DNA from: Sphingobacteriaceae bacterium
GTDB taxonomy: Bacteria > Bacteroidota > Bacteroidia > Sphingobacteriales > Sphingobacteriaceae
Reading direction: 5' to 3'
Length of the DNA stretch: 64,000 nucleotides
Assembly (NCBI GenBank): GCA_947479815.1
Contig: CANKAT010000007.1
Location: forward strand, 1 to 64,000
In this document: one piece after another, positions 1-64,000 of the stretch
Position numbering within the stretch: the stretch's first letter is position 1
Layout of the letters: each line of letters starts with the position of its first letter
Notes under the pieces: model-generated
What the model saw: only the letters and a program-made list of their open reading frames with translations
What the model was told of the DNA's origin: nothing
The model's database searches: none
Translations under genes and position numbers: made by a program

Positions 1-52
1 AAAATTAGTACAGTCAAATATCCAGCATATAAGGTCAAATTAGCAATATAAT

Positions 53-964
53 ATGGGAACCTTAAATCTCATTCATAATACCCCATTAATCTTTCTCGAC
101 AAGATCAGCGCTGGCTTGCCGGGAAAGATTTATGCTAAGGCCGAACAGCTTCAGCCGGGCGGAAGTGTGAAAGACAGGGCTGCTTATCAGATTATTTTAG
201 ATGCTTATCAGACTGGAACTTTGATAAAAGGGCAGACCGTGGTTGAAATGACCAGTGGGAATATGGGAGCCGGATTAGCATTGGTTTGCAGGCAATTTGG
301 TAATCCATTCATTGCCGTGATGTCGGAGGGAAATAGTCCGGCAAGGCGAAAAATTCTGGATGCATTTGGAGCAGAAGTTATTTTGACCGGGCAAGTAGAT
401 GGTATTCCCGGAATGGTAACCGGAAAGGATATCGCGTATGCAATGGAAATAGCCTCAAAAATAGCTGACGAGAAAGGTGCATTTTATGTAGATCAGTTTA
501 ATAACCCATCGTGTTTTAAGGTACATTTTCATCATACGGGGCCAGAAATTGTACAGAATTTGCCTGAAATTGATGTTTTTATGGCATCAGTTGGTAGCGG
601 TGGTACATTCATTGGGGTATCTAAGTATTTGAAGTTAATTAATTCAAATATCCAATGCATTGTTGTAGAACCCAAAAATGCGGCGATCTTGAAAACTGGA
701 AAAGTTGAAGATCCAAGGCATATAATTCAAGGTACTGCCTATGGTTTGATTCCTCCACATTGGGATGAAACATTAGTGGATGATTTTATTACTGTGACTG
801 ACGAAGATGTTTTGGAAATGACCAGAAGATTATCTGAAGAGCAGGGTTTGTATGTTGGCTATTCAGCAGCTGCTAATGTATTAGCAGCTCAAAAGCACTT
901 GATGGCACAAAATAGGGCATTGAATATTATTACCATACTTTGCGATTCGGGCTATAAATATTAA
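53..964 (+). CDS. PLP-dependent cysteine synthase family protein
   Basis: 303 aa ORF with PGGSVKDRAAY (PLP lysine), TSGNMGAGLA and GSGGTFIGVSKYLK motifs typical of the cysteine synthase/beta-synthase fold. Confidence 0.88.
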   Translation: MGTLNLIHNTPLIFLDKISAGLPGKIYAKAEQLQPGGSVKDRAAYQIILDAYQTGTLIKGQTVVEMTSGNMGAGLALVCRQFGNPFIAVMSEGNSPARRKILDAFGAEVILTGQVDGIPGMVTGKDIAYAMEIASKIADEKGAFYVDQFNNPSCFKVHFHHTGPEIVQNLPEIDVFMASVGSGGTFIGVSKYLKLINSNIQCIVVEPKNAAILKTGKVEDPRHIIQGTAYGLIPPHWDETLVDDFITVTDEDVLEMTRRLSEEQGLYVGYSAAANVLAAQKHLMAQNRALNIITILCDSGYKY

Positions 965-1078
965 ACATTCATGAGAACAGCAGCAATTTTTGGGGTTAAA
1001 TAATTGATCTTAATTTGCTGGGCAAATAATCATACTTATTGTTTCCTGCTAAGGCCAGCACTCAAATAATACTCTTAC

Positions 1079-2272
1079 TTAATTAATAATCCCCGTTCCG
1101 TCCTCAATCTCAACCATATAAGCTAGCATCTCAATACCTGTTTTGGTATGGTATGTATCACCAACTTTTTTAATGAGTGCATCAACCGCCTCAGAATTTA
1201 CCAGGTTAATGGTACAGCCTCCAAAGCCACCGCCCATCATGCGGGCGCCGATCACATTCGGATCATTTTTAACCAAGTCAACCAAAAGATCCAGTTCCTG
1301 GCAACTCACCTCATATAAATCTTTTAATCCGGCATGAGTTTCAAACATGCGTTTACCGAAGGCTTGCATGTTATTGTTCTTTAGATCAGTACAAGAATTT
1401 AGTAATCTTTTGATCTCTGCAACGATAAAGCTGCATCGATTATAAACGATCTCGCTTACCGGTTTTACAAATTCTAATAACATTTCTTCAGAGGCATCCC
1501 GTAAGCTCAACACTTCCGGATGCACAGCCTGGATTAATTTTACCCCTGCTTCGCATTGTTCCCGACGTTCATTATAAGCTGATGAGGCAAGAGAATGCTT
1601 TACGCGGGTATCGAACAACACGATTTTGAGCTTATCGGAATGAAAAGGAACATAGGCATATTCCAGACTGCGGCAATCCAATTGGATGAGTTGATCTTTT
1701 TTACCAAACATGCTAGCAAATTGATCCATGATGCCACACTTTACCCCAACAAACTCATTTTCTGCAGCCTGCGCCAGGCAGACAAGCGCCATATTTTGAA
1801 TGTTAAGGTTAAAAATGTTGTTCAGCGCATACGCTGTAGCACATTCAAGTGCAGCCGATGATGAGAGCCCGGCACCTGGAGGAATATCCCCTCCAAATAC
1901 AATATTAAAGCCATATTCAAGGGAATGATTTTTCTGGATCTGTTCTACAACCCCCAGAAGATAGTCAGGCCACAGTTTACCGCTAAGATTTATAGCATCA
2001 AGATCAGTTTGATAATCATCCTGATAATCAATCGAATATAGGCTGATTTTTCGATCCTTACGCAGATGAATACCCAAATAGATCGCCTTATTGATCGCTG
2101 CGGGTAGTACGAATCCCATATTGTAATCAGTATGCTCTCCTATTAGGTTGATCCTTCCTGGTGAACGGATGATTAGGGCTTCCTGCCCAAAGAGTTGCTG
2201 GAATTTGACGCGGATTGTTTTTGGATAATTGGAAATATCGTGAATCATTTCTTCTGTGCTGTTCTTCTCCAA
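1079..2272 (-). CDS. galK: Galactokinase
   Basis: SPGRINLIGEHTDYNMGFVLPAAI, GDIPPGAGLSSSAALE and GARMMGGGFGGCTINLV GHMP-kinase/galactokinase motifs. Confidence 0.95.
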   Translation of the reverse strand: MEKNSTEEMIHDISNYPKTIRVKFQQLFGQEALIIRSPGRINLIGEHTDYNMGFVLPAAINKAIYLGIHLRKDRKISLYSIDYQDDYQTDLDAINLSGKLWPDYLLGVVEQIQKNHSLEYGFNIVFGGDIPPGAGLSSSAALECATAYALNNIFNLNIQNMALVCLAQAAENEFVGVKCGIMDQFASMFGKKDQLIQLDCRSLEYAYVPFHSDKLKIVLFDTRVKHSLASSAYNERREQCEAGVKLIQAVHPEVLSLRDASEEMLLEFVKPVSEIVYNRCSFIVAEIKRLLNSCTDLKNNNMQAFGKRMFETHAGLKDLYEVSCQELDLLVDLVKNDPNVIGARMMGGGFGGCTINLVNSEAVDALIKKVGDTYHTKTGIEMLAYMVEIEDGTGIIN

Positions 2273-2492
2273 ACATCCTGAATTATTTGGAGTTTTTCAT
2301 AGATAGGCTTTTAATTTTTGTAGGATTGGTCTTGAAATGAATAATGGACTATTGAATTACGGCCATTAATTTTTATAATAAAAACACAAATAATGCCCGG
2401 AATGAAAGATTCTAGGTTTTAGCTGTCAAAAATTAAATAAAGAATATTGCCTCTATCAAGCAATAGTTCCTATTTTAAGCGTTTATTTTATC

Positions 2493-2500
2493 TAATTTTG
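2493..2500 (+). promoter_or_regulatory. Candidate -7 promoter box TAnnTTTG (TAATTTTG)
   Basis: Matches the Bacteroidota -7 consensus, about 25 nt before ATG 2525; no clear -33 box. Confidence 0.4.
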
Positions 2501-2524
2501 CCAAACACCTTTAGGAGCAAATTG

Positions 2525-3667
2525 ATGATATACATAGCTAAAATTTTTTCATTTTTCTTGTTGATGAGTCCCGTTTGGTGTTTTGCACAGCAAAATACGT
2601 ATACCATCAGCGGAACAGTAAATAGTCCCGATATAAAAACCCTTTATTTTACGCAAACCACATTCTATAGTACTAACCCGAAGAGAAATACTCAGAAAAT
2701 TGATGTATTAGATGGTAAATTCAGCATAAAAGGGGTGATCGATGAACCCGTGCCTGCATTTCTTTCGCTAGTTGAAGATTATAAGAAAATTGGTACTCAG
2801 CCTAAAGAGTTTATTCTTGATAAGGGCATAATTTCTGTTGAAATTACTTCCGATCTCGGCAGTGCTGTAGTAAAAGGTTCAAAAGCTCAGGATGATCTCT
2901 TTCAATACAATATCGAACAGGCTCCGTATTCTGCAAAGATAAATGACATCAACAACGAGGCGCAAAGGCTTTCTACCAGTGGAATAGCAGCTGATTCTAT
3001 TGGCCGACTATTTCGCATACCTTTCCGTGATGCAAGCAGAGCCTTGACAGATTTTCAAAGAAAATTCGTTCAAAAGAACTCCTCTGCCTTTATTTCCTTA
3101 TTGCTGATTCCAAATATTGCAGGATCTACCAATAATTATATTGAGGCCGATAGTCTACTTTCTGGACTTAATGATAATATTGAATTAAGTGCTACCGCAA
3201 AAGCAATTCGGGAATACCTAATCAGTCAGAAAAAAACTTCAGTGGGTGCTTTGGCTCCAGATTTTAGACTCGCTGATACCTCAGGAAAGAAGATTGCATT
3301 GTCTGAGTTCAAGGGAAAATATGTACTCCTTGATTTCTGGGCTGCTTGGTGTGGGCCTTGCAGGCAAGAAAACCCGAATGTAGTTCAGGCTTTCAAGACC
3401 TATAATAATGATGGATTTACTGTCTTTGGCGTCTCTCTCGACAAGGAAAAAAAGAGCTGGTTAAAGGCTATTCATGATGATCATTTACAATGGCAGCATG
3501 TTTCCGATCTCAAATTCTGGGGTAGTGAAGCCGCTATATTATATGGAATTACTAGTATTCCGCGTAATTTTTTACTGGATCCTAGTGGTAAAATCATTGG
3601 ACGCGATCTCCGTGGGCAAGATCTTTTGGATAAATTGGAAAAGCTATTTCCAGCAAAGAAAAAATAG
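2525..3667 (+). CDS. TlpA-like thioredoxin-fold protein with N-terminal DUF4369-like domain (exported)
   Basis: C-terminal LLDFWAAWCGPCRQENP redoxin motif; signal peptide MIYIAKIFSFFLLMSPVWCFAQ begins at the internal ATG 2525 (given ORF opens at 2447). Confidence 0.85.
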   Translation: MIYIAKIFSFFLLMSPVWCFAQQNTYTISGTVNSPDIKTLYFTQTTFYSTNPKRNTQKIDVLDGKFSIKGVIDEPVPAFLSLVEDYKKIGTQPKEFILDKGIISVEITSDLGSAVVKGSKAQDDLFQYNIEQAPYSAKINDINNEAQRLSTSGIAADSIGRLFRIPFRDASRALTDFQRKFVQKNSSAFISLLLIPNIAGSTNNYIEADSLLSGLNDNIELSATAKAIREYLISQKKTSVGALAPDFRLADTSGKKIALSEFKGKYVLLDFWAAWCGPCRQENPNVVQAFKTYNNDGFTVFGVSLDKEKKSWLKAIHDDHLQWQHVSDLKFWGSEAAILYGITSIPRNFLLDPSGKIIGRDLRGQDLLDKLEKLFPAKKK

Positions 3668-3673
3668 TAATAT

Positions 3674-4969
3674 TTAGGAAATTTCCATCAAATCGACGCC
3701 AATATCTGGACGAAAATAACGGCCGTCAAAGTAAATTCTTCCTGCATCAGCAGTGGCATTCTGAACAGCATCAAACAGGTTATCCTGAAGTGAGGTGATG
3801 GCAATGACCCTGCCTCCATTGGTTTTGATTAGCCCATTATCAAGTTCAGTCCCTGCATGAAAAGCAATGGAATGTCTCAAATTTTCAATACCAGTGATAG
3901 TTTTTCCTTTTGCATATTCACCCGGATAACCTCCGGCAACAATCATGACTGTTGCGGCAGTTTTTGGGGATATTTTCAATTCTTTTTCAGATAAATTTTC
4001 ATTGGCAACACCCAGGAAAAGATCGATCAGGTCGCTTTCAATTCTTGGGATCACACTTTCAGTTTCCGGATCACCCATGCGCACATTGTACTCAATCACA
4101 TAAGGTTCCCTTCCCTGAGGAGTATCTGTAGCCATCAGGCCTATAAAAATGAATCCTTTATAAGGAATATTATCTTTTTTCAATCCCTCAACCGTAGGAA
4201 TGATCACCCGATCTTCAACTTTTTTCATGAATTCGGCATTTGCAAATGAAACAGGTGAAACAGATCCCATTCCGCCGGTATTCAATCCGGTATCACCCTC
4301 TCCAATACGTTTATAGTCTTTGGCTTCAGGCAATATCTTATAACTTATGCCATCTGTTAACACAAAGACAGAAAGTTCAATTCCAGTTAAAAACTCTTCA
4401 ATAACCACTGTGCTACTAGCTTCTCCGAATTTAGCATCGTAAATCATGGCTTTTAATTCTGTTTTGGCATCATCAAGGCTTTCGCAAATCAATACACCTT
4501 TTCCTGCGGCTAAGCCATCAGCTTTTAAAACGATTGGAAGTTTTTGAGTTTCTAGATAGGCTAAGCCTTCTTCCAGATTTTCTTTATTGAATGATCTGAA
4601 GGCCGCGGTTGGGATACCATGACGGATCATGAACTGCTTTGAAAAATCTTTACTTCCTTCTAGTTGAGCACCCTGCATCTGAGGGCCAATAACCGGGATA
4701 TGTTTCAGATTTTTGCGATTAAGAAAAAAATCATGAATTCCTTTGACCAAAGGCTCTTCAGGTCCTACAACCACCATTTTAACCTGATTCTTCAGCACAA
4801 ATTCAGCAATGCCTTCAAAATCTGTTGGTTTTAGGTCTATGTTTTTACCATAAGCCGATGTTCCAGCATTTCCGGGTGCAATATAAAGTTGAGATAAAAG
4901 ACTGCTTTGCGCCATTTTTGAGGCAAAAGCACTTTCACGCCCACCCGAGCCGAGTATTAGGATATTCAT
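3674..4969 (-). CDS. purD: Phosphoribosylamine--glycine ligase
   Basis: MNILILGSGGRESAFA, VVVGPEEPLVKGI, LKADGLAAGKGVLI and EYNVRMGDPETE motifs. Confidence 0.96.
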   Translation of the reverse strand: MNILILGSGGRESAFASKMAQSSLLSQLYIAPGNAGTSAYGKNIDLKPTDFEGIAEFVLKNQVKMVVVGPEEPLVKGIHDFFLNRKNLKHIPVIGPQMQGAQLEGSKDFSKQFMIRHGIPTAAFRSFNKENLEEGLAYLETQKLPIVLKADGLAAGKGVLICESLDDAKTELKAMIYDAKFGEASSTVVIEEFLTGIELSVFVLTDGISYKILPEAKDYKRIGEGDTGLNTGGMGSVSPVSFANAEFMKKVEDRVIIPTVEGLKKDNIPYKGFIFIGLMATDTPQGREPYVIEYNVRMGDPETESVIPRIESDLIDLFLGVANENLSEKELKISPKTAATVMIVAGGYPGEYAKGKTITGIENLRHSIAFHAGTELDNGLIKTNGGRVIAITSLQDNLFDAVQNATADAGRIYFDGRYFRPDIGVDLMEIS

Positions 4970-5358
4970 CCTGTAAAGATAGGCTGAATTAGCAAATGAG
5001 CAAGGAAATTGTCAATTTCTGAGGGATGTATTTTGATCAAGAATAAAATCCATTTGTAAGTGATGATTGATTTTTCGTTTTACATGGATTTAAGAATAAC
5101 TTATAAAAATTTGGAATATACTGCACGCTTATGCCATTATGGATATTAAAATTATAATGGCGTAGTTTTAATGAATAATATATTGATGTTTTCAGTGAAG
5201 CACTAGTTAAATAATGTTCATTATTTTAAATAAAAACCACTATTTTTAAATAACGAAACACGCTACGACTTTAAGTCTAAATCGGTTTTATGAAAGACAG
5301 TTAATGGTATTTTGTATGACTTTCATTTTTCTTTCAATACTTTAAATAACACCCCTCA

Positions 5359-7422
5359 ATGAAAAGACTTAAAACATTTTACATCTTTTTTTTACTAATG
5401 CATATCTGCTTTTTAGCAGAGAGTGCAGCGCGGGTGGGATATTATATTTCAAATTCAGATAGTTTACCCTCAGTTTTGACTAAAAATCATGCAGATTTGC
5501 TTGAAAGCAGGTTAAGGGGACAGGCAATTTTACAATTTGGGACCCATCAGTTACCTGATAATTTAAAGGATTGGGAGGTATATCGTTCTGAGCTCCGAAA
5601 AAAGATAATTCAGAAAACTGGACTTATTGTAAACCACGATCTTCCTTTAGATATAAAGGAAACAGGTTCAATCCAAATGCAGGGGTATAAAATCAAAAAC
5701 ATTGCATTTCAAACACGCCCTGGAGTATATGCCACTGCAAATTTATATGTTCCTGAAGGGAAGGGTCCATTCCCTGCAGTTATTGTAATGCATGGTCATT
5801 GGCCTGGAGGTCGCTTATATGAATCCTTTCAGGCTATTGGTCAAAGTTTAGCTCTTAATGGTTATGTATGTCTGAACATCGATGCCTGGGGAGCTGGAGA
5901 AAGAACAAGAACACATGGAAAAGATGAGTATCATGGAGCCAACCTGGGAGCTTCTCTTTTAAATATCGGTGAATCTTTAATAGGGGTTCAGATCTCTGAT
6001 AATATGCGCGGAGTAGATTTACTTAGCTCACTGCCTTTTGTTGACTCTAAAAATATCGGTGCAACGGGAGCTAGTGGAGGAGGAAATCAAACAATGTGGT
6101 TAGCCGCCATGGATGATCGTGTTAAAGCGGCTTTGCCTGTTGTGAGTGTAGGAACTTTTGAATCATGTGTGATGCGCTCAAACTGTATTTGCGAGCTGCT
6201 AACCGATGGCATGACTTTTACCGAACAAGCGGGAGTTCTAGCTCTTGTTGCTCCCCGAGCTATCAAGATGTCCAATATTATCGTAGACAATCCTACCTTT
6301 TTATCTTCAGAGATGCTCAGAAGTTTTAATAATTCTAAGCCTGTCTTTAAAATGCTTGGTGTAGAAAATAATATAAGTAATCTTGTTTTAGATAAAACCC
6401 ATGGATATTGGCCTGAAAACCGCGAAGTAATGCTTGGATGGCTTGATCTTCACCTGAAAGGTATCGGCACAGGAGCACCTAAAAAAGAAATTCCTTTTGA
6501 GACTTTACCCAATAAGCAGCTGCTGGTTTATCCAGTAATGGGCAAACGTGATCTTTCAGTACAAACAACAGCAGATTACTGCGAACGCCGTGGTAAAGAA
6601 TTAAGGGCTTCTTATTTGGGATTGAGGTCTTTTGATGCGTCTGCCAAGCAAAAGGAATTACGCAATATCTTACGTATAAATGAGCGATCAGAACTAAGTA
6701 AAGTACATGAGTATACAAGTTTGGGAGGCTGGTCCCGTTTGGCTTTAGAAACTTCAGATAATAAGCTAATCCCTTTGTTACTTATTCCTCCAACTAATCC
6801 AGCGCTTGGATATCTGGTCATCATTAATCCGGCAGGAAAGGAAGCAATTTCAGAGGATTTAGTTACTTCATTAAAGAAAAAAGGGCAGGGTATTGTAATC
6901 GCTGACCTATCCGGTACCGGTGAGGCCGCTTCGTTTAAAGAAAATCTAACTAATAAAAGCATGGTGCTTCATACTCAGTCACGCGCCGAGTTATGGCTTG
7001 GAAAAACAATTTTAGGTGAATGGGTCAAGGAGCTGAATGTGGTGAGTGATTTCCTGAAATTAAGGCAGCATGCTCAAAAGGTGAGTATCGACGGCACTAA
7101 GGAAGCGGGTCTTGCAGGCTTGTTTTTAGCCGCTACAGGAGGAAAAGTGGATGATATTATTCTGCGGGACACTCCCTTGTCTTACCTATTTGACAATCAG
7201 GGTTCTGTAGATTTTTTCAGCATGGGTATTCACCTTCCGGGATTTCTTAATTGGGGCGATGTATCCCTAGCAGCTGCACTTAGCGGTAAAAATATCAGGA
7301 TGATTAATCCAGTAACCATGTCTGGGGTAAAGATAAGCGAAAGCGGTTTAAAGGAATTTAATGAGGAGTTCACTAAATTACGAAGCCTCTCTGGAAAGCA
7401 AGGCAAGACCATTTTTTTTTAG
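5359..7422 (+). CDS. Acetylxylan esterase-like alpha/beta hydrolase with a second, apparently degenerate hydrolase-like half
   Basis: 687 aa with signal peptide; MHGHWPGG, GASGGGNQTMWLAA nucleophile elbow, CVMRSNCICE; similar to ORF 15091..16287. Confidence 0.75.
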   Translation: MKRLKTFYIFFLLMHICFLAESAARVGYYISNSDSLPSVLTKNHADLLESRLRGQAILQFGTHQLPDNLKDWEVYRSELRKKIIQKTGLIVNHDLPLDIKETGSIQMQGYKIKNIAFQTRPGVYATANLYVPEGKGPFPAVIVMHGHWPGGRLYESFQAIGQSLALNGYVCLNIDAWGAGERTRTHGKDEYHGANLGASLLNIGESLIGVQISDNMRGVDLLSSLPFVDSKNIGATGASGGGNQTMWLAAMDDRVKAALPVVSVGTFESCVMRSNCICELLTDGMTFTEQAGVLALVAPRAIKMSNIIVDNPTFLSSEMLRSFNNSKPVFKMLGVENNISNLVLDKTHGYWPENREVMLGWLDLHLKGIGTGAPKKEIPFETLPNKQLLVYPVMGKRDLSVQTTADYCERRGKELRASYLGLRSFDASAKQKELRNILRINERSELSKVHEYTSLGGWSRLALETSDNKLIPLLLIPPTNPALGYLVIINPAGKEAISEDLVTSLKKKGQGIVIADLSGTGEAASFKENLTNKSMVLHTQSRAELWLGKTILGEWVKELNVVSDFLKLRQHAQKVSIDGTKEAGLAGLFLAATGGKVDDIILRDTPLSYLFDNQGSVDFFSMGIHLPGFLNWGDVSLAAALSGKNIRMINPVTMSGVKISESGLKEFNEEFTKLRSLSGKQGKTIFF

Positions 7423-7439
7423 TTTATATATAACTACAT

Positions 7440-8888
7440 ATGAAGAATAAACGTAGAGATTTTTTAAAATTTACTGGCCTAGCCGGACTTACTGCAGCTG
7501 GCGCCAGCGTACTTAATAGCTTTACTGCAGCACCCGAAAAAAATAATAAATCTGCACTTGACCAGAAAACACATGTCCAGCATTTTAATATGTCGGGATA
7601 TTCCGCGCCTAAATTAGAGGTAGTTAGGATAGGATTTATAGGTTTAGGTAACAGAGGTCCGGCACATCTTGCTCAAGTAAGCATTTTAGAAGGTGTCGAT
7701 ATAAAGGCTCTATGCGATCTGCGTCCTGAAAAATTAGATTTAGCCAAAAAACGAATTGAAAAGACCAGATTCAAGCCCGATACTTATTCCGGAAAAGAGG
7801 ATTGGAAGAAAGTATGTGAGCGAGAAGATATTGACCTTATCTATATCGCTACTCCTTGGGAACTGCATACGCCAATGGCAGTTTATGCAATGAATCATGG
7901 CAAACATGTTTGTGTAGAAGTGCCGGCAGCAAAAACTGTCGAGGAATGCTGGCAATTGGTAGAAACCTCAGAACGAACCAAGAAGCATTGTATGATGATG
8001 GAAAATGCATGTTATGGTTTTTTTGAGCTTTTGATGTTAAACCTGGCGCGAAAGGGCTTTTTCGGAGAAATCATTCATGGTGAAGGCGCGTATATCCATC
8101 ATCTGCTTTATGGTCATTTTTCAAGAGATAAGTATTATAATCAATGGCGGCTTAAAGAAAATATTGGTAGGAATGGCAATTTATATCCCACCCACGGCCT
8201 AGGACCAATTGCCCAAGTTATGAATATCAATCGGGGCGATAAAATGGATTACCTCGTTTCTATTTCCGGTAATGATTTCATGATGAACGATCTGGCTAAA
8301 AAGCTTGCCGCCAAAGATGATTTTTATAAAGGTTTTGTAGATAAGCCTTTCAGAGGTAATATGAATACTAGTACCATACGTACCAGTTTGGGACGAACGA
8401 TCATGCTGCAGCATGATGTAACTTCGCCTCGTCCAAAATCAGACGGATTTGTGATAAGTGGAACTAAAGCAACTGCGGTCCAGTTTCCGGTTGAAAGAAT
8501 TTCAATCGCACGTGAAGCTACTCCTGAAACGTGGAGAGGATCTGATGCTCAAACATGGATTACAGATGATGACTTTAAAGCATTGGAAAAAAAGTATGAG
8601 CCAACTATTGTTAAAAAGCTTGGTGAAATTGCTAAAGAAGTAGGTGCTCATGGAGGAGGTGACTTTTTAATGGATTGGCGAACAATTGATTGCCTGCGTA
8701 ATGGTATTCCGCTTGATCAGGATGTATATGATGCGGCCTTATGGAGCTCCATTGGTCCATTAACTGAATGGTCTGTAGCCAATCAGGCTACTATCAAGAT
8801 TCCAGATTTTACCGCGGGTTCATGGAAAACGAATAAACCACTTGATATAGATATTTTAAAAGGTGGAAATACCAAAGTGAATGTATAA
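7440..8888 (+). CDS. Tat-exported Gfo/Idh/MocA family protein resembling GH109 (alpha-N-acetylgalactosaminidase family)
   Basis: Tat motif KRRDFLKFTG; Rossmann IGFIGLGNRG; EVPAAKTVEECW; GRNGNLYPTHGLGPIAQVMNINRGD; VYDAALWSSIGPLTEWSVAN; IPDFTAGSW, which recall GH109 sequences. Confidence 0.8.
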   Translation: MKNKRRDFLKFTGLAGLTAAGASVLNSFTAAPEKNNKSALDQKTHVQHFNMSGYSAPKLEVVRIGFIGLGNRGPAHLAQVSILEGVDIKALCDLRPEKLDLAKKRIEKTRFKPDTYSGKEDWKKVCEREDIDLIYIATPWELHTPMAVYAMNHGKHVCVEVPAAKTVEECWQLVETSERTKKHCMMMENACYGFFELLMLNLARKGFFGEIIHGEGAYIHHLLYGHFSRDKYYNQWRLKENIGRNGNLYPTHGLGPIAQVMNINRGDKMDYLVSISGNDFMMNDLAKKLAAKDDFYKGFVDKPFRGNMNTSTIRTSLGRTIMLQHDVTSPRPKSDGFVISGTKATAVQFPVERISIAREATPETWRGSDAQTWITDDDFKALEKKYEPTIVKKLGEIAKEVGAHGGGDFLMDWRTIDCLRNGIPLDQDVYDAALWSSIGPLTEWSVANQATIKIPDFTAGSWKTNKPLDIDILKGGNTKVNV

Positions 8889-9024
8889 TTTTAGTAGAAT
8901 ATAGTATTGTTTATGTGAATAGAAATACTGGAATTGAGACTTATCTGAAATTAAATTTGATTTCAACTATATCTATTTTTAATTATAAAAATCTTTGTGA
9001 AATCAATGCTTGCAAATCTTTAAA

Positions 9025-9945
9025 ATGACAAGAAGAAGAGATTTTCTTAAAAAAAGCATAATAGGAAGTGCTGGAATAGCGCTTGGCGGCATGGGCTTTA
9101 GCCCTGAAACGTTTGCTGCAATCGTAGGTGCTAATCAACCAATTAATTTTAATGACGCCTTAAACAAGACGAAACCGGAATTGAAATTTGGTTTGGTTAC
9201 TTATCAATGGGGCAAAGATTGGGATTTACCCACTCTCATTTCTAACTGTGAAAAAACTGGTTTCCAGGCAGTTGAACTTCGTACTCAGCATGCACATCAG
9301 GTTGAGACTACCTTGAGTGCTGCACAACGAATCGATGTGAAAAAGAGATTTGCCGACAGCTCAGTCACTTGTGTAGGGTATGGATCAAACTTTGAGTATC
9401 ATAATCCCGATCAAGCTATTTTACGTGAAAACATTGAACAGACTAAAAAATATATCAAGCTCTGTAAAGATATAGGTGCTACTGGGATTAAAGTGAAACC
9501 TAATAATCTCCCTCCAGAAGTTTCAAGAGAAAAGACTATTGCTCAGATTGCGGCTTCACTAAATGAGGTAGGTAAATTCGCTAGTGATTATGGTCTTTTA
9601 GTAAGGGTTGAAGCACATGGCCCCAAGACTCAGGAATTGCCCAATATGAAAGCAATTTTTGATCAGGTAACTGAGCCAAATGTTAAAATCTGCTGGAACA
9701 GTAACCCAGTTGATCTGAATCCTCCGGGTCTTGAAGGCAATTTCAATCTGGTAAAACAGTGGATTGGTGACACCGTGCATGTCCGTGATCTGAATCTCAA
9801 TGATTATTCATATCAGCAACTCTTTAAACTCCTTAAAGGGGTAAAATTTAATGGGTGGATACTTCTCGAAGCCAGTTCAACGCCTACGGATAAGATTACT
9901 GCCATGAAAGAACAATTAGCGATTTTTAATAAGTTAATTATATAA
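9025..9945 (+). CDS. Tat-exported sugar phosphate isomerase/epimerase-like TIM-barrel protein
   Basis: RRRDFLKKSIIGSAG Tat signal; FGLVTYQWGKDWDLPTLI, VRVEAHG and WILLEASS consistent with the xylose isomerase-like TIM barrel; ATG 9025 preferred over 9010. Confidence 0.78.
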   Translation: MTRRRDFLKKSIIGSAGIALGGMGFSPETFAAIVGANQPINFNDALNKTKPELKFGLVTYQWGKDWDLPTLISNCEKTGFQAVELRTQHAHQVETTLSAAQRIDVKKRFADSSVTCVGYGSNFEYHNPDQAILRENIEQTKKYIKLCKDIGATGIKVKPNNLPPEVSREKTIAQIAASLNEVGKFASDYGLLVRVEAHGPKTQELPNMKAIFDQVTEPNVKICWNSNPVDLNPPGLEGNFNLVKQWIGDTVHVRDLNLNDYSYQQLFKLLKGVKFNGWILLEASSTPTDKITAMKEQLAIFNKLII

Positions 9946-9978
9946 TCAACATATTTCAACAATCTAAAATGCTATACA

Positions 9979-11343
9979 ATGACTCAAAGAAGAGATTTTA
10001 TTAAAAAAAGCCTGATAGGAAGTGCCGGAATGGCAATAGGCGGCATGGGTTTTAGTGCCAAATCTTATGGATCAATTATCGGTGCTAATGAGCGGATTAA
10101 TGTGGCGATAGTTGGTATTCGCGGCCGCGGCATATCTCATATCAATGCCTGGTGTGATTTGAAAACCAGCCACAATGTTCACTTAAAAACTCTATGCGAT
10201 ACCGATGAGCAATTTTTTGAGCCACGCTCCAAAACAGTCTTTGAAAAAACAGGTATCAAGCCATTAACAGAATGGGATATGCGTAAAGTTCTGGATGATA
10301 AGGAAATTGATGCGGTATCATTTGCTACACCGAACCATTGGCATGCACTTGGAACCATTTGGGCTTGCCAAGCAGGAAAGCATGTTTATGTTGAAAAACC
10401 AGCTTCTCATAATATTTGGGAGGGCAGAAAGATGATTGAAGCTTCCCGCAAATATAATAAGCGTATTCAGGTTGGATTTCAGAACCGTTCTATACCAAAT
10501 GTCATGGAGGCAATGAAATTTCTTCATGATGGGGGTATAGGTAATATTCATGTAGCGCGTGGCCTGTGTATCAAACCGCGCGATTCGTTTGGCATTGCTA
10601 AAGATAGCACCCCTCCAAGTACCCTTCATTATGACCGTTGGTTAGGCCCGGCTCCGCATCGTGCCTACAACGAAAAACGTGGTCATTACAATTGGCACTG
10701 GTTCTGGGATACCGGCAATGGGGATACTGGAAATCAAGGCCCTCACCAATTTGATATCGCTCGTTGGGGACTGAATAAAAATGAACATCCGGTATCTGTT
10801 TTCTCTTCTGGTGGTATCTATGGTATTGACAGGACTCAATGTGAGCAGGAAACTCCAAATACCCAAATTACCATAGCTAAATATAACGATGGTAAAATCC
10901 TTGAGTTTGAAACCAGGGGTAGGTATTCTAATGCTGAATCAGGCCTTGGAATTAAGATTGGCAACATTTTTTATGGCAGTGATGGTTATCTTGAGATTGA
11001 CGGGGATACCTGGAAAGCTTACCGTAAACAAGAAAAAGTGCCTTTTGCAGGATCAAAAGTGATAGGTAGTGCCGAGGCAGCTTCACTTACGGGCTCAAAC
11101 AATACAGAGCATTTTGAAAATTTTCTTGATGCTATTAAATCAGGTAAAGATGAAACGCTTCATTGCGATATCAGCGAAGGACATTATTCATCTGCAGTGC
11201 CATTTTTAGCTAATATCTCGTATCGCTTAGGCCGCGAATTAAAGTTTATGGGTGATTATGAAAAATTTGCAAATGATCCGGAGGCTGATACTATGCTAAG
11301 CCGCAGATATCGCAGTCCATATGTGGTTCCATCAGAAGTTTAA
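9979..11343 (+). CDS. Tat-exported Gfo/Idh/MocA family oxidoreductase
   Basis: QRRDFIKKSLIGSAG Tat signal; VAIVGIRGRG Rossmann motif; HVYVEKPASHN (EKP motif). Confidence 0.88.
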   Translation: MTQRRDFIKKSLIGSAGMAIGGMGFSAKSYGSIIGANERINVAIVGIRGRGISHINAWCDLKTSHNVHLKTLCDTDEQFFEPRSKTVFEKTGIKPLTEWDMRKVLDDKEIDAVSFATPNHWHALGTIWACQAGKHVYVEKPASHNIWEGRKMIEASRKYNKRIQVGFQNRSIPNVMEAMKFLHDGGIGNIHVARGLCIKPRDSFGIAKDSTPPSTLHYDRWLGPAPHRAYNEKRGHYNWHWFWDTGNGDTGNQGPHQFDIARWGLNKNEHPVSVFSSGGIYGIDRTQCEQETPNTQITIAKYNDGKILEFETRGRYSNAESGLGIKIGNIFYGSDGYLEIDGDTWKAYRKQEKVPFAGSKVIGSAEAASLTGSNNTEHFENFLDAIKSGKDETLHCDISEGHYSSAVPFLANISYRLGRELKFMGDYEKFANDPEADTMLSRRYRSPYVVPSEV

Positions 11344-11392
11344 TTTATTATTAATTTCTAAAGAATAATAACCTGATTTAACAAATTAAAAG

Positions 11393-12451
11393 ATGAAATT
11401 AACTTCGATACTGGCATTAACTATTATGCTTGCAATAAGCGGTGATTCTATGGCTCAAAAGCAAGTTGCAAAAAGTCAAAATTCAACAATCAAATTTATT
11501 AAACATGAAGCTGATAAGAAGGTTGATGTATTGATTGATGGAAAGTTCTTTACCTCTTATTGGTGGCCAGATACTGTTTACAAGCCAATACTTTACCCTT
11601 TGCTTTCTGCCTCAGGAACTCCTATTACACGTGGTTTTCCAATAACCCCCCGCGAAGGTGAGCGTCGTGACCACATTCATCAGGTAGGTAACTGGTTAAA
11701 TTATGGAAACGTAAATGGTCTTGACTTTTGGGGTAATGGTTCAGAAGGAAAAAGGAATGTAAAGGGCGGACAAATAAAGCACATCAGTATTGAAAAATTA
11801 TCTGGTGGAATAGGAGAAGGTTCAATGATTACCAATGCAGAATGGATTGGTCCGGATGGCAAACGTCTTATTGCCGAGCGAACTGAATTTCATTTTATCG
11901 CAAATGGATCTACTCGAATTATTGACCGCATTACTACCTTAACTTCTAGTGGCGAAGCGATTACGATGAAAGATACCAAGGAGGGGAGCTTCGGAATTCG
12001 TGTTGCTCGCCAACTTGAATTACCTTCTAAAGAGGATGTAATTCTTACTGATGCTCAGGGCCATCCAACCACAGTGAAAAAAATGTCAAATGATGGAGTA
12101 ACCGGAAATTACAGAAGCAGTGAAGGAATTACCGGTGAGGCCATCTGGGGCAAGCGTGCAAAGTGGATGGATCTTTACGGGAATATTGGCAATGAAAAAA
12201 TTTCACTAGTCATTTGCGACCATCCTAAAAACCTAAGCTATCCCACTTATTGGCATGCTCGTGGATATGGATTGTTTGCAGCAAATCCGTTTGGAGTGAA
12301 AGATTTCACTGCGGGTAAAGAAGAGTTGAACTATGTTATTCCGGCAGGCAAATCGCTGACATTAAGGTACCGGATTGTAATTAATTCCGGCTCTCATTTA
12401 ACCGATACGGAGATCAATGCTTTTGCAGATAATTTTGCTTCTAAATATTAA
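11393..12451 (+). CDS. PmoA/DUF6807-like secreted protein
   Basis: Signal peptide; YWWPDTVYKPILYPLLSASGTPITRGFP and ERRDHIHQVGNWLNYGNVNGLDFWG recall this family; sits among Gfo/Idh genes. Confidence 0.7.
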   Translation: MKLTSILALTIMLAISGDSMAQKQVAKSQNSTIKFIKHEADKKVDVLIDGKFFTSYWWPDTVYKPILYPLLSASGTPITRGFPITPREGERRDHIHQVGNWLNYGNVNGLDFWGNGSEGKRNVKGGQIKHISIEKLSGGIGEGSMITNAEWIGPDGKRLIAERTEFHFIANGSTRIIDRITTLTSSGEAITMKDTKEGSFGIRVARQLELPSKEDVILTDAQGHPTTVKKMSNDGVTGNYRSSEGITGEAIWGKRAKWMDLYGNIGNEKISLVICDHPKNLSYPTYWHARGYGLFAANPFGVKDFTAGKEELNYVIPAGKSLTLRYRIVINSGSHLTDTEINAFADNFASKY

Positions 12452-12464
12452 ATGAAAATCTTTA

Positions 12465-13832
12465 ATGAAAAGTAAACGAAGAGATTTTTTGAAATATTCT
12501 GGTCTGGCGGGCCTAAGTTTAGCGAGCAATAGCGTACTAGGAGGATTAGGCTCAGAGTTGGGTGATCCTTCTAAGCTGAATCAAAAAGCTTTTTTTAGTC
12601 AAGACAGCTTACAGAAGCAATTTCGAATAAATGATCAGATTAAGGCTGATTTTGAAATGGCAAAAAATATCCTGAAGCCAACTCAAAAGCAGCTTGAACA
12701 TGGATTAGAATTGCATAAAAACTCTTTGGTAATTGATGCTTATGGCTTTATGCCTAGGGCCGCATATAATGGCGAACTGATTAACTCTGCATTAAACGCT
12801 AAGGCATCTTCGCTTGAAGTTCAAGATATGCAGGAAGATATGTCTATGACTCGTTTTGTTCTAGATAAAAAAGAAAGAGAGGAATTTGAAAATGCCTGGG
12901 AAGCATCAGGGGTAACTTGCATTATTCAGAATGCCGGTGAAGAAGGTAATGATGTAAAGCGCTTGCTAAAGCGCTTGTCACATTTTACCTATGCTACGGA
13001 TATGATGAGAGATTTTGTAGGAAAGGCCGTTACTCCAGAAGATATTTTTAAAGCTAAAAAAGAAAATCGCCATGCACTTTATTTTTCAGGGAATGGCGTT
13101 CCTTTACCCGGGGAATGGGTTTCTGTTGAAGAAGAATTAAGATACATCAGCGTTTTCTTCCAGTTAGGGATCAGAATGATGCATCTTACATACAATCGCA
13201 GGAATGTAATCGGTGATGGCTGTGCCGAAAAATCAAATGGCGGACTTAGTGATTTTGGACGTTCTGTTATACAGGAGATGAACAGGGTTGGAGTAATTGT
13301 AGATATTGCGCATTCTGGATGGCAGACAAGCTTGGAAGCTGCGCAACTTTCCCAAAAGCCCATGGTAGCAAGTCATAGCACTATTGCCTCTGTTAATCAT
13401 CATATTCGTTCAAAACCTGATCATGTAATTCGTGCAATTGCTGATACGGGCGGATATATAGGAATCTGTTGTATTCCAAGATTCTTGGGCGGAACAGGCG
13501 ATATTTCCTCAATGATGAAGCATATTGATTACGTAGTGAAAAAATTTGGAAGTGATCATGTAGCTATAGGAACAGATATCTCATATACCTCTAGTTTTGC
13601 AGCCGCAGAAAGTAGAAAGATTACCGCATCCAAGCAAGTAGGCAGAACCCGTTGGGAAGCCCTTTGGCCTGATGATAATTTCAAGGAGACTGCCGAAATG
13701 GTGCAAAGTATGTCTTGGACCAACTGGCCTTTGTTCACAGTAGGAATGGTTCAAATGGGATATTCGGATGATGTAATACAGAAAATTTTGAGTGGAAATT
13801 CTTTGAGAGTGGCCAAGGCGGCACTCAAATAA
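12465..13832 (+). CDS. Tat-exported peptidase M19 (membrane dipeptidase)-like protein, atypical metal site
   Basis: KRRDFLKYSGLAG Tat signal; VIVDIAHSGWQTSLEA, PMVASHSTIASV and HVAIGTDISY match the M19 core; DGHND-type N-terminal motif replaced by DAYGF. Confidence 0.72.
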   Translation: MKSKRRDFLKYSGLAGLSLASNSVLGGLGSELGDPSKLNQKAFFSQDSLQKQFRINDQIKADFEMAKNILKPTQKQLEHGLELHKNSLVIDAYGFMPRAAYNGELINSALNAKASSLEVQDMQEDMSMTRFVLDKKEREEFENAWEASGVTCIIQNAGEEGNDVKRLLKRLSHFTYATDMMRDFVGKAVTPEDIFKAKKENRHALYFSGNGVPLPGEWVSVEEELRYISVFFQLGIRMMHLTYNRRNVIGDGCAEKSNGGLSDFGRSVIQEMNRVGVIVDIAHSGWQTSLEAAQLSQKPMVASHSTIASVNHHIRSKPDHVIRAIADTGGYIGICCIPRFLGGTGDISSMMKHIDYVVKKFGSDHVAIGTDISYTSSFAAAESRKITASKQVGRTRWEALWPDDNFKETAEMVQSMSWTNWPLFTVGMVQMGYSDDVIQKILSGNSLRVAKAALK

Positions 13833-13917
13833 TCATTTTATGGTTGGGGTTTTAAAATAAATTCTAACTAAATGGAAATTATGCAAAGTAATTGTCAATA
13901 GATTGCTTTTAAGATAA

Positions 13918-14952
13918 ATGAGAATCTGGAATTTTGGGATAATAGGGACTGGGTTGATTGCTGATATTCATGCACAAGCCATCCAAAGTTTAGGGAATGC
14001 AAATCTTGCAGGAGTATGCAGCTCTGATCCGGCTAATGCAAATACATTTGCTAAAAAATACAATTGCAAGGTCTTTGCAAATTATGCAGAGATGTTGAAG
14101 TCGAGTGCAATAGATATAGTGACCATTGCAACGCCAAGTGGAAATCATATGGAGCCAGCCCTGGAGGCTGCCAAGTATGGGAAGCATGTGTTATGCGAGA
14201 AACCAATGGAAATATCGCTTGAACGCATAGATAAAATGATTGTTGCTCATAAAAATGCGGGTACTTATCTGGGTGGAATTTTCAATTACCGGTATAATTA
14301 CTCAGTGTCGATACTGAAAAAAGCTATTGTGGAGGGCCGGTTCGGAAACATCAGTTATGCATCTGTACATGTACCCTGGTGGCGAAGTGATGAATATTAT
14401 AAAAGTAAATGGCGGGGAACATGGGCGCTCGATGGGGGTGGTGCACTAATGAACCAGTCTATTCACATGATAGATCTGCTTCAATACCTTGTAGGGCCCA
14501 TCGATTCTTTAAGTGCCTATTTTGCAACCAGAGGGCACGATATAGAAGTTGAGGACACTGCAACAGCCATCGTGAAATTTAAAAATAAGTCTTTAGGCGG
14601 AATTTATGGCTCCACCGCTTCTTTTCCAGGGCAGTTTCGCCGTATAGAAATTACCGGAACTCGTGGAACTGCAATCCTGGTTGAAAATGCGTTTACTGTT
14701 TGGCAGTTTGCAGATCAGACGGATGAAGATTTACAGATTTTAAACAGGTTTAAAGAAATTCACGGAGGGGGTGGGGTATCTGATCCATCAGCAATTTCAT
14801 ACGAATCACATCAAAAAAATATTTTAGCATTCATCGAATCTATTGAGTCAGGAACCCCTTTCGAGATCAACGGGAATGAAGCTAGGAAAGCGGTTGAAAT
14901 TGTTTTAGCAATTTATGCATCTGCAAGGGATGGTAAGGAATACTCATTTTAA
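13918..14952 (+). CDS. Gfo/Idh/MocA family oxidoreductase (no export signal)
   Basis: FGIIGTGLIADIHAQAI Rossmann motif; HVLCEKPMEIS; WRGTWALDGGGALMNQSIHMIDLLQYL. Confidence 0.92.
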   Translation: MRIWNFGIIGTGLIADIHAQAIQSLGNANLAGVCSSDPANANTFAKKYNCKVFANYAEMLKSSAIDIVTIATPSGNHMEPALEAAKYGKHVLCEKPMEISLERIDKMIVAHKNAGTYLGGIFNYRYNYSVSILKKAIVEGRFGNISYASVHVPWWRSDEYYKSKWRGTWALDGGGALMNQSIHMIDLLQYLVGPIDSLSAYFATRGHDIEVEDTATAIVKFKNKSLGGIYGSTASFPGQFRRIEITGTRGTAILVENAFTVWQFADQTDEDLQILNRFKEIHGGGGVSDPSAISYESHQKNILAFIESIESGTPFEINGNEARKAVEIVLAIYASARDGKEYSF

Positions 14953-15090
14953 TCAGTTAGTGAGTATTAAATATCACCCGCTTGTGTTGTATTAAATGTA
15001 GAGAAACAGATTATTTATAAATCTTTTACACCATTTTTTATATGGAATTGCTATCAGGAATGCTAGTAATTCATTAATCCTTAATTATAT

Positions 15091-16287
15091 ATGAAGACAA
15101 TTAAAAATACATTCTTGATTGTGTTTGCTTTGATGCTTTCGGTCAAGACCTCTATATCACAAGATAAAAATTTAAAAAACACTTCAACACCAATGCTTTG
15201 CGTTGGTAATTACTGGACTGAGGAGGAAGGAAAATCATTTCTCAACTTACAGCAAAAGGAGTATACAACAAGCGCCGCTTGGCAAAATAGAGCCAAGGAA
15301 ATCAGGACTCACATTTTGAAAGGTGCGGGTTTAGAAAAATATCCTAAAAAAGGGCCTCTTAAGCCTATTTTTGGCGAAAAACGTGTTTTTGATGGTTATC
15401 AGGTACAAAATGTAGCCTTTGAAAGCCTTCCTGGAGTGTATGTTACAGGAAGTTTATATACCCCAACAAATGCCAAAGGGGTGCTGCCTGGTATATTAAA
15501 CACCCACGGGCATTGGACTTTACCGGGTGATGTTGGTCGCTACCGCCCGGATGCACAAAAAAGATTTGCATCGCTGGCACGTATGGGGGCTATGGTCTGG
15601 GCTTATGATGCGGTTGGCTATGGTCAGATGGAGGAAATTGGCTGGGTGCATAAGCATCCGGAAGCATTAAAATTGCAGCTCTGGAACAGCATTCGTGGGA
15701 TTGATTTTTTGATTATGATGGGCGCCGATCCTAAAAAGATTGGAATTACAGGTGCATCAGGGGGAGGAACCCAGACTTTTTTGCTAACTGCTGTCGATGA
15801 TCGCATTGCAGTGTCCGTACCTGTAGTAATGGTTTCCGCACATTTCTTTGGAGGATGTATTTGCGAAAGCGGTATGCCTATTCATAAAAGCCCCGGTTTT
15901 CAAACTAACAATGTAGAGATTGCCGCTCTAGCTGCACCACGGCCTATGTTACTGATCTCGGATGGCGACGATTGGACAAAAAACAATCCGGAAGTTGAAT
16001 ATCCTCATGCCAAATACATTTATAATTTGCTGGGTAAGCCCAATAATGTTGAAAATGTTCATCTCCCCAATGATAAACATGGCTATGATGAAAACAAACG
16101 TATTGCAGCTTACCCATTCCTGGCTAAACATCTAGGGCTTGACCTTAGTAAATCCTTGAATAAGGATGGAACTTTAAATGAAAAAATGATTGTAATTGAA
16201 GATCAAAAGGCACTTTATCCCTTTGATGGCAAGCATCCTTTTCCTGCCAATGGCATTAGAAATAATAATGGCGTGGTTTGGAAATAA
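15091..16287 (+). CDS. Acetylxylan esterase-like alpha/beta hydrolase (secreted)
   Basis: Signal peptide; THGHWTLPGDVG, GITGASGGGTQTFLLTAVDDR, GGCICESG, AAPRPMLLISDGDDWT. Confidence 0.78.
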   Translation: MKTIKNTFLIVFALMLSVKTSISQDKNLKNTSTPMLCVGNYWTEEEGKSFLNLQQKEYTTSAAWQNRAKEIRTHILKGAGLEKYPKKGPLKPIFGEKRVFDGYQVQNVAFESLPGVYVTGSLYTPTNAKGVLPGILNTHGHWTLPGDVGRYRPDAQKRFASLARMGAMVWAYDAVGYGQMEEIGWVHKHPEALKLQLWNSIRGIDFLIMMGADPKKIGITGASGGGTQTFLLTAVDDRIAVSVPVVMVSAHFFGGCICESGMPIHKSPGFQTNNVEIAALAAPRPMLLISDGDDWTKNNPEVEYPHAKYIYNLLGKPNNVENVHLPNDKHGYDENKRIAAYPFLAKHLGLDLSKSLNKDGTLNEKMIVIEDQKALYPFDGKHPFPANGIRNNNGVVWK

Positions 16288-16345
16288 GTATTTAAATAAT
16301 CTTAACCATCAGCGTATCTAAGTCTTGAATTTAATAACACAACCT

Positions 16346-17530
16346 ATGAAATGTTTTAGAAGGTGCAAATACCTGTTTTTGATTCCTCTTGCAGGTTTTT
16401 TGCAACAGTGTTCACAATTAAGTAATTTAAAATCAGAAAATAAACAGGCTGATTCAGCGTATTATACTCTTGATGATTTTAAATCTCTTGATAAAATCGA
16501 TGCCCATTTTCATATCAATTCTGATGCAGATACAATTTTTATAAATCAGGCGGAACAGGATAATTTCCGTATCCTGAATTTGAATGTATATAAAGATAAG
16601 GGTAAGCCGCTTGAAGAGCAGCAAGAATTTTCAATCAAGATGATAAAAGCTTATCCTACCCGCGTTGCCTGGGTCACTGCCTTTTCACTTGAAAATTTTA
16701 ATAATGATGGCTGGCAGGAAGAGGCAATTTCCTACATAAAAAATTCAGTATCCAAAGGGGCCATTGGCGTTAAAGTATGGAAGAATATTGGGTTTTTCTT
16801 GAAGGATAAAAATGGTAAGCTGGTTATGATTGATAATCCGCGATTTGACCCTATCCTCGATTACATGGCTAAAAATCAAATTCCTTTAATCGGTCACTTA
16901 GGAGAGCACAAGAATTCCTGGTTGCCTTTAGAAAAAATGACTGTGAATGGAAACAGGGATTATGCCCGGGCCCATCCTGATGAGCACATGTACTTACACC
17001 CTGAACGTCCATCCTATGAAGATTACATCAATGCCAGGGATAATATGCTTGCTAAGCACCCAGATCTGATATTTATAGGCGCCCACCTCGGAAGTTTGGA
17101 GTGGAGTGTTGATGAACTAGCAAAACGCCTTGATAAATTTCCGAATATGGCCGTAGATATGGCCGAACGTATTTCTCATCTTCAGTATCAGGCATTAACT
17201 GAATGGCAAAAGGTCCATGACTTTTTCATAAAATACCAGGATAGGATCATTTATGGAACCGATCTTAGAAGAGGCGCTATGGATATTGTTAATAATGGAA
17301 TAACGGATTCTGAAGGAATCAAAAAACATTCGCATGAAGTTTGGATGCGTCACTGGAAGTTTTTTACTACAGATGAAAAAATGCGAGTACCTAAAGTGGA
17401 GGGAGAATTCAGAGGGCTGAAACTGCCGCGTGAAGTTGTAGATAAAATATATCGCAAAAATGCGGAAAAATGGTTTTCTCGACTCAAGAAAGTAAAAGAT
17501 ATGTCAACTAAGAATAGAAAGCAACATTAA
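16346..17530 (+). CDS. Amidohydrolase (TIM-barrel metal-dependent hydrolase), probable lipoprotein
   Basis: KIDAHFHINSDADT (HxH), IGHLGEH, GAHLGSLEWS, IYGTDLRRG; lipobox-like LQQC near the N-terminus; ATG 16346 preferred over TTG 16325. Confidence 0.75.
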   Translation: MKCFRRCKYLFLIPLAGFLQQCSQLSNLKSENKQADSAYYTLDDFKSLDKIDAHFHINSDADTIFINQAEQDNFRILNLNVYKDKGKPLEEQQEFSIKMIKAYPTRVAWVTAFSLENFNNDGWQEEAISYIKNSVSKGAIGVKVWKNIGFFLKDKNGKLVMIDNPRFDPILDYMAKNQIPLIGHLGEHKNSWLPLEKMTVNGNRDYARAHPDEHMYLHPERPSYEDYINARDNMLAKHPDLIFIGAHLGSLEWSVDELAKRLDKFPNMAVDMAERISHLQYQALTEWQKVHDFFIKYQDRIIYGTDLRRGAMDIVNNGITDSEGIKKHSHEVWMRHWKFFTTDEKMRVPKVEGEFRGLKLPREVVDKIYRKNAEKWFSRLKKVKDMSTKNRKQH

Positions 17531-17597
17531 TTAGACAATGTTCTGTTCTTCAGAAAATCCTGTGCCTTCATAATCTTTAATTCCTAATTAATAATCG

Positions 17598-17605
17598 TAA
17601 TTTTG
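17598..17605 (+). promoter_or_regulatory. Candidate -7 promoter box TAATTTTG upstream of secA
   Basis: Matches TAnnTTTG; -33 element not evident. Confidence 0.4.
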
Positions 17606-17685
17606 CACTCCAATTGTGCCATTCTGGCTAATTATTAGCTGTGGCTTAGTTGTTGTATATTTTGATTTTATTATTTCGCATTTAT

Positions 17686-20600
17686 ATGTTAGCACTTATT
17701 AGTAAGCTTTTCGGTAGCAAATCAAACCGTGATATAAAGTTAATTCAGCCATTGGTTGAAAAAACCAAAGAAGAATACGCTAAATTATCTGCTTTAAGCA
17801 ATGATGAATTGAGGCAGAAAACTCTTGATTTTAAAGTCCGAATTAAAGAATATCTTGCCGAAATTGATGTAGAGATTGCTGAAGTTAAGGCTAAAGCTGA
17901 ATCTGAAGATCTTCCGATCAATGAGAAAACCGCATTATACGATCAGTTGGATAAGCTTCAGAAAGATCGCGATGCTGAACTTGAAAAAGTGCTAATCGAA
18001 ATTTTGCCTGAAGCCTTTGCTGTAATGAAGGATACCGCTCGCCGTTTCACTGAAAATAAAACGATTGAGGTAAGTGCAACACAGGCCGACCGTGAACTGG
18101 CTGCTCGCAAAAAGAATGTGATTATTAATGGCGATAAAGCTACGCACCATAATACATGGCTTGCTGCAGGTACCGAAGTAACCTGGAATATGGTTCATTA
18201 TGATGTGCAGCTGATTGGTGGTATTGTATTACACCAAGGTAAGATTGCCGAAATGGCAACTGGTGAGGGTAAAACCCTTGTTGGCACATTACCGGCCTAC
18301 CTTAATGCACTATCAGGGCAGGGTGTTCACATCGTAACCGTAAATGATTACCTGGCTCGTCGTGACTCTGAATGGAACGGACCGCTATTCGAATTTCATG
18401 GTTTAACGGTTGATTGTATTGATAAGCATCAGCCAAATTCTGAAGAAAGACGTAAAGCCTACCTAGCCGATATTACATTTGGTACCAATAATGAATTTGG
18501 TTTCGACTACCTGCGTGACAATATGACATTGAATCCGGAAAGTCTGGTTCAGCGTAAATTGCACTTTGCCATGGTTGATGAGGTGGATTCGGTTTTGATT
18601 GATGATGCAAGAACTCCATTGATTATTTCTGGGCCGATTCCTCGAGGCGATGAGCATGAATTTTATGATCTGAAACCACGTATTGAGCGATTGGTCACTG
18701 CGCAGAAAAATTTCATTAACGGTGTTTTAAATGAGGCTAAAAAATCAATAAACGAAGGTCATGGCGGTCCGCAGGAAGGTGGTTTAGCCTTATTAAGAGC
18801 GTATCGTGGTTTGCCAAAAAGTAAGGCGCTGATCAAATTTTTGAGTGAGCCCGGTATGAAACAAGTGCTTACCAAATCGGAGCACTATTACATGGAAAAC
18901 CAAAACAAGGAGATGCCAAAGGTAGATTCTGAGCTTTTCTTTGTGATTGATGAAAAAAATAATCAGGTTGAATTAACTGAAAAAGGTATCGAACTGATCA
19001 CTAGTTCTGGCGAAGATCAGAATTTCTTTGTGATGCCTGATGTAGGTACTGAAATCGCTGAGCTTGAAAAATCAACTCTTTCAACAGAACAGAAGGTGGA
19101 AACGAAAGATGCGCTGATGCGCGATTTTTCAATCAAATCTGAACGTATACATTCCGTTAATCAGCTGTTAAAAGCGTATACTCTTTTTGAAATTGATGTA
19201 GAATATATCGTTGACGAGGGTAAAATTAAATTGGTTGATGAGCAAACAGGCCGTATCATGGATGGACGTCGTTATTCTGACGGATTACATCAGGCCATCG
19301 AGGCAAAAGAAAATGTGAAGGTAGAGGATGCCACACAAACCTATGCCACCATCACCCTGCAGAACTTCTTTAGAATGTATCACAAGCTTTGTGGTATGAC
19401 GGGTACGGCAGTAACGGAGGCTGGCGAGTTATGGCAGATTTATAAACTTGATGTAGTTGAAATCCCTACCAATGTTATAGCTAAGCGTAAGGACGAGGAA
19501 GACATGGTCTACCGCACTGTTCGTGAGAAATACAATGCTGTTGCAGATGAAATTACCAGATTAACACAAGCTGGCCGACCGGTTTTGGTGGGTACAACTT
19601 CAGTTGAAATCTCGGAGCTCCTGAGCAGAATGCTTAAACTCAGAGGCATCAAACATAATGTACTGAATGCAAAACTTCACCAGAAAGAAGCGGATATCGT
19701 TGCAGAAGCGGGGCAGGCAGGAACAGTAACCATTGCTACCAATATGGCAGGTCGTGGTACAGACATCAAGCTTGGTTCAGGTGTTAAAGAAGCAGGTGGT
19801 TTGGCAATTGTAGGTACTGAGCGTCATGAATCCCGTCGTGTCGACAGACAGCTGCGTGGTCGTGCTGGTCGCCAGGGTGACCCGGGTTCAAGTCAGTTTT
19901 TCGTTTCATTAGAAGATAACCTGATGCGTTTATTCGGATCAGAGCGTATCTCTAATATTATGCTTAGAATGGGTATTGAGGAAGGTGAAGTAATTCAGCA
20001 CTCAATGATCACCAAATCTATTGAGCGTGCACAACGTAAAGTGGAAGAGAACAATTTTGGCGTTCGTAAACGATTGCTAGAGTATGATGATGTGATGAAC
20101 TCTCAGCGCTCGGTGATCTATGCAAAACGTAAAAATGCTTTGTTTGGAGAGCGTCTGGATGTAGATCTGAATAATACCATTTTTGATGTGGTGGAAGATA
20201 TCTGCTCGGAATACAAAGAGCAGGGTAATTATGAAGGCTTCGAGATGGAGATCATTCGCATCTTCTTGGTAGATCCAGAAATGACTGAAAAGCAATTTGC
20301 CGAAACCAATATTCATAATCTTACAGACAGAATCTTTGAAAAAATCGAGAGTTTCTATCATCGTAAACTGGAAGCAATCGCCCAGCAAACTTTCCCGGTA
20401 CTTCGGGATGTGTTGAAAGAACGTGGCGATCAGATTGAAAATATAGTAGTTCCATTCACTGACGGGGTTCGTTCGGTACAGGTAGCTGCCAATCTTAAAA
20501 AAGCGGTGGATAGCAAAGGTCATGATGTGTTCAAAGCCTTCGAAAAGACCGTTGTTTTGGCACTAATCGATGATGCCTGGAAAGAGCATTTGCGTGAGAT

Positions 20601-20988
20601 GGATGACTTGAAGCAATCTGTTCAGAATGCTGTTTATGAGCAGAAAGATCCATTGATCGTGTATAAAATGGAAGCATTTAATATGTTCAAACAAATGCTT
20701 GCAACGGTAAATAAAGATATTGTCAGCTTCCTGTTTAAAGGAAATATACCATCGCAAGACCCAAGTCAGGTTCGTGAGGCTCGTCCTCAGCAGCGTCAGG
20801 ATTTGAGTAAGTTAAAGGTATCAAAACCTGAACTAGGGCAGACTGCAGGTGGCATGCCGGTTGACGATACCAGGGAATTACAAAAAACGCAGCCTATTCG
20901 CGTTGAGAATAAGATCGGAAGAAATGATCCTTGTCCTTGCGGAGGTGGTAAAAAATATAAAAACTGTCATGGTGTTGGAGTAGAATAG
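17686..20988 (+). CDS. secA: Preprotein translocase subunit SecA
   Basis: [53 protein letters not shown]-terminal zinc motif [14 protein letters not shown]; start at internal ATG 17686. Confidence 0.97.
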
Positions 20989-20992
20989 GCTA

Positions 20993-21400
20993 ATGGGCTG
21001 GAAAAATTTCATCGGATTTTTGTTTCTTATCGTTTGCATCCATAGCGTTTCAGCACAGGAAAGAGGGGTGGTGCAGGTTACAAAAGATCCGCAGATCGAT
21101 AGCCTGATTGCAAAACGTTTGGCACTGAGTAAGAATAACAGATTGGGGAGTAGTATTGAAATATCTGGTTTCAGGGTTCAGATATTTTCCGGTTTGGAGC
21201 GCCAGCTGGCCTATGCAGAGCAAGCAAAATTCAAAATACGCTTTCCAGCATACAACGTTTATATCAGTTATTTACAGCCAAATTACCGGGTTAGAGTTGG
21301 TGATTTTCGGACCCGGCTCGAAGCTGAAAAATTTATGAATGAACTGAAGAGGGTTTATTCCTCCATGTTCATTTTCTCTGAAACTATAATTCTTCAATAA
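20993..21400 (+). CDS. SPOR-domain exported protein
   Basis: Signal peptide; FRVQIFSGLERQLAYAEQAKFKIRFPAYNVYISYLQPNYRVRVGDFRTRLEAEKFMNELK. Confidence 0.85.
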   Translation: MGWKNFIGFLFLIVCIHSVSAQERGVVQVTKDPQIDSLIAKRLALSKNNRLGSSIEISGFRVQIFSGLERQLAYAEQAKFKIRFPAYNVYISYLQPNYRVRVGDFRTRLEAEKFMNELKRVYSSMFIFSETIILQ

Positions 21401-22584
21401 TGTTAAAAGATAAAATTACCTACCTAGCCAATCAGATTCATAGCGATGTTGTAGCTAACCGCCGCCATTTACATGCTAATCCTGAACTTTCCTTTCATGA
21501 ATTCGAGACGTGTGCTTATGTAGCCCAAAAGCTGGATGAACTTGGCATTGAATACAAGAAAATGGCTAATACCGGATTGGTAGCCTTGATCAAAGGAGCA
21601 AAGCAATCAGATGCTGTGGTGGCTCTCAGGGCCGATATGGATGCACTGCCAATCGTTGAAGCAAATGATGTGGTGTATAAATCGAAAAATCCGGGGGTTA
21701 TGCATGCCTGCGGACATGATGTGCATACTTCCTCACTTCTGGGAACAGCAAAAATACTGACCGAGCTGAAGAATGAATTTGGCGGGACAGTAAAATTGAT
21801 ATTTCAGCCTGCCGAAGAGAAATTACCCGGTGGTGCAAATATGATGATTAAAGAAGGTGTATTGGAAAATCCAAAACCAGATGCAGTGCTTGGTCAGCAT
21901 GTGATGCCATTGATCGAATCAGGTAAGGTTGGTTTCCGCGCCGGAAAATATATGGCCTCCACGGATGAGATTTATGTAACGGTGCATGGAAAGGGTGGTC
22001 ATGGGGCTCAACCTCAACAAAATATAGATCCTGTACTAATAACTTCCCATATCATCATTGCATTACAGCAGATCATTAGTCGTGTGGCTGATCCTAAAAC
22101 TCCTTCTGTTTTATCATTTGGGAAAGTGATTGCCAATGGTGCAACCAATGTGATACCCAATGAGGTCTATCTAGAAGGCACTTTCCGTACCATGGATGAA
22201 GACTGGAGAACTAAGGCACATGAAAAAATGAAAAAAATGGCCGAAGGTATTGCCGAAGCAATGGGTGGGAGCTGTGATTTTAATATTGTTCGTGGATATC
22301 CATTTCTAATTAATGAAGAAGTGCTTACTGCTGATGCCCGTGCCTATGCCGAAGACTATTTAGGGAAAGAAAACGTTCTTGATCTGGATATTTGGATGGC
22401 TGCTGAAGACTTTGCCTATTATTCGCAGGTTTCTGATGCATGTTTCTACCGACTGGGAACTGGAAATGTTTCACGCGGAATCACATCCTCAGTACATACA
22501 CCAACGTTTGATGTGGATGAAGATTCACTTAGATTAAGCACTGGTTTAATGACCTACATTGCCCTGAAGCAGTTAGGAAATTAA
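21400..22584 (+). CDS. M20 family metallopeptidase / N-acyl-L-amino acid amidohydrolase
   Basis: HANPELSFHEFET, ALRADMDALPIVE, MHACGHDVHTSSLLG, FQPAEEKLPGGANMMIKEG; start overlaps the upstream stop (TAATG). Confidence 0.93.
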   Translation: MLKDKITYLANQIHSDVVANRRHLHANPELSFHEFETCAYVAQKLDELGIEYKKMANTGLVALIKGAKQSDAVVALRADMDALPIVEANDVVYKSKNPGVMHACGHDVHTSSLLGTAKILTELKNEFGGTVKLIFQPAEEKLPGGANMMIKEGVLENPKPDAVLGQHVMPLIESGKVGFRAGKYMASTDEIYVTVHGKGGHGAQPQQNIDPVLITSHIIIALQQIISRVADPKTPSVLSFGKVIANGATNVIPNEVYLEGTFRTMDEDWRTKAHEKMKKMAEGIAEAMGGSCDFNIVRGYPFLINEEVLTADARAYAEDYLGKENVLDLDIWMAAEDFAYYSQVSDACFYRLGTGNVSRGITSSVHTPTFDVDEDSLRLSTGLMTYIALKQLGN

Positions 22585-22618
22585 TTGGCTGCTGATCCAG
22601 CCAAAGAGGTAAAATTTT

Positions 22619-23557
22619 ATGATAAAGAGACTATATTTTATTCTGAGCTTAATGAGCATTTGTAGCCTTAGTTTCGCTCAGCAGATTCCTCGTTTCAACC
22701 CCGATACGGTACTTACGGTCACCATTGATTCGGCGATAACAGTTACTTCAACACGTTTAACAGTTGAAAGCTTTATCAATGAAATCATCAATGATACCAG
22801 CTTCTACGAGGCCTTCCGCAACATGAAGAAGTACACATTCACGGCCGAAAACAGGGTTTTTACCTATGATAAGAAGAATGCAGTTGAGGGAAATATTTAC
22901 CGTAAAATTTATCATAATAATGATGGGCCTTATAAAATGCAATTTCTTGAAAAGAAAGACGAAGGAAAGGTCTATAAAAAGAATGGAAAATTTTCACTCT
23001 ATACCGTAGAGATGTTTGACTACATCTTTATGAATGCCTATAACTCAGACTTTGTTCCATCAGCACCAATAACCGGAGCCAAAGGCGAAAGCAATGAGTC
23101 GTATAAAGATAAATTGAAGACCTTAATATTTAGTCCCGGGCGCCCTATCAAAGGAGTTCCTTTTATTGGTAGTAAGACTCAGATCTTTACGCCGAACATG
23201 AGGCAGTACTATGATTACTCCTTTTTTAGAGGAACCTACCTCGATTCAATCCCGGTATACCGTTTTAAAGTTAAGATGAAACCTGATCTTTCCAATTGGA
23301 CCAAAGATGGATTAATGATCAAGGAATTAACCACGATCTTTGATATGCGTAATTTTCAGATTCTTGGTCGTTATGTAGACATGAAATATGATAATCTAGC
23401 CTTCGATTTTGATGTGCAGATGAATATTGAATTAGGGTATTTTGGCCAAGATAAAACCCTCTTGCCTACTAAGATTACTTATCAGGGTAATTGGGATATC
23501 CCTTTTAAAAGAGAGGAACGAGCCAGTTTTTTAATCCTGCATAAGGGCTATAAATAA
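22619..23557 (+). CDS. Hypothetical secreted protein
   Basis: 312 aa ORF with signal peptide MIKRLYFILSLMSICSLSFAQ; no family recognised. Confidence 0.6.
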   Translation: MIKRLYFILSLMSICSLSFAQQIPRFNPDTVLTVTIDSAITVTSTRLTVESFINEIINDTSFYEAFRNMKKYTFTAENRVFTYDKKNAVEGNIYRKIYHNNDGPYKMQFLEKKDEGKVYKKNGKFSLYTVEMFDYIFMNAYNSDFVPSAPITGAKGESNESYKDKLKTLIFSPGRPIKGVPFIGSKTQIFTPNMRQYYDYSFFRGTYLDSIPVYRFKVKMKPDLSNWTKDGLMIKELTTIFDMRNFQILGRYVDMKYDNLAFDFDVQMNIELGYFGQDKTLLPTKITYQGNWDIPFKREERASFLILHKGYK

Positions 23558-23724
23558 GATAAGGTTTTAGGATCCCTGATCGTAAATCTTTCTGTATGGA
23601 TTTATATTTCAGGCATAAGGCATTTTCATCTCTAGAAAGGATAGACTTGAATTTTTCCCTGATTTATTAGCCTTTCAATTTTCAGAACAAAAAAATTACT
23701 AATTTTAAATTCCAAATAAATAGT

Positions 23725-25647
23725 TTGATTCCTAAAGAGACCGTAGACAAGATCATTGAAACATCCCGTATTGAGGAAGTTGTAGGCGATTTTGTGTCCT
23801 TGAAAAAGCGCGGTACTAGTATGATCGGTCTCTGCCCTTTTCACAATGAAAAGACTCCTTCTTTTCATGTATCAGTTGGGAAAGGCATATTTAAGTGCTT
23901 TGGATGTGGGCAGGGGGGTGATTCGGTTCGTTTTATTATGGAACATGAAAAGGCCACCTATCCGGAAGCACTCCGTTATCTGGCCAATAAATATAGTATT
24001 GAGATTGAGGAGGTTGAAAATTCTCCTGAAGAGCAGGCTGTAAACGATCGGCGAGAAAGTTTATACATCGTTTCTGGCTGGGCCGCCAAATTTTTCCATC
24101 ATCAAATGATGGAAACTGATGAAGGGAAAAGTATCGGACTCAGCTACTTTAAGGAGAGAGGTTTCCGTGATGATATTATTAAAAAATTTGAATTAGGCTA
24201 TTCGCCAGATGTTTGGGATGCATTAACTCAGCAAGGTTTAAAGGAAGGATATAATATTCAATTCCTGGAAGATACCGGTTTAACCATCCGCAAGGATAAT
24301 GAAAAATTATACGATCGTTTTCGTGGTAGAGTCATGTTCCCGATTCATAGTTTTACCGGGAGAGTAATTGGTTTTGGCGGCCGTACCTTAAAGACGGATA
24401 AGGCTGTGCCTAAATATGTTAATTCTCCAGAAAGCGACATTTATCATAAGTCGAATGTGCTTTATGGATTGTTCTTTGCTAAGAAACCAATGCGCGATGA
24501 AGACAATTGCTACTTGGTAGAAGGATATGCCGATGTTTTGTCGGTCCACCAGGCTGGGGTAGAAAATGTGGTTGCTTCATCAGGCACATCACTAACTATC
24601 GAGCAGATTCGAATGATCGGTCGGTTCACAAAAAATATTACTATTCTGTATGATGGGGATGAAGCCGGAATAAAAGCTTCGTTAAGAGGATTGGATATGA
24701 TTCTTGAAGAAGGATTGAACGTAAAGGTGGTAAACTTTCCGGATAGCCATGACCCTGATTCGTATGTGCAAGAATTTGGGAGTACTGCCTTTAAAACTCA
24801 TATCGAGCAGAATAAAAAGGATTTTATTTTATACAAGACTGGTATTCTGCTAAAGGATGCTGGAAATGATCCCATCAAAAGGGCGGGAATTATCCGTGAG
24901 GTTGTAGAGAGTATTGCCAAGATTCCTGATGGTATCAAAGCTTCAGTTTTTGTTCGGGAGTGCAGTTCACTGCTACAGATTGAAGAAAGAGTACTTATTT
25001 CAGAATTAAATAAGATCCGTTTAGGAAAAATAAAAAAAGACAACAATAGCTATACACCTCAGAATAATCCGGATACCATTCCTGTTTCCATTGAGCCTGA
25101 ACTTCCCGGGATATCCGACACCGATGAAAAGCAGGAACGAGAAATAATTCGTCTTTTATTAAACTATGGGCATGAATTAGTGCATTGGGATGATATTACC
25201 GACACCTATATTGCTCCCTATATTATTGGTAATCTGGCCGATGTCAATTTTGAAAATACCTTGTGCGCCAGAATCATTGATGAATATAAAAAGCAGCTCG
25301 AGAACGGGGCCTTACCTACCGAACAGGATTTTATTAAACATACAGATCATGAGATTGCCGACCTTGCTATATCGATGGTATCCTCACCCTATATATTAAG
25401 TGATAACTGGTATGCAAAAAGGAAGATCTACGTCAGAAACGAGAGTGAAAATCTGAGATTAACAATCCTAGGAGGAATTTTTCATTTAAAGAAGCGTAAG
25501 GTTGACCGTATTCTTAAGAAAATTCGTGATGATATTCAGGCTGAGACTGATAGTGATAATCAGAGCATACTGATGCGGCATTATATGCAGGTTAAAGAAG
25601 TTGAAAAGGGGATTTCCAATTTTCTGGGCTCCGTGATCCTCAAATAA
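23725..25647 (+). CDS. dnaG: DNA primase
   Basis: CPFHNEKTPSFHVSVGKGIFKCFGCGQGGD zinc finger; VEGYADVLSVHQAGVENVVASSGTSLT TOPRIM; TTG start. Confidence 0.96.
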   Translation: MIPKETVDKIIETSRIEEVVGDFVSLKKRGTSMIGLCPFHNEKTPSFHVSVGKGIFKCFGCGQGGDSVRFIMEHEKATYPEALRYLANKYSIEIEEVENSPEEQAVNDRRESLYIVSGWAAKFFHHQMMETDEGKSIGLSYFKERGFRDDIIKKFELGYSPDVWDALTQQGLKEGYNIQFLEDTGLTIRKDNEKLYDRFRGRVMFPIHSFTGRVIGFGGRTLKTDKAVPKYVNSPESDIYHKSNVLYGLFFAKKPMRDEDNCYLVEGYADVLSVHQAGVENVVASSGTSLTIEQIRMIGRFTKNITILYDGDEAGIKASLRGLDMILEEGLNVKVVNFPDSHDPDSYVQEFGSTAFKTHIEQNKKDFILYKTGILLKDAGNDPIKRAGIIREVVESIAKIPDGIKASVFVRECSSLLQIEERVLISELNKIRLGKIKKDNNSYTPQNNPDTIPVSIEPELPGISDTDEKQEREIIRLLLNYGHELVHWDDITDTYIAPYIIGNLADVNFENTLCARIIDEYKKQLENGALPTEQDFIKHTDHEIADLAISMVSSPYILSDNWYAKRKIYVRNESENLRLTILGGIFHLKKRKVDRILKKIRDDIQAETDSDNQSILMRHYMQVKEVEKGISNFLGSVILK

Positions 25648-26006
25648 TGGCCAGTCATAATATCTTAGGCAGGGATGGTGAAAAGCTGGCAAAGGGATAT
25701 CTGGAAGAGTTAGGGTATGAGATTCTGGAAGAGAACTGGGTGTTTAAAAAGTCGGAGATTGATCTGATCGTCTATAAAAACTCAACTATTATTTTTGTTG
25801 AAGTAAAAACACGAAGGAATAATTTTTTTGCTGATCCAGAAGATTTTGTAAATCCTGATAAACAAAAACAAATGGTGCTTGCTGCTGATGAATACGTTCA
25901 TTTAATGAGCCATCAGCATGAAATAAGATTTGATATAATTTCAGTTTTGTTTGATAATTTTGGCAAGCCAGTAATTAACCATATTGAAGATGCATTTTGG
26001 CCATAA
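25647..26006 (+). CDS. YraN/UPF0102 family endonuclease-like protein
   Basis: GRDGEKLAKGYLEELGYEILEENWVFKKSEIDLIVYKNSTIIFVEVKTRRN. Confidence 0.9.
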   Translation: MASHNILGRDGEKLAKGYLEELGYEILEENWVFKKSEIDLIVYKNSTIIFVEVKTRRNNFFADPEDFVNPDKQKQMVLAADEYVHLMSHQHEIRFDIISVLFDNFGKPVINHIEDAFWP

Positions 26007-26035
26007 GATTGGCTCGATGCTTTAAAAATGCAATC

Positions 26036-27100
26036 ATGCGAAATAAATTAATTTGTCTTTCTCTATGTTCGATTTTCTTATTTGCGAAATGTTCGAATGA
26101 GCCTAAAGAAAACACCAGCTCTGCATCTAGTTGGATTAGTCCAGAGGCAGGAACTTCTGTAAACCTTGGTGATTCAGTAAATCTGGAGCTCAGTTTAAAG
26201 GCAAAGGCAGATTCTATCGTGTATTTTGCCGATGGAGTCAAAATACAGAAGTCGGCAGGAGAAAAGCCTGTTAGTGTACCAACAAATGAACTTCCACTGG
26301 GTATGAAGTCGATAACCGCGAAGATTTACCGTGGAAATGCTGAGCCAGAAGAGATCAGTACTAATATTGTCGTAAAATCTACGCTTATACCCCAAAAATT
26401 CAATTTTACTGTTCAGCAGACCTTGAAGCATGATACCAGTTCATATACTCAGGGATTAGAATTTCACAACGGCTTTTTATATGAAAGTGATGGCTTGTTG
26501 GCTGAGTCAAGTCTGCGTAAGACGGATCCTGCTACTGGCAAAATTTTGCAGATTACGAAGGTTAGAGATGAGCTGTTTTCTGAAGGAATAACCATTGTTG
26601 GCGATAAAATTTTGATGCTTACCTATCAGAACAACCTGAACCTTGAATTTGATTTGAACTCATTCAAATTACTTCGTGAATTTCAGGGCCAGTACCAGAG
26701 AGAAGGCTGGGGCTTGTGCAATGATGGGAAGGTTATTTACAGTACCAATGGTAGTAATTCAATTTTTATTCTGAATAAGGATACGTATATGCAAGAAGGT
26801 TCTATCGAGGTTTATGATCACAATGGGCCGGTGAATGAGCTGAATGAGCTTGAATTTATTAAGGATAGAATTTTTGCGAATATTTATAATTCCAATCGCA
26901 TTGTGATGATTGACCCTGTAAATGGTCAGGTCACAGGCGAGGTTGATTTGACGAATCTTTATCCGGATTCAGACAGAGCAATGAAAGATTTTGATGGATT
27001 TGTATTGAATGGCATTGCCTGGGATAGTAAAGGCAAACGCCTATTTGTAACCGGTAAGAAATGGGATAAATTGTTTCAGATTAAATTGAGCCCACAGTAG
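26036..27100 (+). CDS. Glutaminyl-peptide cyclotransferase (bacterial type), probable lipoprotein
   Basis: YTQGLEFHNGFLYESDGLLAESSLRKTDPATGK, EGWGLCNDGKVIYSTNGSN, LNGIAWDSKGKRLFVTGKKWDKLFQI. Confidence 0.88.
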   Translation: MRNKLICLSLCSIFLFAKCSNEPKENTSSASSWISPEAGTSVNLGDSVNLELSLKAKADSIVYFADGVKIQKSAGEKPVSVPTNELPLGMKSITAKIYRGNAEPEEISTNIVVKSTLIPQKFNFTVQQTLKHDTSSYTQGLEFHNGFLYESDGLLAESSLRKTDPATGKILQITKVRDELFSEGITIVGDKILMLTYQNNLNLEFDLNSFKLLREFQGQYQREGWGLCNDGKVIYSTNGSNSIFILNKDTYMQEGSIEVYDHNGPVNELNELEFIKDRIFANIYNSNRIVMIDPVNGQVTGEVDLTNLYPDSDRAMKDFDGFVLNGIAWDSKGKRLFVTGKKWDKLFQIKLSPQ

Positions 27101-27103
27101 GAT

Positions 27104-27355
27104 TCACCTTTCAGCTTCCCGCTTTCAGCTCCTTACTTATTACCTATAACTTATTACTTATTACTTATAACTTTTAGCTTTCAGCTTTCAGCTTTCCCCT
27201 TTCCCCTTTCCCCTTTCAGCTTTTAGCTTTCCGCTTTCCCCTTTCAGCTCCTTACTTATTACCTATAACTTATTACTTATTACTTATTACTTATAACTTT
27301 TAGCTTTCAGCTTTCAGCTTTCAGCTTTCCCCTTTCCCCTTTCCCCTCTCCAAAC
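27104..27355. repeat. Compound heptameric tandem repeat array (GCTTTCA, TTTCCCC, ACTTATT/ACCTATA families) with an internal 119-bp tandem duplication
   Basis: Runs such as gctttcagctttcagctttc, ttcccctttcccctttcccc and acttattacttattactt; the AGCTCCTTACTTATTACC block recurs at 27127 and 27246. Confidence 0.9.
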
Positions 27356-28987
27356 CTTATACTGATTAATCAAGCCATTAGTTGAGGCATCATGCGCACT
27401 AACCGGTTTTTCATGTTCCAACTCTGGTAAAATACGCCCAGCTAGTTGCTTGCCCAGCTCAACTCCCCATTGATCGAAACTGAAAATGTTCCATATTAAA
27501 CCCTGAACAAATATTTTATGTTCATAAATCGCAATAAGTGAACCTAATGTGTGGGGCGTGATTTTTTTAATCAGTATCGAGTTGGTAGGCCTGTTACCTT
27601 CAAAAATCTTGAATGGTGCTAGTTTTTTTACTTCATCTTCAGTCTTTCCGGCTGCTTTCAGTTCAGCCACAACCTCATCTTTGCTCTTGCCATTCATCAA
27701 GGCTTCAGTCTGAGCAAAGAAATTAGATAACAGTAATTGATGATGATTTCCAATTGGATTATGGCTCTGAGCGGGTGCTATAAAATCACAAGGAATTAGT
27801 TTGGTGCCTTGATGTATGAGTTGAAAGAAAGCATGCTGTCCATTAGTGCCGGGCTCACCCCAGATCACCGGACCAGTTTGATAGTGGATAGCCATACCAT
27901 TGCGATCGGTTGATTTTCCATTACTTTCCATATCTCCCTGCTGGAAATAGGCAGCAAAGCGATGCATATACTGATCATATGGCAAAATGGCCTGACTTTC
28001 AGCACCAAAAAAATTGGTGTACCACACACCTAGTAATGCCAGAGTCACTGGAATATTTTTATCAAAGTCTGCATTTCTGAAATGCTCATCGGCATCATGT
28101 GCACCATCCAATAAAGCCTTAAAATTGGAAAACCCGATACCGCAGGCTATGCTAAGTCCGATGGCACTCCACAGCGAATATCTTCCACCAACCCAATCCC
28201 AGAATTCAAACATATTAGCCGTATCAATCCCGAAATTTGAAACTTCTTGCTCATTGGTTGAAATGGCCACAAAATGTTTGGCCACATCTTCTTCAGCGGC
28301 GCCTCCTTTCAGAAACCAGTTACGAGCAGAAAAGGCATTTGCCATAGTTTCCTGAGTAGTAAATGTTTTGGAAGCAATCATGAATAGGGTAGTTTCCGGA
28401 TCAAGTTCTTTAAGTGTTTCTACGATATGAGAGCCATCCACATTTGAAACAAAGTGTAATTTTATATGATTACTATAGGCTTTTAGTGCTTCTGTTACCA
28501 TAAGGGGTCCCAGATCTGATCCCCCGATTCCAATATTCACAATATGAGTAATTGCTTTGCCAGTATAACCTTTCCATTTCCCACTGATCACCCGATCAGA
28601 AAACTGTTCCATTTTAGTTAAAACTCGATGAATATCAGCTAATATATCTTTACCCTCCAGCTTAAAACCCGAATGGTTTGGGTTACGCAATGCGGTATGT
28701 AAAACTGCCCTATCTTCAGTTTCATTGATTTTTTCACCTCTGAACATAGCTTCAATTGCTTCTTTTAATTTGCATTCTTTGGCTAGATTCAATAATAGTT
28801 CATGGGTCTCTGAATTGATTCTGTTCTTGGAGTAATCAAGCAAAATATCGCCGAAGGTTATTGAAAATTGTTTAAATCGAGTCTTATCCTTGAATAGATC
28901 CATTATTTTCTCCTTTTTGATCCTGTTGAAATGGTCAGAAAGGGCTTTGAATGAATCTGTTGAAGTTAAATTATGGCGGGGAAGCAT
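27314..28987 (-). CDS. pgi: Glucose-6-phosphate isomerase
   Basis: [55 protein letters not shown]. Confidence 0.96.
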
Positions 28988-29086
28988 AAATTCCGATAAT
29001 AGGTTAAAGAAAAATTAATTTTATTGTAAAATTAGACTTAATATCTATTAATTTGAATAAAATTCCAATTAGCCAAATACATACCA

Positions 29087-30400
29087 ATGAAGAAATTACT
29101 AAGCATTCTGCTCATGGGCTGTTGCATACCTGTGTTTGCCCAAACCAAGGCTGATGATATTAAGTCATTTACCTTAAATAACGGAATGAAATTCCTGGTT
29201 GCCGAGGATAATTCAATCCCCAATGCCAATATGTACTTGTTCTATAAGGTAGGTTCCCGAAATGAACATCCTGGTATCACAGGCTTATCTCATTTTTTTG
29301 AGCATATGATGTTTAATGGGGCAAAGAAATACGGGCCTAAAATGTTTGACCAATCCATGGAATTTAATGGGGGAGCTAATAATGCATATACCACCCAGAA
29401 TGTTACGGTTTATACGGATTGGTTTCCAGTAAATGCAATGGAAACTATTTTTGACCTCGAGTCAGATCGTATTGCCAGCTTGAACATTGATCCTAAAATG
29501 GTGGAAAGTGAGCGTGGTGTAGTTCTTTCTGAACGCAGCACAGGTCTTGAAAATTCTCCATGGAATATGTTAAGTGATGCATTGAACGCAAGTGCATTTC
29601 AGGAACATCCATATCACTGGACGGTAATTGGTTATGAGACGGATATAAAAAACTGGACAAAGGAAGACCTTGAAAAATATTTCAGGACTTATTATGCTCC
29701 AAATAACTGTGTGGTAGTAATTTCTGGGAATGTAAAGGTTGATGAAGTTAAGCGGATGGCAGAGAAATACATGGCTCCAATACCTGCAAACTCACCTCCA
29801 AAACCGGTTCATCTGGTTGAGCCTCCACAAACCGGAGAGCGCAGAGTAACCATTCAGAAAGAAGTTCCAAGTCCTTATTTAATGATTGGTTACCATACGC
29901 CTGAAGCTACAAATAAGGATTATTATTCCTTAAGTATACTGAACGCAGTACTGAGTAGCGGAAACTCATCAAGACTGTATTCAGAACTGGTTGATAAAAA
30001 GCAGCTGGCAAACATGGTTGGATCAGATTTCAACGAAAGCTTTGATCCTAACCTGTTCAATATATATGCTATTGCAGCAAAAGGAGTAAAGGAAGTAGAT
30101 ATAGAATCAGCTATCTATGCAGAGATTGATAAAATAAAAAAAGATGGTATCACTGAAAATGAACTTCAAAAAATCAAGAATCAGAAGCTGATTGAGTTTT
30201 ATGCTCAAATTGAGACGATCAATGGAAAGTCGAATAATATCGGGACGTATGAATTATTTTTTGGTGATTACCGAAAGATGTTCGATGCGCCTGCTGAATA
30301 TTCAAAGGTAAGTATTGAGGATGTGAAGCGTGTGGCAAGCCAATATTTTAATAAGTCAAATCGTACTGTAGGTATTTTAAAATCTAAAGTAGAAGAATAA
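29087..30400 (+). CDS. M16 family metallopeptidase (catalytic type)
   Basis: GLSHFFEHMMFNG (HxxEH zinc motif); signal peptide. Confidence 0.93.
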   Translation: MKKLLSILLMGCCIPVFAQTKADDIKSFTLNNGMKFLVAEDNSIPNANMYLFYKVGSRNEHPGITGLSHFFEHMMFNGAKKYGPKMFDQSMEFNGGANNAYTTQNVTVYTDWFPVNAMETIFDLESDRIASLNIDPKMVESERGVVLSERSTGLENSPWNMLSDALNASAFQEHPYHWTVIGYETDIKNWTKEDLEKYFRTYYAPNNCVVVISGNVKVDEVKRMAEKYMAPIPANSPPKPVHLVEPPQTGERRVTIQKEVPSPYLMIGYHTPEATNKDYYSLSILNAVLSSGNSSRLYSELVDKKQLANMVGSDFNESFDPNLFNIYAIAAKGVKEVDIESAIYAEIDKIKKDGITENELQKIKNQKLIEFYAQIETINGKSNNIGTYELFFGDYRKMFDAPAEYSKVSIEDVKRVASQYFNKSNRTVGILKSKVEE

Positions 30401-30404
30401 GGAA

Positions 30405-31808
30405 ATGAAGAAATTAGTAAGAAATATCTCAGCTGTTCTGATAGCATTAGTGCTTTTTAGCCCGGCAATTGCCCAAAAAATACCCTTGGCATTTAAGGTT
30501 CCCGTTTATGAAAAGTTTACTTTACCTAATGGATTGACCGTTTACCTGATGGAACAGCATGAAGTTCCGTTGATCAGTGTTTCTGCCATTGTTCCTGCTG
30601 GAGCTATTTATGATGCCGAGAAATCTGGTTTAGCCAGTTTAACCGCCGCAGGTTTACAATATGGTACCAAATCGTATTCAAAAATCAAAATTGAGGAGGA
30701 CCTTGACTTTATAGGAGCAGATCTAAATACCTATGCAAGTAAAGAATCGGCCACAATTACCTCAAAATTTGCAGCTAAGGATGCTGAAAAGGTTCTTCCA
30801 ATTCTTAAAGAAGTACTGGTGGATCCTGTATTTGATAAAGACGAATTTGAAAAGGAGAGAAAACGAGTTCTTTCAAATCTTGAGCAGGCAAAGTTAAGCC
30901 CTAGAAATGTGATCAATGCCTACTGGGATAAATTCATCTATGGTTCCCATGTGTATGCAAATCCTGTAAATGGAAGTCCAGCCACGGTTGGAAAATTCAG
31001 TGTAGATGATTTAAAGACCTTTTACAAAAACAATTACGGTCCGCAAGGTTCTGCTATTGCTATTGTTGGTGATTTCAACACAAAAGTAATGAAAGCACGT
31101 ATTATTAGCCTGTTTGGTGCATGGAAAAGGACCGGTCTTCCGCAGAGCAATCTTGCCGCTCAGGCTGTGAGTGTACCCCAAACTGCCCGTGTACTTCTGG
31201 TGAATAAAGAAGATGCTCGTGAAACCACTTTCTTAATTGGAGGAATGGGAATTCGTCGCGACAACCCCGATTTTGTGGCTATTGAAGTGGTTAATACAGT
31301 TTTTGGTGGCCGCTTTACTTCTTGGTTAAATGATGAGCTTCGGGTTAATTCTGGACTCACCTATGGAGCCAGAAGTAGTTTTTCGCCTTTAAAAAACTCT
31401 GGCACCTTCTCCATTTCAACCTTTACAGCCGTAAAAACTACGCTTCCAACAGTTGAAAAAACCTTGCATGTACTGGATAGTTTACATGCAACAGGTTTTA
31501 ACGAAAAGACACTGGCTTCGGCAAAGAATTATGTTAAAGGGCAGTTCCCGCCGCGTTATGAAACTGCCGGGCAATTAGCTGGTTTATTAACTCAGATGTT
31601 TTGGTATGGTTTTAATGAGTCGTTCATTAATAATTTTCAGAGTAATGTTGATGGACTCACGCTGGCCAGGTCAAAAGAGATCATTACTAAATATTTTCCA
31701 AAAGATAAGCTTCAATTTTTATTGATTGGTAAATCAGAAGATATTAAGGGTATTGCAGCAAAGTATGGTCCTGTTACAGAAAAGGATATTAAGGCTGACG
31801 GATTCTAA
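30405..31808 (+). CDS. M16 family peptidase-like protein lacking HxxEH (probable non-catalytic partner)
   Basis: M16 fold sequence but the corresponding region reads GLASLTAAGLQYGTK; 4 nt downstream of the catalytic paralogue. Confidence 0.85.
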   Translation: MKKLVRNISAVLIALVLFSPAIAQKIPLAFKVPVYEKFTLPNGLTVYLMEQHEVPLISVSAIVPAGAIYDAEKSGLASLTAAGLQYGTKSYSKIKIEEDLDFIGADLNTYASKESATITSKFAAKDAEKVLPILKEVLVDPVFDKDEFEKERKRVLSNLEQAKLSPRNVINAYWDKFIYGSHVYANPVNGSPATVGKFSVDDLKTFYKNNYGPQGSAIAIVGDFNTKVMKARIISLFGAWKRTGLPQSNLAAQAVSVPQTARVLLVNKEDARETTFLIGGMGIRRDNPDFVAIEVVNTVFGGRFTSWLNDELRVNSGLTYGARSSFSPLKNSGTFSISTFTAVKTTLPTVEKTLHVLDSLHATGFNEKTLASAKNYVKGQFPPRYETAGQLAGLLTQMFWYGFNESFINNFQSNVDGLTLARSKEIITKYFPKDKLQFLLIGKSEDIKGIAAKYGPVTEKDIKADGF

Positions 31809-31873
31809 GATTTATTGGCTAAAAAGATTCAATATCCTTATAGCTTTTACTCAATAGATGAGTAATTTTTTTC

Positions 31874-31881
31874 TATTTTTG
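31874..31881 (+). promoter_or_regulatory. Candidate -7 promoter box TATTTTTG immediately upstream of prfB
   Basis: Matches TAnnTTTG; ends 4 nt before the ATG. Confidence 0.4.
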
Positions 31882-31885
31882 CACT

Positions 31886-32963
31886 ATGACCAAAGAAAAT
31901 ATTCAGGATTTAAGAGACAGAATAACGTCTCTGAGGAGGCATCTTTGACATCGACAAGAAGTTAGATGATCTCAAAAATGAGCAGGATATTGCCCTGAGA
32001 CCCGATTTCTGGGATGACCCTAAGGAAGCCGAGAAAGCATTACACTCGATAAACAGTAAGAAAAAATGGACTGATGAGTTCCAACTTGCGGAAGCATCCG
32101 TTGAAGATGTTACTGTCATGCTCGATTTTTTCCAATCGGGAGATGCCACCGAAGCCGAATTAAAGGAGCAATTTGATATTACAGTTAAAAAGGTAGAAGA
32201 GCTAGAATTCAAAAACATGCTCAGTTCTGAAGAAGATCAGCTGAATGCGGTGATGCAGATTACTGCTGGGGCTGGTGGTACCGAAAGTTGCGACTGGGCA
32301 GCTATGCTACTCAGAATGTATGTTATGTGGGGCGAAAAGCATGGTTTCAAGGTCAGTGAACAAGATTATCAAGAAGGCGATGTGGCCGGAATCAAGACTG
32401 TAACCATACAATTTGAAGGCAACTTTGCCTATGGGTATTTAAAAGGCGAGAATGGTGTTCACAGGTTGGTCAGAATTTCACCTTTTGATTCAAATGCAAA
32501 GCGACATACCTCATTTGCTTCAGTGTATGTCTACCCATTGGTAGATGATACCATTGAGATCTACGTTAACCCGGCAGATATTGAATTTGAAACCTTCCGC
32601 TCTGGCGGTGCTGGTGGCCAGAATGTGAATAAGGTAGAAACTGCCGTTCGTTTATATCATAAACCATCTGGAATTATTATTAAAAATCAAGAATCACGTT
32701 CTCAGCTTCAAAATAAAGAGAATGCAATCCGACTATTGAAATCACAGCTTTATGAGGCAGAAATGCGTAAGCGACAGGAAGCTTCAGCAACCATTGAGGG
32801 AAATAAGAAAAAGATAGAATGGGGTTCACAGATTCGGAATTATGTGCTGCATCCTTATAAACTGGTGAAAGATTTGCGCACAAATTATGAAACATCCAAT
32901 GCTCAGGCAGTTCTTGATGGCGACCTGGATGAATTTTTGAAGGCTTATTTAATGGAATTTTAA
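31886..32963 (+). CDS. prfB: Peptide chain release factor 2 with +1 programmed frameshift at CTT TGA C (TGA at 31946-31948)
   Basis: Frame 1: [20 protein letters not shown]-stop; AGGAGG just upstream of cat CTT TGAC; +1 frame continues as [24 protein letters not shown]...[10 protein letters not shown]. Confidence 0.95.
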
Positions 32964-33522
32964 CAATGATCCAAGATCCAAGATCCAAGAACCAAGACAA
33001 TTCAGTGCTAATTTGAAATTTACAGTATTTCCCAAAATCTGACAACAGATAACAGACAACAGATAACAGAATCAAGAGCCAAGAACCAAGACAAAAGAAC
33101 CAAGACAATTCAGTGCTAATTTGAAATTTACAGTATTTTCCAAAATCTGCCAACAGATAACAGACAACAGATAACAGAATCAAGAGCCAGGAACCAAGAC
33201 AAAAGAACAAGGACAATTAACTGCTGATTTGAATTTAATTGTATTTTCCAAAATCTGACAACAGATAACAGACAACAGATAACAGAATCAAGAGCCAAGA
33301 ATCAAGATCCAAGAACCAAGACAAAAGAACAAGGACAATTAACTGCTGATTTGAATTTAATTGTATTTTCCAAAATCTGACAACAGATAACAGACTAATT
33401 AAAAATTACTGCAAAAAGTCTTTGTTCCTTGCTCTTTCCTCCTTTATCCTTTCAGCTCCTTACTTATAACTTATTACCTATAACTTATTACCTATAACTT
33501 ATTACTTATTACTTTCCCCACC
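32964..33522. repeat. Compound intergenic repeat: about four copies of a 108-bp unit with heptamer arrays (CCAAGAN, ACAGAYA), then an ACTTATT/ACCTATA heptamer run
   Basis: Core ATT(C/A)A(G/C)TGCT(A/G)ATTTGAA at about 33000, 33108, 33216 and 33338; last spacing is 108+14 bp, i.e. two extra heptamers. Confidence 0.9.
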
Positions 33523-34407
33523 CTATCTCGGGTCCGGAAAAATACCCAGCATCTCTTGAACTTCTGCAACTTTCTCAACTGCTGATAGCTTTTCATAAGC
33601 ACTGATGAGGTTTCTAAGTACCCGCTGAATGATCTCTACATTACTGCAAGGCTCATAGAAATGATGCTGAGGTTTGAGATTAAGTTGTTTTAAGAATCCA
33701 TCCACATCTTTTCTTCCAAAAAGAAAACCTTTATTAAATGCATTGATATAAAACAGGATGTTATTTTCTGAATCGTTTTCCGATTTACTTTTAAGTTCGG
33801 ATGGATCTTCCTCCACATAGGCGAGTACGAAATGCTGAGGCAGGTTAACTCCATAAATGGGAATGTCGAGTTTTTGCGCAATAATCGAATAGATTACTGC
33901 CAGTAGGATCTGATTTCCTTTTTTGCTCTCTAATACCTGACTCAGATATGAATTCTGAGGATCCTGATGGTTGCTAGTATTGCCTGAAAATCCATGAGTT
34001 TCATAGATAACATGATTGATTATCTTCACCTTTTCAACCGCGCTCATTTCATAAATCAACTGCATCCAGATATCCCTTTTAATATCTTCGATCTGATTGA
34101 TTATCTTCTGTTCATCTAGGTCTGGGTATTGATATTTATTGATGATTAGTATTCCCTGTAAAAGGTCGTATGATCCTGAGATATACCAAAGTTCCAGTTC
34201 TCGTTTTACATTACTAAACTGGATCTTGTGTACCAGATTTTCAATTCTCTCCTGAAGCATAGAATCCAATGAATGTGACCAGGCATTTTCCAGATAGCCA
34301 ATCACCTCATTGCCAATAGACAAGAGCTTTTCTTCCACATGACTGGATATTTCAACATCCGGGTCGTCGAGCAATTTTATAAGAGATTGTACTTCTTTTT
34401 CGTTCAT
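33523..34407 (-). CDS. SirB1/transglutaminase-like family protein
   Basis: NSYLSQVLESKKGNQILLAVIYSIIAQKLDIPIYGVNLPQHFVLAY. Confidence 0.82.
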   Translation of the reverse strand: MNEKEVQSLIKLLDDPDVEISSHVEEKLLSIGNEVIGYLENAWSHSLDSMLQERIENLVHKIQFSNVKRELELWYISGSYDLLQGILIINKYQYPDLDEQKIINQIEDIKRDIWMQLIYEMSAVEKVKIINHVIYETHGFSGNTSNHQDPQNSYLSQVLESKKGNQILLAVIYSIIAQKLDIPIYGVNLPQHFVLAYVEEDPSELKSKSENDSENNILFYINAFNKGFLFGRKDVDGFLKQLNLKPQHHFYEPCSNVEIIQRVLRNLISAYEKLSAVEKVAEVQEMLGIFPDPR

Positions 34408-34416
34408 TTGTATTTA

Positions 34417-34424
34417 CAAATTTA
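34417..34424 (-). promoter_or_regulatory. Candidate -7 promoter box TAAATTTG upstream of the SirB1-like gene
   Basis: Matches TAnnTTTG on the minus strand, about 10 nt from the start codon. Confidence 0.35.
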
Positions 34425-34474
34425 CGCAAAAATGTGCTTCTTCTTATGAGTTTTGTTGGCTGTCAGCTTCTTGT

Positions 34475-34509
34475 ATCTGAAATCTCATGTCTCAGATCTC
34501 ACATCTGAA
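34475..34509. repeat. Five tandem heptamers (atctgaa atctcat gtctcag atctcac atctgaa)
   Basis: Direct read of the sequence, perfect 7-bp phase. Confidence 0.75.
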
Positions 34510-34525
34510 AACTATCTTTAGCCCC

Positions 34526-35311
34526 ATGATAAATCTCCAACTGGCGGTTGATTTTCTTAAATATCGATTAAAAGCTAAAACGCGGCATGGTGTACATTCG
34601 CCCTTTACTTACTGTCTGGTTGATCAAGTTATTTACGACTTTCAAGCCAAAAAGGTTTATGCTGACATTGAGAAATTGCGGTCTGAATTAGTACGTGATA
34701 TGCGCAGTATAACTATTACTGATCATAATGATGGTTCACTGCTTAACAAGAATAAACAAAAAAAGGTTAGCGCATTAGCCAGGAATATTCTAAAGCCTGC
34801 CAGGGTAGACCAGCTCATCCATCGCCTTGTAGCAGATTTGAATCCGGGAAACATTATTGAATCGGGTACCTGCTTAGGCATTACGACAGCATACCTTGCC
34901 AAAGCAGCTCCTAATGCTAGGGTCATAAGTATCGAAGAATGTCCTGAAACTGCAGCCATTGCTCTTGAAAATCTTAAAAATCTTCAAATTCAAAATACAG
35001 AAATCTGTGTTGGGAATTTTGATGAGCTATTACCAGATATTATTAAAAATATTCCTGAGCTCGATCTCATATTAATAAATGGAAGGCATACAAAAGAGGC
35101 TATTTTGAATTATTTTCAATGTTGTCTTCCAAAATTAAGTGAACGCTCCATTATGATCTTTCATCATATTCATCGAAGTAAAGAAATGAATAGGGCTTGG
35201 GAACATATTAAAGAACACCCCGAAGTCAGTGTAACTATTGATCTTTTTCAAATCGGACTGGTATTCGTTAAAAAAGGCCAAGCCAAAGAAGATTTTGCGA
35301 TTCGGTTTTAA
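34526..35311 (+). CDS. Class I SAM-dependent methyltransferase
   Basis: NIIESGTCLGITTAYLAKAAPNARVISIEECPETAAIALENLK; ATG 34526 preferred because the 34487 start lies in a heptamer repeat. Confidence 0.8.
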   Translation: MINLQLAVDFLKYRLKAKTRHGVHSPFTYCLVDQVIYDFQAKKVYADIEKLRSELVRDMRSITITDHNDGSLLNKNKQKKVSALARNILKPARVDQLIHRLVADLNPGNIIESGTCLGITTAYLAKAAPNARVISIEECPETAAIALENLKNLQIQNTEICVGNFDELLPDIIKNIPELDLILINGRHTKEAILNYFQCCLPKLSERSIMIFHHIHRSKEMNRAWEHIKEHPEVSVTIDLFQIGLVFVKKGQAKEDFAIRF

Positions 35312-35474
35312 TGAAATTAAGGTTTTCGTTAAATGGCAAATCCATTTTTATTTTTTCGTTTTAAATTTAATTCAGGGAACTATTTTTAGTGCCACTTTTT
35401 AAAATCAATAGATTTGTTTTTTATTGAAGATTAAACTTATCAATATATTTTTTTCGTATGTTATCTTTATAATT

Positions 35475-35981
35475 ATGACTAAAATAGCCATTCGTCCGTG
35501 GGAACCTAAAGATGCCGATTGGCTATCTCAGAACTTCAATAATGAACATATTTGGAATAATTTAAGAGATTATATTCCACATCCCTATTCTATTGAGATC
35601 GCCGAAAATTTTATCACTGAACAGCAGGAATTAAATCCTACCCAAAATTTTCTTATTACCAGTGATTCTGAAAGAGTTGGAGGCATAGGTATTACTTTCC
35701 AAGAAGACATTTACAGGATGAATGTAGAGCTCGGTTATTGGATTTCAGAACCCAATTGGGGAAATGGATTTGCCAGTGATGCGGTTTGTACAATGGTGGA
35801 TTATGTGTTTGAGTCTTTTGCCATAAACAGAATTGTAGCCGAGGTTTTTGAATACAATCGTTCAAGTATGCGGGTACTGGAAAAAAACGGATTTGCATTA
35901 GAAAATGTGGCAAGAAAGGGCATTATTAAGAACAATATTTTACTGGATAATTATATCTGGGTTAAACAAAAAATTTATTAA
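35475..35981 (+). CDS. GNAT family N-acetyltransferase (RimJ/RimL-like)
   Basis: MTKIAIRPWEPKDADWL, ELGYWISEPNWGNGFASDAV, EVFEYNRSSMRVLEKNGF. Confidence 0.88.
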   Translation: MTKIAIRPWEPKDADWLSQNFNNEHIWNNLRDYIPHPYSIEIAENFITEQQELNPTQNFLITSDSERVGGIGITFQEDIYRMNVELGYWISEPNWGNGFASDAVCTMVDYVFESFAINRIVAEVFEYNRSSMRVLEKNGFALENVARKGIIKNNILLDNYIWVKQKIY

Positions 35982-35986
35982 TACGT

Positions 35987-36223
35987 ATGATCAAGAAGAA
36001 TATTGCCACAAACGAATTGGGGTTTGTTTTTAATCCATCCACTGGTGATTCTTTTACAACCAATCAAATTGCGGCGCAAATTCTGCAATGGATGAGAGAG
36101 CAACATGATATTGCTGAGATAAAAAAACGATTGTTAATGCACTATGAAGTAGCATCTTCTGTTGCCGAAAAAGATTTGGATGATTTTATTGCTTCATTAA
36201 AAGAGTTTAATTTATTGACATAA
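35987..36223 (+). CDS. PqqD-like small protein (possible RRE fold)
   Basis: 78 aa; GDSFTTNQIAAQILQWMREQHDIAEIKKRLLMHYEVASSVAEKDLDDFIASLKEFNLL resembles the PqqD family pattern. Confidence 0.65.
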   Translation: MIKKNIATNELGFVFNPSTGDSFTTNQIAAQILQWMREQHDIAEIKKRLLMHYEVASSVAEKDLDDFIASLKEFNLLT

Positions 36224-36240
36224 TTAATGGTTAAATCTGT

Positions 36241-37287
36241 ATGAAAGAAATTCCCTTGGTGATAGCTGTTACTGGTCTAAATGCCATTGATAGTCCTGGT
36301 CCCGGTGTAGCAGCAATAAGGGCTATTCGTGAAGGAATTGGTAGGCCTGTTCGAATCATTGGCTTAGCTTATGAAAACCTGGAGCCAGGAATCTATATGG
36401 ATGGTATATGCGACAAAACATATCTGATTTCATATCCTAACGCGGGCGAAGAAAAATTGTTTAGCATTATTAAGGATATTAATAATCATGAGAAAATAGA
36501 TGTTGTCATTCCAAATTTCGATGCAGAAATCCCCAATTTTATTGGAATTGAAAAAAGGCTATTGGAAATTGGCGTTAAAATGTTTATTCCTACAGCGGAA
36601 ATGTTTCAGGCACGAGATAAGCAAAAGCTATTTGATTTTGGAAAGCAATTTGGTTTATTAGTGCCCAGGGATAAGGTGATTTATCAGATTGGTGAACTAT
36701 CTTCTGTGGCAGAAGAATTTGGATACCCGCTAGTTATAAAAGGTAGATTTTATGAAGCTACTGTTGCTCATACGCTTGAGCAAGCGCAGAAAGCTTTTTA
36801 TAAGATTAGTGCTAAATGGGGTTTGCCCATTATTGTGCAGGAGTTTATCCAAGGAACCGAAATAAATATTGCTGCTTTGGGCAATGGCAAAGGGAATGCC
36901 CTTAGTATTATTCCAATGCGAAAATTATATATAACTGATAAAGGTAAAGCTTGGGCAGGCATAACCATTGAAGATGAGTCATTACTTGACATTGCACGTC
37001 AGTTTATGACCGCTACAAAATGGAGAGGAGGAATGGAATTGGAAATTATGCGTACGGCCAAAAACGAATTGTACATAATGGAAATAAATCCTCGTTTCCC
37101 AGCCTGGATTTATTTAAGTGTAGGTGCCGGGCAAAATCAGCCGGCTTCATTAGTAAAATTGGCATTGGGCGAAAAAGTATTGCCATTTTCGAACTATGAT
37201 GCGGGTAAATTATTTATCCGCTATTCTTGGGATATGATCGTAAACGTTTCCGATTTTCAACAATTCACAGCATTAGGACAATTATAA
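36241..37287 (+). CDS. ATP-grasp domain protein (CarB/PylC-like ligase)
   Basis: YPLVIKGRFYEA, IVQEFIQGTEINIAALGNGKG and MELEIMRTAKNELYIMEINPRFPAWIYLSV ATP-grasp features. Confidence 0.85.
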   Translation: MKEIPLVIAVTGLNAIDSPGPGVAAIRAIREGIGRPVRIIGLAYENLEPGIYMDGICDKTYLISYPNAGEEKLFSIIKDINNHEKIDVVIPNFDAEIPNFIGIEKRLLEIGVKMFIPTAEMFQARDKQKLFDFGKQFGLLVPRDKVIYQIGELSSVAEEFGYPLVIKGRFYEATVAHTLEQAQKAFYKISAKWGLPIIVQEFIQGTEINIAALGNGKGNALSIIPMRKLYITDKGKAWAGITIEDESLLDIARQFMTATKWRGGMELEIMRTAKNELYIMEINPRFPAWIYLSVGAGQNQPASLVKLALGEKVLPFSNYDAGKLFIRYSWDMIVNVSDFQQFTALGQL

Positions 37288-37292
37288 ATAGT

Positions 37293-38648
37293 ATGGAGAA
37301 ACTTAAATACGAAAGGCCATTCATAAAAAAGATGGTAGTGGGAATGCTGGAGAAATCTGGAACATCTTCTTCATCACAACCTGTTACACATATTGATGGG
37401 GTGTCTGTAAAAGAGCTGATAGCTCAATACGGATCTCCTTTATTTGTAATGAGCGAAAGACAAATACGTTCTAATTATCAGTCAGCGGTTCAGGCTTTCT
37501 CTACCCGCTATCCGAAAGTACAATTTGCCTGGAGTTACAAAACGCATTACAATAATGCTATTTGTAGAATTTTTCACCAAGAAGGAAGTTGGGCAGAGGT
37601 TGTGAGTGGATTTGAATATCGTAAAGCACTAAGCAATGGAGTTTCTGGTTCCAAAATCATTTTCAATGGTCCTGATAAATCTGATGAGGATCTTAGGTTG
37701 GCTGTTAGTAATGGTTCAATGATTCATATTGATCATCTGGAGGAATTATATGAACTAATTGCAATATGTAAAGAACTCGCAAAAAAAGCACAAGTAGCTA
37801 TTCGTGTAAATATGGATACTGGAGTATATCCTATTTGGGATCGCTTCGGTTTCAACTTTGAAAATGGTCAAGCATGGACTGCATTAGAAAAAATTAATGC
37901 AACAGAGGTTTTAGAGTTAACTGGTTTACACGCCCATATTGGCACCTATATGCTTAGCAGCACGGCTTATTCTATTGCCGCCAACAAACTCAGTGCGCTT
38001 GCTAAGCGATGCAAAGATGAGTTTGGAACAACTATTCATTACATTGATTTGGGTGGAGGTTTTCCTAGTGCCAATCCATTGAAAGGAAATTTTGGGGTAG
38101 TTAATATTCCATCTATAGATGAATTTGCTGATGCTATTACAACAGGTCTGCTTCAGGCTAATTTTTCAAAATCTGAATTACCCATGCTGATTCTTGAAAC
38201 AGGAAGGGCATTAGTGGATGATGCAGGATTTTTGCTTGGAACTGTATTGGCAAGTAAAAAACTAAGCGATGGAAGAAAAGCCACAATTATGGATTTTGGA
38301 GTCAATATTATGTTCACCTCCTTTTGGTATGATCACAAAATAAGTCCGGCTCAAGAAGTATCCGAATATCAGGAGGATGTGGTACTATATGGACCTCTTT
38401 GCATGAATATTGATATTATACGTGATTATATTAGTCTCCCATTATTGAATAGAGGCGATCATGTGGTGGTACATCGAGTAGGAGCCTATAATATGACACA
38501 GTGGATGCAGTTTATTGCAATGCGTCCGGCAATAGTGCTCATTGATTGTAATGGCGATACGCATATAATCAGAAAAAAAGAGGACCTTGCTTATTTAGAA
38601 ATGCAAGATCAAATACCTTTACATTTGCAGTCTATAGCCAGGCTTTGA
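37293..38648 (+). CDS. Fold-type III PLP-dependent decarboxylase (LysA/ornithine decarboxylase-like)
   Basis: FAWSYKTHYNNAICRIF (PLP lysine region), GLHAHIGTY, YIDLGGGFPS, LETGRALVDDAGFLLG; ATG 37293 follows the ATP-grasp stop. Confidence 0.9.
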   Translation: MEKLKYERPFIKKMVVGMLEKSGTSSSSQPVTHIDGVSVKELIAQYGSPLFVMSERQIRSNYQSAVQAFSTRYPKVQFAWSYKTHYNNAICRIFHQEGSWAEVVSGFEYRKALSNGVSGSKIIFNGPDKSDEDLRLAVSNGSMIHIDHLEELYELIAICKELAKKAQVAIRVNMDTGVYPIWDRFGFNFENGQAWTALEKINATEVLELTGLHAHIGTYMLSSTAYSIAANKLSALAKRCKDEFGTTIHYIDLGGGFPSANPLKGNFGVVNIPSIDEFADAITTGLLQANFSKSELPMLILETGRALVDDAGFLLGTVLASKKLSDGRKATIMDFGVNIMFTSFWYDHKISPAQEVSEYQEDVVLYGPLCMNIDIIRDYISLPLLNRGDHVVVHRVGAYNMTQWMQFIAMRPAIVLIDCNGDTHIIRKKEDLAYLEMQDQIPLHLQSIARL

Positions 38649-40834
38649 TGAAAGGATTTTCAAATATTGCCCTAAAGCAATTGGTCATAGAAGTATTGAA
38701 TAGTTATTCAATGCTTCTCTTTTCTACCAACTCCTGGGTAGGAGGTGCATTACTCATTGTTACTTTCTTTAGTCCCTTTGCTGGTTTGGTAGGCCTTATT
38801 TCAGTATTGATTTCAATTATGCTTGGTCGAATTGCAAATTCCGAGAAGTTGTTGAATCAGCCAGGACTATTTCACTTTAATGCCATTTGGATTGGATTGG
38901 GTATGGCAACCTTTTACAATAGTGGCTTTGCATTTTGGCTATTACTATTTTTAGCTGTATTCTTCTCGCTTTTACTTTCAACTTGGTTTGCTGAAAGGTT
39001 ATTTCCTAGAGGTCTTCCTTTTTTAGCGCTTCCCTTTATTATTAGTTTTTGGGTAGTAATTCTTGTATCTAGAGAGCTTAGCGCTATTGATCTAACTACA
39101 CGTAATATTTACTGGTTGAATAATATGTATGCCATTGGGGATAGCCATTTAATTAACTTTATTCTATTTTTCGAGAACCTTCCATTGCATCCACTAGTGC
39201 TTATTTTTTTCAAATCACTAAGTTCACTTTTATTTCAGGAGAATGTTTTCTCTGGCATTATCCTTTCTCTGATATTGCTTTTTCATAGTCGTATTTCCTT
39301 TCTACTTGTTGTTATGGGCTATGTAATTTCAATTTTATTCAATAATGTGGTGCATGCCTATGAGAATGGTCTAAATTATTATTTGTTTGGGAGTAATTTC
39401 ATTATGGTAACACTTGCCATTGGAAGTTTCTTCGCAATACCTTCAGTTTATTCATTTTTTTGGTCGATGCTAGCTGTTCCTTTATCTTTTCTGATGGCTA
39501 TTGCTCTGGGAAAAATAACAGCTCTACTAAATCTTCCTGTTTATTCATTGCCATTTTGTGTTGTGACAATTTTAATAGTTCATTTTTTTAATATCAGCAA
39601 AAACAGAGGAAGGGTCGTGATTACCCCAATACAGTTTTACTCACCTGAAAAAAATCTATATAATTATCTGAATGCAAAAAAACGTTTTTTTTATGATCAG
39701 TATTTTCGGTTTCAACTTCCATTCCTTGGCGAATGGATTGTTACCCAGGGTTATGATGGTGAAATTACACACAAAGGAGAATGGGCTAAAGCATTAGACT
39801 TTGTTATAGTTGATGGCCAAATGAAGACCTATTCTAAACCTGGTTTGGAACCCGACAATTTTTATTGTTTTAACAAACCTGTTTTAGCGCCTGCAGAAGG
39901 CTATGTGCAGGAAGTAGTTGACAATGTCGAAGACAATGAGGTTGGCACAATAAATAGAAAGGAAAACTGGGGAAATTCTATTGTGCTTAAACATTGTGAG
40001 GGCCTATATACTAAACTTTCACATTTGCGCAAGCGTTCAATAAAGGTCAAAGTAGGGGATTATGTTAAGCAGGGCGATATAATTGCTGCCTGTGGTAACT
40101 CTGGCCGCTCTCCAGAGCCTCATTTACATTTCCAAGTCCAGCCTACTCCATACATTGGAAGTAAAACTTTGGCTTATCCCATGAGTACTTATTCTATCAA
40201 ATCAAACGGTAAAGCACAAGTAATGGAGTTTGCAGTACCAACTGAAACCGATAGACTAAGTAATCTTACTATTCATTCAGATTTAGATGCTGCATTTAAT
40301 TTTCAGCCTGGATTTAGAATGAATGTGCATCAAGAAGGAACGGCTACTGATGCCAACTGGGAAGTGTATACCGATGCCTATAATAAAACTTATTTCTTTT
40401 GCCATTTAACCAAATCGGTCGCTTATTTTACTCGCGCCCTCCATTTTTTCTATTTCAATTCATTTTATGGCGATCATTCCAGTTTGCTTTATAAATTCTA
40501 TGTGAGTGCATATAAAATTGCGCTATTCGTTGAGCCTAGTCATTTGGTTAGAGACGAGTTTCCTCTTCAATTATCTCGATCAGGTTTTGGAAAGTGGATG
40601 CAGGACTTGATTGCTCCTTTTGGTATTTATCGCCATTTGGAGTATGAGTCTTCTAATACCTTGATCGATGGTGCCGCTTTTAATCAAGCTATAGAAGTTC
40701 ATTCAAGGCAGTATCTTTCTTCATTCAAGCATGAAATCAATAGCATTGATTGCACTATTACAATCAGTGATAAACTAATTTGCGCTTTCAGCTTTTTGCA
40801 GAAAGGCAAAAAAATAAATGTATTATGCAAATAA
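38648..40834 (+). CDS. Fusion of urea-transporter-like membrane domain and M23 metallopeptidase domain
   Basis: N-terminal VLNSYSMLLFSTNSWVGGALLIVTFFSPFAGLVGL and GLFHFNAIWIGLGM resemble urea transporters; C-terminal APAEGYVQEVVDN, YTKLSHLRKRSIKVKVGDYVKQGDIIAACGNSGRSPEPHLHFQVQ is M23; TGATG overlap with the upstream gene. Confidence 0.82.
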   Translation: MKGFSNIALKQLVIEVLNSYSMLLFSTNSWVGGALLIVTFFSPFAGLVGLISVLISIMLGRIANSEKLLNQPGLFHFNAIWIGLGMATFYNSGFAFWLLLFLAVFFSLLLSTWFAERLFPRGLPFLALPFIISFWVVILVSRELSAIDLTTRNIYWLNNMYAIGDSHLINFILFFENLPLHPLVLIFFKSLSSLLFQENVFSGIILSLILLFHSRISFLLVVMGYVISILFNNVVHAYENGLNYYLFGSNFIMVTLAIGSFFAIPSVYSFFWSMLAVPLSFLMAIALGKITALLNLPVYSLPFCVVTILIVHFFNISKNRGRVVITPIQFYSPEKNLYNYLNAKKRFFYDQYFRFQLPFLGEWIVTQGYDGEITHKGEWAKALDFVIVDGQMKTYSKPGLEPDNFYCFNKPVLAPAEGYVQEVVDNVEDNEVGTINRKENWGNSIVLKHCEGLYTKLSHLRKRSIKVKVGDYVKQGDIIAACGNSGRSPEPHLHFQVQPTPYIGSKTLAYPMSTYSIKSNGKAQVMEFAVPTETDRLSNLTIHSDLDAAFNFQPGFRMNVHQEGTATDANWEVYTDAYNKTYFFCHLTKSVAYFTRALHFFYFNSFYGDHSSLLYKFYVSAYKIALFVEPSHLVRDEFPLQLSRSGFGKWMQDLIAPFGIYRHLEYESSNTLIDGAAFNQAIEVHSRQYLSSFKHEINSIDCTITISDKLICAFSFLQKGKKINVLCK

Positions 40835-41994
40835 AAAGACTGATCTATACACTTTTAGCGATGATTATTTATACTTCTGCATTTGCGCAGGAAATTTCAA
40901 GTTTGCAGGCCGCTAATGCAACTTCACTTCAGCTTTATAACCAGTATCAATGGACTGACTTGTTGAAATTTGGAAAAAATAGTATTGACTCAGGCATAGA
41001 TTTTCCATTGTTACGTATGCGAACTGGGTATGCTGCTTTTATGCTTGGTAATTATAGTGAAAGTATGCGCCAATACGAAAGTGTTTATCTTGCTGATAAT
41101 AAAAATGAAATATCAATTTACTATCTCTATTTAAATAATCTTTTACTCAATAATTTGCAAAGTGCACGTTATTATGCTTCACTACTTGGCGAATCTGTTC
41201 GAAAAGAAAATGGTATCATCCCATTTAAGGTTTCTCAACTAGATGTAGAGTTTAGCCAGAAGAGGGCAGATGCTAGTTATCGAGGCGATGCAAGTTATAC
41301 TCGTTTTGGGTTAACAACCTTGCTAGGGTATAAGATGACACTGCATCAATCGGTGGCATTTTTTAATCAGATGATTAACGAACCCGCATTAACCAACGTT
41401 ATTAATAATAATGCCATAAATAATAATCAAAAAGAGTACTATGCCAAAGCAGATATAGCGATTTCTGGAAATCTTACTTTTCTTGGGGGACTCCATTATT
41501 TAAATACTCCTTTCAATAACCTTTTATATCATAATTTCGTAGGTTTTGGAGGGTTTAATTATGCTGGAAAGCTGATCCAGTTAAAGGGTTTGCTTCAAGT
41601 AGGAACAATTAGGTCTGCATCTTTTAAACAATTTGATGCGGTTCTTACTACGTATCCTTTAGGTAATACTAAACTTTATACAGTTTCCAGAGCAGCTTTT
41701 GCTAACGATTTAGCGCTAACTCAAGTGCTGGGTTATTCACCGGTTAAAAGAGTATGGCTTGAAGGAAATGCCACGATTGGTTCCTACCGAACGATGCTGA
41801 ATAATGATGCAATGTATCTTTATGATGATATTGATTTAAAAAAATCAAGGTATGGGGCGAGTGTTTATCTTTCATTGGGTACAAAATTAATGCTGCGTAT
41901 GAATTACACACATGATGTGAAAATTCGATACGGAAGTTCTACTATTTTATATAATCAACAATCAATCACAGGAGGTTTACAATGCAATTTCTAA
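40825..41994 (+). CDS. Putative outer-membrane beta-barrel protein with N-terminal TPR-like region
   Basis: Signal peptide MQIKRLIYTLLAMIIYTSAFAQ; C-terminal alternating amphipathic strands ending NQQSITGGLQCNF. Confidence 0.65.
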   Translation: MQIKRLIYTLLAMIIYTSAFAQEISSLQAANATSLQLYNQYQWTDLLKFGKNSIDSGIDFPLLRMRTGYAAFMLGNYSESMRQYESVYLADNKNEISIYYLYLNNLLLNNLQSARYYASLLGESVRKENGIIPFKVSQLDVEFSQKRADASYRGDASYTRFGLTTLLGYKMTLHQSVAFFNQMINEPALTNVINNNAINNNQKEYYAKADIAISGNLTFLGGLHYLNTPFNNLLYHNFVGFGGFNYAGKLIQLKGLLQVGTIRSASFKQFDAVLTTYPLGNTKLYTVSRAAFANDLALTQVLGYSPVKRVWLEGNATIGSYRTMLNNDAMYLYDDIDLKKSRYGASVYLSLGTKLMLRMNYTHDVKIRYGSSTILYNQQSITGGLQCNF

Positions 41995-42605
41995 CAAAAA
42001 CAATCGGTCTATTTTTTCTGGTCATAGTTATGGCTATGGGGGCTAATGCCCAAAATCAAGAACAGTTGCAGGGGGCTTTCCGCGAAAGTTATCAAGCAGA
42101 ATTTAAAGGCGATTGGGATAAAGCTATAGCCCCTATCCGCAAAATTTATAAGGAAGATAATTATGAACTCAATCTCCGTTTAGGATGGCTTACGTATAGC
42201 CAGCGTAAGTATGATCAGGCAATGGAGTATTATCAAAAAGCAGCCAATCAGAAAAAGTACAGTGTTGAAGCTCGATCTGGTTTTGCTACCGCAGCAACAG
42301 CTGCCAAACAATATGATAAGGCCTATATCAAGTATGAGGAGATCTTGAAAATTGATCCTTACAACTCTGTTGCTAACTATTTGGTGGGCGTTCATTATTA
42401 TTATGTTAAGAAATATGATACTGCCGCAAAATATTTTGAGTTGGTAGTTAATATGTATCCCTTTGACTATGATGCAAATCATATGCTGGCATGGTCTTAT
42501 TTTTATCTTGGTAAAATAGATCAAGCAAAAATTTTATTCCAAAAGGCGCTTTTAAATAGGCCGGATGATGCTTCTGCAAAAGATGGATTAACAAAGTGTA
42601 AATAA
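41982..42605 (+). CDS. TPR-repeat secreted/periplasmic protein
   Basis: Signal peptide ending GANAQ; repeats AMEYYQKAANQ, AYIKYEEILKIDPYNSVANYLVG, AKILFQKALLNRPDDASAKDGL. Confidence 0.82.
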   Translation: MQFLTKTIGLFFLVIVMAMGANAQNQEQLQGAFRESYQAEFKGDWDKAIAPIRKIYKEDNYELNLRLGWLTYSQRKYDQAMEYYQKAANQKKYSVEARSGFATAATAAKQYDKAYIKYEEILKIDPYNSVANYLVGVHYYYVKKYDTAAKYFELVVNMYPFDYDANHMLAWSYFYLGKIDQAKILFQKALLNRPDDASAKDGLTKCK

Positions 42606-42612
42606 TTTACAA

Positions 42613-43461
42613 TTGCCTCTTAGAAATATATCAGATACTGCCCTTTGGGTAGCCGTTTACCGGGCCGATGAAACGGAGAGAGCTGATGCTATTTTCATTG
42701 ATAAATATGCCCGTAGTTTAGCAGGTAAGAGAGGAGAGTCCATTGTGCAGGCAATGCAAAATGGCAGAAAAAATAGTTGGTCTTTTGTTGCACGCACTTA
42801 TTTGTTTGATAAAATAATTCAGGAAACGGTTAAGAATGGCGTGCAGCAAGTAATCAATCTTGCATCAGGTCTTGATACTCGCCCTTATCGTTTAGAACTT
42901 CCCTCTGAATTAAAGTGGATTGATGTTGATCTTCCAGAAATTATAAATTATATGGATGCTGAGATGGCGGGGATTGCTCCTGTATGTGAAGTTGAGCGAA
43001 TAGCATTAGATCTTTCTTTGCGTACTGAGCGGCGCGAGCTTTTTGAAAATTTAGCAGCAAGAAAGCTAAAAACCCTAGTTGTAGCAGAAGGTTTGGTAGG
43101 GTATCTTTCTGAAAAAGATGCCAGTACACTTTCCTATGACCTTTCTCATACCTTGTCTTTTGATTTCTTTTTATTGGATTTGATGTCTCCTGGCATTTTG
43201 CCATTAATTAATGCAGAGATGGGTTCGCTGCTCATTGATGCCAACTCAACACTTGTTTTTGCCCCCGAAGAAGGAGAGGATTTTTTCCGGCTATTTGGGT
43301 GGAATCCAGTTGCTTCGCACTCCAAGTTTAAAACAGCAGCATTGCTTAATCGTTTGCCCGACTCACTTCTGCAGTATGCTAATAAGCCCGAACCTGAAGG
43401 ACCTAAAGGAGATTTTCCATGGTCGGGGGTTTGTTTATTTAATAATATCTTGTTTAGATAA
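42613..43461 (+). CDS. Leucine carboxyl methyltransferase-like (LCMT/PPM1 family) SAM methyltransferase
   Basis: ARTYLFDKIIQETVKNGVQQVINLASGLDTRPYRLELPSELKWIDVDLPEII, VVAEGLVGYLSEKDA; TTG start. Confidence 0.85.
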   Translation: MPLRNISDTALWVAVYRADETERADAIFIDKYARSLAGKRGESIVQAMQNGRKNSWSFVARTYLFDKIIQETVKNGVQQVINLASGLDTRPYRLELPSELKWIDVDLPEIINYMDAEMAGIAPVCEVERIALDLSLRTERRELFENLAARKLKTLVVAEGLVGYLSEKDASTLSYDLSHTLSFDFFLLDLMSPGILPLINAEMGSLLIDANSTLVFAPEEGEDFFRLFGWNPVASHSKFKTAALLNRLPDSLLQYANKPEPEGPKGDFPWSGVCLFNNILFR

Positions 43462-43495
43462 ATTCATTTTAAAATAATTTTCATTTTCTGAAAAC

Positions 43496-45271
43496 TTACT
43501 GGCTCATCTGGCTCCTGTAATTGCCTACGCATTCGCTTACTGTAAGTGGACGATCGTAAAATCGAAATGCCTTCACAATATTGTTTGCCCTTAATCCGCC
43601 ACCAATTGCGATGTCGCCTATCTTGATCTTATTGGAGCTCACTGCCCCCATAGTATTGTCCAATTGACCCCAACCGAATATCCGCTCCTTGCCACCGCTG
43701 TTAAATATGCCATTGATTACATAACTGATAATTTTTGCGCGATAATCTATAATAAGAGAAATCTCAGTTGTCCCAAAGAATTTGACTACCCCTGCATCCG
43801 AGGTCCATGATGTTGTTTTTACCCCATCAGTCATAGTAAATTTTACAGCATAATTTGCACTCATTTCGAGCCAAAATCCTTTCCCTGCATCTCTGCTTTC
43901 ATATATCACCTCTCCTTCTTTCAATTTTGTGATATTGGCCACCATATTAATGGTGAAGCCTTCTCCCTTTGAAGGCTCCTGAATAGAAGGCAAATTGAAT
44001 TCCTTTTTGATCAGATTTTCTCCCGATTCATTTATCATCAACCCTTTAGTGGATATGTTACTTACATTGAATTGTCCCCATAAATTCTTGAAAAAATTTG
44101 CATCAATTTCATGGCACAGTCCCTGCACTTTATTTGTCTCTGTAATCCAAAACCTTCCATCTTGTTCTATGAGGTCTGGATAGCTCATTCTTTCCTTCGA
44201 AAGTCCAGGGGCATAAATTAAAATTTCCGGTTGGCTCCATATAATTTTTCCATTCTTCTCAATACCACCACTTATCCAAGCAGGATTTCGATTCTCAAAA
44301 TCAGTACCGCTATTTACATGATGCCAAAATAGATATCTCCCATCTTTTGTCTTAAAAATACGTGGACAAGCTCGTGGGTTCTTAATAGGGTCGCCTGTAT
44401 AATATGTTGGAATCTGAGGCATAGTCCAGGTTTTACCTCCGTCGTAGGAGTATGATTCAGCAGGATGTCCCATTACGGTGCGATACATGCAGTATAATGT
44501 GCCATTGCTAAGCTCCACGATATTTTGCTCTTCTTGAACTGATCCAAAATCAGGATTACGTAAACCTTGGTCTCCTTCAGGTAAATTATTCCAACGAAGT
44601 TTTTCAGGATCACGTTCAGTATTGATATTGTCGCATCGCATAAACCAGCCTTCCCCTTCTTCGAGCATATACTTACCTAGTTTGGTAAAGGCTAGCATCA
44701 TCCCTTCTTGACCCACATTAATTGGTTTGCCAATTCCCCATAGTATCTGCACTTTGCCGGCCCAATCATTTTTACGATCTACCCTAGTAGTTTTTATTGG
44801 TAATCGATAACGCTTTGACCAAGTTTTTCCATTATCATCCGAATATTTGAAGCAATACCATCCGAGCATATCTTCCCTGATATTGTCAATAAAATTCATA
44901 CTATGGATTTTATCACCATTGTAATCGTAGAATACATAAACACGACCAAAACGGGTTTTATAAGGCATTGACCATGATGCCGATTCAGCTGATGGTTCTT
45001 CAATACGAACAGGTTTTGACCAAGTAGTTCCTTTGTCATTCGATACCGAAGAAACAATGTGTTGTCCGCCCGTACCTTCTGCTCCAGATCCCGTTGTAAA
45101 TACACAGAGCCAATCCCCATTATCCAACACTACTACATAAGGCTGATCAATATACCCACTCACATAAATTGGCTTACCATTCAATCTGTCTCGAAAGTCG
45201 TAAGGTTTGGATTGCGAGAAGGCCGCAAAACAAATCATAAGAAAGTAATTCAACAAAACAAGTCGTTTCAT
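43496..45271 (-). CDS. BNR/Asp-box repeat sialidase-like protein with C-terminal LamG/concanavalin-like region
   Basis: Asp-box motifs SNDKGTTWS, SDDNGKTWS, SYDGGKTWT; signal peptide; C-terminal MVANITKLKEGEVIYESRDAGKGFWLEMS. Confidence 0.75.
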   Translation of the reverse strand: MKRLVLLNYFLMICFAAFSQSKPYDFRDRLNGKPIYVSGYIDQPYVVVLDNGDWLCVFTTGSGAEGTGGQHIVSSVSNDKGTTWSKPVRIEEPSAESASWSMPYKTRFGRVYVFYDYNGDKIHSMNFIDNIREDMLGWYCFKYSDDNGKTWSKRYRLPIKTTRVDRKNDWAGKVQILWGIGKPINVGQEGMMLAFTKLGKYMLEEGEGWFMRCDNINTERDPEKLRWNNLPEGDQGLRNPDFGSVQEEQNIVELSNGTLYCMYRTVMGHPAESYSYDGGKTWTMPQIPTYYTGDPIKNPRACPRIFKTKDGRYLFWHHVNSGTDFENRNPAWISGGIEKNGKIIWSQPEILIYAPGLSKERMSYPDLIEQDGRFWITETNKVQGLCHEIDANFFKNLWGQFNVSNISTKGLMINESGENLIKKEFNLPSIQEPSKGEGFTINMVANITKLKEGEVIYESRDAGKGFWLEMSANYAVKFTMTDGVKTTSWTSDAGVVKFFGTTEISLIIDYRAKIISYVINGIFNSGGKERIFGWGQLDNTMGAVSSNKIKIGDIAIGGGLRANNIVKAFRFYDRPLTVSECVGNYRSQMSQ

Positions 45272-45439
45272 ATATTGATTTTCAGAATTAAGTTTCAGAA
45301 TATTTTGTCATTGGATGTTGTCAGCAGTAAAATTAATATAGACTTTCATTTTTCAAACCGATTTTTCAAACAAATTCTATTCAGTAAATCGGTCTCTCCA
45401 ATTTTGTTATTCGGTTTTAATGAGGATTGTCAGTTATCA

Positions 45440-45455
45440 CCCGATAGCTATCGGG
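45440..45455. repeat. Perfect 16-bp palindrome CCCGATAGCTATCGGG (copy 1)
   Basis: Direct read; second copy at 45657-45672. Confidence 0.95.
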
Positions 45456-45656
45456 TTGTCAGTTATCAGACATCAGACATCAGACATCAGACATCAGACA
45501 TCAGACATCAGACATCAGTTATAATATAACTTGTAAAATTAGTTTTAGTATTTTACAAATCTTTCTGATTTTCTTATTAAAAAGTAATTTCAGCTTACTC
45601 TAATCTCCTGTCTCTATACTCTATACTCTATACTCAATACTAGTTGTCAGTTATCA

Positions 45657-45672
45657 CCCGATAGCTATCGGG
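45657..45672. repeat. Perfect 16-bp palindrome CCCGATAGCTATCGGG (copy 2)
   Basis: Direct read. Confidence 0.95.
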
Positions 45673-45874
45673 TTATCAGACATCAGTTATCATATAACTT
45701 GTAAAATTAGTTTTAGTATTTTACAAATCTTTCTGATTTTCTTATTAAAAAGTAATTTCAGCTTACTCTAATCTCCTGTCTCTATACTCAATACTAGTAA
45801 TCAGTTATCAGTTATCAGTTAACAGTTAACAGGATGGGTACGGTAGCTAGATAACAGATAACAGACAACCCCCA

Positions 45875-47455
45875 TCACTCCACATAACCCTGTCCATAAA
45901 GTGCTTTTCCACTTCTGGTACCTAAGTGTTTTTCGTTTTCAACCACTAACTCACCATTCACAATTACATATTTAAACCCTTTAGAGTAGGCATGTGGTTT
46001 TTGAAAGGTAGCCATGTCATTTACTTCTGATTCACTGAATATCACGATATCAGCAGCATAATTTGAGAGTAACAGGCCTCTATCATTTAACCCAAATTTT
46101 TGTGCAGCTAATGAGGTCATCCTGCGAATTGCATCCTCCATTGAAAGTACTTTTTCATCTCTGACATATTTGCCTAAAACCCTTGCATTGGAACCATATC
46201 CACGGGGGTGTGGCATTCCGCGCCCAGGTACAGGAACTCCAGCATCAGCACCAAACATACTGAATGGATATTGCATGATGTTTTTCACATCAACTTCATT
46301 CATGCTGTTGTAAACCATTTGGGCACCTCCTTTTTCAACCATATCCATAATGGTCTCGGCTTCAAATTTAACTTTTGCCTTTCTACCCATCAGCTTATTT
46401 ATTTCAGAGATATTTTTTCCATTGTAACTGGTATCTGAAGGATAGTTGGCTACAACTGCATAGCTGTAATTAGGAAATTTATAGCCTGCTAACTGCTGTA
46501 ACATTTCCTTTTTGATCTGTGCCCGTACAACTGGGTTGTTCAAACGCACTTTCATACTATCGTTTCCGCCTGCAAATGCCCAGTCTGGTAATCGTATTCC
46601 CAGATTTGTGCTGCTTGCGGTGTATGGATATTGGTCAATCGTAACATCCCATCCTTCAAGGCGGGCTTGTTTTACTAAGCCAAGGGTAATGTTTGATTTA
46701 CCCCAATTTGATTTACCACCTATCTTAAAGTGGGATATTTGTACAGGAATATTTGCTTCCTTTCCAATATTAATCGCCTCATTTACGGCATCAACCGCAC
46801 TGTTTTCCTCGTTTCGTATATGAGATGCATAAACACCCTTATACTTTCCTGCTGCTTTAGCCAGTCCGCTAACCTCTTCCGTTTTGGCGAATGTACCTGG
46901 GATATAGATCAATCCTGTAGACAAACCAACAGCACCTTGTTTCATTGCTTGTTCTACCAGACTTTCCATCTTTTTTTGTTCCAGTTCTGTGGGTGTTCTG
47001 TTATCTCTGTTCATGACTTGTGCTCGGACGGTATTGTGCCCGAATAGAGTCGCAACATTAATAGAAGGTCTTATTGTATTAATTTCTTGAAAAAAAGATC
47101 CAATATTTTCAGCTGACCCTCCGCAATTACCAGTAATAACTGTTGTTACGCCATCAAAAATATAGTTATTAGCTGTGGGAGTTTCGGTAATACCCCCTTC
47201 AATATGCCCATGAACATCAATAAAACCGGGGGCCACGATCAAGCCTTTGGCATCAATGGTTTTTTTTGCCTGAATATCAGTTATATGTCCAGTTTTGATG
47301 ATTTTACCATCTTTCACTGCCAAATCACCATAATACCAAGAATTTCCTGTGCCGTCATAAATTTTTCCATTTCGAATAAGCAGATCTGCGATTGTTTGTC
47401 CAGTTACAACAAATGAGCAAAAAAATAGTGAACCCAGTAGAAAGATTAGTTTCAT
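45875..47455 (-). CDS. D-aminoacylase / N-acyl-D-amino-acid deacylase family amidohydrolase
   Basis: LIVAPGFIDVHGHIEGG, GITGNCGGS-like VITGNCGGSAENIG, GAVGLSTGLIYIPGTFAKTEE, YASHIRNEEN. Confidence 0.87.
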   Translation of the reverse strand: MKLIFLLGSLFFCSFVVTGQTIADLLIRNGKIYDGTGNSWYYGDLAVKDGKIIKTGHITDIQAKKTIDAKGLIVAPGFIDVHGHIEGGITETPTANNYIFDGVTTVITGNCGGSAENIGSFFQEINTIRPSINVATLFGHNTVRAQVMNRDNRTPTELEQKKMESLVEQAMKQGAVGLSTGLIYIPGTFAKTEEVSGLAKAAGKYKGVYASHIRNEENSAVDAVNEAINIGKEANIPVQISHFKIGGKSNWGKSNITLGLVKQARLEGWDVTIDQYPYTASSTNLGIRLPDWAFAGGNDSMKVRLNNPVVRAQIKKEMLQQLAGYKFPNYSYAVVANYPSDTSYNGKNISEINKLMGRKAKVKFEAETIMDMVEKGGAQMVYNSMNEVDVKNIMQYPFSMFGADAGVPVPGRGMPHPRGYGSNARVLGKYVRDEKVLSMEDAIRRMTSLAAQKFGLNDRGLLLSNYAADIVIFSESEVNDMATFQKPHAYSKGFKYVIVNGELVVENEKHLGTRSGKALYGQGYVE

Positions 47456-47514
47456 GTTTTAATTGTTAAAAACCTAGTAAAAATGTAAGATTTATGCAGA
47501 TTATTTAGTGTAGT

Positions 47515-48834
47515 TTATAAAAATGTATTTAAGGTTAATACTCCAAATAATCCCATAATGCCTACAATAGTTTCCATTATGCTCCATGTTTTAAAAGTAT
47601 CCTTAATACTTAATCCAAAATATTCTTTAAAAATCCAGAATCCGGTATCATTTACATGAGAACACATTAAGCTACCGGCACCAATAGAGAGTACCATTAG
47701 CTCAGGGCTCACTTGCATAGGCCCAATCAAGGGTTGTACAATTCCTGCTGCAGTTAATCCTGCAACTGTTGCAGAGCCCACTGCAATTCTTAGCAGCGTA
47801 GCAATTAACCAGCCCAGTAAAAGTGGCGATAAGGTGGAATCTTTAAAAAATCCAACTATGGCATCACCTGTACCACTATCCATTAATATTTGTTTAAAAG
47901 CACCACCAGCTGCAATTAGCATGAGTATGGTGGTAACTGCATTTAAGGATAAAGCTGATTTATCTATTAAAGTTTTCATTTTAATTCCTCTTGCAATACC
48001 CAAAACAAAGATGGCAATCAACAATGCAAGTAACATGGCAATGCCCGGTTCGCCAATGAACTGAAGCATTTTTGTAATGGAAGATGTTGCAGGCAATAAT
48101 AAAGTACTTGCCGTAGCAAAACCCATCAAAATAACCGGTATTAGTGCTACGATGACACTGGTATTGAACCCAGGCATTTCATTGGCTTCAAAATGTTTTA
48201 TGTTAAAAATTTCTTTAGGTGGGTTAGCTTTGATTTTTTTAATAAACTCAGGAAAAACTAATCCGGCTATGCATATTGCTGGAATAGATACCAGGGTTCC
48301 ATACCATAATGTTTTTCCAATATCTGCTTTAAATATAATCGCTATGGTGCTCGGTCCTGGATGCGGGGGTAAAAAACCATGGGTTACAGAAAGGGCACTG
48401 GTTAATGCAATACCTAAATAAACCAGAGGCTGTCCAGTATTTTTGGCCACAGAAAATACCAAGGGTATTAATATGATAAAACCTGCATTATAAAACATTG
48501 CAATGCCTACTATGAAGCCAGTTAAAGCCATTGCGATTTTTATTCTTTTTACTCCAAATAAATTTACTAGGCCAATACTTATTCTTTGGGCGGCACCTGT
48601 TTCAGAAAGCACACTTCCGAATAAAACGCCAAAACCTAAAATTAATAAGGTCGATCCAAGTGTACTCCCAATGCCATTACTGATAGATTTTACAATAGTT
48701 GATAATACCATTGAATTGCACAATCCTACAAACAGCGTTGAGATAATCAAGGCCGTAAAGGCATTTAATTTTACAACCAGTATGAGTAGTAAAAGCAGTA
48801 GTATGGAAGAACAGAGGATTAGTATAGGTATCAC
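47515..48834 (-). CDS. GntP family permease (gluconate/D-serine type)
   Basis: Many TM segments; GFLPPHPGPSTIAIIF, GSATVAGLTAAGIVQPL, SHVNDTGFWIFKEYFGLS. Confidence 0.92.
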   Translation of the reverse strand: MIPILILCSSILLLLLLILVVKLNAFTALIISTLFVGLCNSMVLSTIVKSISNGIGSTLGSTLLILGFGVLFGSVLSETGAAQRISIGLVNLFGVKRIKIAMALTGFIVGIAMFYNAGFIILIPLVFSVAKNTGQPLVYLGIALTSALSVTHGFLPPHPGPSTIAIIFKADIGKTLWYGTLVSIPAICIAGLVFPEFIKKIKANPPKEIFNIKHFEANEMPGFNTSVIVALIPVILMGFATASTLLLPATSSITKMLQFIGEPGIAMLLALLIAIFVLGIARGIKMKTLIDKSALSLNAVTTILMLIAAGGAFKQILMDSGTGDAIVGFFKDSTLSPLLLGWLIATLLRIAVGSATVAGLTAAGIVQPLIGPMQVSPELMVLSIGAGSLMCSHVNDTGFWIFKEYFGLSIKDTFKTWSIMETIVGIMGLFGVLTLNTFL

Positions 48835-48902
48835 TCTATTAAGTTTTAGTAAAAAAAACTGTATGTGTCAATCTATTCACACCACCCCAATTTTTCGTAT
48901 AA

Positions 48903-50177
48903 TTAATCTTTAATGGCCTGATAAGTTAATGCCCTAAACTTTTCAACTACCTCATTATGTGTTCTTGCCTGCAATTGTCTAAAAAACAGGTAAACCATTT
49001 TTTCTTTTGGATCTACCCAATAGGAGGTTGCAAATGCTCCTCCCCAATTAAATGTGCCAACCTGGGCGGGAGCACTTCCGCTATTTTGATCAGTAACTAC
49101 TCCGAATCCTAGTCCGAAGGTTCCACCAACATAAGGTACTCCTTCAATTTGATTAGTTGTCATCATTCTTACTGTATTGCGGCCTAATAATCTTTTGTTA
49201 TTGTAAACACCATTATTCAACAACATTTGAAGAAAAATACCATAATCATAAATGGTTGAACTTAAACCGGCACCGCCAGAGTAATAGGTATGTGGAACGA
49301 GCGGATAATTTGAATTTGCTAGACTGTTTAACATTCCTGCATTTGCTTTCACTAATTTTCCTTGAGGTGTTTCAGTGTATAGATTTACTAAACGACCAGC
49401 TTTACTTGCAGGGATATTGAAATAGGTATCTTTCATACCCAATGGTTCGAATATGCGGGTTTTAAAAAATTCATCTAGACTTACACCAGAGATTATTTCA
49501 ACCAAACAACCCAAAACGTCGGTATTCAACCCATAGGTAAATTTTTCGCCCGGTTGGTGCATCAAGGGTAATTCACCAAGTTGGGTCATTGCCGAAAGCA
49601 ATGTTCTATCTTTTACACCCAAACCTGCAGTGATATTGTTTTTTGCATAGATTGCATTAGCCTCTTTTGAGCCTATTTGAGCATAGCCAAGGCCTGAGGT
49701 ATGAGTCAAAAGATCTTTTATAGTAACTTCTCTCTTTGCAGGAACTGTGGTATAGCTTGTATCTTTTGCATTAAAGTTAACCAAGACATTTTGTTTTTTA
49801 AATGAAGGAATATACAATGAAACAGGATCAGTAAGCAATAATTTTCCTTCATCAAAAAGCATCATAATAGCAACACTTGTGATCGCCTTGGTTTGTGAGG
49901 CAATCCTAAAAATGCCTTCTTTCTGAAGTGGGGCTTTTGTATCCAGATCATTAAACCCAATAGCCTTATGGTAGGCAACCTTTCCATCGCGTATAATTAA
50001 AGCGGTTGCTCCGTTCATGTACCCTTTTTCAACCCAATCATTCATTGCAATATCCATGCGCTTTAGATGTTCTGCAGAGAATCCTGCTGCTTCTGGACCT
50101 GTATTCGTGATTGTTTGGCCAACAGTTTGAGTAATGGCAGAGCCGATTAGAATAAAAAATAAAATGTATTTCTTCAT
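48903..50177 (-). CDS. Serine hydrolase of the beta-lactamase class C / PBP-like family
   Basis: FRIASQTKAITSVAIMML (SxxK), YGLNTDVLG (YxN); signal peptide starts at internal MKKYILFFILIGS. Confidence 0.9.
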   Translation of the reverse strand: MKKYILFFILIGSAITQTVGQTITNTGPEAAGFSAEHLKRMDIAMNDWVEKGYMNGATALIIRDGKVAYHKAIGFNDLDTKAPLQKEGIFRIASQTKAITSVAIMMLFDEGKLLLTDPVSLYIPSFKKQNVLVNFNAKDTSYTTVPAKREVTIKDLLTHTSGLGYAQIGSKEANAIYAKNNITAGLGVKDRTLLSAMTQLGELPLMHQPGEKFTYGLNTDVLGCLVEIISGVSLDEFFKTRIFEPLGMKDTYFNIPASKAGRLVNLYTETPQGKLVKANAGMLNSLANSNYPLVPHTYYSGGAGLSSTIYDYGIFLQMLLNNGVYNNKRLLGRNTVRMMTTNQIEGVPYVGGTFGLGFGVVTDQNSGSAPAQVGTFNWGGAFATSYWVDPKEKMVYLFFRQLQARTHNEVVEKFRALTYQAIKD

Positions 50178-50269
50178 GATTAAATTTTTAATTATGCTAT
50201 AAATATATAAATATTGGTTCATTGAAAAATCGTCAATTACTCCCTACAAATTTTTTAATTAGTCAGTGA

Positions 50270-51574
50270 TTAATTAATCAGGAGTTCTTTGGGTAAAACC
50301 GGGTTGCTTAGTAATTTTCCAAATACCTCCCAGCGTTTTTTAGGATCTGTTTCATTTAACTCAATATAGTTCCTGACAAGATCTTGCCCGTAATTATAAT
50401 TGATCACGTAACTTCTGTATTTTTTTATAAAGCTGATTGATTTGAGGGCTGTTTCTTTGTTGTAAAGACAATATTTGATCAGCCAATCCAATGCCTGTTG
50501 ATCATTCATTGTTTGATTGATAATGCCTCTAGCCGCTTCATTTCTGGCATAGTTAAGTTTGCCCCTAATGGCTAAAGCCTTAAAATAAATAGCAATAAAT
50601 GTGGTATCAAGGGCAGCCAGTGGGAGTAGTTTCTCTTTTGCAAATCTGATCTTTTTATCGCCAGGGAAAACAAGATCAATACCATAATTTGCGCTGCCCT
50701 CAGCTATGAAAGACTGCGGACTAAACAAAGGATAAAGTGAAATTTCAACCCAGCCTTTATCTTGATAAAGATTTTTTTCTAATAGCATATTGTAAACATG
50801 ATGACCCGGGTAGCTTTCATGGCTCCCTACATCAATGGCTCTTTCAATAAAGATTCGGGTATCGGTATTGATCTGGATTACACTGGTGTAATTACCTTTA
50901 TACCAGTTGTATCCGCTCCAGGGCTTATCCTTCACATATTCTATCGTAAATGTTTCATTTTCAGGCAAACTATAATAAGCTTTGGTGCTTTTTCTTGCTT
51001 CGGCTATGGTGGTTTTAAAAATAGTATCCAGTTTATTTTCAGGAATGATGAAGCGGTTAGCAAGATTTTGGAATCTATCCTGAACAGTCCCCTTGCCTGG
51101 CAATAATTTGTTTAGAGAGTCGAGCAAAAGTTTATAATGTTTTTCAGGATAAACAGGTGCAGAAATGCCGAACAGCTCTTTAGATTCTTCATCAAACGTT
51201 TTGAATTCGCCAGAATAAATTCGGATACGCCTATCGAACGCCAAAAGCTGCTCTGACATCCATCGGGCTCTGACCTTACTGCTATCACTTAGTTTTTCGG
51301 TACTATTTTCCAAACTTCTTCTTAGTTCAGTAACCAAATTCAGTAGGCTGTCTTTTGGAAAGATATCTGATTTAGAAATGGCTGGTTTCAGAGAGTCCGG
51401 ACCATAATAGGCATCTACAAAATCAGCATCGTATTGCCCGATGGTCAGACCAAGGCGCACATAGTTTTCTGCCAGGGAGTTAATTTGCTGAGCCTCAGAT
51501 TTCTGTTCCTTTTTAGCACAGGATAGTAAAAATAATAGGGTAAAGGGTAGTAAGACACTATAAATTTTTGGCAT
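50270..51574 (-). CDS. DUF885-like protein, probable lipoprotein
   Basis: Lipobox LLFLLSCAKK; DVGSHESYPGHHVYNMLLE and EGSANYGIDLVFPG HExxxH-like motifs. Confidence 0.72.
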   Translation of the reverse strand: MPKIYSVLLPFTLLFLLSCAKKEQKSEAQQINSLAENYVRLGLTIGQYDADFVDAYYGPDSLKPAISKSDIFPKDSLLNLVTELRRSLENSTEKLSDSSKVRARWMSEQLLAFDRRIRIYSGEFKTFDEESKELFGISAPVYPEKHYKLLLDSLNKLLPGKGTVQDRFQNLANRFIIPENKLDTIFKTTIAEARKSTKAYYSLPENETFTIEYVKDKPWSGYNWYKGNYTSVIQINTDTRIFIERAIDVGSHESYPGHHVYNMLLEKNLYQDKGWVEISLYPLFSPQSFIAEGSANYGIDLVFPGDKKIRFAKEKLLPLAALDTTFIAIYFKALAIRGKLNYARNEAARGIINQTMNDQQALDWLIKYCLYNKETALKSISFIKKYRSYVINYNYGQDLVRNYIELNETDPKKRWEVFGKLLSNPVLPKELLIN

Positions 51575-51643
51575 AAACTAAATTTATTGATGAAGGAGGG
51601 TTTTCCTGTATCTAATTTAGTAAAATTAAAGATTAATATAATT

Positions 51644-52837
51644 CTATTGGGGTAATAGCACCTGATCTATTTTCATTATCACACCATTTATATAATTTTG
51701 ATCTGTAGCGAATGGATTGAGAGGATTGATAATAACTTTAGATGCGGTAGAATTAGCGGCTCCCTTAAAGGTTGCTGCCCCTACAAATGGGCCTGTGAAA
51801 GTTGCTTGCGCCATTAAACCAGGATGGGCAGCTACGGCTTTATTTAAGAGTGTTTTAATAGCAGTTGTTGTAGTTGGCAAGTTGACAGAAAATACCCTTA
51901 TTCCTGGAATGGAAGTGCCTAAAATATGATATAGCAAAATCCCTTTGACATTTTGAGATGACAATGCGCCATATAATGCTGGGTTAGAGAACACGTCAGG
52001 TGTTGATGCCAAGTATTGGGCCGTTGGATAAGCAGTAGCTGCCGGCATTCCTTGCCTAACCAAAGCCTTGTAAATGCTTCCAGTCAGCATGGTTTGAAAT
52101 GCAAGATTCGTGGGGGCCAAAATAGTTAGATTAACCCCAAAAGAACTTAAAGCAGTTTGCAATCGATCGGCCACAACAACACCACTATCTGCTCGATTAA
52201 CCGCAGCCTTCAGGTAGGTTAGATCACTGCTTTCAGAAATAGAATCCCACAAATATTTACTTGGCGGAGAAATTAACGTGTAAACCTTATGCAATACCCC
52301 ATTAACAGCATTTACATTCACTTCAGTAACAGGTACATTATTAACCCAGGCACCTGCTCCACGTCGGCTAGGATAAGTTGTTAACCTTACCAATGGGTTA
52401 AATGCCGCAGTTCCGGTAGTAGGATTTAAAACCGTTGGATACTCATAATTAGGAAATGTTTCGGAAATATTTTGAGCAAGCAATGTTTGAGGAACAATAT
52501 GGTAACTGATCAATCCCGCTAACGTTGCTGCCGGCAATGAATTTATTACATCGACACTTGGAATTCCTGACAAAATAAAAGCGGAATTAGTAGGTGCAAA
52601 AACAGTATAGCGAGCTGTTGTAGAAGCCAAATTGGGTAATAAACCTGTCTTCAAGACCGCTGCTTTAAAAAATGAAAATTCACTATTATCTAGCAGCGAT
52701 GCTAGAGTAGGAGATGCCGCCTGTGCAGGTATTGTAATGGGCTCAGGTTCAAGTGGAGCTTTATTACAAGCTGAGATGATTAGGCAGCTTGAAACTAACA
52801 ATAAGCTTAAAATTTTTACTGAATTAAATATTTTCAT
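51644..52837 (-). CDS. Fasciclin (FAS1)-domain lipoprotein, two FAS1 domains
   Basis: Lipobox LIISACNK; YTVFAPTNSAF, LISYHIVPQTLL, LTILAPTNLAFQTML, LLYHILGT, NGVIMKIDQVLLP. Confidence 0.88.
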   Translation of the reverse strand: MKIFNSVKILSLLLVSSCLIISACNKAPLEPEPITIPAQAASPTLASLLDNSEFSFFKAAVLKTGLLPNLASTTARYTVFAPTNSAFILSGIPSVDVINSLPAATLAGLISYHIVPQTLLAQNISETFPNYEYPTVLNPTTGTAAFNPLVRLTTYPSRRGAGAWVNNVPVTEVNVNAVNGVLHKVYTLISPPSKYLWDSISESSDLTYLKAAVNRADSGVVVADRLQTALSSFGVNLTILAPTNLAFQTMLTGSIYKALVRQGMPAATAYPTAQYLASTPDVFSNPALYGALSSQNVKGILLYHILGTSIPGIRVFSVNLPTTTTAIKTLLNKAVAAHPGLMAQATFTGPFVGAATFKGAANSTASKVIINPLNPFATDQNYINGVIMKIDQVLLPQ

Positions 52838-52867
52838 ATCTATTGATTTTTTTAATAATAATATAGA

Positions 52868-55636
52868 TTAAAGTACATTGTAACCAAAACTTACATAATA
52901 CAAGCCGCCTATAATTGAATTACCTACGGCATTTACATAATACTGATTCAGTAAATTATTAGCACCTATTTTCACAACTGCTTTTGTTGATGGGAGCTTC
53001 AAACTAATCTGAGCATCTAGAGTATAAATTTCAGGTAAATTATCATTTGCAAAATCACCTTCAAAAGAGAATGCATCCTGCCAACGATAGGAAACATTAA
53101 ATCCGACCAGTTTTTTTGCCCCAAAACCCGTATTGCCAAATGAAACATTGGCTCTGTATTTTGGGGTATTAAAATAAGCTACAAAACCTGCTGGTACATT
53201 ATTCAGATTATCGGATGAAAAGTTGGTGTTTAACAAAAATCCATAAGGTAATTGATAACCTAAACTAACTCCAAATCCAGAGGTTTTAACTTTTTCAGTA
53301 GAATTAACCGGGATTGAATAGATGTCAGCCACATTGCTTACGCTTGTATTCGTAGCAATCGCATTTTTTATACTTGCCAATGTAAAGGTAGATTTAGGCT
53401 TAACTAATAAAATACGCGATAAAAAGTCTTGATATTGACCGTAATAGCCATATAAATCAATTAATAGCTTGCTATCCAGTGCAAGCCCCTTATAACCAAA
53501 TTCCAAAGTATTGACAGACTCGGGTTTGAAAGGAGTAATAGTGTATGGGGTATTTGCCGTAGATAAAGAACTCAACTGATAGCTATTTCCATTTAGATTA
53601 TATTTTTGCTGAAAGTAAGGTACACCGCCTAATAACCTTGTATTGGAGCCAATATCTAAATCAATCCACTGTTGTTGAGTACTGGGAAAACGATAGGCTG
53701 ATTGGAAACTAAATCGTATATTTTTATCTTCTGCTAACCTAAATAATGCAGTAGCCCTTGGGGTGAATCGGCCTTTAAAATTTTCATTCTTATCATATCG
53801 GCCAGTTAGGGATAGCTTTAAAAACTCTTTAAAAAGGTTTTTGCTAGCCTGAATATAGGTACCCAATTCTTTAATACCAATAACACCCCCTCCATCTGCA
53901 AAAAGTGTGCCCTGACTATTTAAGTTGTACTGTTTATAGTTAGCCCCCACCAATACATCCGCAAATTTACCAGTATGTTCCGATAAATTATACTGCCCTT
54001 CAAGCATATATAAATCACTTCTATCAACAAATAAACCTCCACCAGCGCCTATAGGTATTTTCCTAATTTTATCAAAGCCCTCTTTAAATTCAGCGCTTCC
54101 AGCAATTGGCCTTCCAACATCAGCAGTGCTTCTTGCTAAGGTATGGGCATCCATATCGGTCATCCCGCCCAAGCGACTCGCTAAATAAGACTGCGCATAT
54201 TGAGAAAACCATCCGGTTGAACCTCCACTTGGTTTCCAGTTTTCATTAAACAAACGGGCTGTTACTGTTGCATTATAACTTTCTCCAGAATTTTCCTGAG
54301 TGGTATATGCTCTAAGCATCCAGTTTTTATGATTAAGTTGTACTTTATATTGTCCCATCTTTAAATTACGCAAGCTGTAACGCTCACTTCCGGTATATAC
54401 GGTATTACCTGTTCCCCAATAGCCCGATAAAACTGCCTCTACATTAGGAGATAATTTGTAATGGACCGCCCCAGACATTTTATAATTAGAAGTATTGGGA
54501 TTAATGATTTCATTTTCAGTATATCCAGTTCTAGAAACATTGATTGGAAGACCATTATTTAAATTGTCAATAAAGTTTTTCAAAAAAGGAGCGGCCGATG
54601 ATCCAATAGTATTTAATACTGCGCTTCTAATATCTGTAGTAGTTTCATCACCATATATATTGACTCCATCATAATTAGTATCAGTTGCTCTATCTCCCGG
54701 AGCTATTTTTCCCAGAGTTCCAGTACGGGCATAATTCCTTTTATCATAGCCTAACCAATCCTTTGCAGCAATAATTTCAGCACCAATTTTAAATGCTAAT
54801 CTTTCAGAAACCTTTGTAGCCCAACGAAAAGACCAGTTGTGATACGGAGAAGGCTCCCGATAACGGCTATCAACATTCATAAGCCCTGCTTTTGCCTGAT
54901 AGGAAAGGCCCTGATATTTAAATGGGTTCTTACTATTGATCAAAATGGTACCATTCATGCCGCCAGGTCCATACAATGCTGAAGAAGCTCCAGGCAATAA
55001 TTCAATATTGTCTACATCAAGCTCAGAAAGTCCAATAATACTTCCTGCAGCAAAATTAAGACCTGGAGCCTGATTATCCATTCCATCTACGATTTGATTA
55101 ACCCTGGTGCTACCACTTCCGTTGAAACCCCGAGTAGATGGGGTTTTAAACGTTAAAGAGGAAGTTGTGAAATCTACTCCATTCAGGCTGCTTAATATAT
55201 CATAATACGATGAAACCGCAGAATTTCTAATGTTTGCGGAACTTACTCTTTCAATGGAAACAGGAGATTCCAATATTTTTTGTGGAATTTTTGATGCTGA
55301 TACTACTACTTCTTGACCCAATATATTTTTGGGTATCAATTGTATATTCAATGGTTCCAAAGAATTTTCAACCAACAATTCCTGAGAACTAAATCCAATC
55401 GATGAAATTAAAAGCGTAACAGGTAATTTTTGAGCAAGCGTTATTTTAAAGTTTCCCTTGTTGCTAGAAAAAGTACCAATAGATGTTCCTTTAACAGTAA
55501 TTGATACTGCTTCAACACCCTCTTTGGTTAAACTATTGATAACATTGCCGCTGATAGTTACGCTTTGAGCAAAGGCAGTCACCGAAATGATGCTTGCCAA
55601 AATAAAATTAAATAAATAGAATTTAAAGTTTCTCAT
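52868..55636 (-). CDS. TonB-dependent receptor with carboxypeptidase-like regulatory domain
   Basis: SGNVINSLTKEGVEAVSITVKGTSIGTFSSNKGNFKI; plug NIELLPGASSALYGPGGMNGTILINSKNPF; C-terminal barrel; start at internal Met. Confidence 0.93.
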   Translation of the reverse strand: MRNFKFYLFNFILASIISVTAFAQSVTISGNVINSLTKEGVEAVSITVKGTSIGTFSSNKGNFKITLAQKLPVTLLISSIGFSSQELLVENSLEPLNIQLIPKNILGQEVVVSASKIPQKILESPVSIERVSSANIRNSAVSSYYDILSSLNGVDFTTSSLTFKTPSTRGFNGSGSTRVNQIVDGMDNQAPGLNFAAGSIIGLSELDVDNIELLPGASSALYGPGGMNGTILINSKNPFKYQGLSYQAKAGLMNVDSRYREPSPYHNWSFRWATKVSERLAFKIGAEIIAAKDWLGYDKRNYARTGTLGKIAPGDRATDTNYDGVNIYGDETTTDIRSAVLNTIGSSAAPFLKNFIDNLNNGLPINVSRTGYTENEIINPNTSNYKMSGAVHYKLSPNVEAVLSGYWGTGNTVYTGSERYSLRNLKMGQYKVQLNHKNWMLRAYTTQENSGESYNATVTARLFNENWKPSGGSTGWFSQYAQSYLASRLGGMTDMDAHTLARSTADVGRPIAGSAEFKEGFDKIRKIPIGAGGGLFVDRSDLYMLEGQYNLSEHTGKFADVLVGANYKQYNLNSQGTLFADGGGVIGIKELGTYIQASKNLFKEFLKLSLTGRYDKNENFKGRFTPRATALFRLAEDKNIRFSFQSAYRFPSTQQQWIDLDIGSNTRLLGGVPYFQQKYNLNGNSYQLSSLSTANTPYTITPFKPESVNTLEFGYKGLALDSKLLIDLYGYYGQYQDFLSRILLVKPKSTFTLASIKNAIATNTSVSNVADIYSIPVNSTEKVKTSGFGVSLGYQLPYGFLLNTNFSSDNLNNVPAGFVAYFNTPKYRANVSFGNTGFGAKKLVGFNVSYRWQDAFSFEGDFANDNLPEIYTLDAQISLKLPSTKAVVKIGANNLLNQYYVNAVGNSIIGGLYYVSFGYNVL

Positions 55637-55865
55637 ACAAAGGTATTTGAATGGTAAATTTAGAGTTATTGGTAGTATATTATTTAATTTCAATTAGTTA
55701 GGACATCTAAACATGTTAATTTCAATGATTGGTGTTCCCTTCAAATTTTAATAAATCTTTTTTATTAATATTCAATTAAAGTAAAAGAAAATTTAGAAGC
55801 AATGAATATCATTATTTTACTAAAATAAAATCTTGATGGCAAAAAATAAAATTTCGCATATCTTA

Positions 55866-57020
55866 CTAAAACGACTCTCCTAAACTTAAATAAAACCCAC
55901 TTTGTCTTTTTTCTCCCGGGTTCTTTTCTCCAATTCCGTAATCCATTCTGATACTCAAGCCCTTTTCAATATCAAAGAAATATCGAAATCCACCACCCAG
56001 GTTGGGTTTCAAATCTTTGAGACTGAAATCTCTACGGCTAAAGACTGTCCCTGTACCAGCAAAGCCTACAATTCCGAAGCGGGGGTGAAATCTCAAACGG
56101 ATTTCAGATTGCAAGGCCAATAAATTTTCATCACGGTAACGTCCTAAATAATAACCTCTCATCATTTCATCACCTCCAAGCTGTGGCAACAAATAAAAAG
56201 GAGTATTTTCACCACTCAACGATTGATAATTGGCATTCAGGGCAAATGTTGCTTTATTGCTGATCGCATGAAAATCCCGGACCTCTATTTTTAAAAGTCC
56301 ACCTACAAAATTATCGCCTCCAAAAATATCCGGTGCGTAAGAGTAATTCATGCGTGCAAAAGTGCCTTTTGTTGTGTAGGTATTGGAGTTTCTAGTGTCA
56401 AGTATTTGAGTGAATCCGAGATATAATACTTTCCCGCCGTCTTTATCGAAAATGGAAGGATCTTTACTGAAAACACCGCCGATAGCTTTATCGCTGAACT
56501 GATAACTCTCAAATGCAATAGTTAAACCGCTGTATCTTGTCTTGCCAAATTGTTTCTCAATTGCGCCATTCAGCTTAAATAATTTTTGAATAATCGGGTC
56601 TTCATTTGACTCAAAGGTTGAATTTCCAATCCCGTAAAAGTTAAATGGAAAATTTTTGTATCGAATCTCACCTATGTAATGAAATTTATTGTTTGGCGAC
56701 CAGATATCTGATTTGAGTATAAAATTTGTTTGTTTCTTGGTCGTGAAAGTGGCAGCTCCGGTAATCCTTGAAGTGCGGGTAAGGGTATCTTTACGGTCGG
56801 TATAAAATGAATAAAGGCTCAAGGCGCCAAACTCTACCCCAGTTTCTTGTGAATACCCAATGACCGGAAGTGGTAAAAAACTACTGGTTCGTCCGGTATC
56901 GGCATCACTAGAAAACAGTTTTTTTATCAGCTTTATCTGGCTGAAGCCATTACTACTGACTACTAGTAGCAATGTTAATACTGAAAGTTTCCTTAGAAGA
57001 TCTTTATCCATAAAGTTCAC
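55866..57020 (-). CDS. BamA/Omp85-like outer-membrane surface antigen protein
   Basis: LPVIGYSQETGVEFGALSLYSF, LGFTQILDTRNSNTYTTKG, ALQSEIRLRFHPRFGIVGFAGTGTVF, GGGFRYFFDIEKGLSIRMDYGIG. Confidence 0.82.
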   Translation of the reverse strand: MNFMDKDLLRKLSVLTLLLVVSSNGFSQIKLIKKLFSSDADTGRTSSFLPLPVIGYSQETGVEFGALSLYSFYTDRKDTLTRTSRITGAATFTTKKQTNFILKSDIWSPNNKFHYIGEIRYKNFPFNFYGIGNSTFESNEDPIIQKLFKLNGAIEKQFGKTRYSGLTIAFESYQFSDKAIGGVFSKDPSIFDKDGGKVLYLGFTQILDTRNSNTYTTKGTFARMNYSYAPDIFGGDNFVGGLLKIEVRDFHAISNKATFALNANYQSLSGENTPFYLLPQLGGDEMMRGYYLGRYRDENLLALQSEIRLRFHPRFGIVGFAGTGTVFSRRDFSLKDLKPNLGGGFRYFFDIEKGLSIRMDYGIGEKNPGEKRQSGFYLSLGESF

Positions 57021-57094
57021 TAAGTTAACTATTGTTTGGATAGGGAGGCTTGATATATTTCAGGATATATCAGAAATCAGACTTGTTATTTTTA

Positions 57095-57143
57095 TAAAAA
57101 TTTAAAAATCAAATGGCCTTTCTTTTTAATATAGGCCATTTGA
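57095..57143 (-). terminator. Probable Rho-independent terminator downstream of the M28 peptidase gene
   Basis: Perfect 10-bp inverted repeat TCAAATGGCC (57109-57118) / GGCCATTTGA (57134-57143) followed on the minus strand by a T-rich tract. Confidence 0.7.
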
Positions 57144-57153
57144 CTTTTATTCA

Positions 57154-58809
57154 CTATTTCTTTTCCCGAATGGCCTTAAACTCAGATCCTGCTTTCCATT
57201 GCGGCATTTTTTCTTCAAAAGCCAGTCTTTTACCTACCTGAAAAAGTAGTTTGATATCATCAATGCCACCGTCGAATGTCCATTTTGCCGGATCATATTC
57301 ATCAGATGGGCGGTGATAATGTTTCTCAGTGTATTCATCTTTTGCTTTTTGACCATACCCCGGCTCTTTCCCAATAACATCTACTCCTTTAGAGGTATAA
57401 AGTGCAGGAATACCTGCTTTGGCAAAATTAAAATGGTCGGATCGGTAATAATATCCTGCTTCTGGATGTGTTTCATTTGAAATTACGCGACCCGCTTTTT
57501 CTGCTGCTTCCTTCAAGTATTCTTCTAGCTCTGATTGGCCCTGCCCCACAATGATGATATCTTTTGTTTTTTCAAACGGGTTTACGCCGTCGATATTAAT
57601 ATTTGCAACAGTTTTTGCAGCCGGATAAATTGGATTCTGGGCATAATATGCAGATCCCCAAAGGCCTTGCTCCTCTGCAGTTACCGCCAATAAAATGATT
57701 GTTCTTTCAGGCTGTACCTTCAGGCTTTTAAATGCCCTGGCCAGTTCAATTAGACTTGCAGTACCACTGGCATTGTCAAATGCGCCATTATAGATCGAGT
57801 CGGCGCTTTCATCCGGAGAGCCAATACCTAGATGATCCCAGTGCGAAGTGTAAATAATTACTTCATCTGGACGTTTGCTTCCTGTTATTTTGCCGATTAC
57901 GTTAATCGATTTATTAAAGGTGGTTTTCACCGCCAAACTGGTACTCAGTTTCAGATCAAGTGAAACGGCTTTAAACCCTTTCTTATCTGCCTGGGCAAAA
58001 AAGCTCGTTGAATCTTGCCCTGCTGCCGCAATTAGTTTCTTTGCTGCAGGTAGCGAAAGCCATCCATTGATATCGGTATAGGGATTATTTTTTCCACGAT
58101 CGTCAAGCCTTAGTTTGGAAGCATTCCAGCTATTCTGTACTACTTTGAATGGATAACTTGCACCTTCTGTTGTATGAACAATCAAACATGCTTTGGCTCC
58201 CTGCCTTGCCGCCTCCTCAAATTTATAAGTCCAGCGTCCATAATAGGTCATGGTCTTACCTTTAAATAGTGTAGAATCTCCTGCTCCGAAACCCGGGTCA
58301 TTCACCATTACCATGACTACCTTCCCCTTAACATCCAAACCGGCATAATCGTTCCAGTTATGCTCAGGTGCATTCACCCCATATCCTGCAAATACCACTT
58401 CAGTATTCTCTAAACTTACTTTATCTGTTATTTTATCTGTCCAGATTACATAGTCTTCGAGGCCCTTTAACATAAAGCTACCTTTTGAGGTGTTAACCTT
58501 CATTTGCGGTGCAGGCGTGGTTTTAATATTGACCATTGGAACCTCTTGGATATAACTATCTCCATTTCCAGGTTCTAGTCCATTTTCTTTGAATTTTTTT
58601 TGCAAATAGGCAATCGTTTTTGTTTCGCCCTGCGTAAATGGTTTGCGGCCCTGAAGTGAGTCGTCAGATAGCTCGGCTACATGCAGCCTTAAACTGTCGG
58701 GGCTGAATGCGGCCAGACCATCGTCTTCACTTATATTGGGATTATTTTTAATACAAGCAGCGAGAAATACTACGCTGGCAAGTAGATAATATGTTAGATT
58801 TTTGATCAT
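57154..58809 (-). CDS. M28 family metallopeptidase (PA domain-containing), probable lipoprotein
   Basis: VIIYTSHWDHLG, NGAFDNASGTASLIELARAF, LLAVTAEEQGLWGSAYYAQ, YYYRSDHFNFAKAGIPALY; N-terminal VVFLAACIKN. Confidence 0.92.
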   Translation of the reverse strand: MIKNLTYYLLASVVFLAACIKNNPNISEDDGLAAFSPDSLRLHVAELSDDSLQGRKPFTQGETKTIAYLQKKFKENGLEPGNGDSYIQEVPMVNIKTTPAPQMKVNTSKGSFMLKGLEDYVIWTDKITDKVSLENTEVVFAGYGVNAPEHNWNDYAGLDVKGKVVMVMVNDPGFGAGDSTLFKGKTMTYYGRWTYKFEEAARQGAKACLIVHTTEGASYPFKVVQNSWNASKLRLDDRGKNNPYTDINGWLSLPAAKKLIAAAGQDSTSFFAQADKKGFKAVSLDLKLSTSLAVKTTFNKSINVIGKITGSKRPDEVIIYTSHWDHLGIGSPDESADSIYNGAFDNASGTASLIELARAFKSLKVQPERTIILLAVTAEEQGLWGSAYYAQNPIYPAAKTVANINIDGVNPFEKTKDIIIVGQGQSELEEYLKEAAEKAGRVISNETHPEAGYYYRSDHFNFAKAGIPALYTSKGVDVIGKEPGYGQKAKDEYTEKHYHRPSDEYDPAKWTFDGGIDDIKLLFQVGKRLAFEEKMPQWKAGSEFKAIREKK

Positions 58810-58933
58810 AATTGATTGGGTTTAATTCATAAATATAAGTAGTGCTCCTAATAATATGAAATTAATATATCTCTTGTGTTAGTTCTTATTCAGATGCATC
58901 TCATAAAACATTCGCCTATCTGCTAGAAATATT

Positions 58934-58941
58934 TATTTTTG
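58934..58941 (+). promoter_or_regulatory. Candidate -7 promoter box TATTTTTG upstream of the DHS-like gene
   Basis: Matches TAnnTTTG, 16 nt before ATG. Confidence 0.4.
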
Positions 58942-58957
58942 CCAATAAAATTATAAT

Positions 58958-59938
58958 ATGAGTGTAGAAAGAGGACCAATTTCCCAATTTATAGAAAAAA
59001 ATTATCTCCATTTCAATTCCGCTGCATTGGTGGATGCCGCAAAGGGATATGAAACCTATCTTGATGAAGGAGGTAAAATGATGATTACTTTAGCCGGTGC
59101 GATGAGTACTGCCGAACTCGGTATTTCACTTGCTGAAATGATCCGTCAGGATAAAGTTTCAATCATATCCTGTACCGGAGCTAACCTAGAAGAGGATATC
59201 ATGAATCTGGTTGCTCATTCACATTATAAACGGGTTCCAAATTACAGAGATCTTAGCCCTCAGGATGAATGGGATCTTTTAGAGAACCATTATAACCGTG
59301 TTACTGATACCTGTATTCCAGAGGAAGAAGCATTTAGGAGATTGCAAAAGCATATCCATAAATTATGGAAAGATGCGGATGATTCTACTGAGCGCTATTT
59401 CCCACATGAATTTATGTATAAAATGCTTTTAAGCGGTGTATTGGAGCAGTACTATGAAATTGATCCAAAGAATTCCTGGATGCTTGCCGCTGCTGAGAAG
59501 AATTTACCAATTGTTGTTCCTGGATGGGAAGATTCAACAATGGGGAATATTTTCGCCTCTTATGTGATGAAGAAAGAATTGAAAGCTTCAACAATGAAGA
59601 GTGGCATTGAGTACATGGGCTGGTTAGCCGATTGGTATATTGCAAATTCAGGCGGTAAGGGAGTGGGTTTTTTCCAGATTGGAGGGGGTATTGCTGGCGA
59701 TTTCCCTATTTGTGTGGTACCAATGCTGTACCAAGATATGGAAATGCAAAATATTCCATTCTGGGGTTATTTCTGCCAGATTTCAGATTCTACAACATCT
59801 TTTGGATCCTATTCAGGGGCAGTACCAAATGAGAAGATCACCTGGGGTAAATTAGATATACATACGCCTAAATTTATTGTTGAATCTGATGCAACTATTG
59901 TTGCACCACTCATTTTTGCTTGGGTTTTAAAACAATAG
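58958..59938 (+). CDS. Deoxyhypusine synthase family protein (bacterial homologue)
   Basis: MMITLAGAMSTAELGISLAEMIR, VSIISCTGANLEEDI, SGAVPNEKITWGKLD (lysine context of DHS), DATIVAPLIFAWVL. Confidence 0.88.
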   Translation: MSVERGPISQFIEKNYLHFNSAALVDAAKGYETYLDEGGKMMITLAGAMSTAELGISLAEMIRQDKVSIISCTGANLEEDIMNLVAHSHYKRVPNYRDLSPQDEWDLLENHYNRVTDTCIPEEEAFRRLQKHIHKLWKDADDSTERYFPHEFMYKMLLSGVLEQYYEIDPKNSWMLAAAEKNLPIVVPGWEDSTMGNIFASYVMKKELKASTMKSGIEYMGWLADWYIANSGGKGVGFFQIGGGIAGDFPICVVPMLYQDMEMQNIPFWGYFCQISDSTTSFGSYSGAVPNEKITWGKLDIHTPKFIVESDATIVAPLIFAWVLKQ

Positions 59939-60100
59939 TATTTCTTCATATTAAATGCAAATGCCTGCAGAGTGCAAAAAATGATAATTTCAGTAAAATC
60001 ATTTCATTGAGTGATTAGGCCTAGTTTTTTGATATAATTTAGAATGATTATAAATTGATAAAATAGGTCATGTTAATGTCATCCGTAAATGAATAAACTA

Positions 60101-60108
60101 TACTTTTG
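60101..60108 (+). promoter_or_regulatory. Candidate -7 promoter box TACTTTTG upstream of actA
   Basis: Matches TAnnTTTG, about 78 nt before ATG. Confidence 0.35.
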
Positions 60109-60186
60109 TCAACTGAAAAATGTTGGTAATACAGAACTGTCGTTTTTCAAATTATACGTTTCAAATTTTAAGCATAAATACTCAAT

Positions 60187-61461
60187 ATGAGAAGCATCTC
60201 ATTGTTTTTTAGAAGTGTTACAAAATCACTGATACTGATTTCTTTCCTAAGTGTGGCTACTGCTAATTCAGCGAGCGCACAGGATGCAGCAGCAGGTGCA
60301 GCGATTTTCAAACAAAAATGTACCGCTTGCCATGGCATCGAAAAGGCGGTAGTAGGTCCGGCCTTAAAGGGAGTAGACACAAAGTACGACGAAGCTTTTT
60401 TGTTGAAGTGGATCAAGAATTCACCTGCATTCATTGCTTCTGGCGATGCTCAGGCAGTAAAAGCGTCACAGTATTCTCCAGCTATGATGTCAGCCTTTCC
60501 TGAATTGTCTGATGATGATATCAAGAACATAATCGCTTATGTGAAGGTTGGAGATCCAAAACCAGCAGTAGATCCAAATGCAGCTCAGGCTGGTGCGGGT
60601 GGTACAGCAACACCAGTTGGCGTGAGTAACTTCATGTTATTCGGTCTTTTGGCTGTAATTATCATCGCGTTTCTTGTCGTTTTGGTCCTTAACAAAGTTA
60701 TACAGACTCTGGAACGTGTTATGCTCCAGAAAAAGGGTGTAGCTATTGAAGAGGAAATTGCTGTTGATAAAGATCGCTTCGCAGGGTTGAAAAAATTATC
60801 CAAAAACAAAAAATTCATTCTTTTCATAGTTCTTCTTAGTGTAATCTTTCTTGGTTCAGCCGGATGGAAAGGTATGTGGGAAACAGGAGTTCATACAGGT
60901 TACCAACCGGTTCAGCCCATTAAATTTTCTCATCAGCTTCATGCTGGAGTAAATAAGATTGACTGCCAATACTGCCACTCCGGTGCATATTCATCTAAGA
61001 ATGCTTCAATTCCATCACTCAATGTTTGTATGAACTGTCATAACTACGTTACGGCATCCGAGAAATATGCAGGTAAGACCTCTCCTGAGATCATGAAAAT
61101 TTACACTGCTCTTGATTACAATCAGGATACCAAACAGTATGGTGAAAATACCAAGCCGGTAGAGTGGATCAGAATCCATAATTTACCTGACCTTGCCTAT
61201 TTCAACCACTCTCAGCATGTTTCAGTTGCGGGTATTGAATGTCAAAAGTGTCATGGACCAATCCAAACCATGGAAGAAGTTTATCAATACTCTCCATTGA
61301 CTATGAAATGGTGTATCAATTGCCACAGACAAACAGAGGTTAATCATAAGGATAATCCTTACTATGATAAGCTAATTGCTGCTCATGACAAATTGAAAAA
61401 AGGTGAAAAGGTTACAGCTGCTGTTTTAGGCGGCCTGGAATGTGCAAAGTGTCATTACTAA
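60187..61461 (+). CDS. actA: Alternative complex III cytochrome c subunit: monoheme domain fused to pentaheme ActA
   Basis: Six CxxCH motifs: CTACH, CQYCH, CMNCH, CQKCH, CINCH, CAKCH; TM segments between; followed by actB. Confidence 0.87.
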   Translation: MRSISLFFRSVTKSLILISFLSVATANSASAQDAAAGAAIFKQKCTACHGIEKAVVGPALKGVDTKYDEAFLLKWIKNSPAFIASGDAQAVKASQYSPAMMSAFPELSDDDIKNIIAYVKVGDPKPAVDPNAAQAGAGGTATPVGVSNFMLFGLLAVIIIAFLVVLVLNKVIQTLERVMLQKKGVAIEEEIAVDKDRFAGLKKLSKNKKFILFIVLLSVIFLGSAGWKGMWETGVHTGYQPVQPIKFSHQLHAGVNKIDCQYCHSGAYSSKNASIPSLNVCMNCHNYVTASEKYAGKTSPEIMKIYTALDYNQDTKQYGENTKPVEWIRIHNLPDLAYFNHSQHVSVAGIECQKCHGPIQTMEEVYQYSPLTMKWCINCHRQTEVNHKDNPYYDKLIAAHDKLKKGEKVTAAVLGGLECAKCHY

Positions 61462-61506
61462 TTAAATAATTTTAAGATCACAATACGTATACTTTATATA
61501 GCTTGA

Positions 61507-64000
61507 ATGGAAAGCAATAAAAAATACTGGAAAGGTTTAGAAGAGCTGCAGAACACTAAAGATTTTGCTGAAAAGAGCAAAAACGAGTTCGCTGAACCGC
61601 TTCCAATGGAAGAAGTTCTGAATGAGGCAGGTTTAAGTACCGTAGCCCCACGACGCGATTTTTTAAAGGCACTTGGATTTGGTTTGGGTGCAGTAACCCT
61701 TGCTGCTTGTCAGAAAGTTCCGGTTCATAAATCAATTCCTTACCTGGTAAAACCTGAAGAAATTGTACCTGGTATTCCTAATTACTACACTTCTACCTTT
61801 AATGGTCATAGTGTGCTTGTAAAAACACGAGAAGGACGTCCAATCAAAATAGAAGGAAATCCTGATTGTATGCTAAGCAAAGGTAGTTTAGATGCAAAGG
61901 GCCAGGCTTCCGTGCTCGATCTTTATGATGTTTCCAAACTTAAAGGTCCGGTTTTGAATGATGCCGATGCCACTTGGGAAAACATCGATAAATTTCTGAA
62001 GCAGGAATTATTACAGGTAAAGACAGGGGGTAAGAAGATTCGTATCGTTTCTTCAACTGTTAATAGTCCTTCAACTAAGGCCGCTATTGCTGATTTTACT
62101 GCTCAATATCCAAATACAAAACATGTTCAGGTAGATGCTGTTTCGTATACTGGAATGATTAAGGCTAACGAAAACAGTTTCGGAAAAGCGGTTCTTCCAA
62201 GATATCGTTTTGATAAGGCTGATCTGATTGTAAGTTTCGGAGCAGATTTTCTTGGAACCTGGATTTCTCCATTAGAGTTCAGTCGCCAGTATGTTTCAAA
62301 AAGAAATAACACAGCCTTAGAAGGCAAAAAAATGTCTCGTCATATTCAGTTTGAAACTGGAATGAGCTTAACGGGTTCTAATGCAGATGCACGTCTTCCA
62401 TTAAAGCCATCTGAAGAAGGTATTGCTCTTCTTAATTTATATGCTGCCTTGGGTGGTGTTTTATCAGGTTCTAAGCCTCTTGCCAATAATCCGAATGCTG
62501 AAAAAGCAATTGCACTTGCTGCAAAAGAGCTTTCAGCTGCTAAGGGTGCATCACTTGTTGTAAGTGGATCAAATGATGTTTCAATTCAAATCGTTGTGAA
62601 TGCCATCAATGCTTTATTGGGCAGTTATGGTACAACCATTGATCTTGACAATCCTTCATACCAGTTTGCTGGAAATGATGCAGAGTTTGTGGAGTTCGTA
62701 AATGAAATGAATCGTGGTGAAGTAGATGCAGTTTTCTTCTTGAACAGTAATCCTGCCTATGAGTTTAATGATGCTAAAGCATTTACGGATGCGTTGAGTA
62801 AAGTTAAATTACGTGTTTCTTTTGCCGACCGTAAAGATGAAACAGCTTCATTATGCCAGGTAATAGCTCCAAATCACCATTATTTAGAGTCATGGGGCGA
62901 TTCAAATCCTGTAGAAGGTTATTATACTATTATTCAGCCTGCAATCAATCCTGTTTATAATTCACGTAATGCTGAGCAGGGATTATTGATCTGGTCTGAA
63001 AATCCAGTTACGGATTACTATCAGTACATACAAAACAACTGGTCTAAATCAGTTCTTGCACAATCAGGAACAACGTGGAAAGAGCTTTTACAAAAAGGTT
63101 CAGTTACGCTTCCTGCAAAATCTGCGGGTGTTTATTCTTTCTCACGTGAATTGAATTCAGTTGTTCAAACCATTATCGCTGAAAGTAACAGTCTTGCCAA
63201 AGGTGGCGAGAATGGAATAGAGCTTCATATTTATCAAAATGTAGCTATCGGCGACGGTAAGGCTGCAAATAATCCATGGTTACAAGAGTTACCTGATCCG
63301 GTTTCAAAAGTGACTTGGGATAATTATGCTGCTATTAATCCGAAGTTTGCTGAAAAATTAGGTATAGCTGAATTAGATCTTGTTGAAATAAAAACAGATA
63401 AATACAGTGTTACTCTACCGGTATTACTTCAGCCGGGCCAGGCTACTGGGACTGTATCTGTAGCTTTAGGTTATGGAAGAGTTAAGGCTGGAAAGGCTGG
63501 CTCAGAAGTTGGAAAGAATGCCTATCCATTCCTTCGCCTTGTAAACGCAACCCTACAGATATCAACTTCTGCAAGCATAAGCAAGGCTTCAGGCACTTAT
63601 CAACTGGCTCAAACACAGACTCACCATACCATAGAAGGTAGAAACATTGTTCGTGAAACAACTTTGAAAAACTTCTTAAAGGATCCAACTGCAGGTACAG
63701 GACATGCTCATGTTAATAAATATGACTTATGGAATGAATATGAACAGCCGGGTCATAACTGGGTTATGGCAATCGACTTGAATGCCTGTACTGGTTGTGG
63801 CGCATGTATTGTTGCTTGTAATGCTGAAAATAATATTCCTGTTGTAGGTCGTGATGAGGTTCGCCGTCGTCGTGAAATGCACTGGATACGTATTGACCGT
63901 TATTATTCAATCAATGATGGTGATAACAGAATAACTAAAGAAGAAGAAATAGATAAGCTTGAGAATTTAGATAACGTATCTGTTGTACATCAGCCAATGA
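61507..64000 (+). CDS. actB: Alternative complex III iron-sulfur/molybdopterin-like subunit ActB, truncated by window end
   Basis: Open frame from ATG 61507 to window end; PRRDFLKALGFGLGAVTLAAC Tat/lipobox-like signal; NACTGCGACIVACNAENNIPVVG Fe-S motif. Confidence 0.9.
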   Translation, partial: MESNKKYWKGLEELQNTKDFAEKSKNEFAEPLPMEEVLNEAGLSTVAPRRDFLKALGFGLGAVTLAACQKVPVHKSIPYLVKPEEIVPGIPNYYTSTFNGHSVLVKTREGRPIKIEGNPDCMLSKGSLDAKGQASVLDLYDVSKLKGPVLNDADATWENIDKFLKQELLQVKTGGKKIRIVSSTVNSPSTKAAIADFTAQYPNTKHVQVDAVSYTGMIKANENSFGKAVLPRYRFDKADLIVSFGADFLGTWISPLEFSRQYVSKRNNTALEGKKMSRHIQFETGMSLTGSNADARLPLKPSEEGIALLNLYAALGGVLSGSKPLANNPNAEKAIALAAKELSAAKGASLVVSGSNDVSIQIVVNAINALLGSYGTTIDLDNPSYQFAGNDAEFVEFVNEMNRGEVDAVFFLNSNPAYEFNDAKAFTDALSKVKLRVSFADRKDETASLCQVIAPNHHYLESWGDSNPVEGYYTIIQPAINPVYNSRNAEQGLLIWSENPVTDYYQYIQNNWSKSVLAQSGTTWKELLQKGSVTLPAKSAGVYSFSRELNSVVQTIIAESNSLAKGGENGIELHIYQNVAIGDGKAANNPWLQELPDPVSKVTWDNYAAINPKFAEKLGIAELDLVEIKTDKYSVTLPVLLQPGQATGTVSVALGYGRVKAGKAGSEVGKNAYPFLRLVNATLQISTSASISKASGTYQLAQTQTHHTIEGRNIVRETTLKNFLKDPTAGTGHAHVNKYDLWNEYEQPGHNWVMAIDLNACTGCGACIVACNAENNIPVVGRDEVRRRREMHWIRIDRYYSINDGDNRITKEEEIDKLENLDNVSVVHQPM

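Follow-up and report, generated by a model that had tools for sequence, protein, structure and literature searches.

A conserved six-gene unit of Bacteroidia with a leader-like tail on its decarboxylase and a urea-channel/peptidase fusion appears to build and export a small molecule

The window analyzed here is a 64,000-nucleotide stretch of a Sphingobacteriaceae bacterium genome (GCA_947479815.1, contig CANKAT010000007.1, positions 1 to 64,000, forward strand), which carries at 35475–43461 eight plus-strand open reading frames (ORFs), every one intact with a single stop (Table 1). A re-check of the ORFs agreed with a previous sequence-only reading of this DNA, which had described eight plus-strand genes overlapping at 38646–38650, 40825–40834, and 41982–41994: intergenic gaps are at most 17 nt, the stop of the decarboxylase (DEC) gene and the ATG of the UT-M23 gene share TGATG, the barrel gene overlaps its upstream neighbor UT-M23 by 10 nt, and the TPR gene overlaps the barrel gene by 13 nt. 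Starts were refined (ATG at 37293 and 38648, TTG at 42613), and residue numbers of the M23 domain count from a TTG at 38645. Gene spacing by itself suggests that the cassette is co-transcribed; promoter and terminator scans of the cassette gave output no better than shuffles. Pfam returned the domains that had been called for the GNAT, PqqD-like, ATP-grasp, decarboxylase, UT and M23, TPR, and LCM proteins, and the putative barrel, which has no sequence match, was modeled as a barrel by AlphaFold2.

Table 1. Features of the cassette and the evidence for each, in window coordinates
Feature	Position	Strand	Evidence
GNAT N-acetyltransferase, accessory, 168 aa	35475..35981	+	Pfam Acetyltransf_3 3e-25
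PqqD-like discrete RiPP recognition element (RRE), 78 aa	35987..36223	+	Pfam PqqD 2e-11; residue conservation; LppB spacing
PqqD-like N26	36062–36064	+	Conservation
PqqD-like D63	36173–36175	+	Conservation
ATP-grasp ligase, carbamoyl-phosphate-synthase (CPS)-like subfamily, 348 aa	36241..37287	+	Pfam ATPgrasp_Ter 2e-10; NCBIfam PRK12767 2e-30
Fold-type III PLP decarboxylase (DEC), 451 aa	37293..38648	+	Pfam Orn/DAP decarboxylase 1e-31
Leader-like N-terminal tail of DEC, residues 1–32	37293..37388	+	Conservation, 101 DECs
DEC tail Y6xxP9xI11	37308–37325	+	Conservation
DEC tail K21	37353–37355	+	Conservation
DEC tail G17, G23		+	Conservation
UT-M23 fusion, 728 aa counted from ATG	38648..40834	+	Pfam UT 6e-41 and M23 3e-16; AlphaFold2; Foldseek
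UT-family channel domain	38693..39580	+	Pore-residue comparison, 94 homologues
M23 metallopeptidase domain, predicted cytosolic	39719..40180	+	Catalytic-residue conservation; positive-inside count
C-terminal beta-rich domain of UT-M23	40262..40831	+	High-confidence AlphaFold2 model; no Pfam match
Outer-membrane protein: signal peptide, TPR-like helices, 14-strand barrel, 389 aa	40825..41994	+	AlphaFold2; Foldseek
TPR protein with signal peptide, probably periplasmic, 207 aa	41982..42605	+	Pfam TPR 7e-16
LCMT-like SAM methyltransferase, accessory, 282 aa	42613..43461	+	Pfam LCM 5e-30

Comparison of gene order across about 100 loci (104 DEC loci) revealed that the true unit is six genes in a fixed order, PqqD-like – ATP-grasp – DEC – UT-M23 – TPR/14-strand barrel – TPR. 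The full order is kept at 76 of the 104 loci, with many of the others interrupted by contig ends, and the arrangement and orientation of these six genes are preserved in other families within the class; this synteny is far beyond chance. DEC was found in 75 of 395 Bacteroidia genomes (about one in five of those sampled), representing 46 of 196 genera. The ATP-grasp gene is present in nearly all DEC loci and lies within 50 nt of the PqqD-like gene in 99 of 101, the UT-M23 and barrel genes overlap in 88 of 90 (ORFs taken to their longest start), and the TPR protein is retained as a member of the cassette. The GNAT gene, by comparison, stands immediately upstream of the PqqD-like gene in just 7 of the loci examined for neighbors, and the LCMT gene adjoins the cassette in 5 loci; it occurs only in near relatives, apart from one divergently oriented copy in locus L107. 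Both are clade accessories outside the conserved unit; the eight-gene cassette of the sequence-only reading thus holds as a single conserved unit, but one of six genes. That reading had named loss of synteny in other genomes as a possible refutation, and the homologues are syntenic; it had also recognized no described pathway with this combination, and a search of the open-access literature likewise found no paper describing it. Single-gene matches in haloarchaea, Lawsonia, and Rhizobium had no related cassette alongside where annotation exists. A defense system was rejected, as PADLOC anti-phage models matched none of the seven proteins searched.

Each complete DEC bears a leader-like N-terminal tail of the form YxxPx[ILV]…KxG, which looks like the peptide tags of peptide-antibiotic pathways. 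Among the 101 complete DECs, P9, K21, and G23 are invariant, G17 is kept in 98, position 6 is Tyr in 85 and Phe in 16, and position 11 is always aliphatic. The PqqD-like protein, for its part, retains the Asn/Asp pair with which known RREs bind YxxP leaders: N26 is present in 102 of 102 proteins and D63 in nearly all those not belonging to one clade, and the two are separated by 37 residues, equal to the spacing of N33 and D70 in LppB, in which the Asp bonds the leader Tyr and the Asn holds the Pro kink (PMC13381572). The RREs of lasso-peptide and linear polyphosphorylated-peptide systems (B1 proteins, LppB) share the PF05402 fold and the equally spaced Asn and Asp, and in those systems too a YxxPx[ILV] target lies within the same operon; there, however, the target is a short precursor peptide, whereas in the cassette it is the tail of a decarboxylase, and neither a cyclase nor a kinase is encoded. 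Tyr6 and Asp63 disappear jointly in one clade: each of the 16 Phe6 DECs is matched with a PqqD-like protein lacking D63, and 84 of the 85 Tyr6 DECs with one possessing it, although these joint changes are not statistically independent since they map to few events on the tree (one for Tyr6, two for Asp63). Judged from these residue patterns, the PqqD-like protein probably binds the DEC tail, and its likely partner is DEC's own N-terminus as opposed to a separate peptide.

The adjacency of a PqqD-like RRE and an ATP-grasp gene would also be expected of a classical RiPP cluster in which the separate gene for a precursor peptide was missed, a reading that we consider very unlikely given that the YxxPx[ILV] motif search of the genome returned the DEC site plus one off-target match, and that the cassette loci hold no other ORF of at least 60 aa with this motif, save for two UT-M23 proteins that contain a chance-like match. 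A separate precursor was rejected on these searches, which took in part of the ORFs below 60 aa. The gaps between the ATP-grasp and DEC genes, read by eye in all frames, contained no conserved small ORF; the ATP-grasp itself is of the PRK12767/CPS-like and not the graspetide type, and no precursor with a repeated core was found. A DNA search of 396 genomes of the phylum for the stricter NKFG pattern was uninformative because it fails to recover even the copy in the window (EKSG).

The best solved relative of DEC is the N-citrylornithine decarboxylase FigC (7kh2), from which the cassette family, about 60% or more identical internally, is far removed. DEC has the FigC-type loop in which Cys-Met stands in place of Cys-Asp/Glu: C370-M371 correspond to C354-M355 of FigC and are kept at 97% or more in a 60-protein alignment. 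In FigC this Met occupies the place of the acid to which a free side-chain amine would bind, and the substrates of FigC, SbnH, AcsE, MccE, and BtrK are citrylated, peptidyl, or carrier-bound amino acids (PMC7857480). DEC resembles these alanine-racemase-fold decarboxylases in sequence and in lacking the amine-binding acid, but differs in its unique N-terminal tail and in its setting, with no NIS synthetase (IucA/IucC type) among the cassette genes. The residue pattern suggests that DEC probably acts on a conjugated amino acid. An ordinary lysine or polyamine pathway beside a misplaced transporter, with DEC as LysA or an ornithine/arginine decarboxylase, draws on the NCBIfam lysA model being the top match by score; that score, however, is 226 bits against a cut-off of 298, a second, tail-less lysA-type gene lies elsewhere in the genome (contig 43), and the Cys-Met loop lacks the acid that would bind a free side-chain amine. 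On these three counts the role was rejected, and, as it also leaves the tail and RRE unexplained, we regard it as extremely improbable.

In butirosin biosynthesis, BtrJ is an ATP-grasp enzyme that loads an amino acid. BtrK decarboxylates the form bound to the carrier BtrI (PMC7857480). The BtrJ-BtrI-BtrK logic, in which an ATP-grasp loads the amino acid and a fold-III enzyme decarboxylates the loaded form, is similar to that envisaged for the cassette, although the latter encodes no acyl carrier protein and has an RRE instead. On a Streptomyces plasmid, an ATP-grasp and a fold-III decarboxylase form a single polypeptide, which was counted in favor of our main model; it is, however, the sole such fusion found in the plasmid collection and only about 26% identical over its ATP-grasp part, and both points were weighed against the model.

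DEC K21 and G23 are conserved as strictly as catalytic residues, which exceeds what a docking-only role requires and counts against a tail that serves docking alone. The tail could instead be the worked peptide, a leader (YxxPxI) and core (GxxNKFG) fused to the enzyme, such that the PqqD-like protein presents it, the ATP-grasp loads K21, DEC decarboxylates in cis or trans, and M23 cuts the product off. The leader-then-core order fits such a scheme, as do the strict conservation of K21 and G23, the near-constancy of G17, and the tendency of M23 peptidases to cut at Gly; the carrier-bound decarboxylation by BtrK offers a precedent (PMC7857480). The Streptomyces fusion, however, has no YxxPx[ILV]-type tail, consuming a catalytic enzyme as precursor would be costly, and the modification of the tail is hypothetical, all of which make this reading unlikely. 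A version in which the RRE-bound tail is an enzyme-fused carrier peptide, bearing an amino acid at K21 until a channel-built cytosolic peptidase releases and exports the product, is similarly doubtful; if true, it would be a biosynthetic logic for which no earlier description was found in the open-access literature.

The UT-M23 fusion was modeled by AlphaFold2 at a pLDDT of 90, with Foldseek matches to dvUT and LytM domains. Its UT domain has the fold of SLC14/UT urea channels (dvUT, UT-B) throughout its length, with a TM to target of 0.83–0.88 for dvUT, but differs from them in the pore and in its fused M23 and new C-terminal domains. The equivalent of dvUT E187 is Ser in the window protein and A/S/G (one Y) across all 94 homologues, so that the acidic urea ligand is lost from every one and the urea-coordinating set is incomplete; Q24 is kept in 79 of 94, the F27 and N244 equivalents are kept, and Thr130/Thr294 are mostly Ser. 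Classical urea uptake was rejected on the loss of the E187 equivalent and the lack of a urease gene in the cassette. Transport through UT channels is passive and could run inward, a point that was counted against export.

The M23 residues H376, D385, H460, H493, and H495 are invariant in 94 of 94 homologues, and the domain is predicted to be catalytically intact. The positive-inside count (mean K+R of 3.25 after the last UT helix versus 0.02–0.27 in loops of the other face) makes a cytosolic location likely, and a peptidase on that side is not an obvious peptidoglycan hydrolase, even though its catalytic residues are those of LytM/M23 peptidases; its nearest plasmid relatives include proteins of haloarchaea, organisms without murein. 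The membrane protein with a peptidase domain proposed earlier therefore stands by Pfam as UT plus M23, qualified by a predicted cytosolic peptidase and a UT domain short of the full urea-binding set. Peptidase-containing ABC transporters (PCATs) offer an analogy, as they fuse a cytosolic peptidase to an inner-membrane exporter, but theirs is a C39 protease on an ABC pump and not an M23 domain on a passive channel fold.

The barrel protein, whose signal peptide was read from sequence, was modeled at a mean pLDDT of 94.6 as a TPR N-domain followed by a 14-strand barrel, with Foldseek matches to OmpG, FadL, and CymA and weaker ones to BcsC/AlgE/PelB. An outer-membrane barrel teamed with TPR units in the periplasm recalls the exporters PgaA, BcsC, AlgE/AlgK, and PelB; unlike these, the cassette barrel has 14 strands and is nearer OmpG/CymA, and no glycosyltransferase or polysaccharide synthase is found among the cassette genes.

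The cassette thus appears to build and export a small molecule, and the gene parts fit the earlier proposal of an amino-acid-derived product assembled in the cytoplasm and moved across both membranes. In the model that we favor, to which we assign a probability of about 0.5 as a whole, the ATP-grasp would link an amino acid to a partner via an amide-type bond, and DEC would strip the alpha-carboxylate from the conjugated amino acid to yield an amine. The PqqD-like protein would hold on to the YxxPxI motif in the DEC tail, in the way that the RREs of lasso-peptide and related pathways bind their leaders, and would thereby keep ligase and decarboxylase together; the tail would stand in for a precursor encoded on its own. 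The cytosolic M23 domain would then trim or release the product. The altered urea-transporter channel may serve as the product's exit across the inner membrane, and the TPR/barrel pair as its route across the outer one. The order of these steps and the nature of the product are conjectural. The converse, in which barrel, TPR protein, and UT domain import a small amide or peptide, to be cut inside by M23 and processed by the ATP-grasp and decarboxylase, gains from the passive nature of UT-family channels and from OmpG/FadL/CymA-like barrels being mostly uptake pores; we hold such salvage improbable, as the ATP-grasp, RRE, and decarboxylase set is biosynthetic in character and the cassette contains no TonB-dependent receptor, SusCD pair, or urease gene. 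For the direction of transport taken separately, export is somewhat favored over import.

A fixed six-gene unit in about one-fifth of sampled Bacteroidia genomes matches no characterized pathway. If the favored model is correct, RREs, known from peptide-antibiotic pathways, would also dock on the tail of an enzyme, and a urea-channel fold would have been reused with a built-in peptidase. The tail peptide, its 78-residue putative binder, and the two enzymes form a simple test set toward what may be a new class of exported metabolites. In one genome (G130) the UT-M23, TPR, and barrel genes are kept and neither a cassette DEC nor an ATP-grasp was detected, which shows that the membrane part is able to exist by itself and counts against the favored model.

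All eight genes that the sequence-only reading had placed in a plus-strand cassette were found intact, and the domain identities that it gave to their proteins were confirmed by Pfam and NCBIfam, in which none of the PqqD-like discrete RiPP recognition element (PqqD), the ATP-grasp protein, the fold-type III PLP decarboxylase (DEC) and the urea-transporter channel fused to an M23 metallopeptidase (UT-M23) reached a curated equivalog cut-off. Two starts were corrected (see table), whereby the stop codon of DEC and the ATG of UT-M23 share bases (TGATG). The barrel gene has 10 nt in common with the end of UT-M23, and the TPR gene 13 nt with the end of the barrel gene.

Features of the window and of compared loci
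Feature	Sequence	Position	Strand
Tandem repeat, four copies, ~108 nt spacing, 3' of peptide-release-factor gene	window	32968-33446	
14-nt repeats following the array	window	33446-33514	
Eight-gene cassette	window	35475-43461	plus
DEC, corrected start	window	37293	plus
UT-M23, corrected start	window	38648	plus
D-aminoacylase-like amidohydrolase, GntP permease, beta-lactamase-family hydrolase, adjoining the cassette	window	45875-50222	minus
M23 protein, haloarchaeal	L146	3542-4618	
ATP-grasp/decarboxylase fusion, Streptomyces zaomyceticus plasmid	L148	4995-7271	
lysA-type gene and neighbors, Natrialba magadii plasmid	L216	4953-11167	

The conserved unit is six genes rather than the eight proposed. 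A search of 150 relatives returned 127 genomes with some match, mostly to the M23 domain alone; true UT-M23 fusions numbered about two dozen. We compared 104 loci with a cassette-type DEC, drawn from the neighborhoods of UT-M23 fusions and of DEC homologues (class-wide and family searches); as loci were picked via DEC or UT-M23, the frequency of either one alone is measured in part. The exact order PqqD, ATP-grasp, DEC, UT-M23, barrel, TPR was kept in 76; where it was not, the locus in most cases ran into the end of a contig, had an ORF in pieces, lacked the barrel gene, or had the barrel or TPR gene in another place. The outer two genes are accessories, since the GNAT acetyltransferase recurs directly 5' of PqqD in seven loci and the LCMT-like methyltransferase lies nearby in five. 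DEC was present in 75 of 395 class genomes (46 of 196 genera); near-identical cassette copies occur in Sphingobacteriaceae assemblies (Daejeonella, Pedobacter, Sphingobacterium), and the distribution is patchy inside the window's own genus. One genome (G116) carries the biosynthetic half and UT-M23 on separate contigs, and another (G130) has the membrane half, with cassette DEC and ATP-grasp both undetected.

UT-M23 (L059, L139) or DEC (L188, L213) reads as two ORFs in four loci, which may be sequencing error or decay. Three loci (L051, L131, L178) are without a recognizable barrel gene, and TPR directly follows UT-M23. In ten loci (L046, L047, L052, L114, L118, L127, L128, L132, L137, L145) the gene directly 5' of PqqD encodes a small regulator of the AraC type, all from one family; in four others it encodes a LytTR-type response regulator. 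Some loci have ECF-like sigma factors near the cassette.

Every complete cassette DEC bears a short N-terminal segment ahead of the enzyme domain, typically MxKLxYERPxIxKLNxGxMNKFGTRTEYxP; the lysA-type paralogue (contig 43) aligns to DEC only from residue 81 onward, and alignments to the best solved homologues begin at residue 26 or later. Across 101 sequences P9, K21, and G23 are invariant; residue 6 is Tyr in 85 and Phe in 16, and residue 11 is always Ile, Leu, or Val. Discrete RREs bind [Y/W]xxPx[L/V/I/F/A] in lasso and related leaders; in LppB, the RRE of the linear polyphosphorylated peptide pathway, D70 makes a bond to the Tyr of the leader and N33 holds its kink at Pro, and binding is weakened by D70A and nearly abolished by N33A (PMC13381572). 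Cassette PqqD likewise has N26 (102 of 102) and, at the same 37-residue spacing, D63. All 16 Phe6 DECs, which fall in one family, have a partner PqqD without D63 (15 Tyr, 1 Phe), and 84 of the 85 Tyr6 DECs have one with it. The DEC tree needs one loss of Tyr6 and two of D63, so the joint change counts as one historical event; it supports a PqqD-tail contact, short of proof. Mainly because docking alone leaves the strictness of K21 and G23 unexplained, we keep alive the alternative that the tail is itself a carrier peptide. Elsewhere in the loci the tail motif was found only within two UT-M23 proteins, where the match looks like chance (ORFs below ~55-60 aa screened in part).

The nearest solved relative of DEC is the N-citrylornithine decarboxylase FigC, and in both a Met directly follows the catalytic Cys. 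In FigC this Met stands where an acid would hold a free side-chain amine, and FigC groups with SbnH, AcsE, MccE, and BtrK, whose amino-acid substrates are citrylated, linked to a peptide, or bound to a carrier (PMC7857480). Given the shared Cys-Met loop and these substrate types, the substrate of DEC is probably an amino acid in conjugated form, and ATP-grasp would then fit naturally as the enzyme that makes the conjugate beforehand. The Streptomyces zaomyceticus fusion joins a related ATP-grasp (same NPRFPAWI motif, similar GKxW motif) to a fold-III decarboxylase with the Cys-Met loop in one chain, without RRE domain or tail, as expected if PqqD and the tail act to keep both enzymes together, although it is a single, distant case. 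Its neighbors are a 195-aa gene of no known kind and a fatty-acid desaturase.

The UT-M23 model (pLDDT 90) matches the urea channel dvUT across the channel and LytM domains across the peptidase. Among 94 homologues the M23 catalytic residues are all invariant. Of the dvUT channel residues, Q24 is retained in 79, and Ser mostly stands in for T130 and T294; Glu is absent at the E187 position, which holds Ala, Ser, Gly, or, in a single protein, Tyr. Loop positive charges alternate, as the UT inverted repeat would lead one to expect, and peak after the last helix, from which the M23 and C-terminal domains are predicted to be cytosolic, in agreement with the intracellular Q68 and L364 of human UT-B (PMC10541013). 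The barrel model (pLDDT 94.6) combines TPR-like helices with 14 strands; it most resembles OmpG, FadL, and CymA and, more weakly, BcsC, AlgE, and PelB.

The simplest account using all parts is that PqqD would scaffold the ligase/decarboxylase pair, which would make an amine or amide product; M23 would act as a peptidase in the cytosol, and the product would cross both membranes. Here PqqD-tail binding, substrate class, and UT-M23 topology are predictions, and we infer the order of steps, the direction of transport, and the product.

The stand-alone M23 proteins nearest to that of UT-M23 in the plasmid collection include some from haloarchaea, organisms without murein; the one at L146 shares the FYCFxxPxLAPAxG signature and is apparently membrane-anchored. 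On the Natrialba magadii plasmid, the lysA-type gene lies beside NlpC/P60, dipeptide epimerase, serine hydrolase, and D-aminoacylase genes, possibly a set for murein-peptide use in an archaeon. The D-aminoacylase-like amidohydrolase of the window likewise lies next to the cassette in three near relatives (L037, L038, L041).
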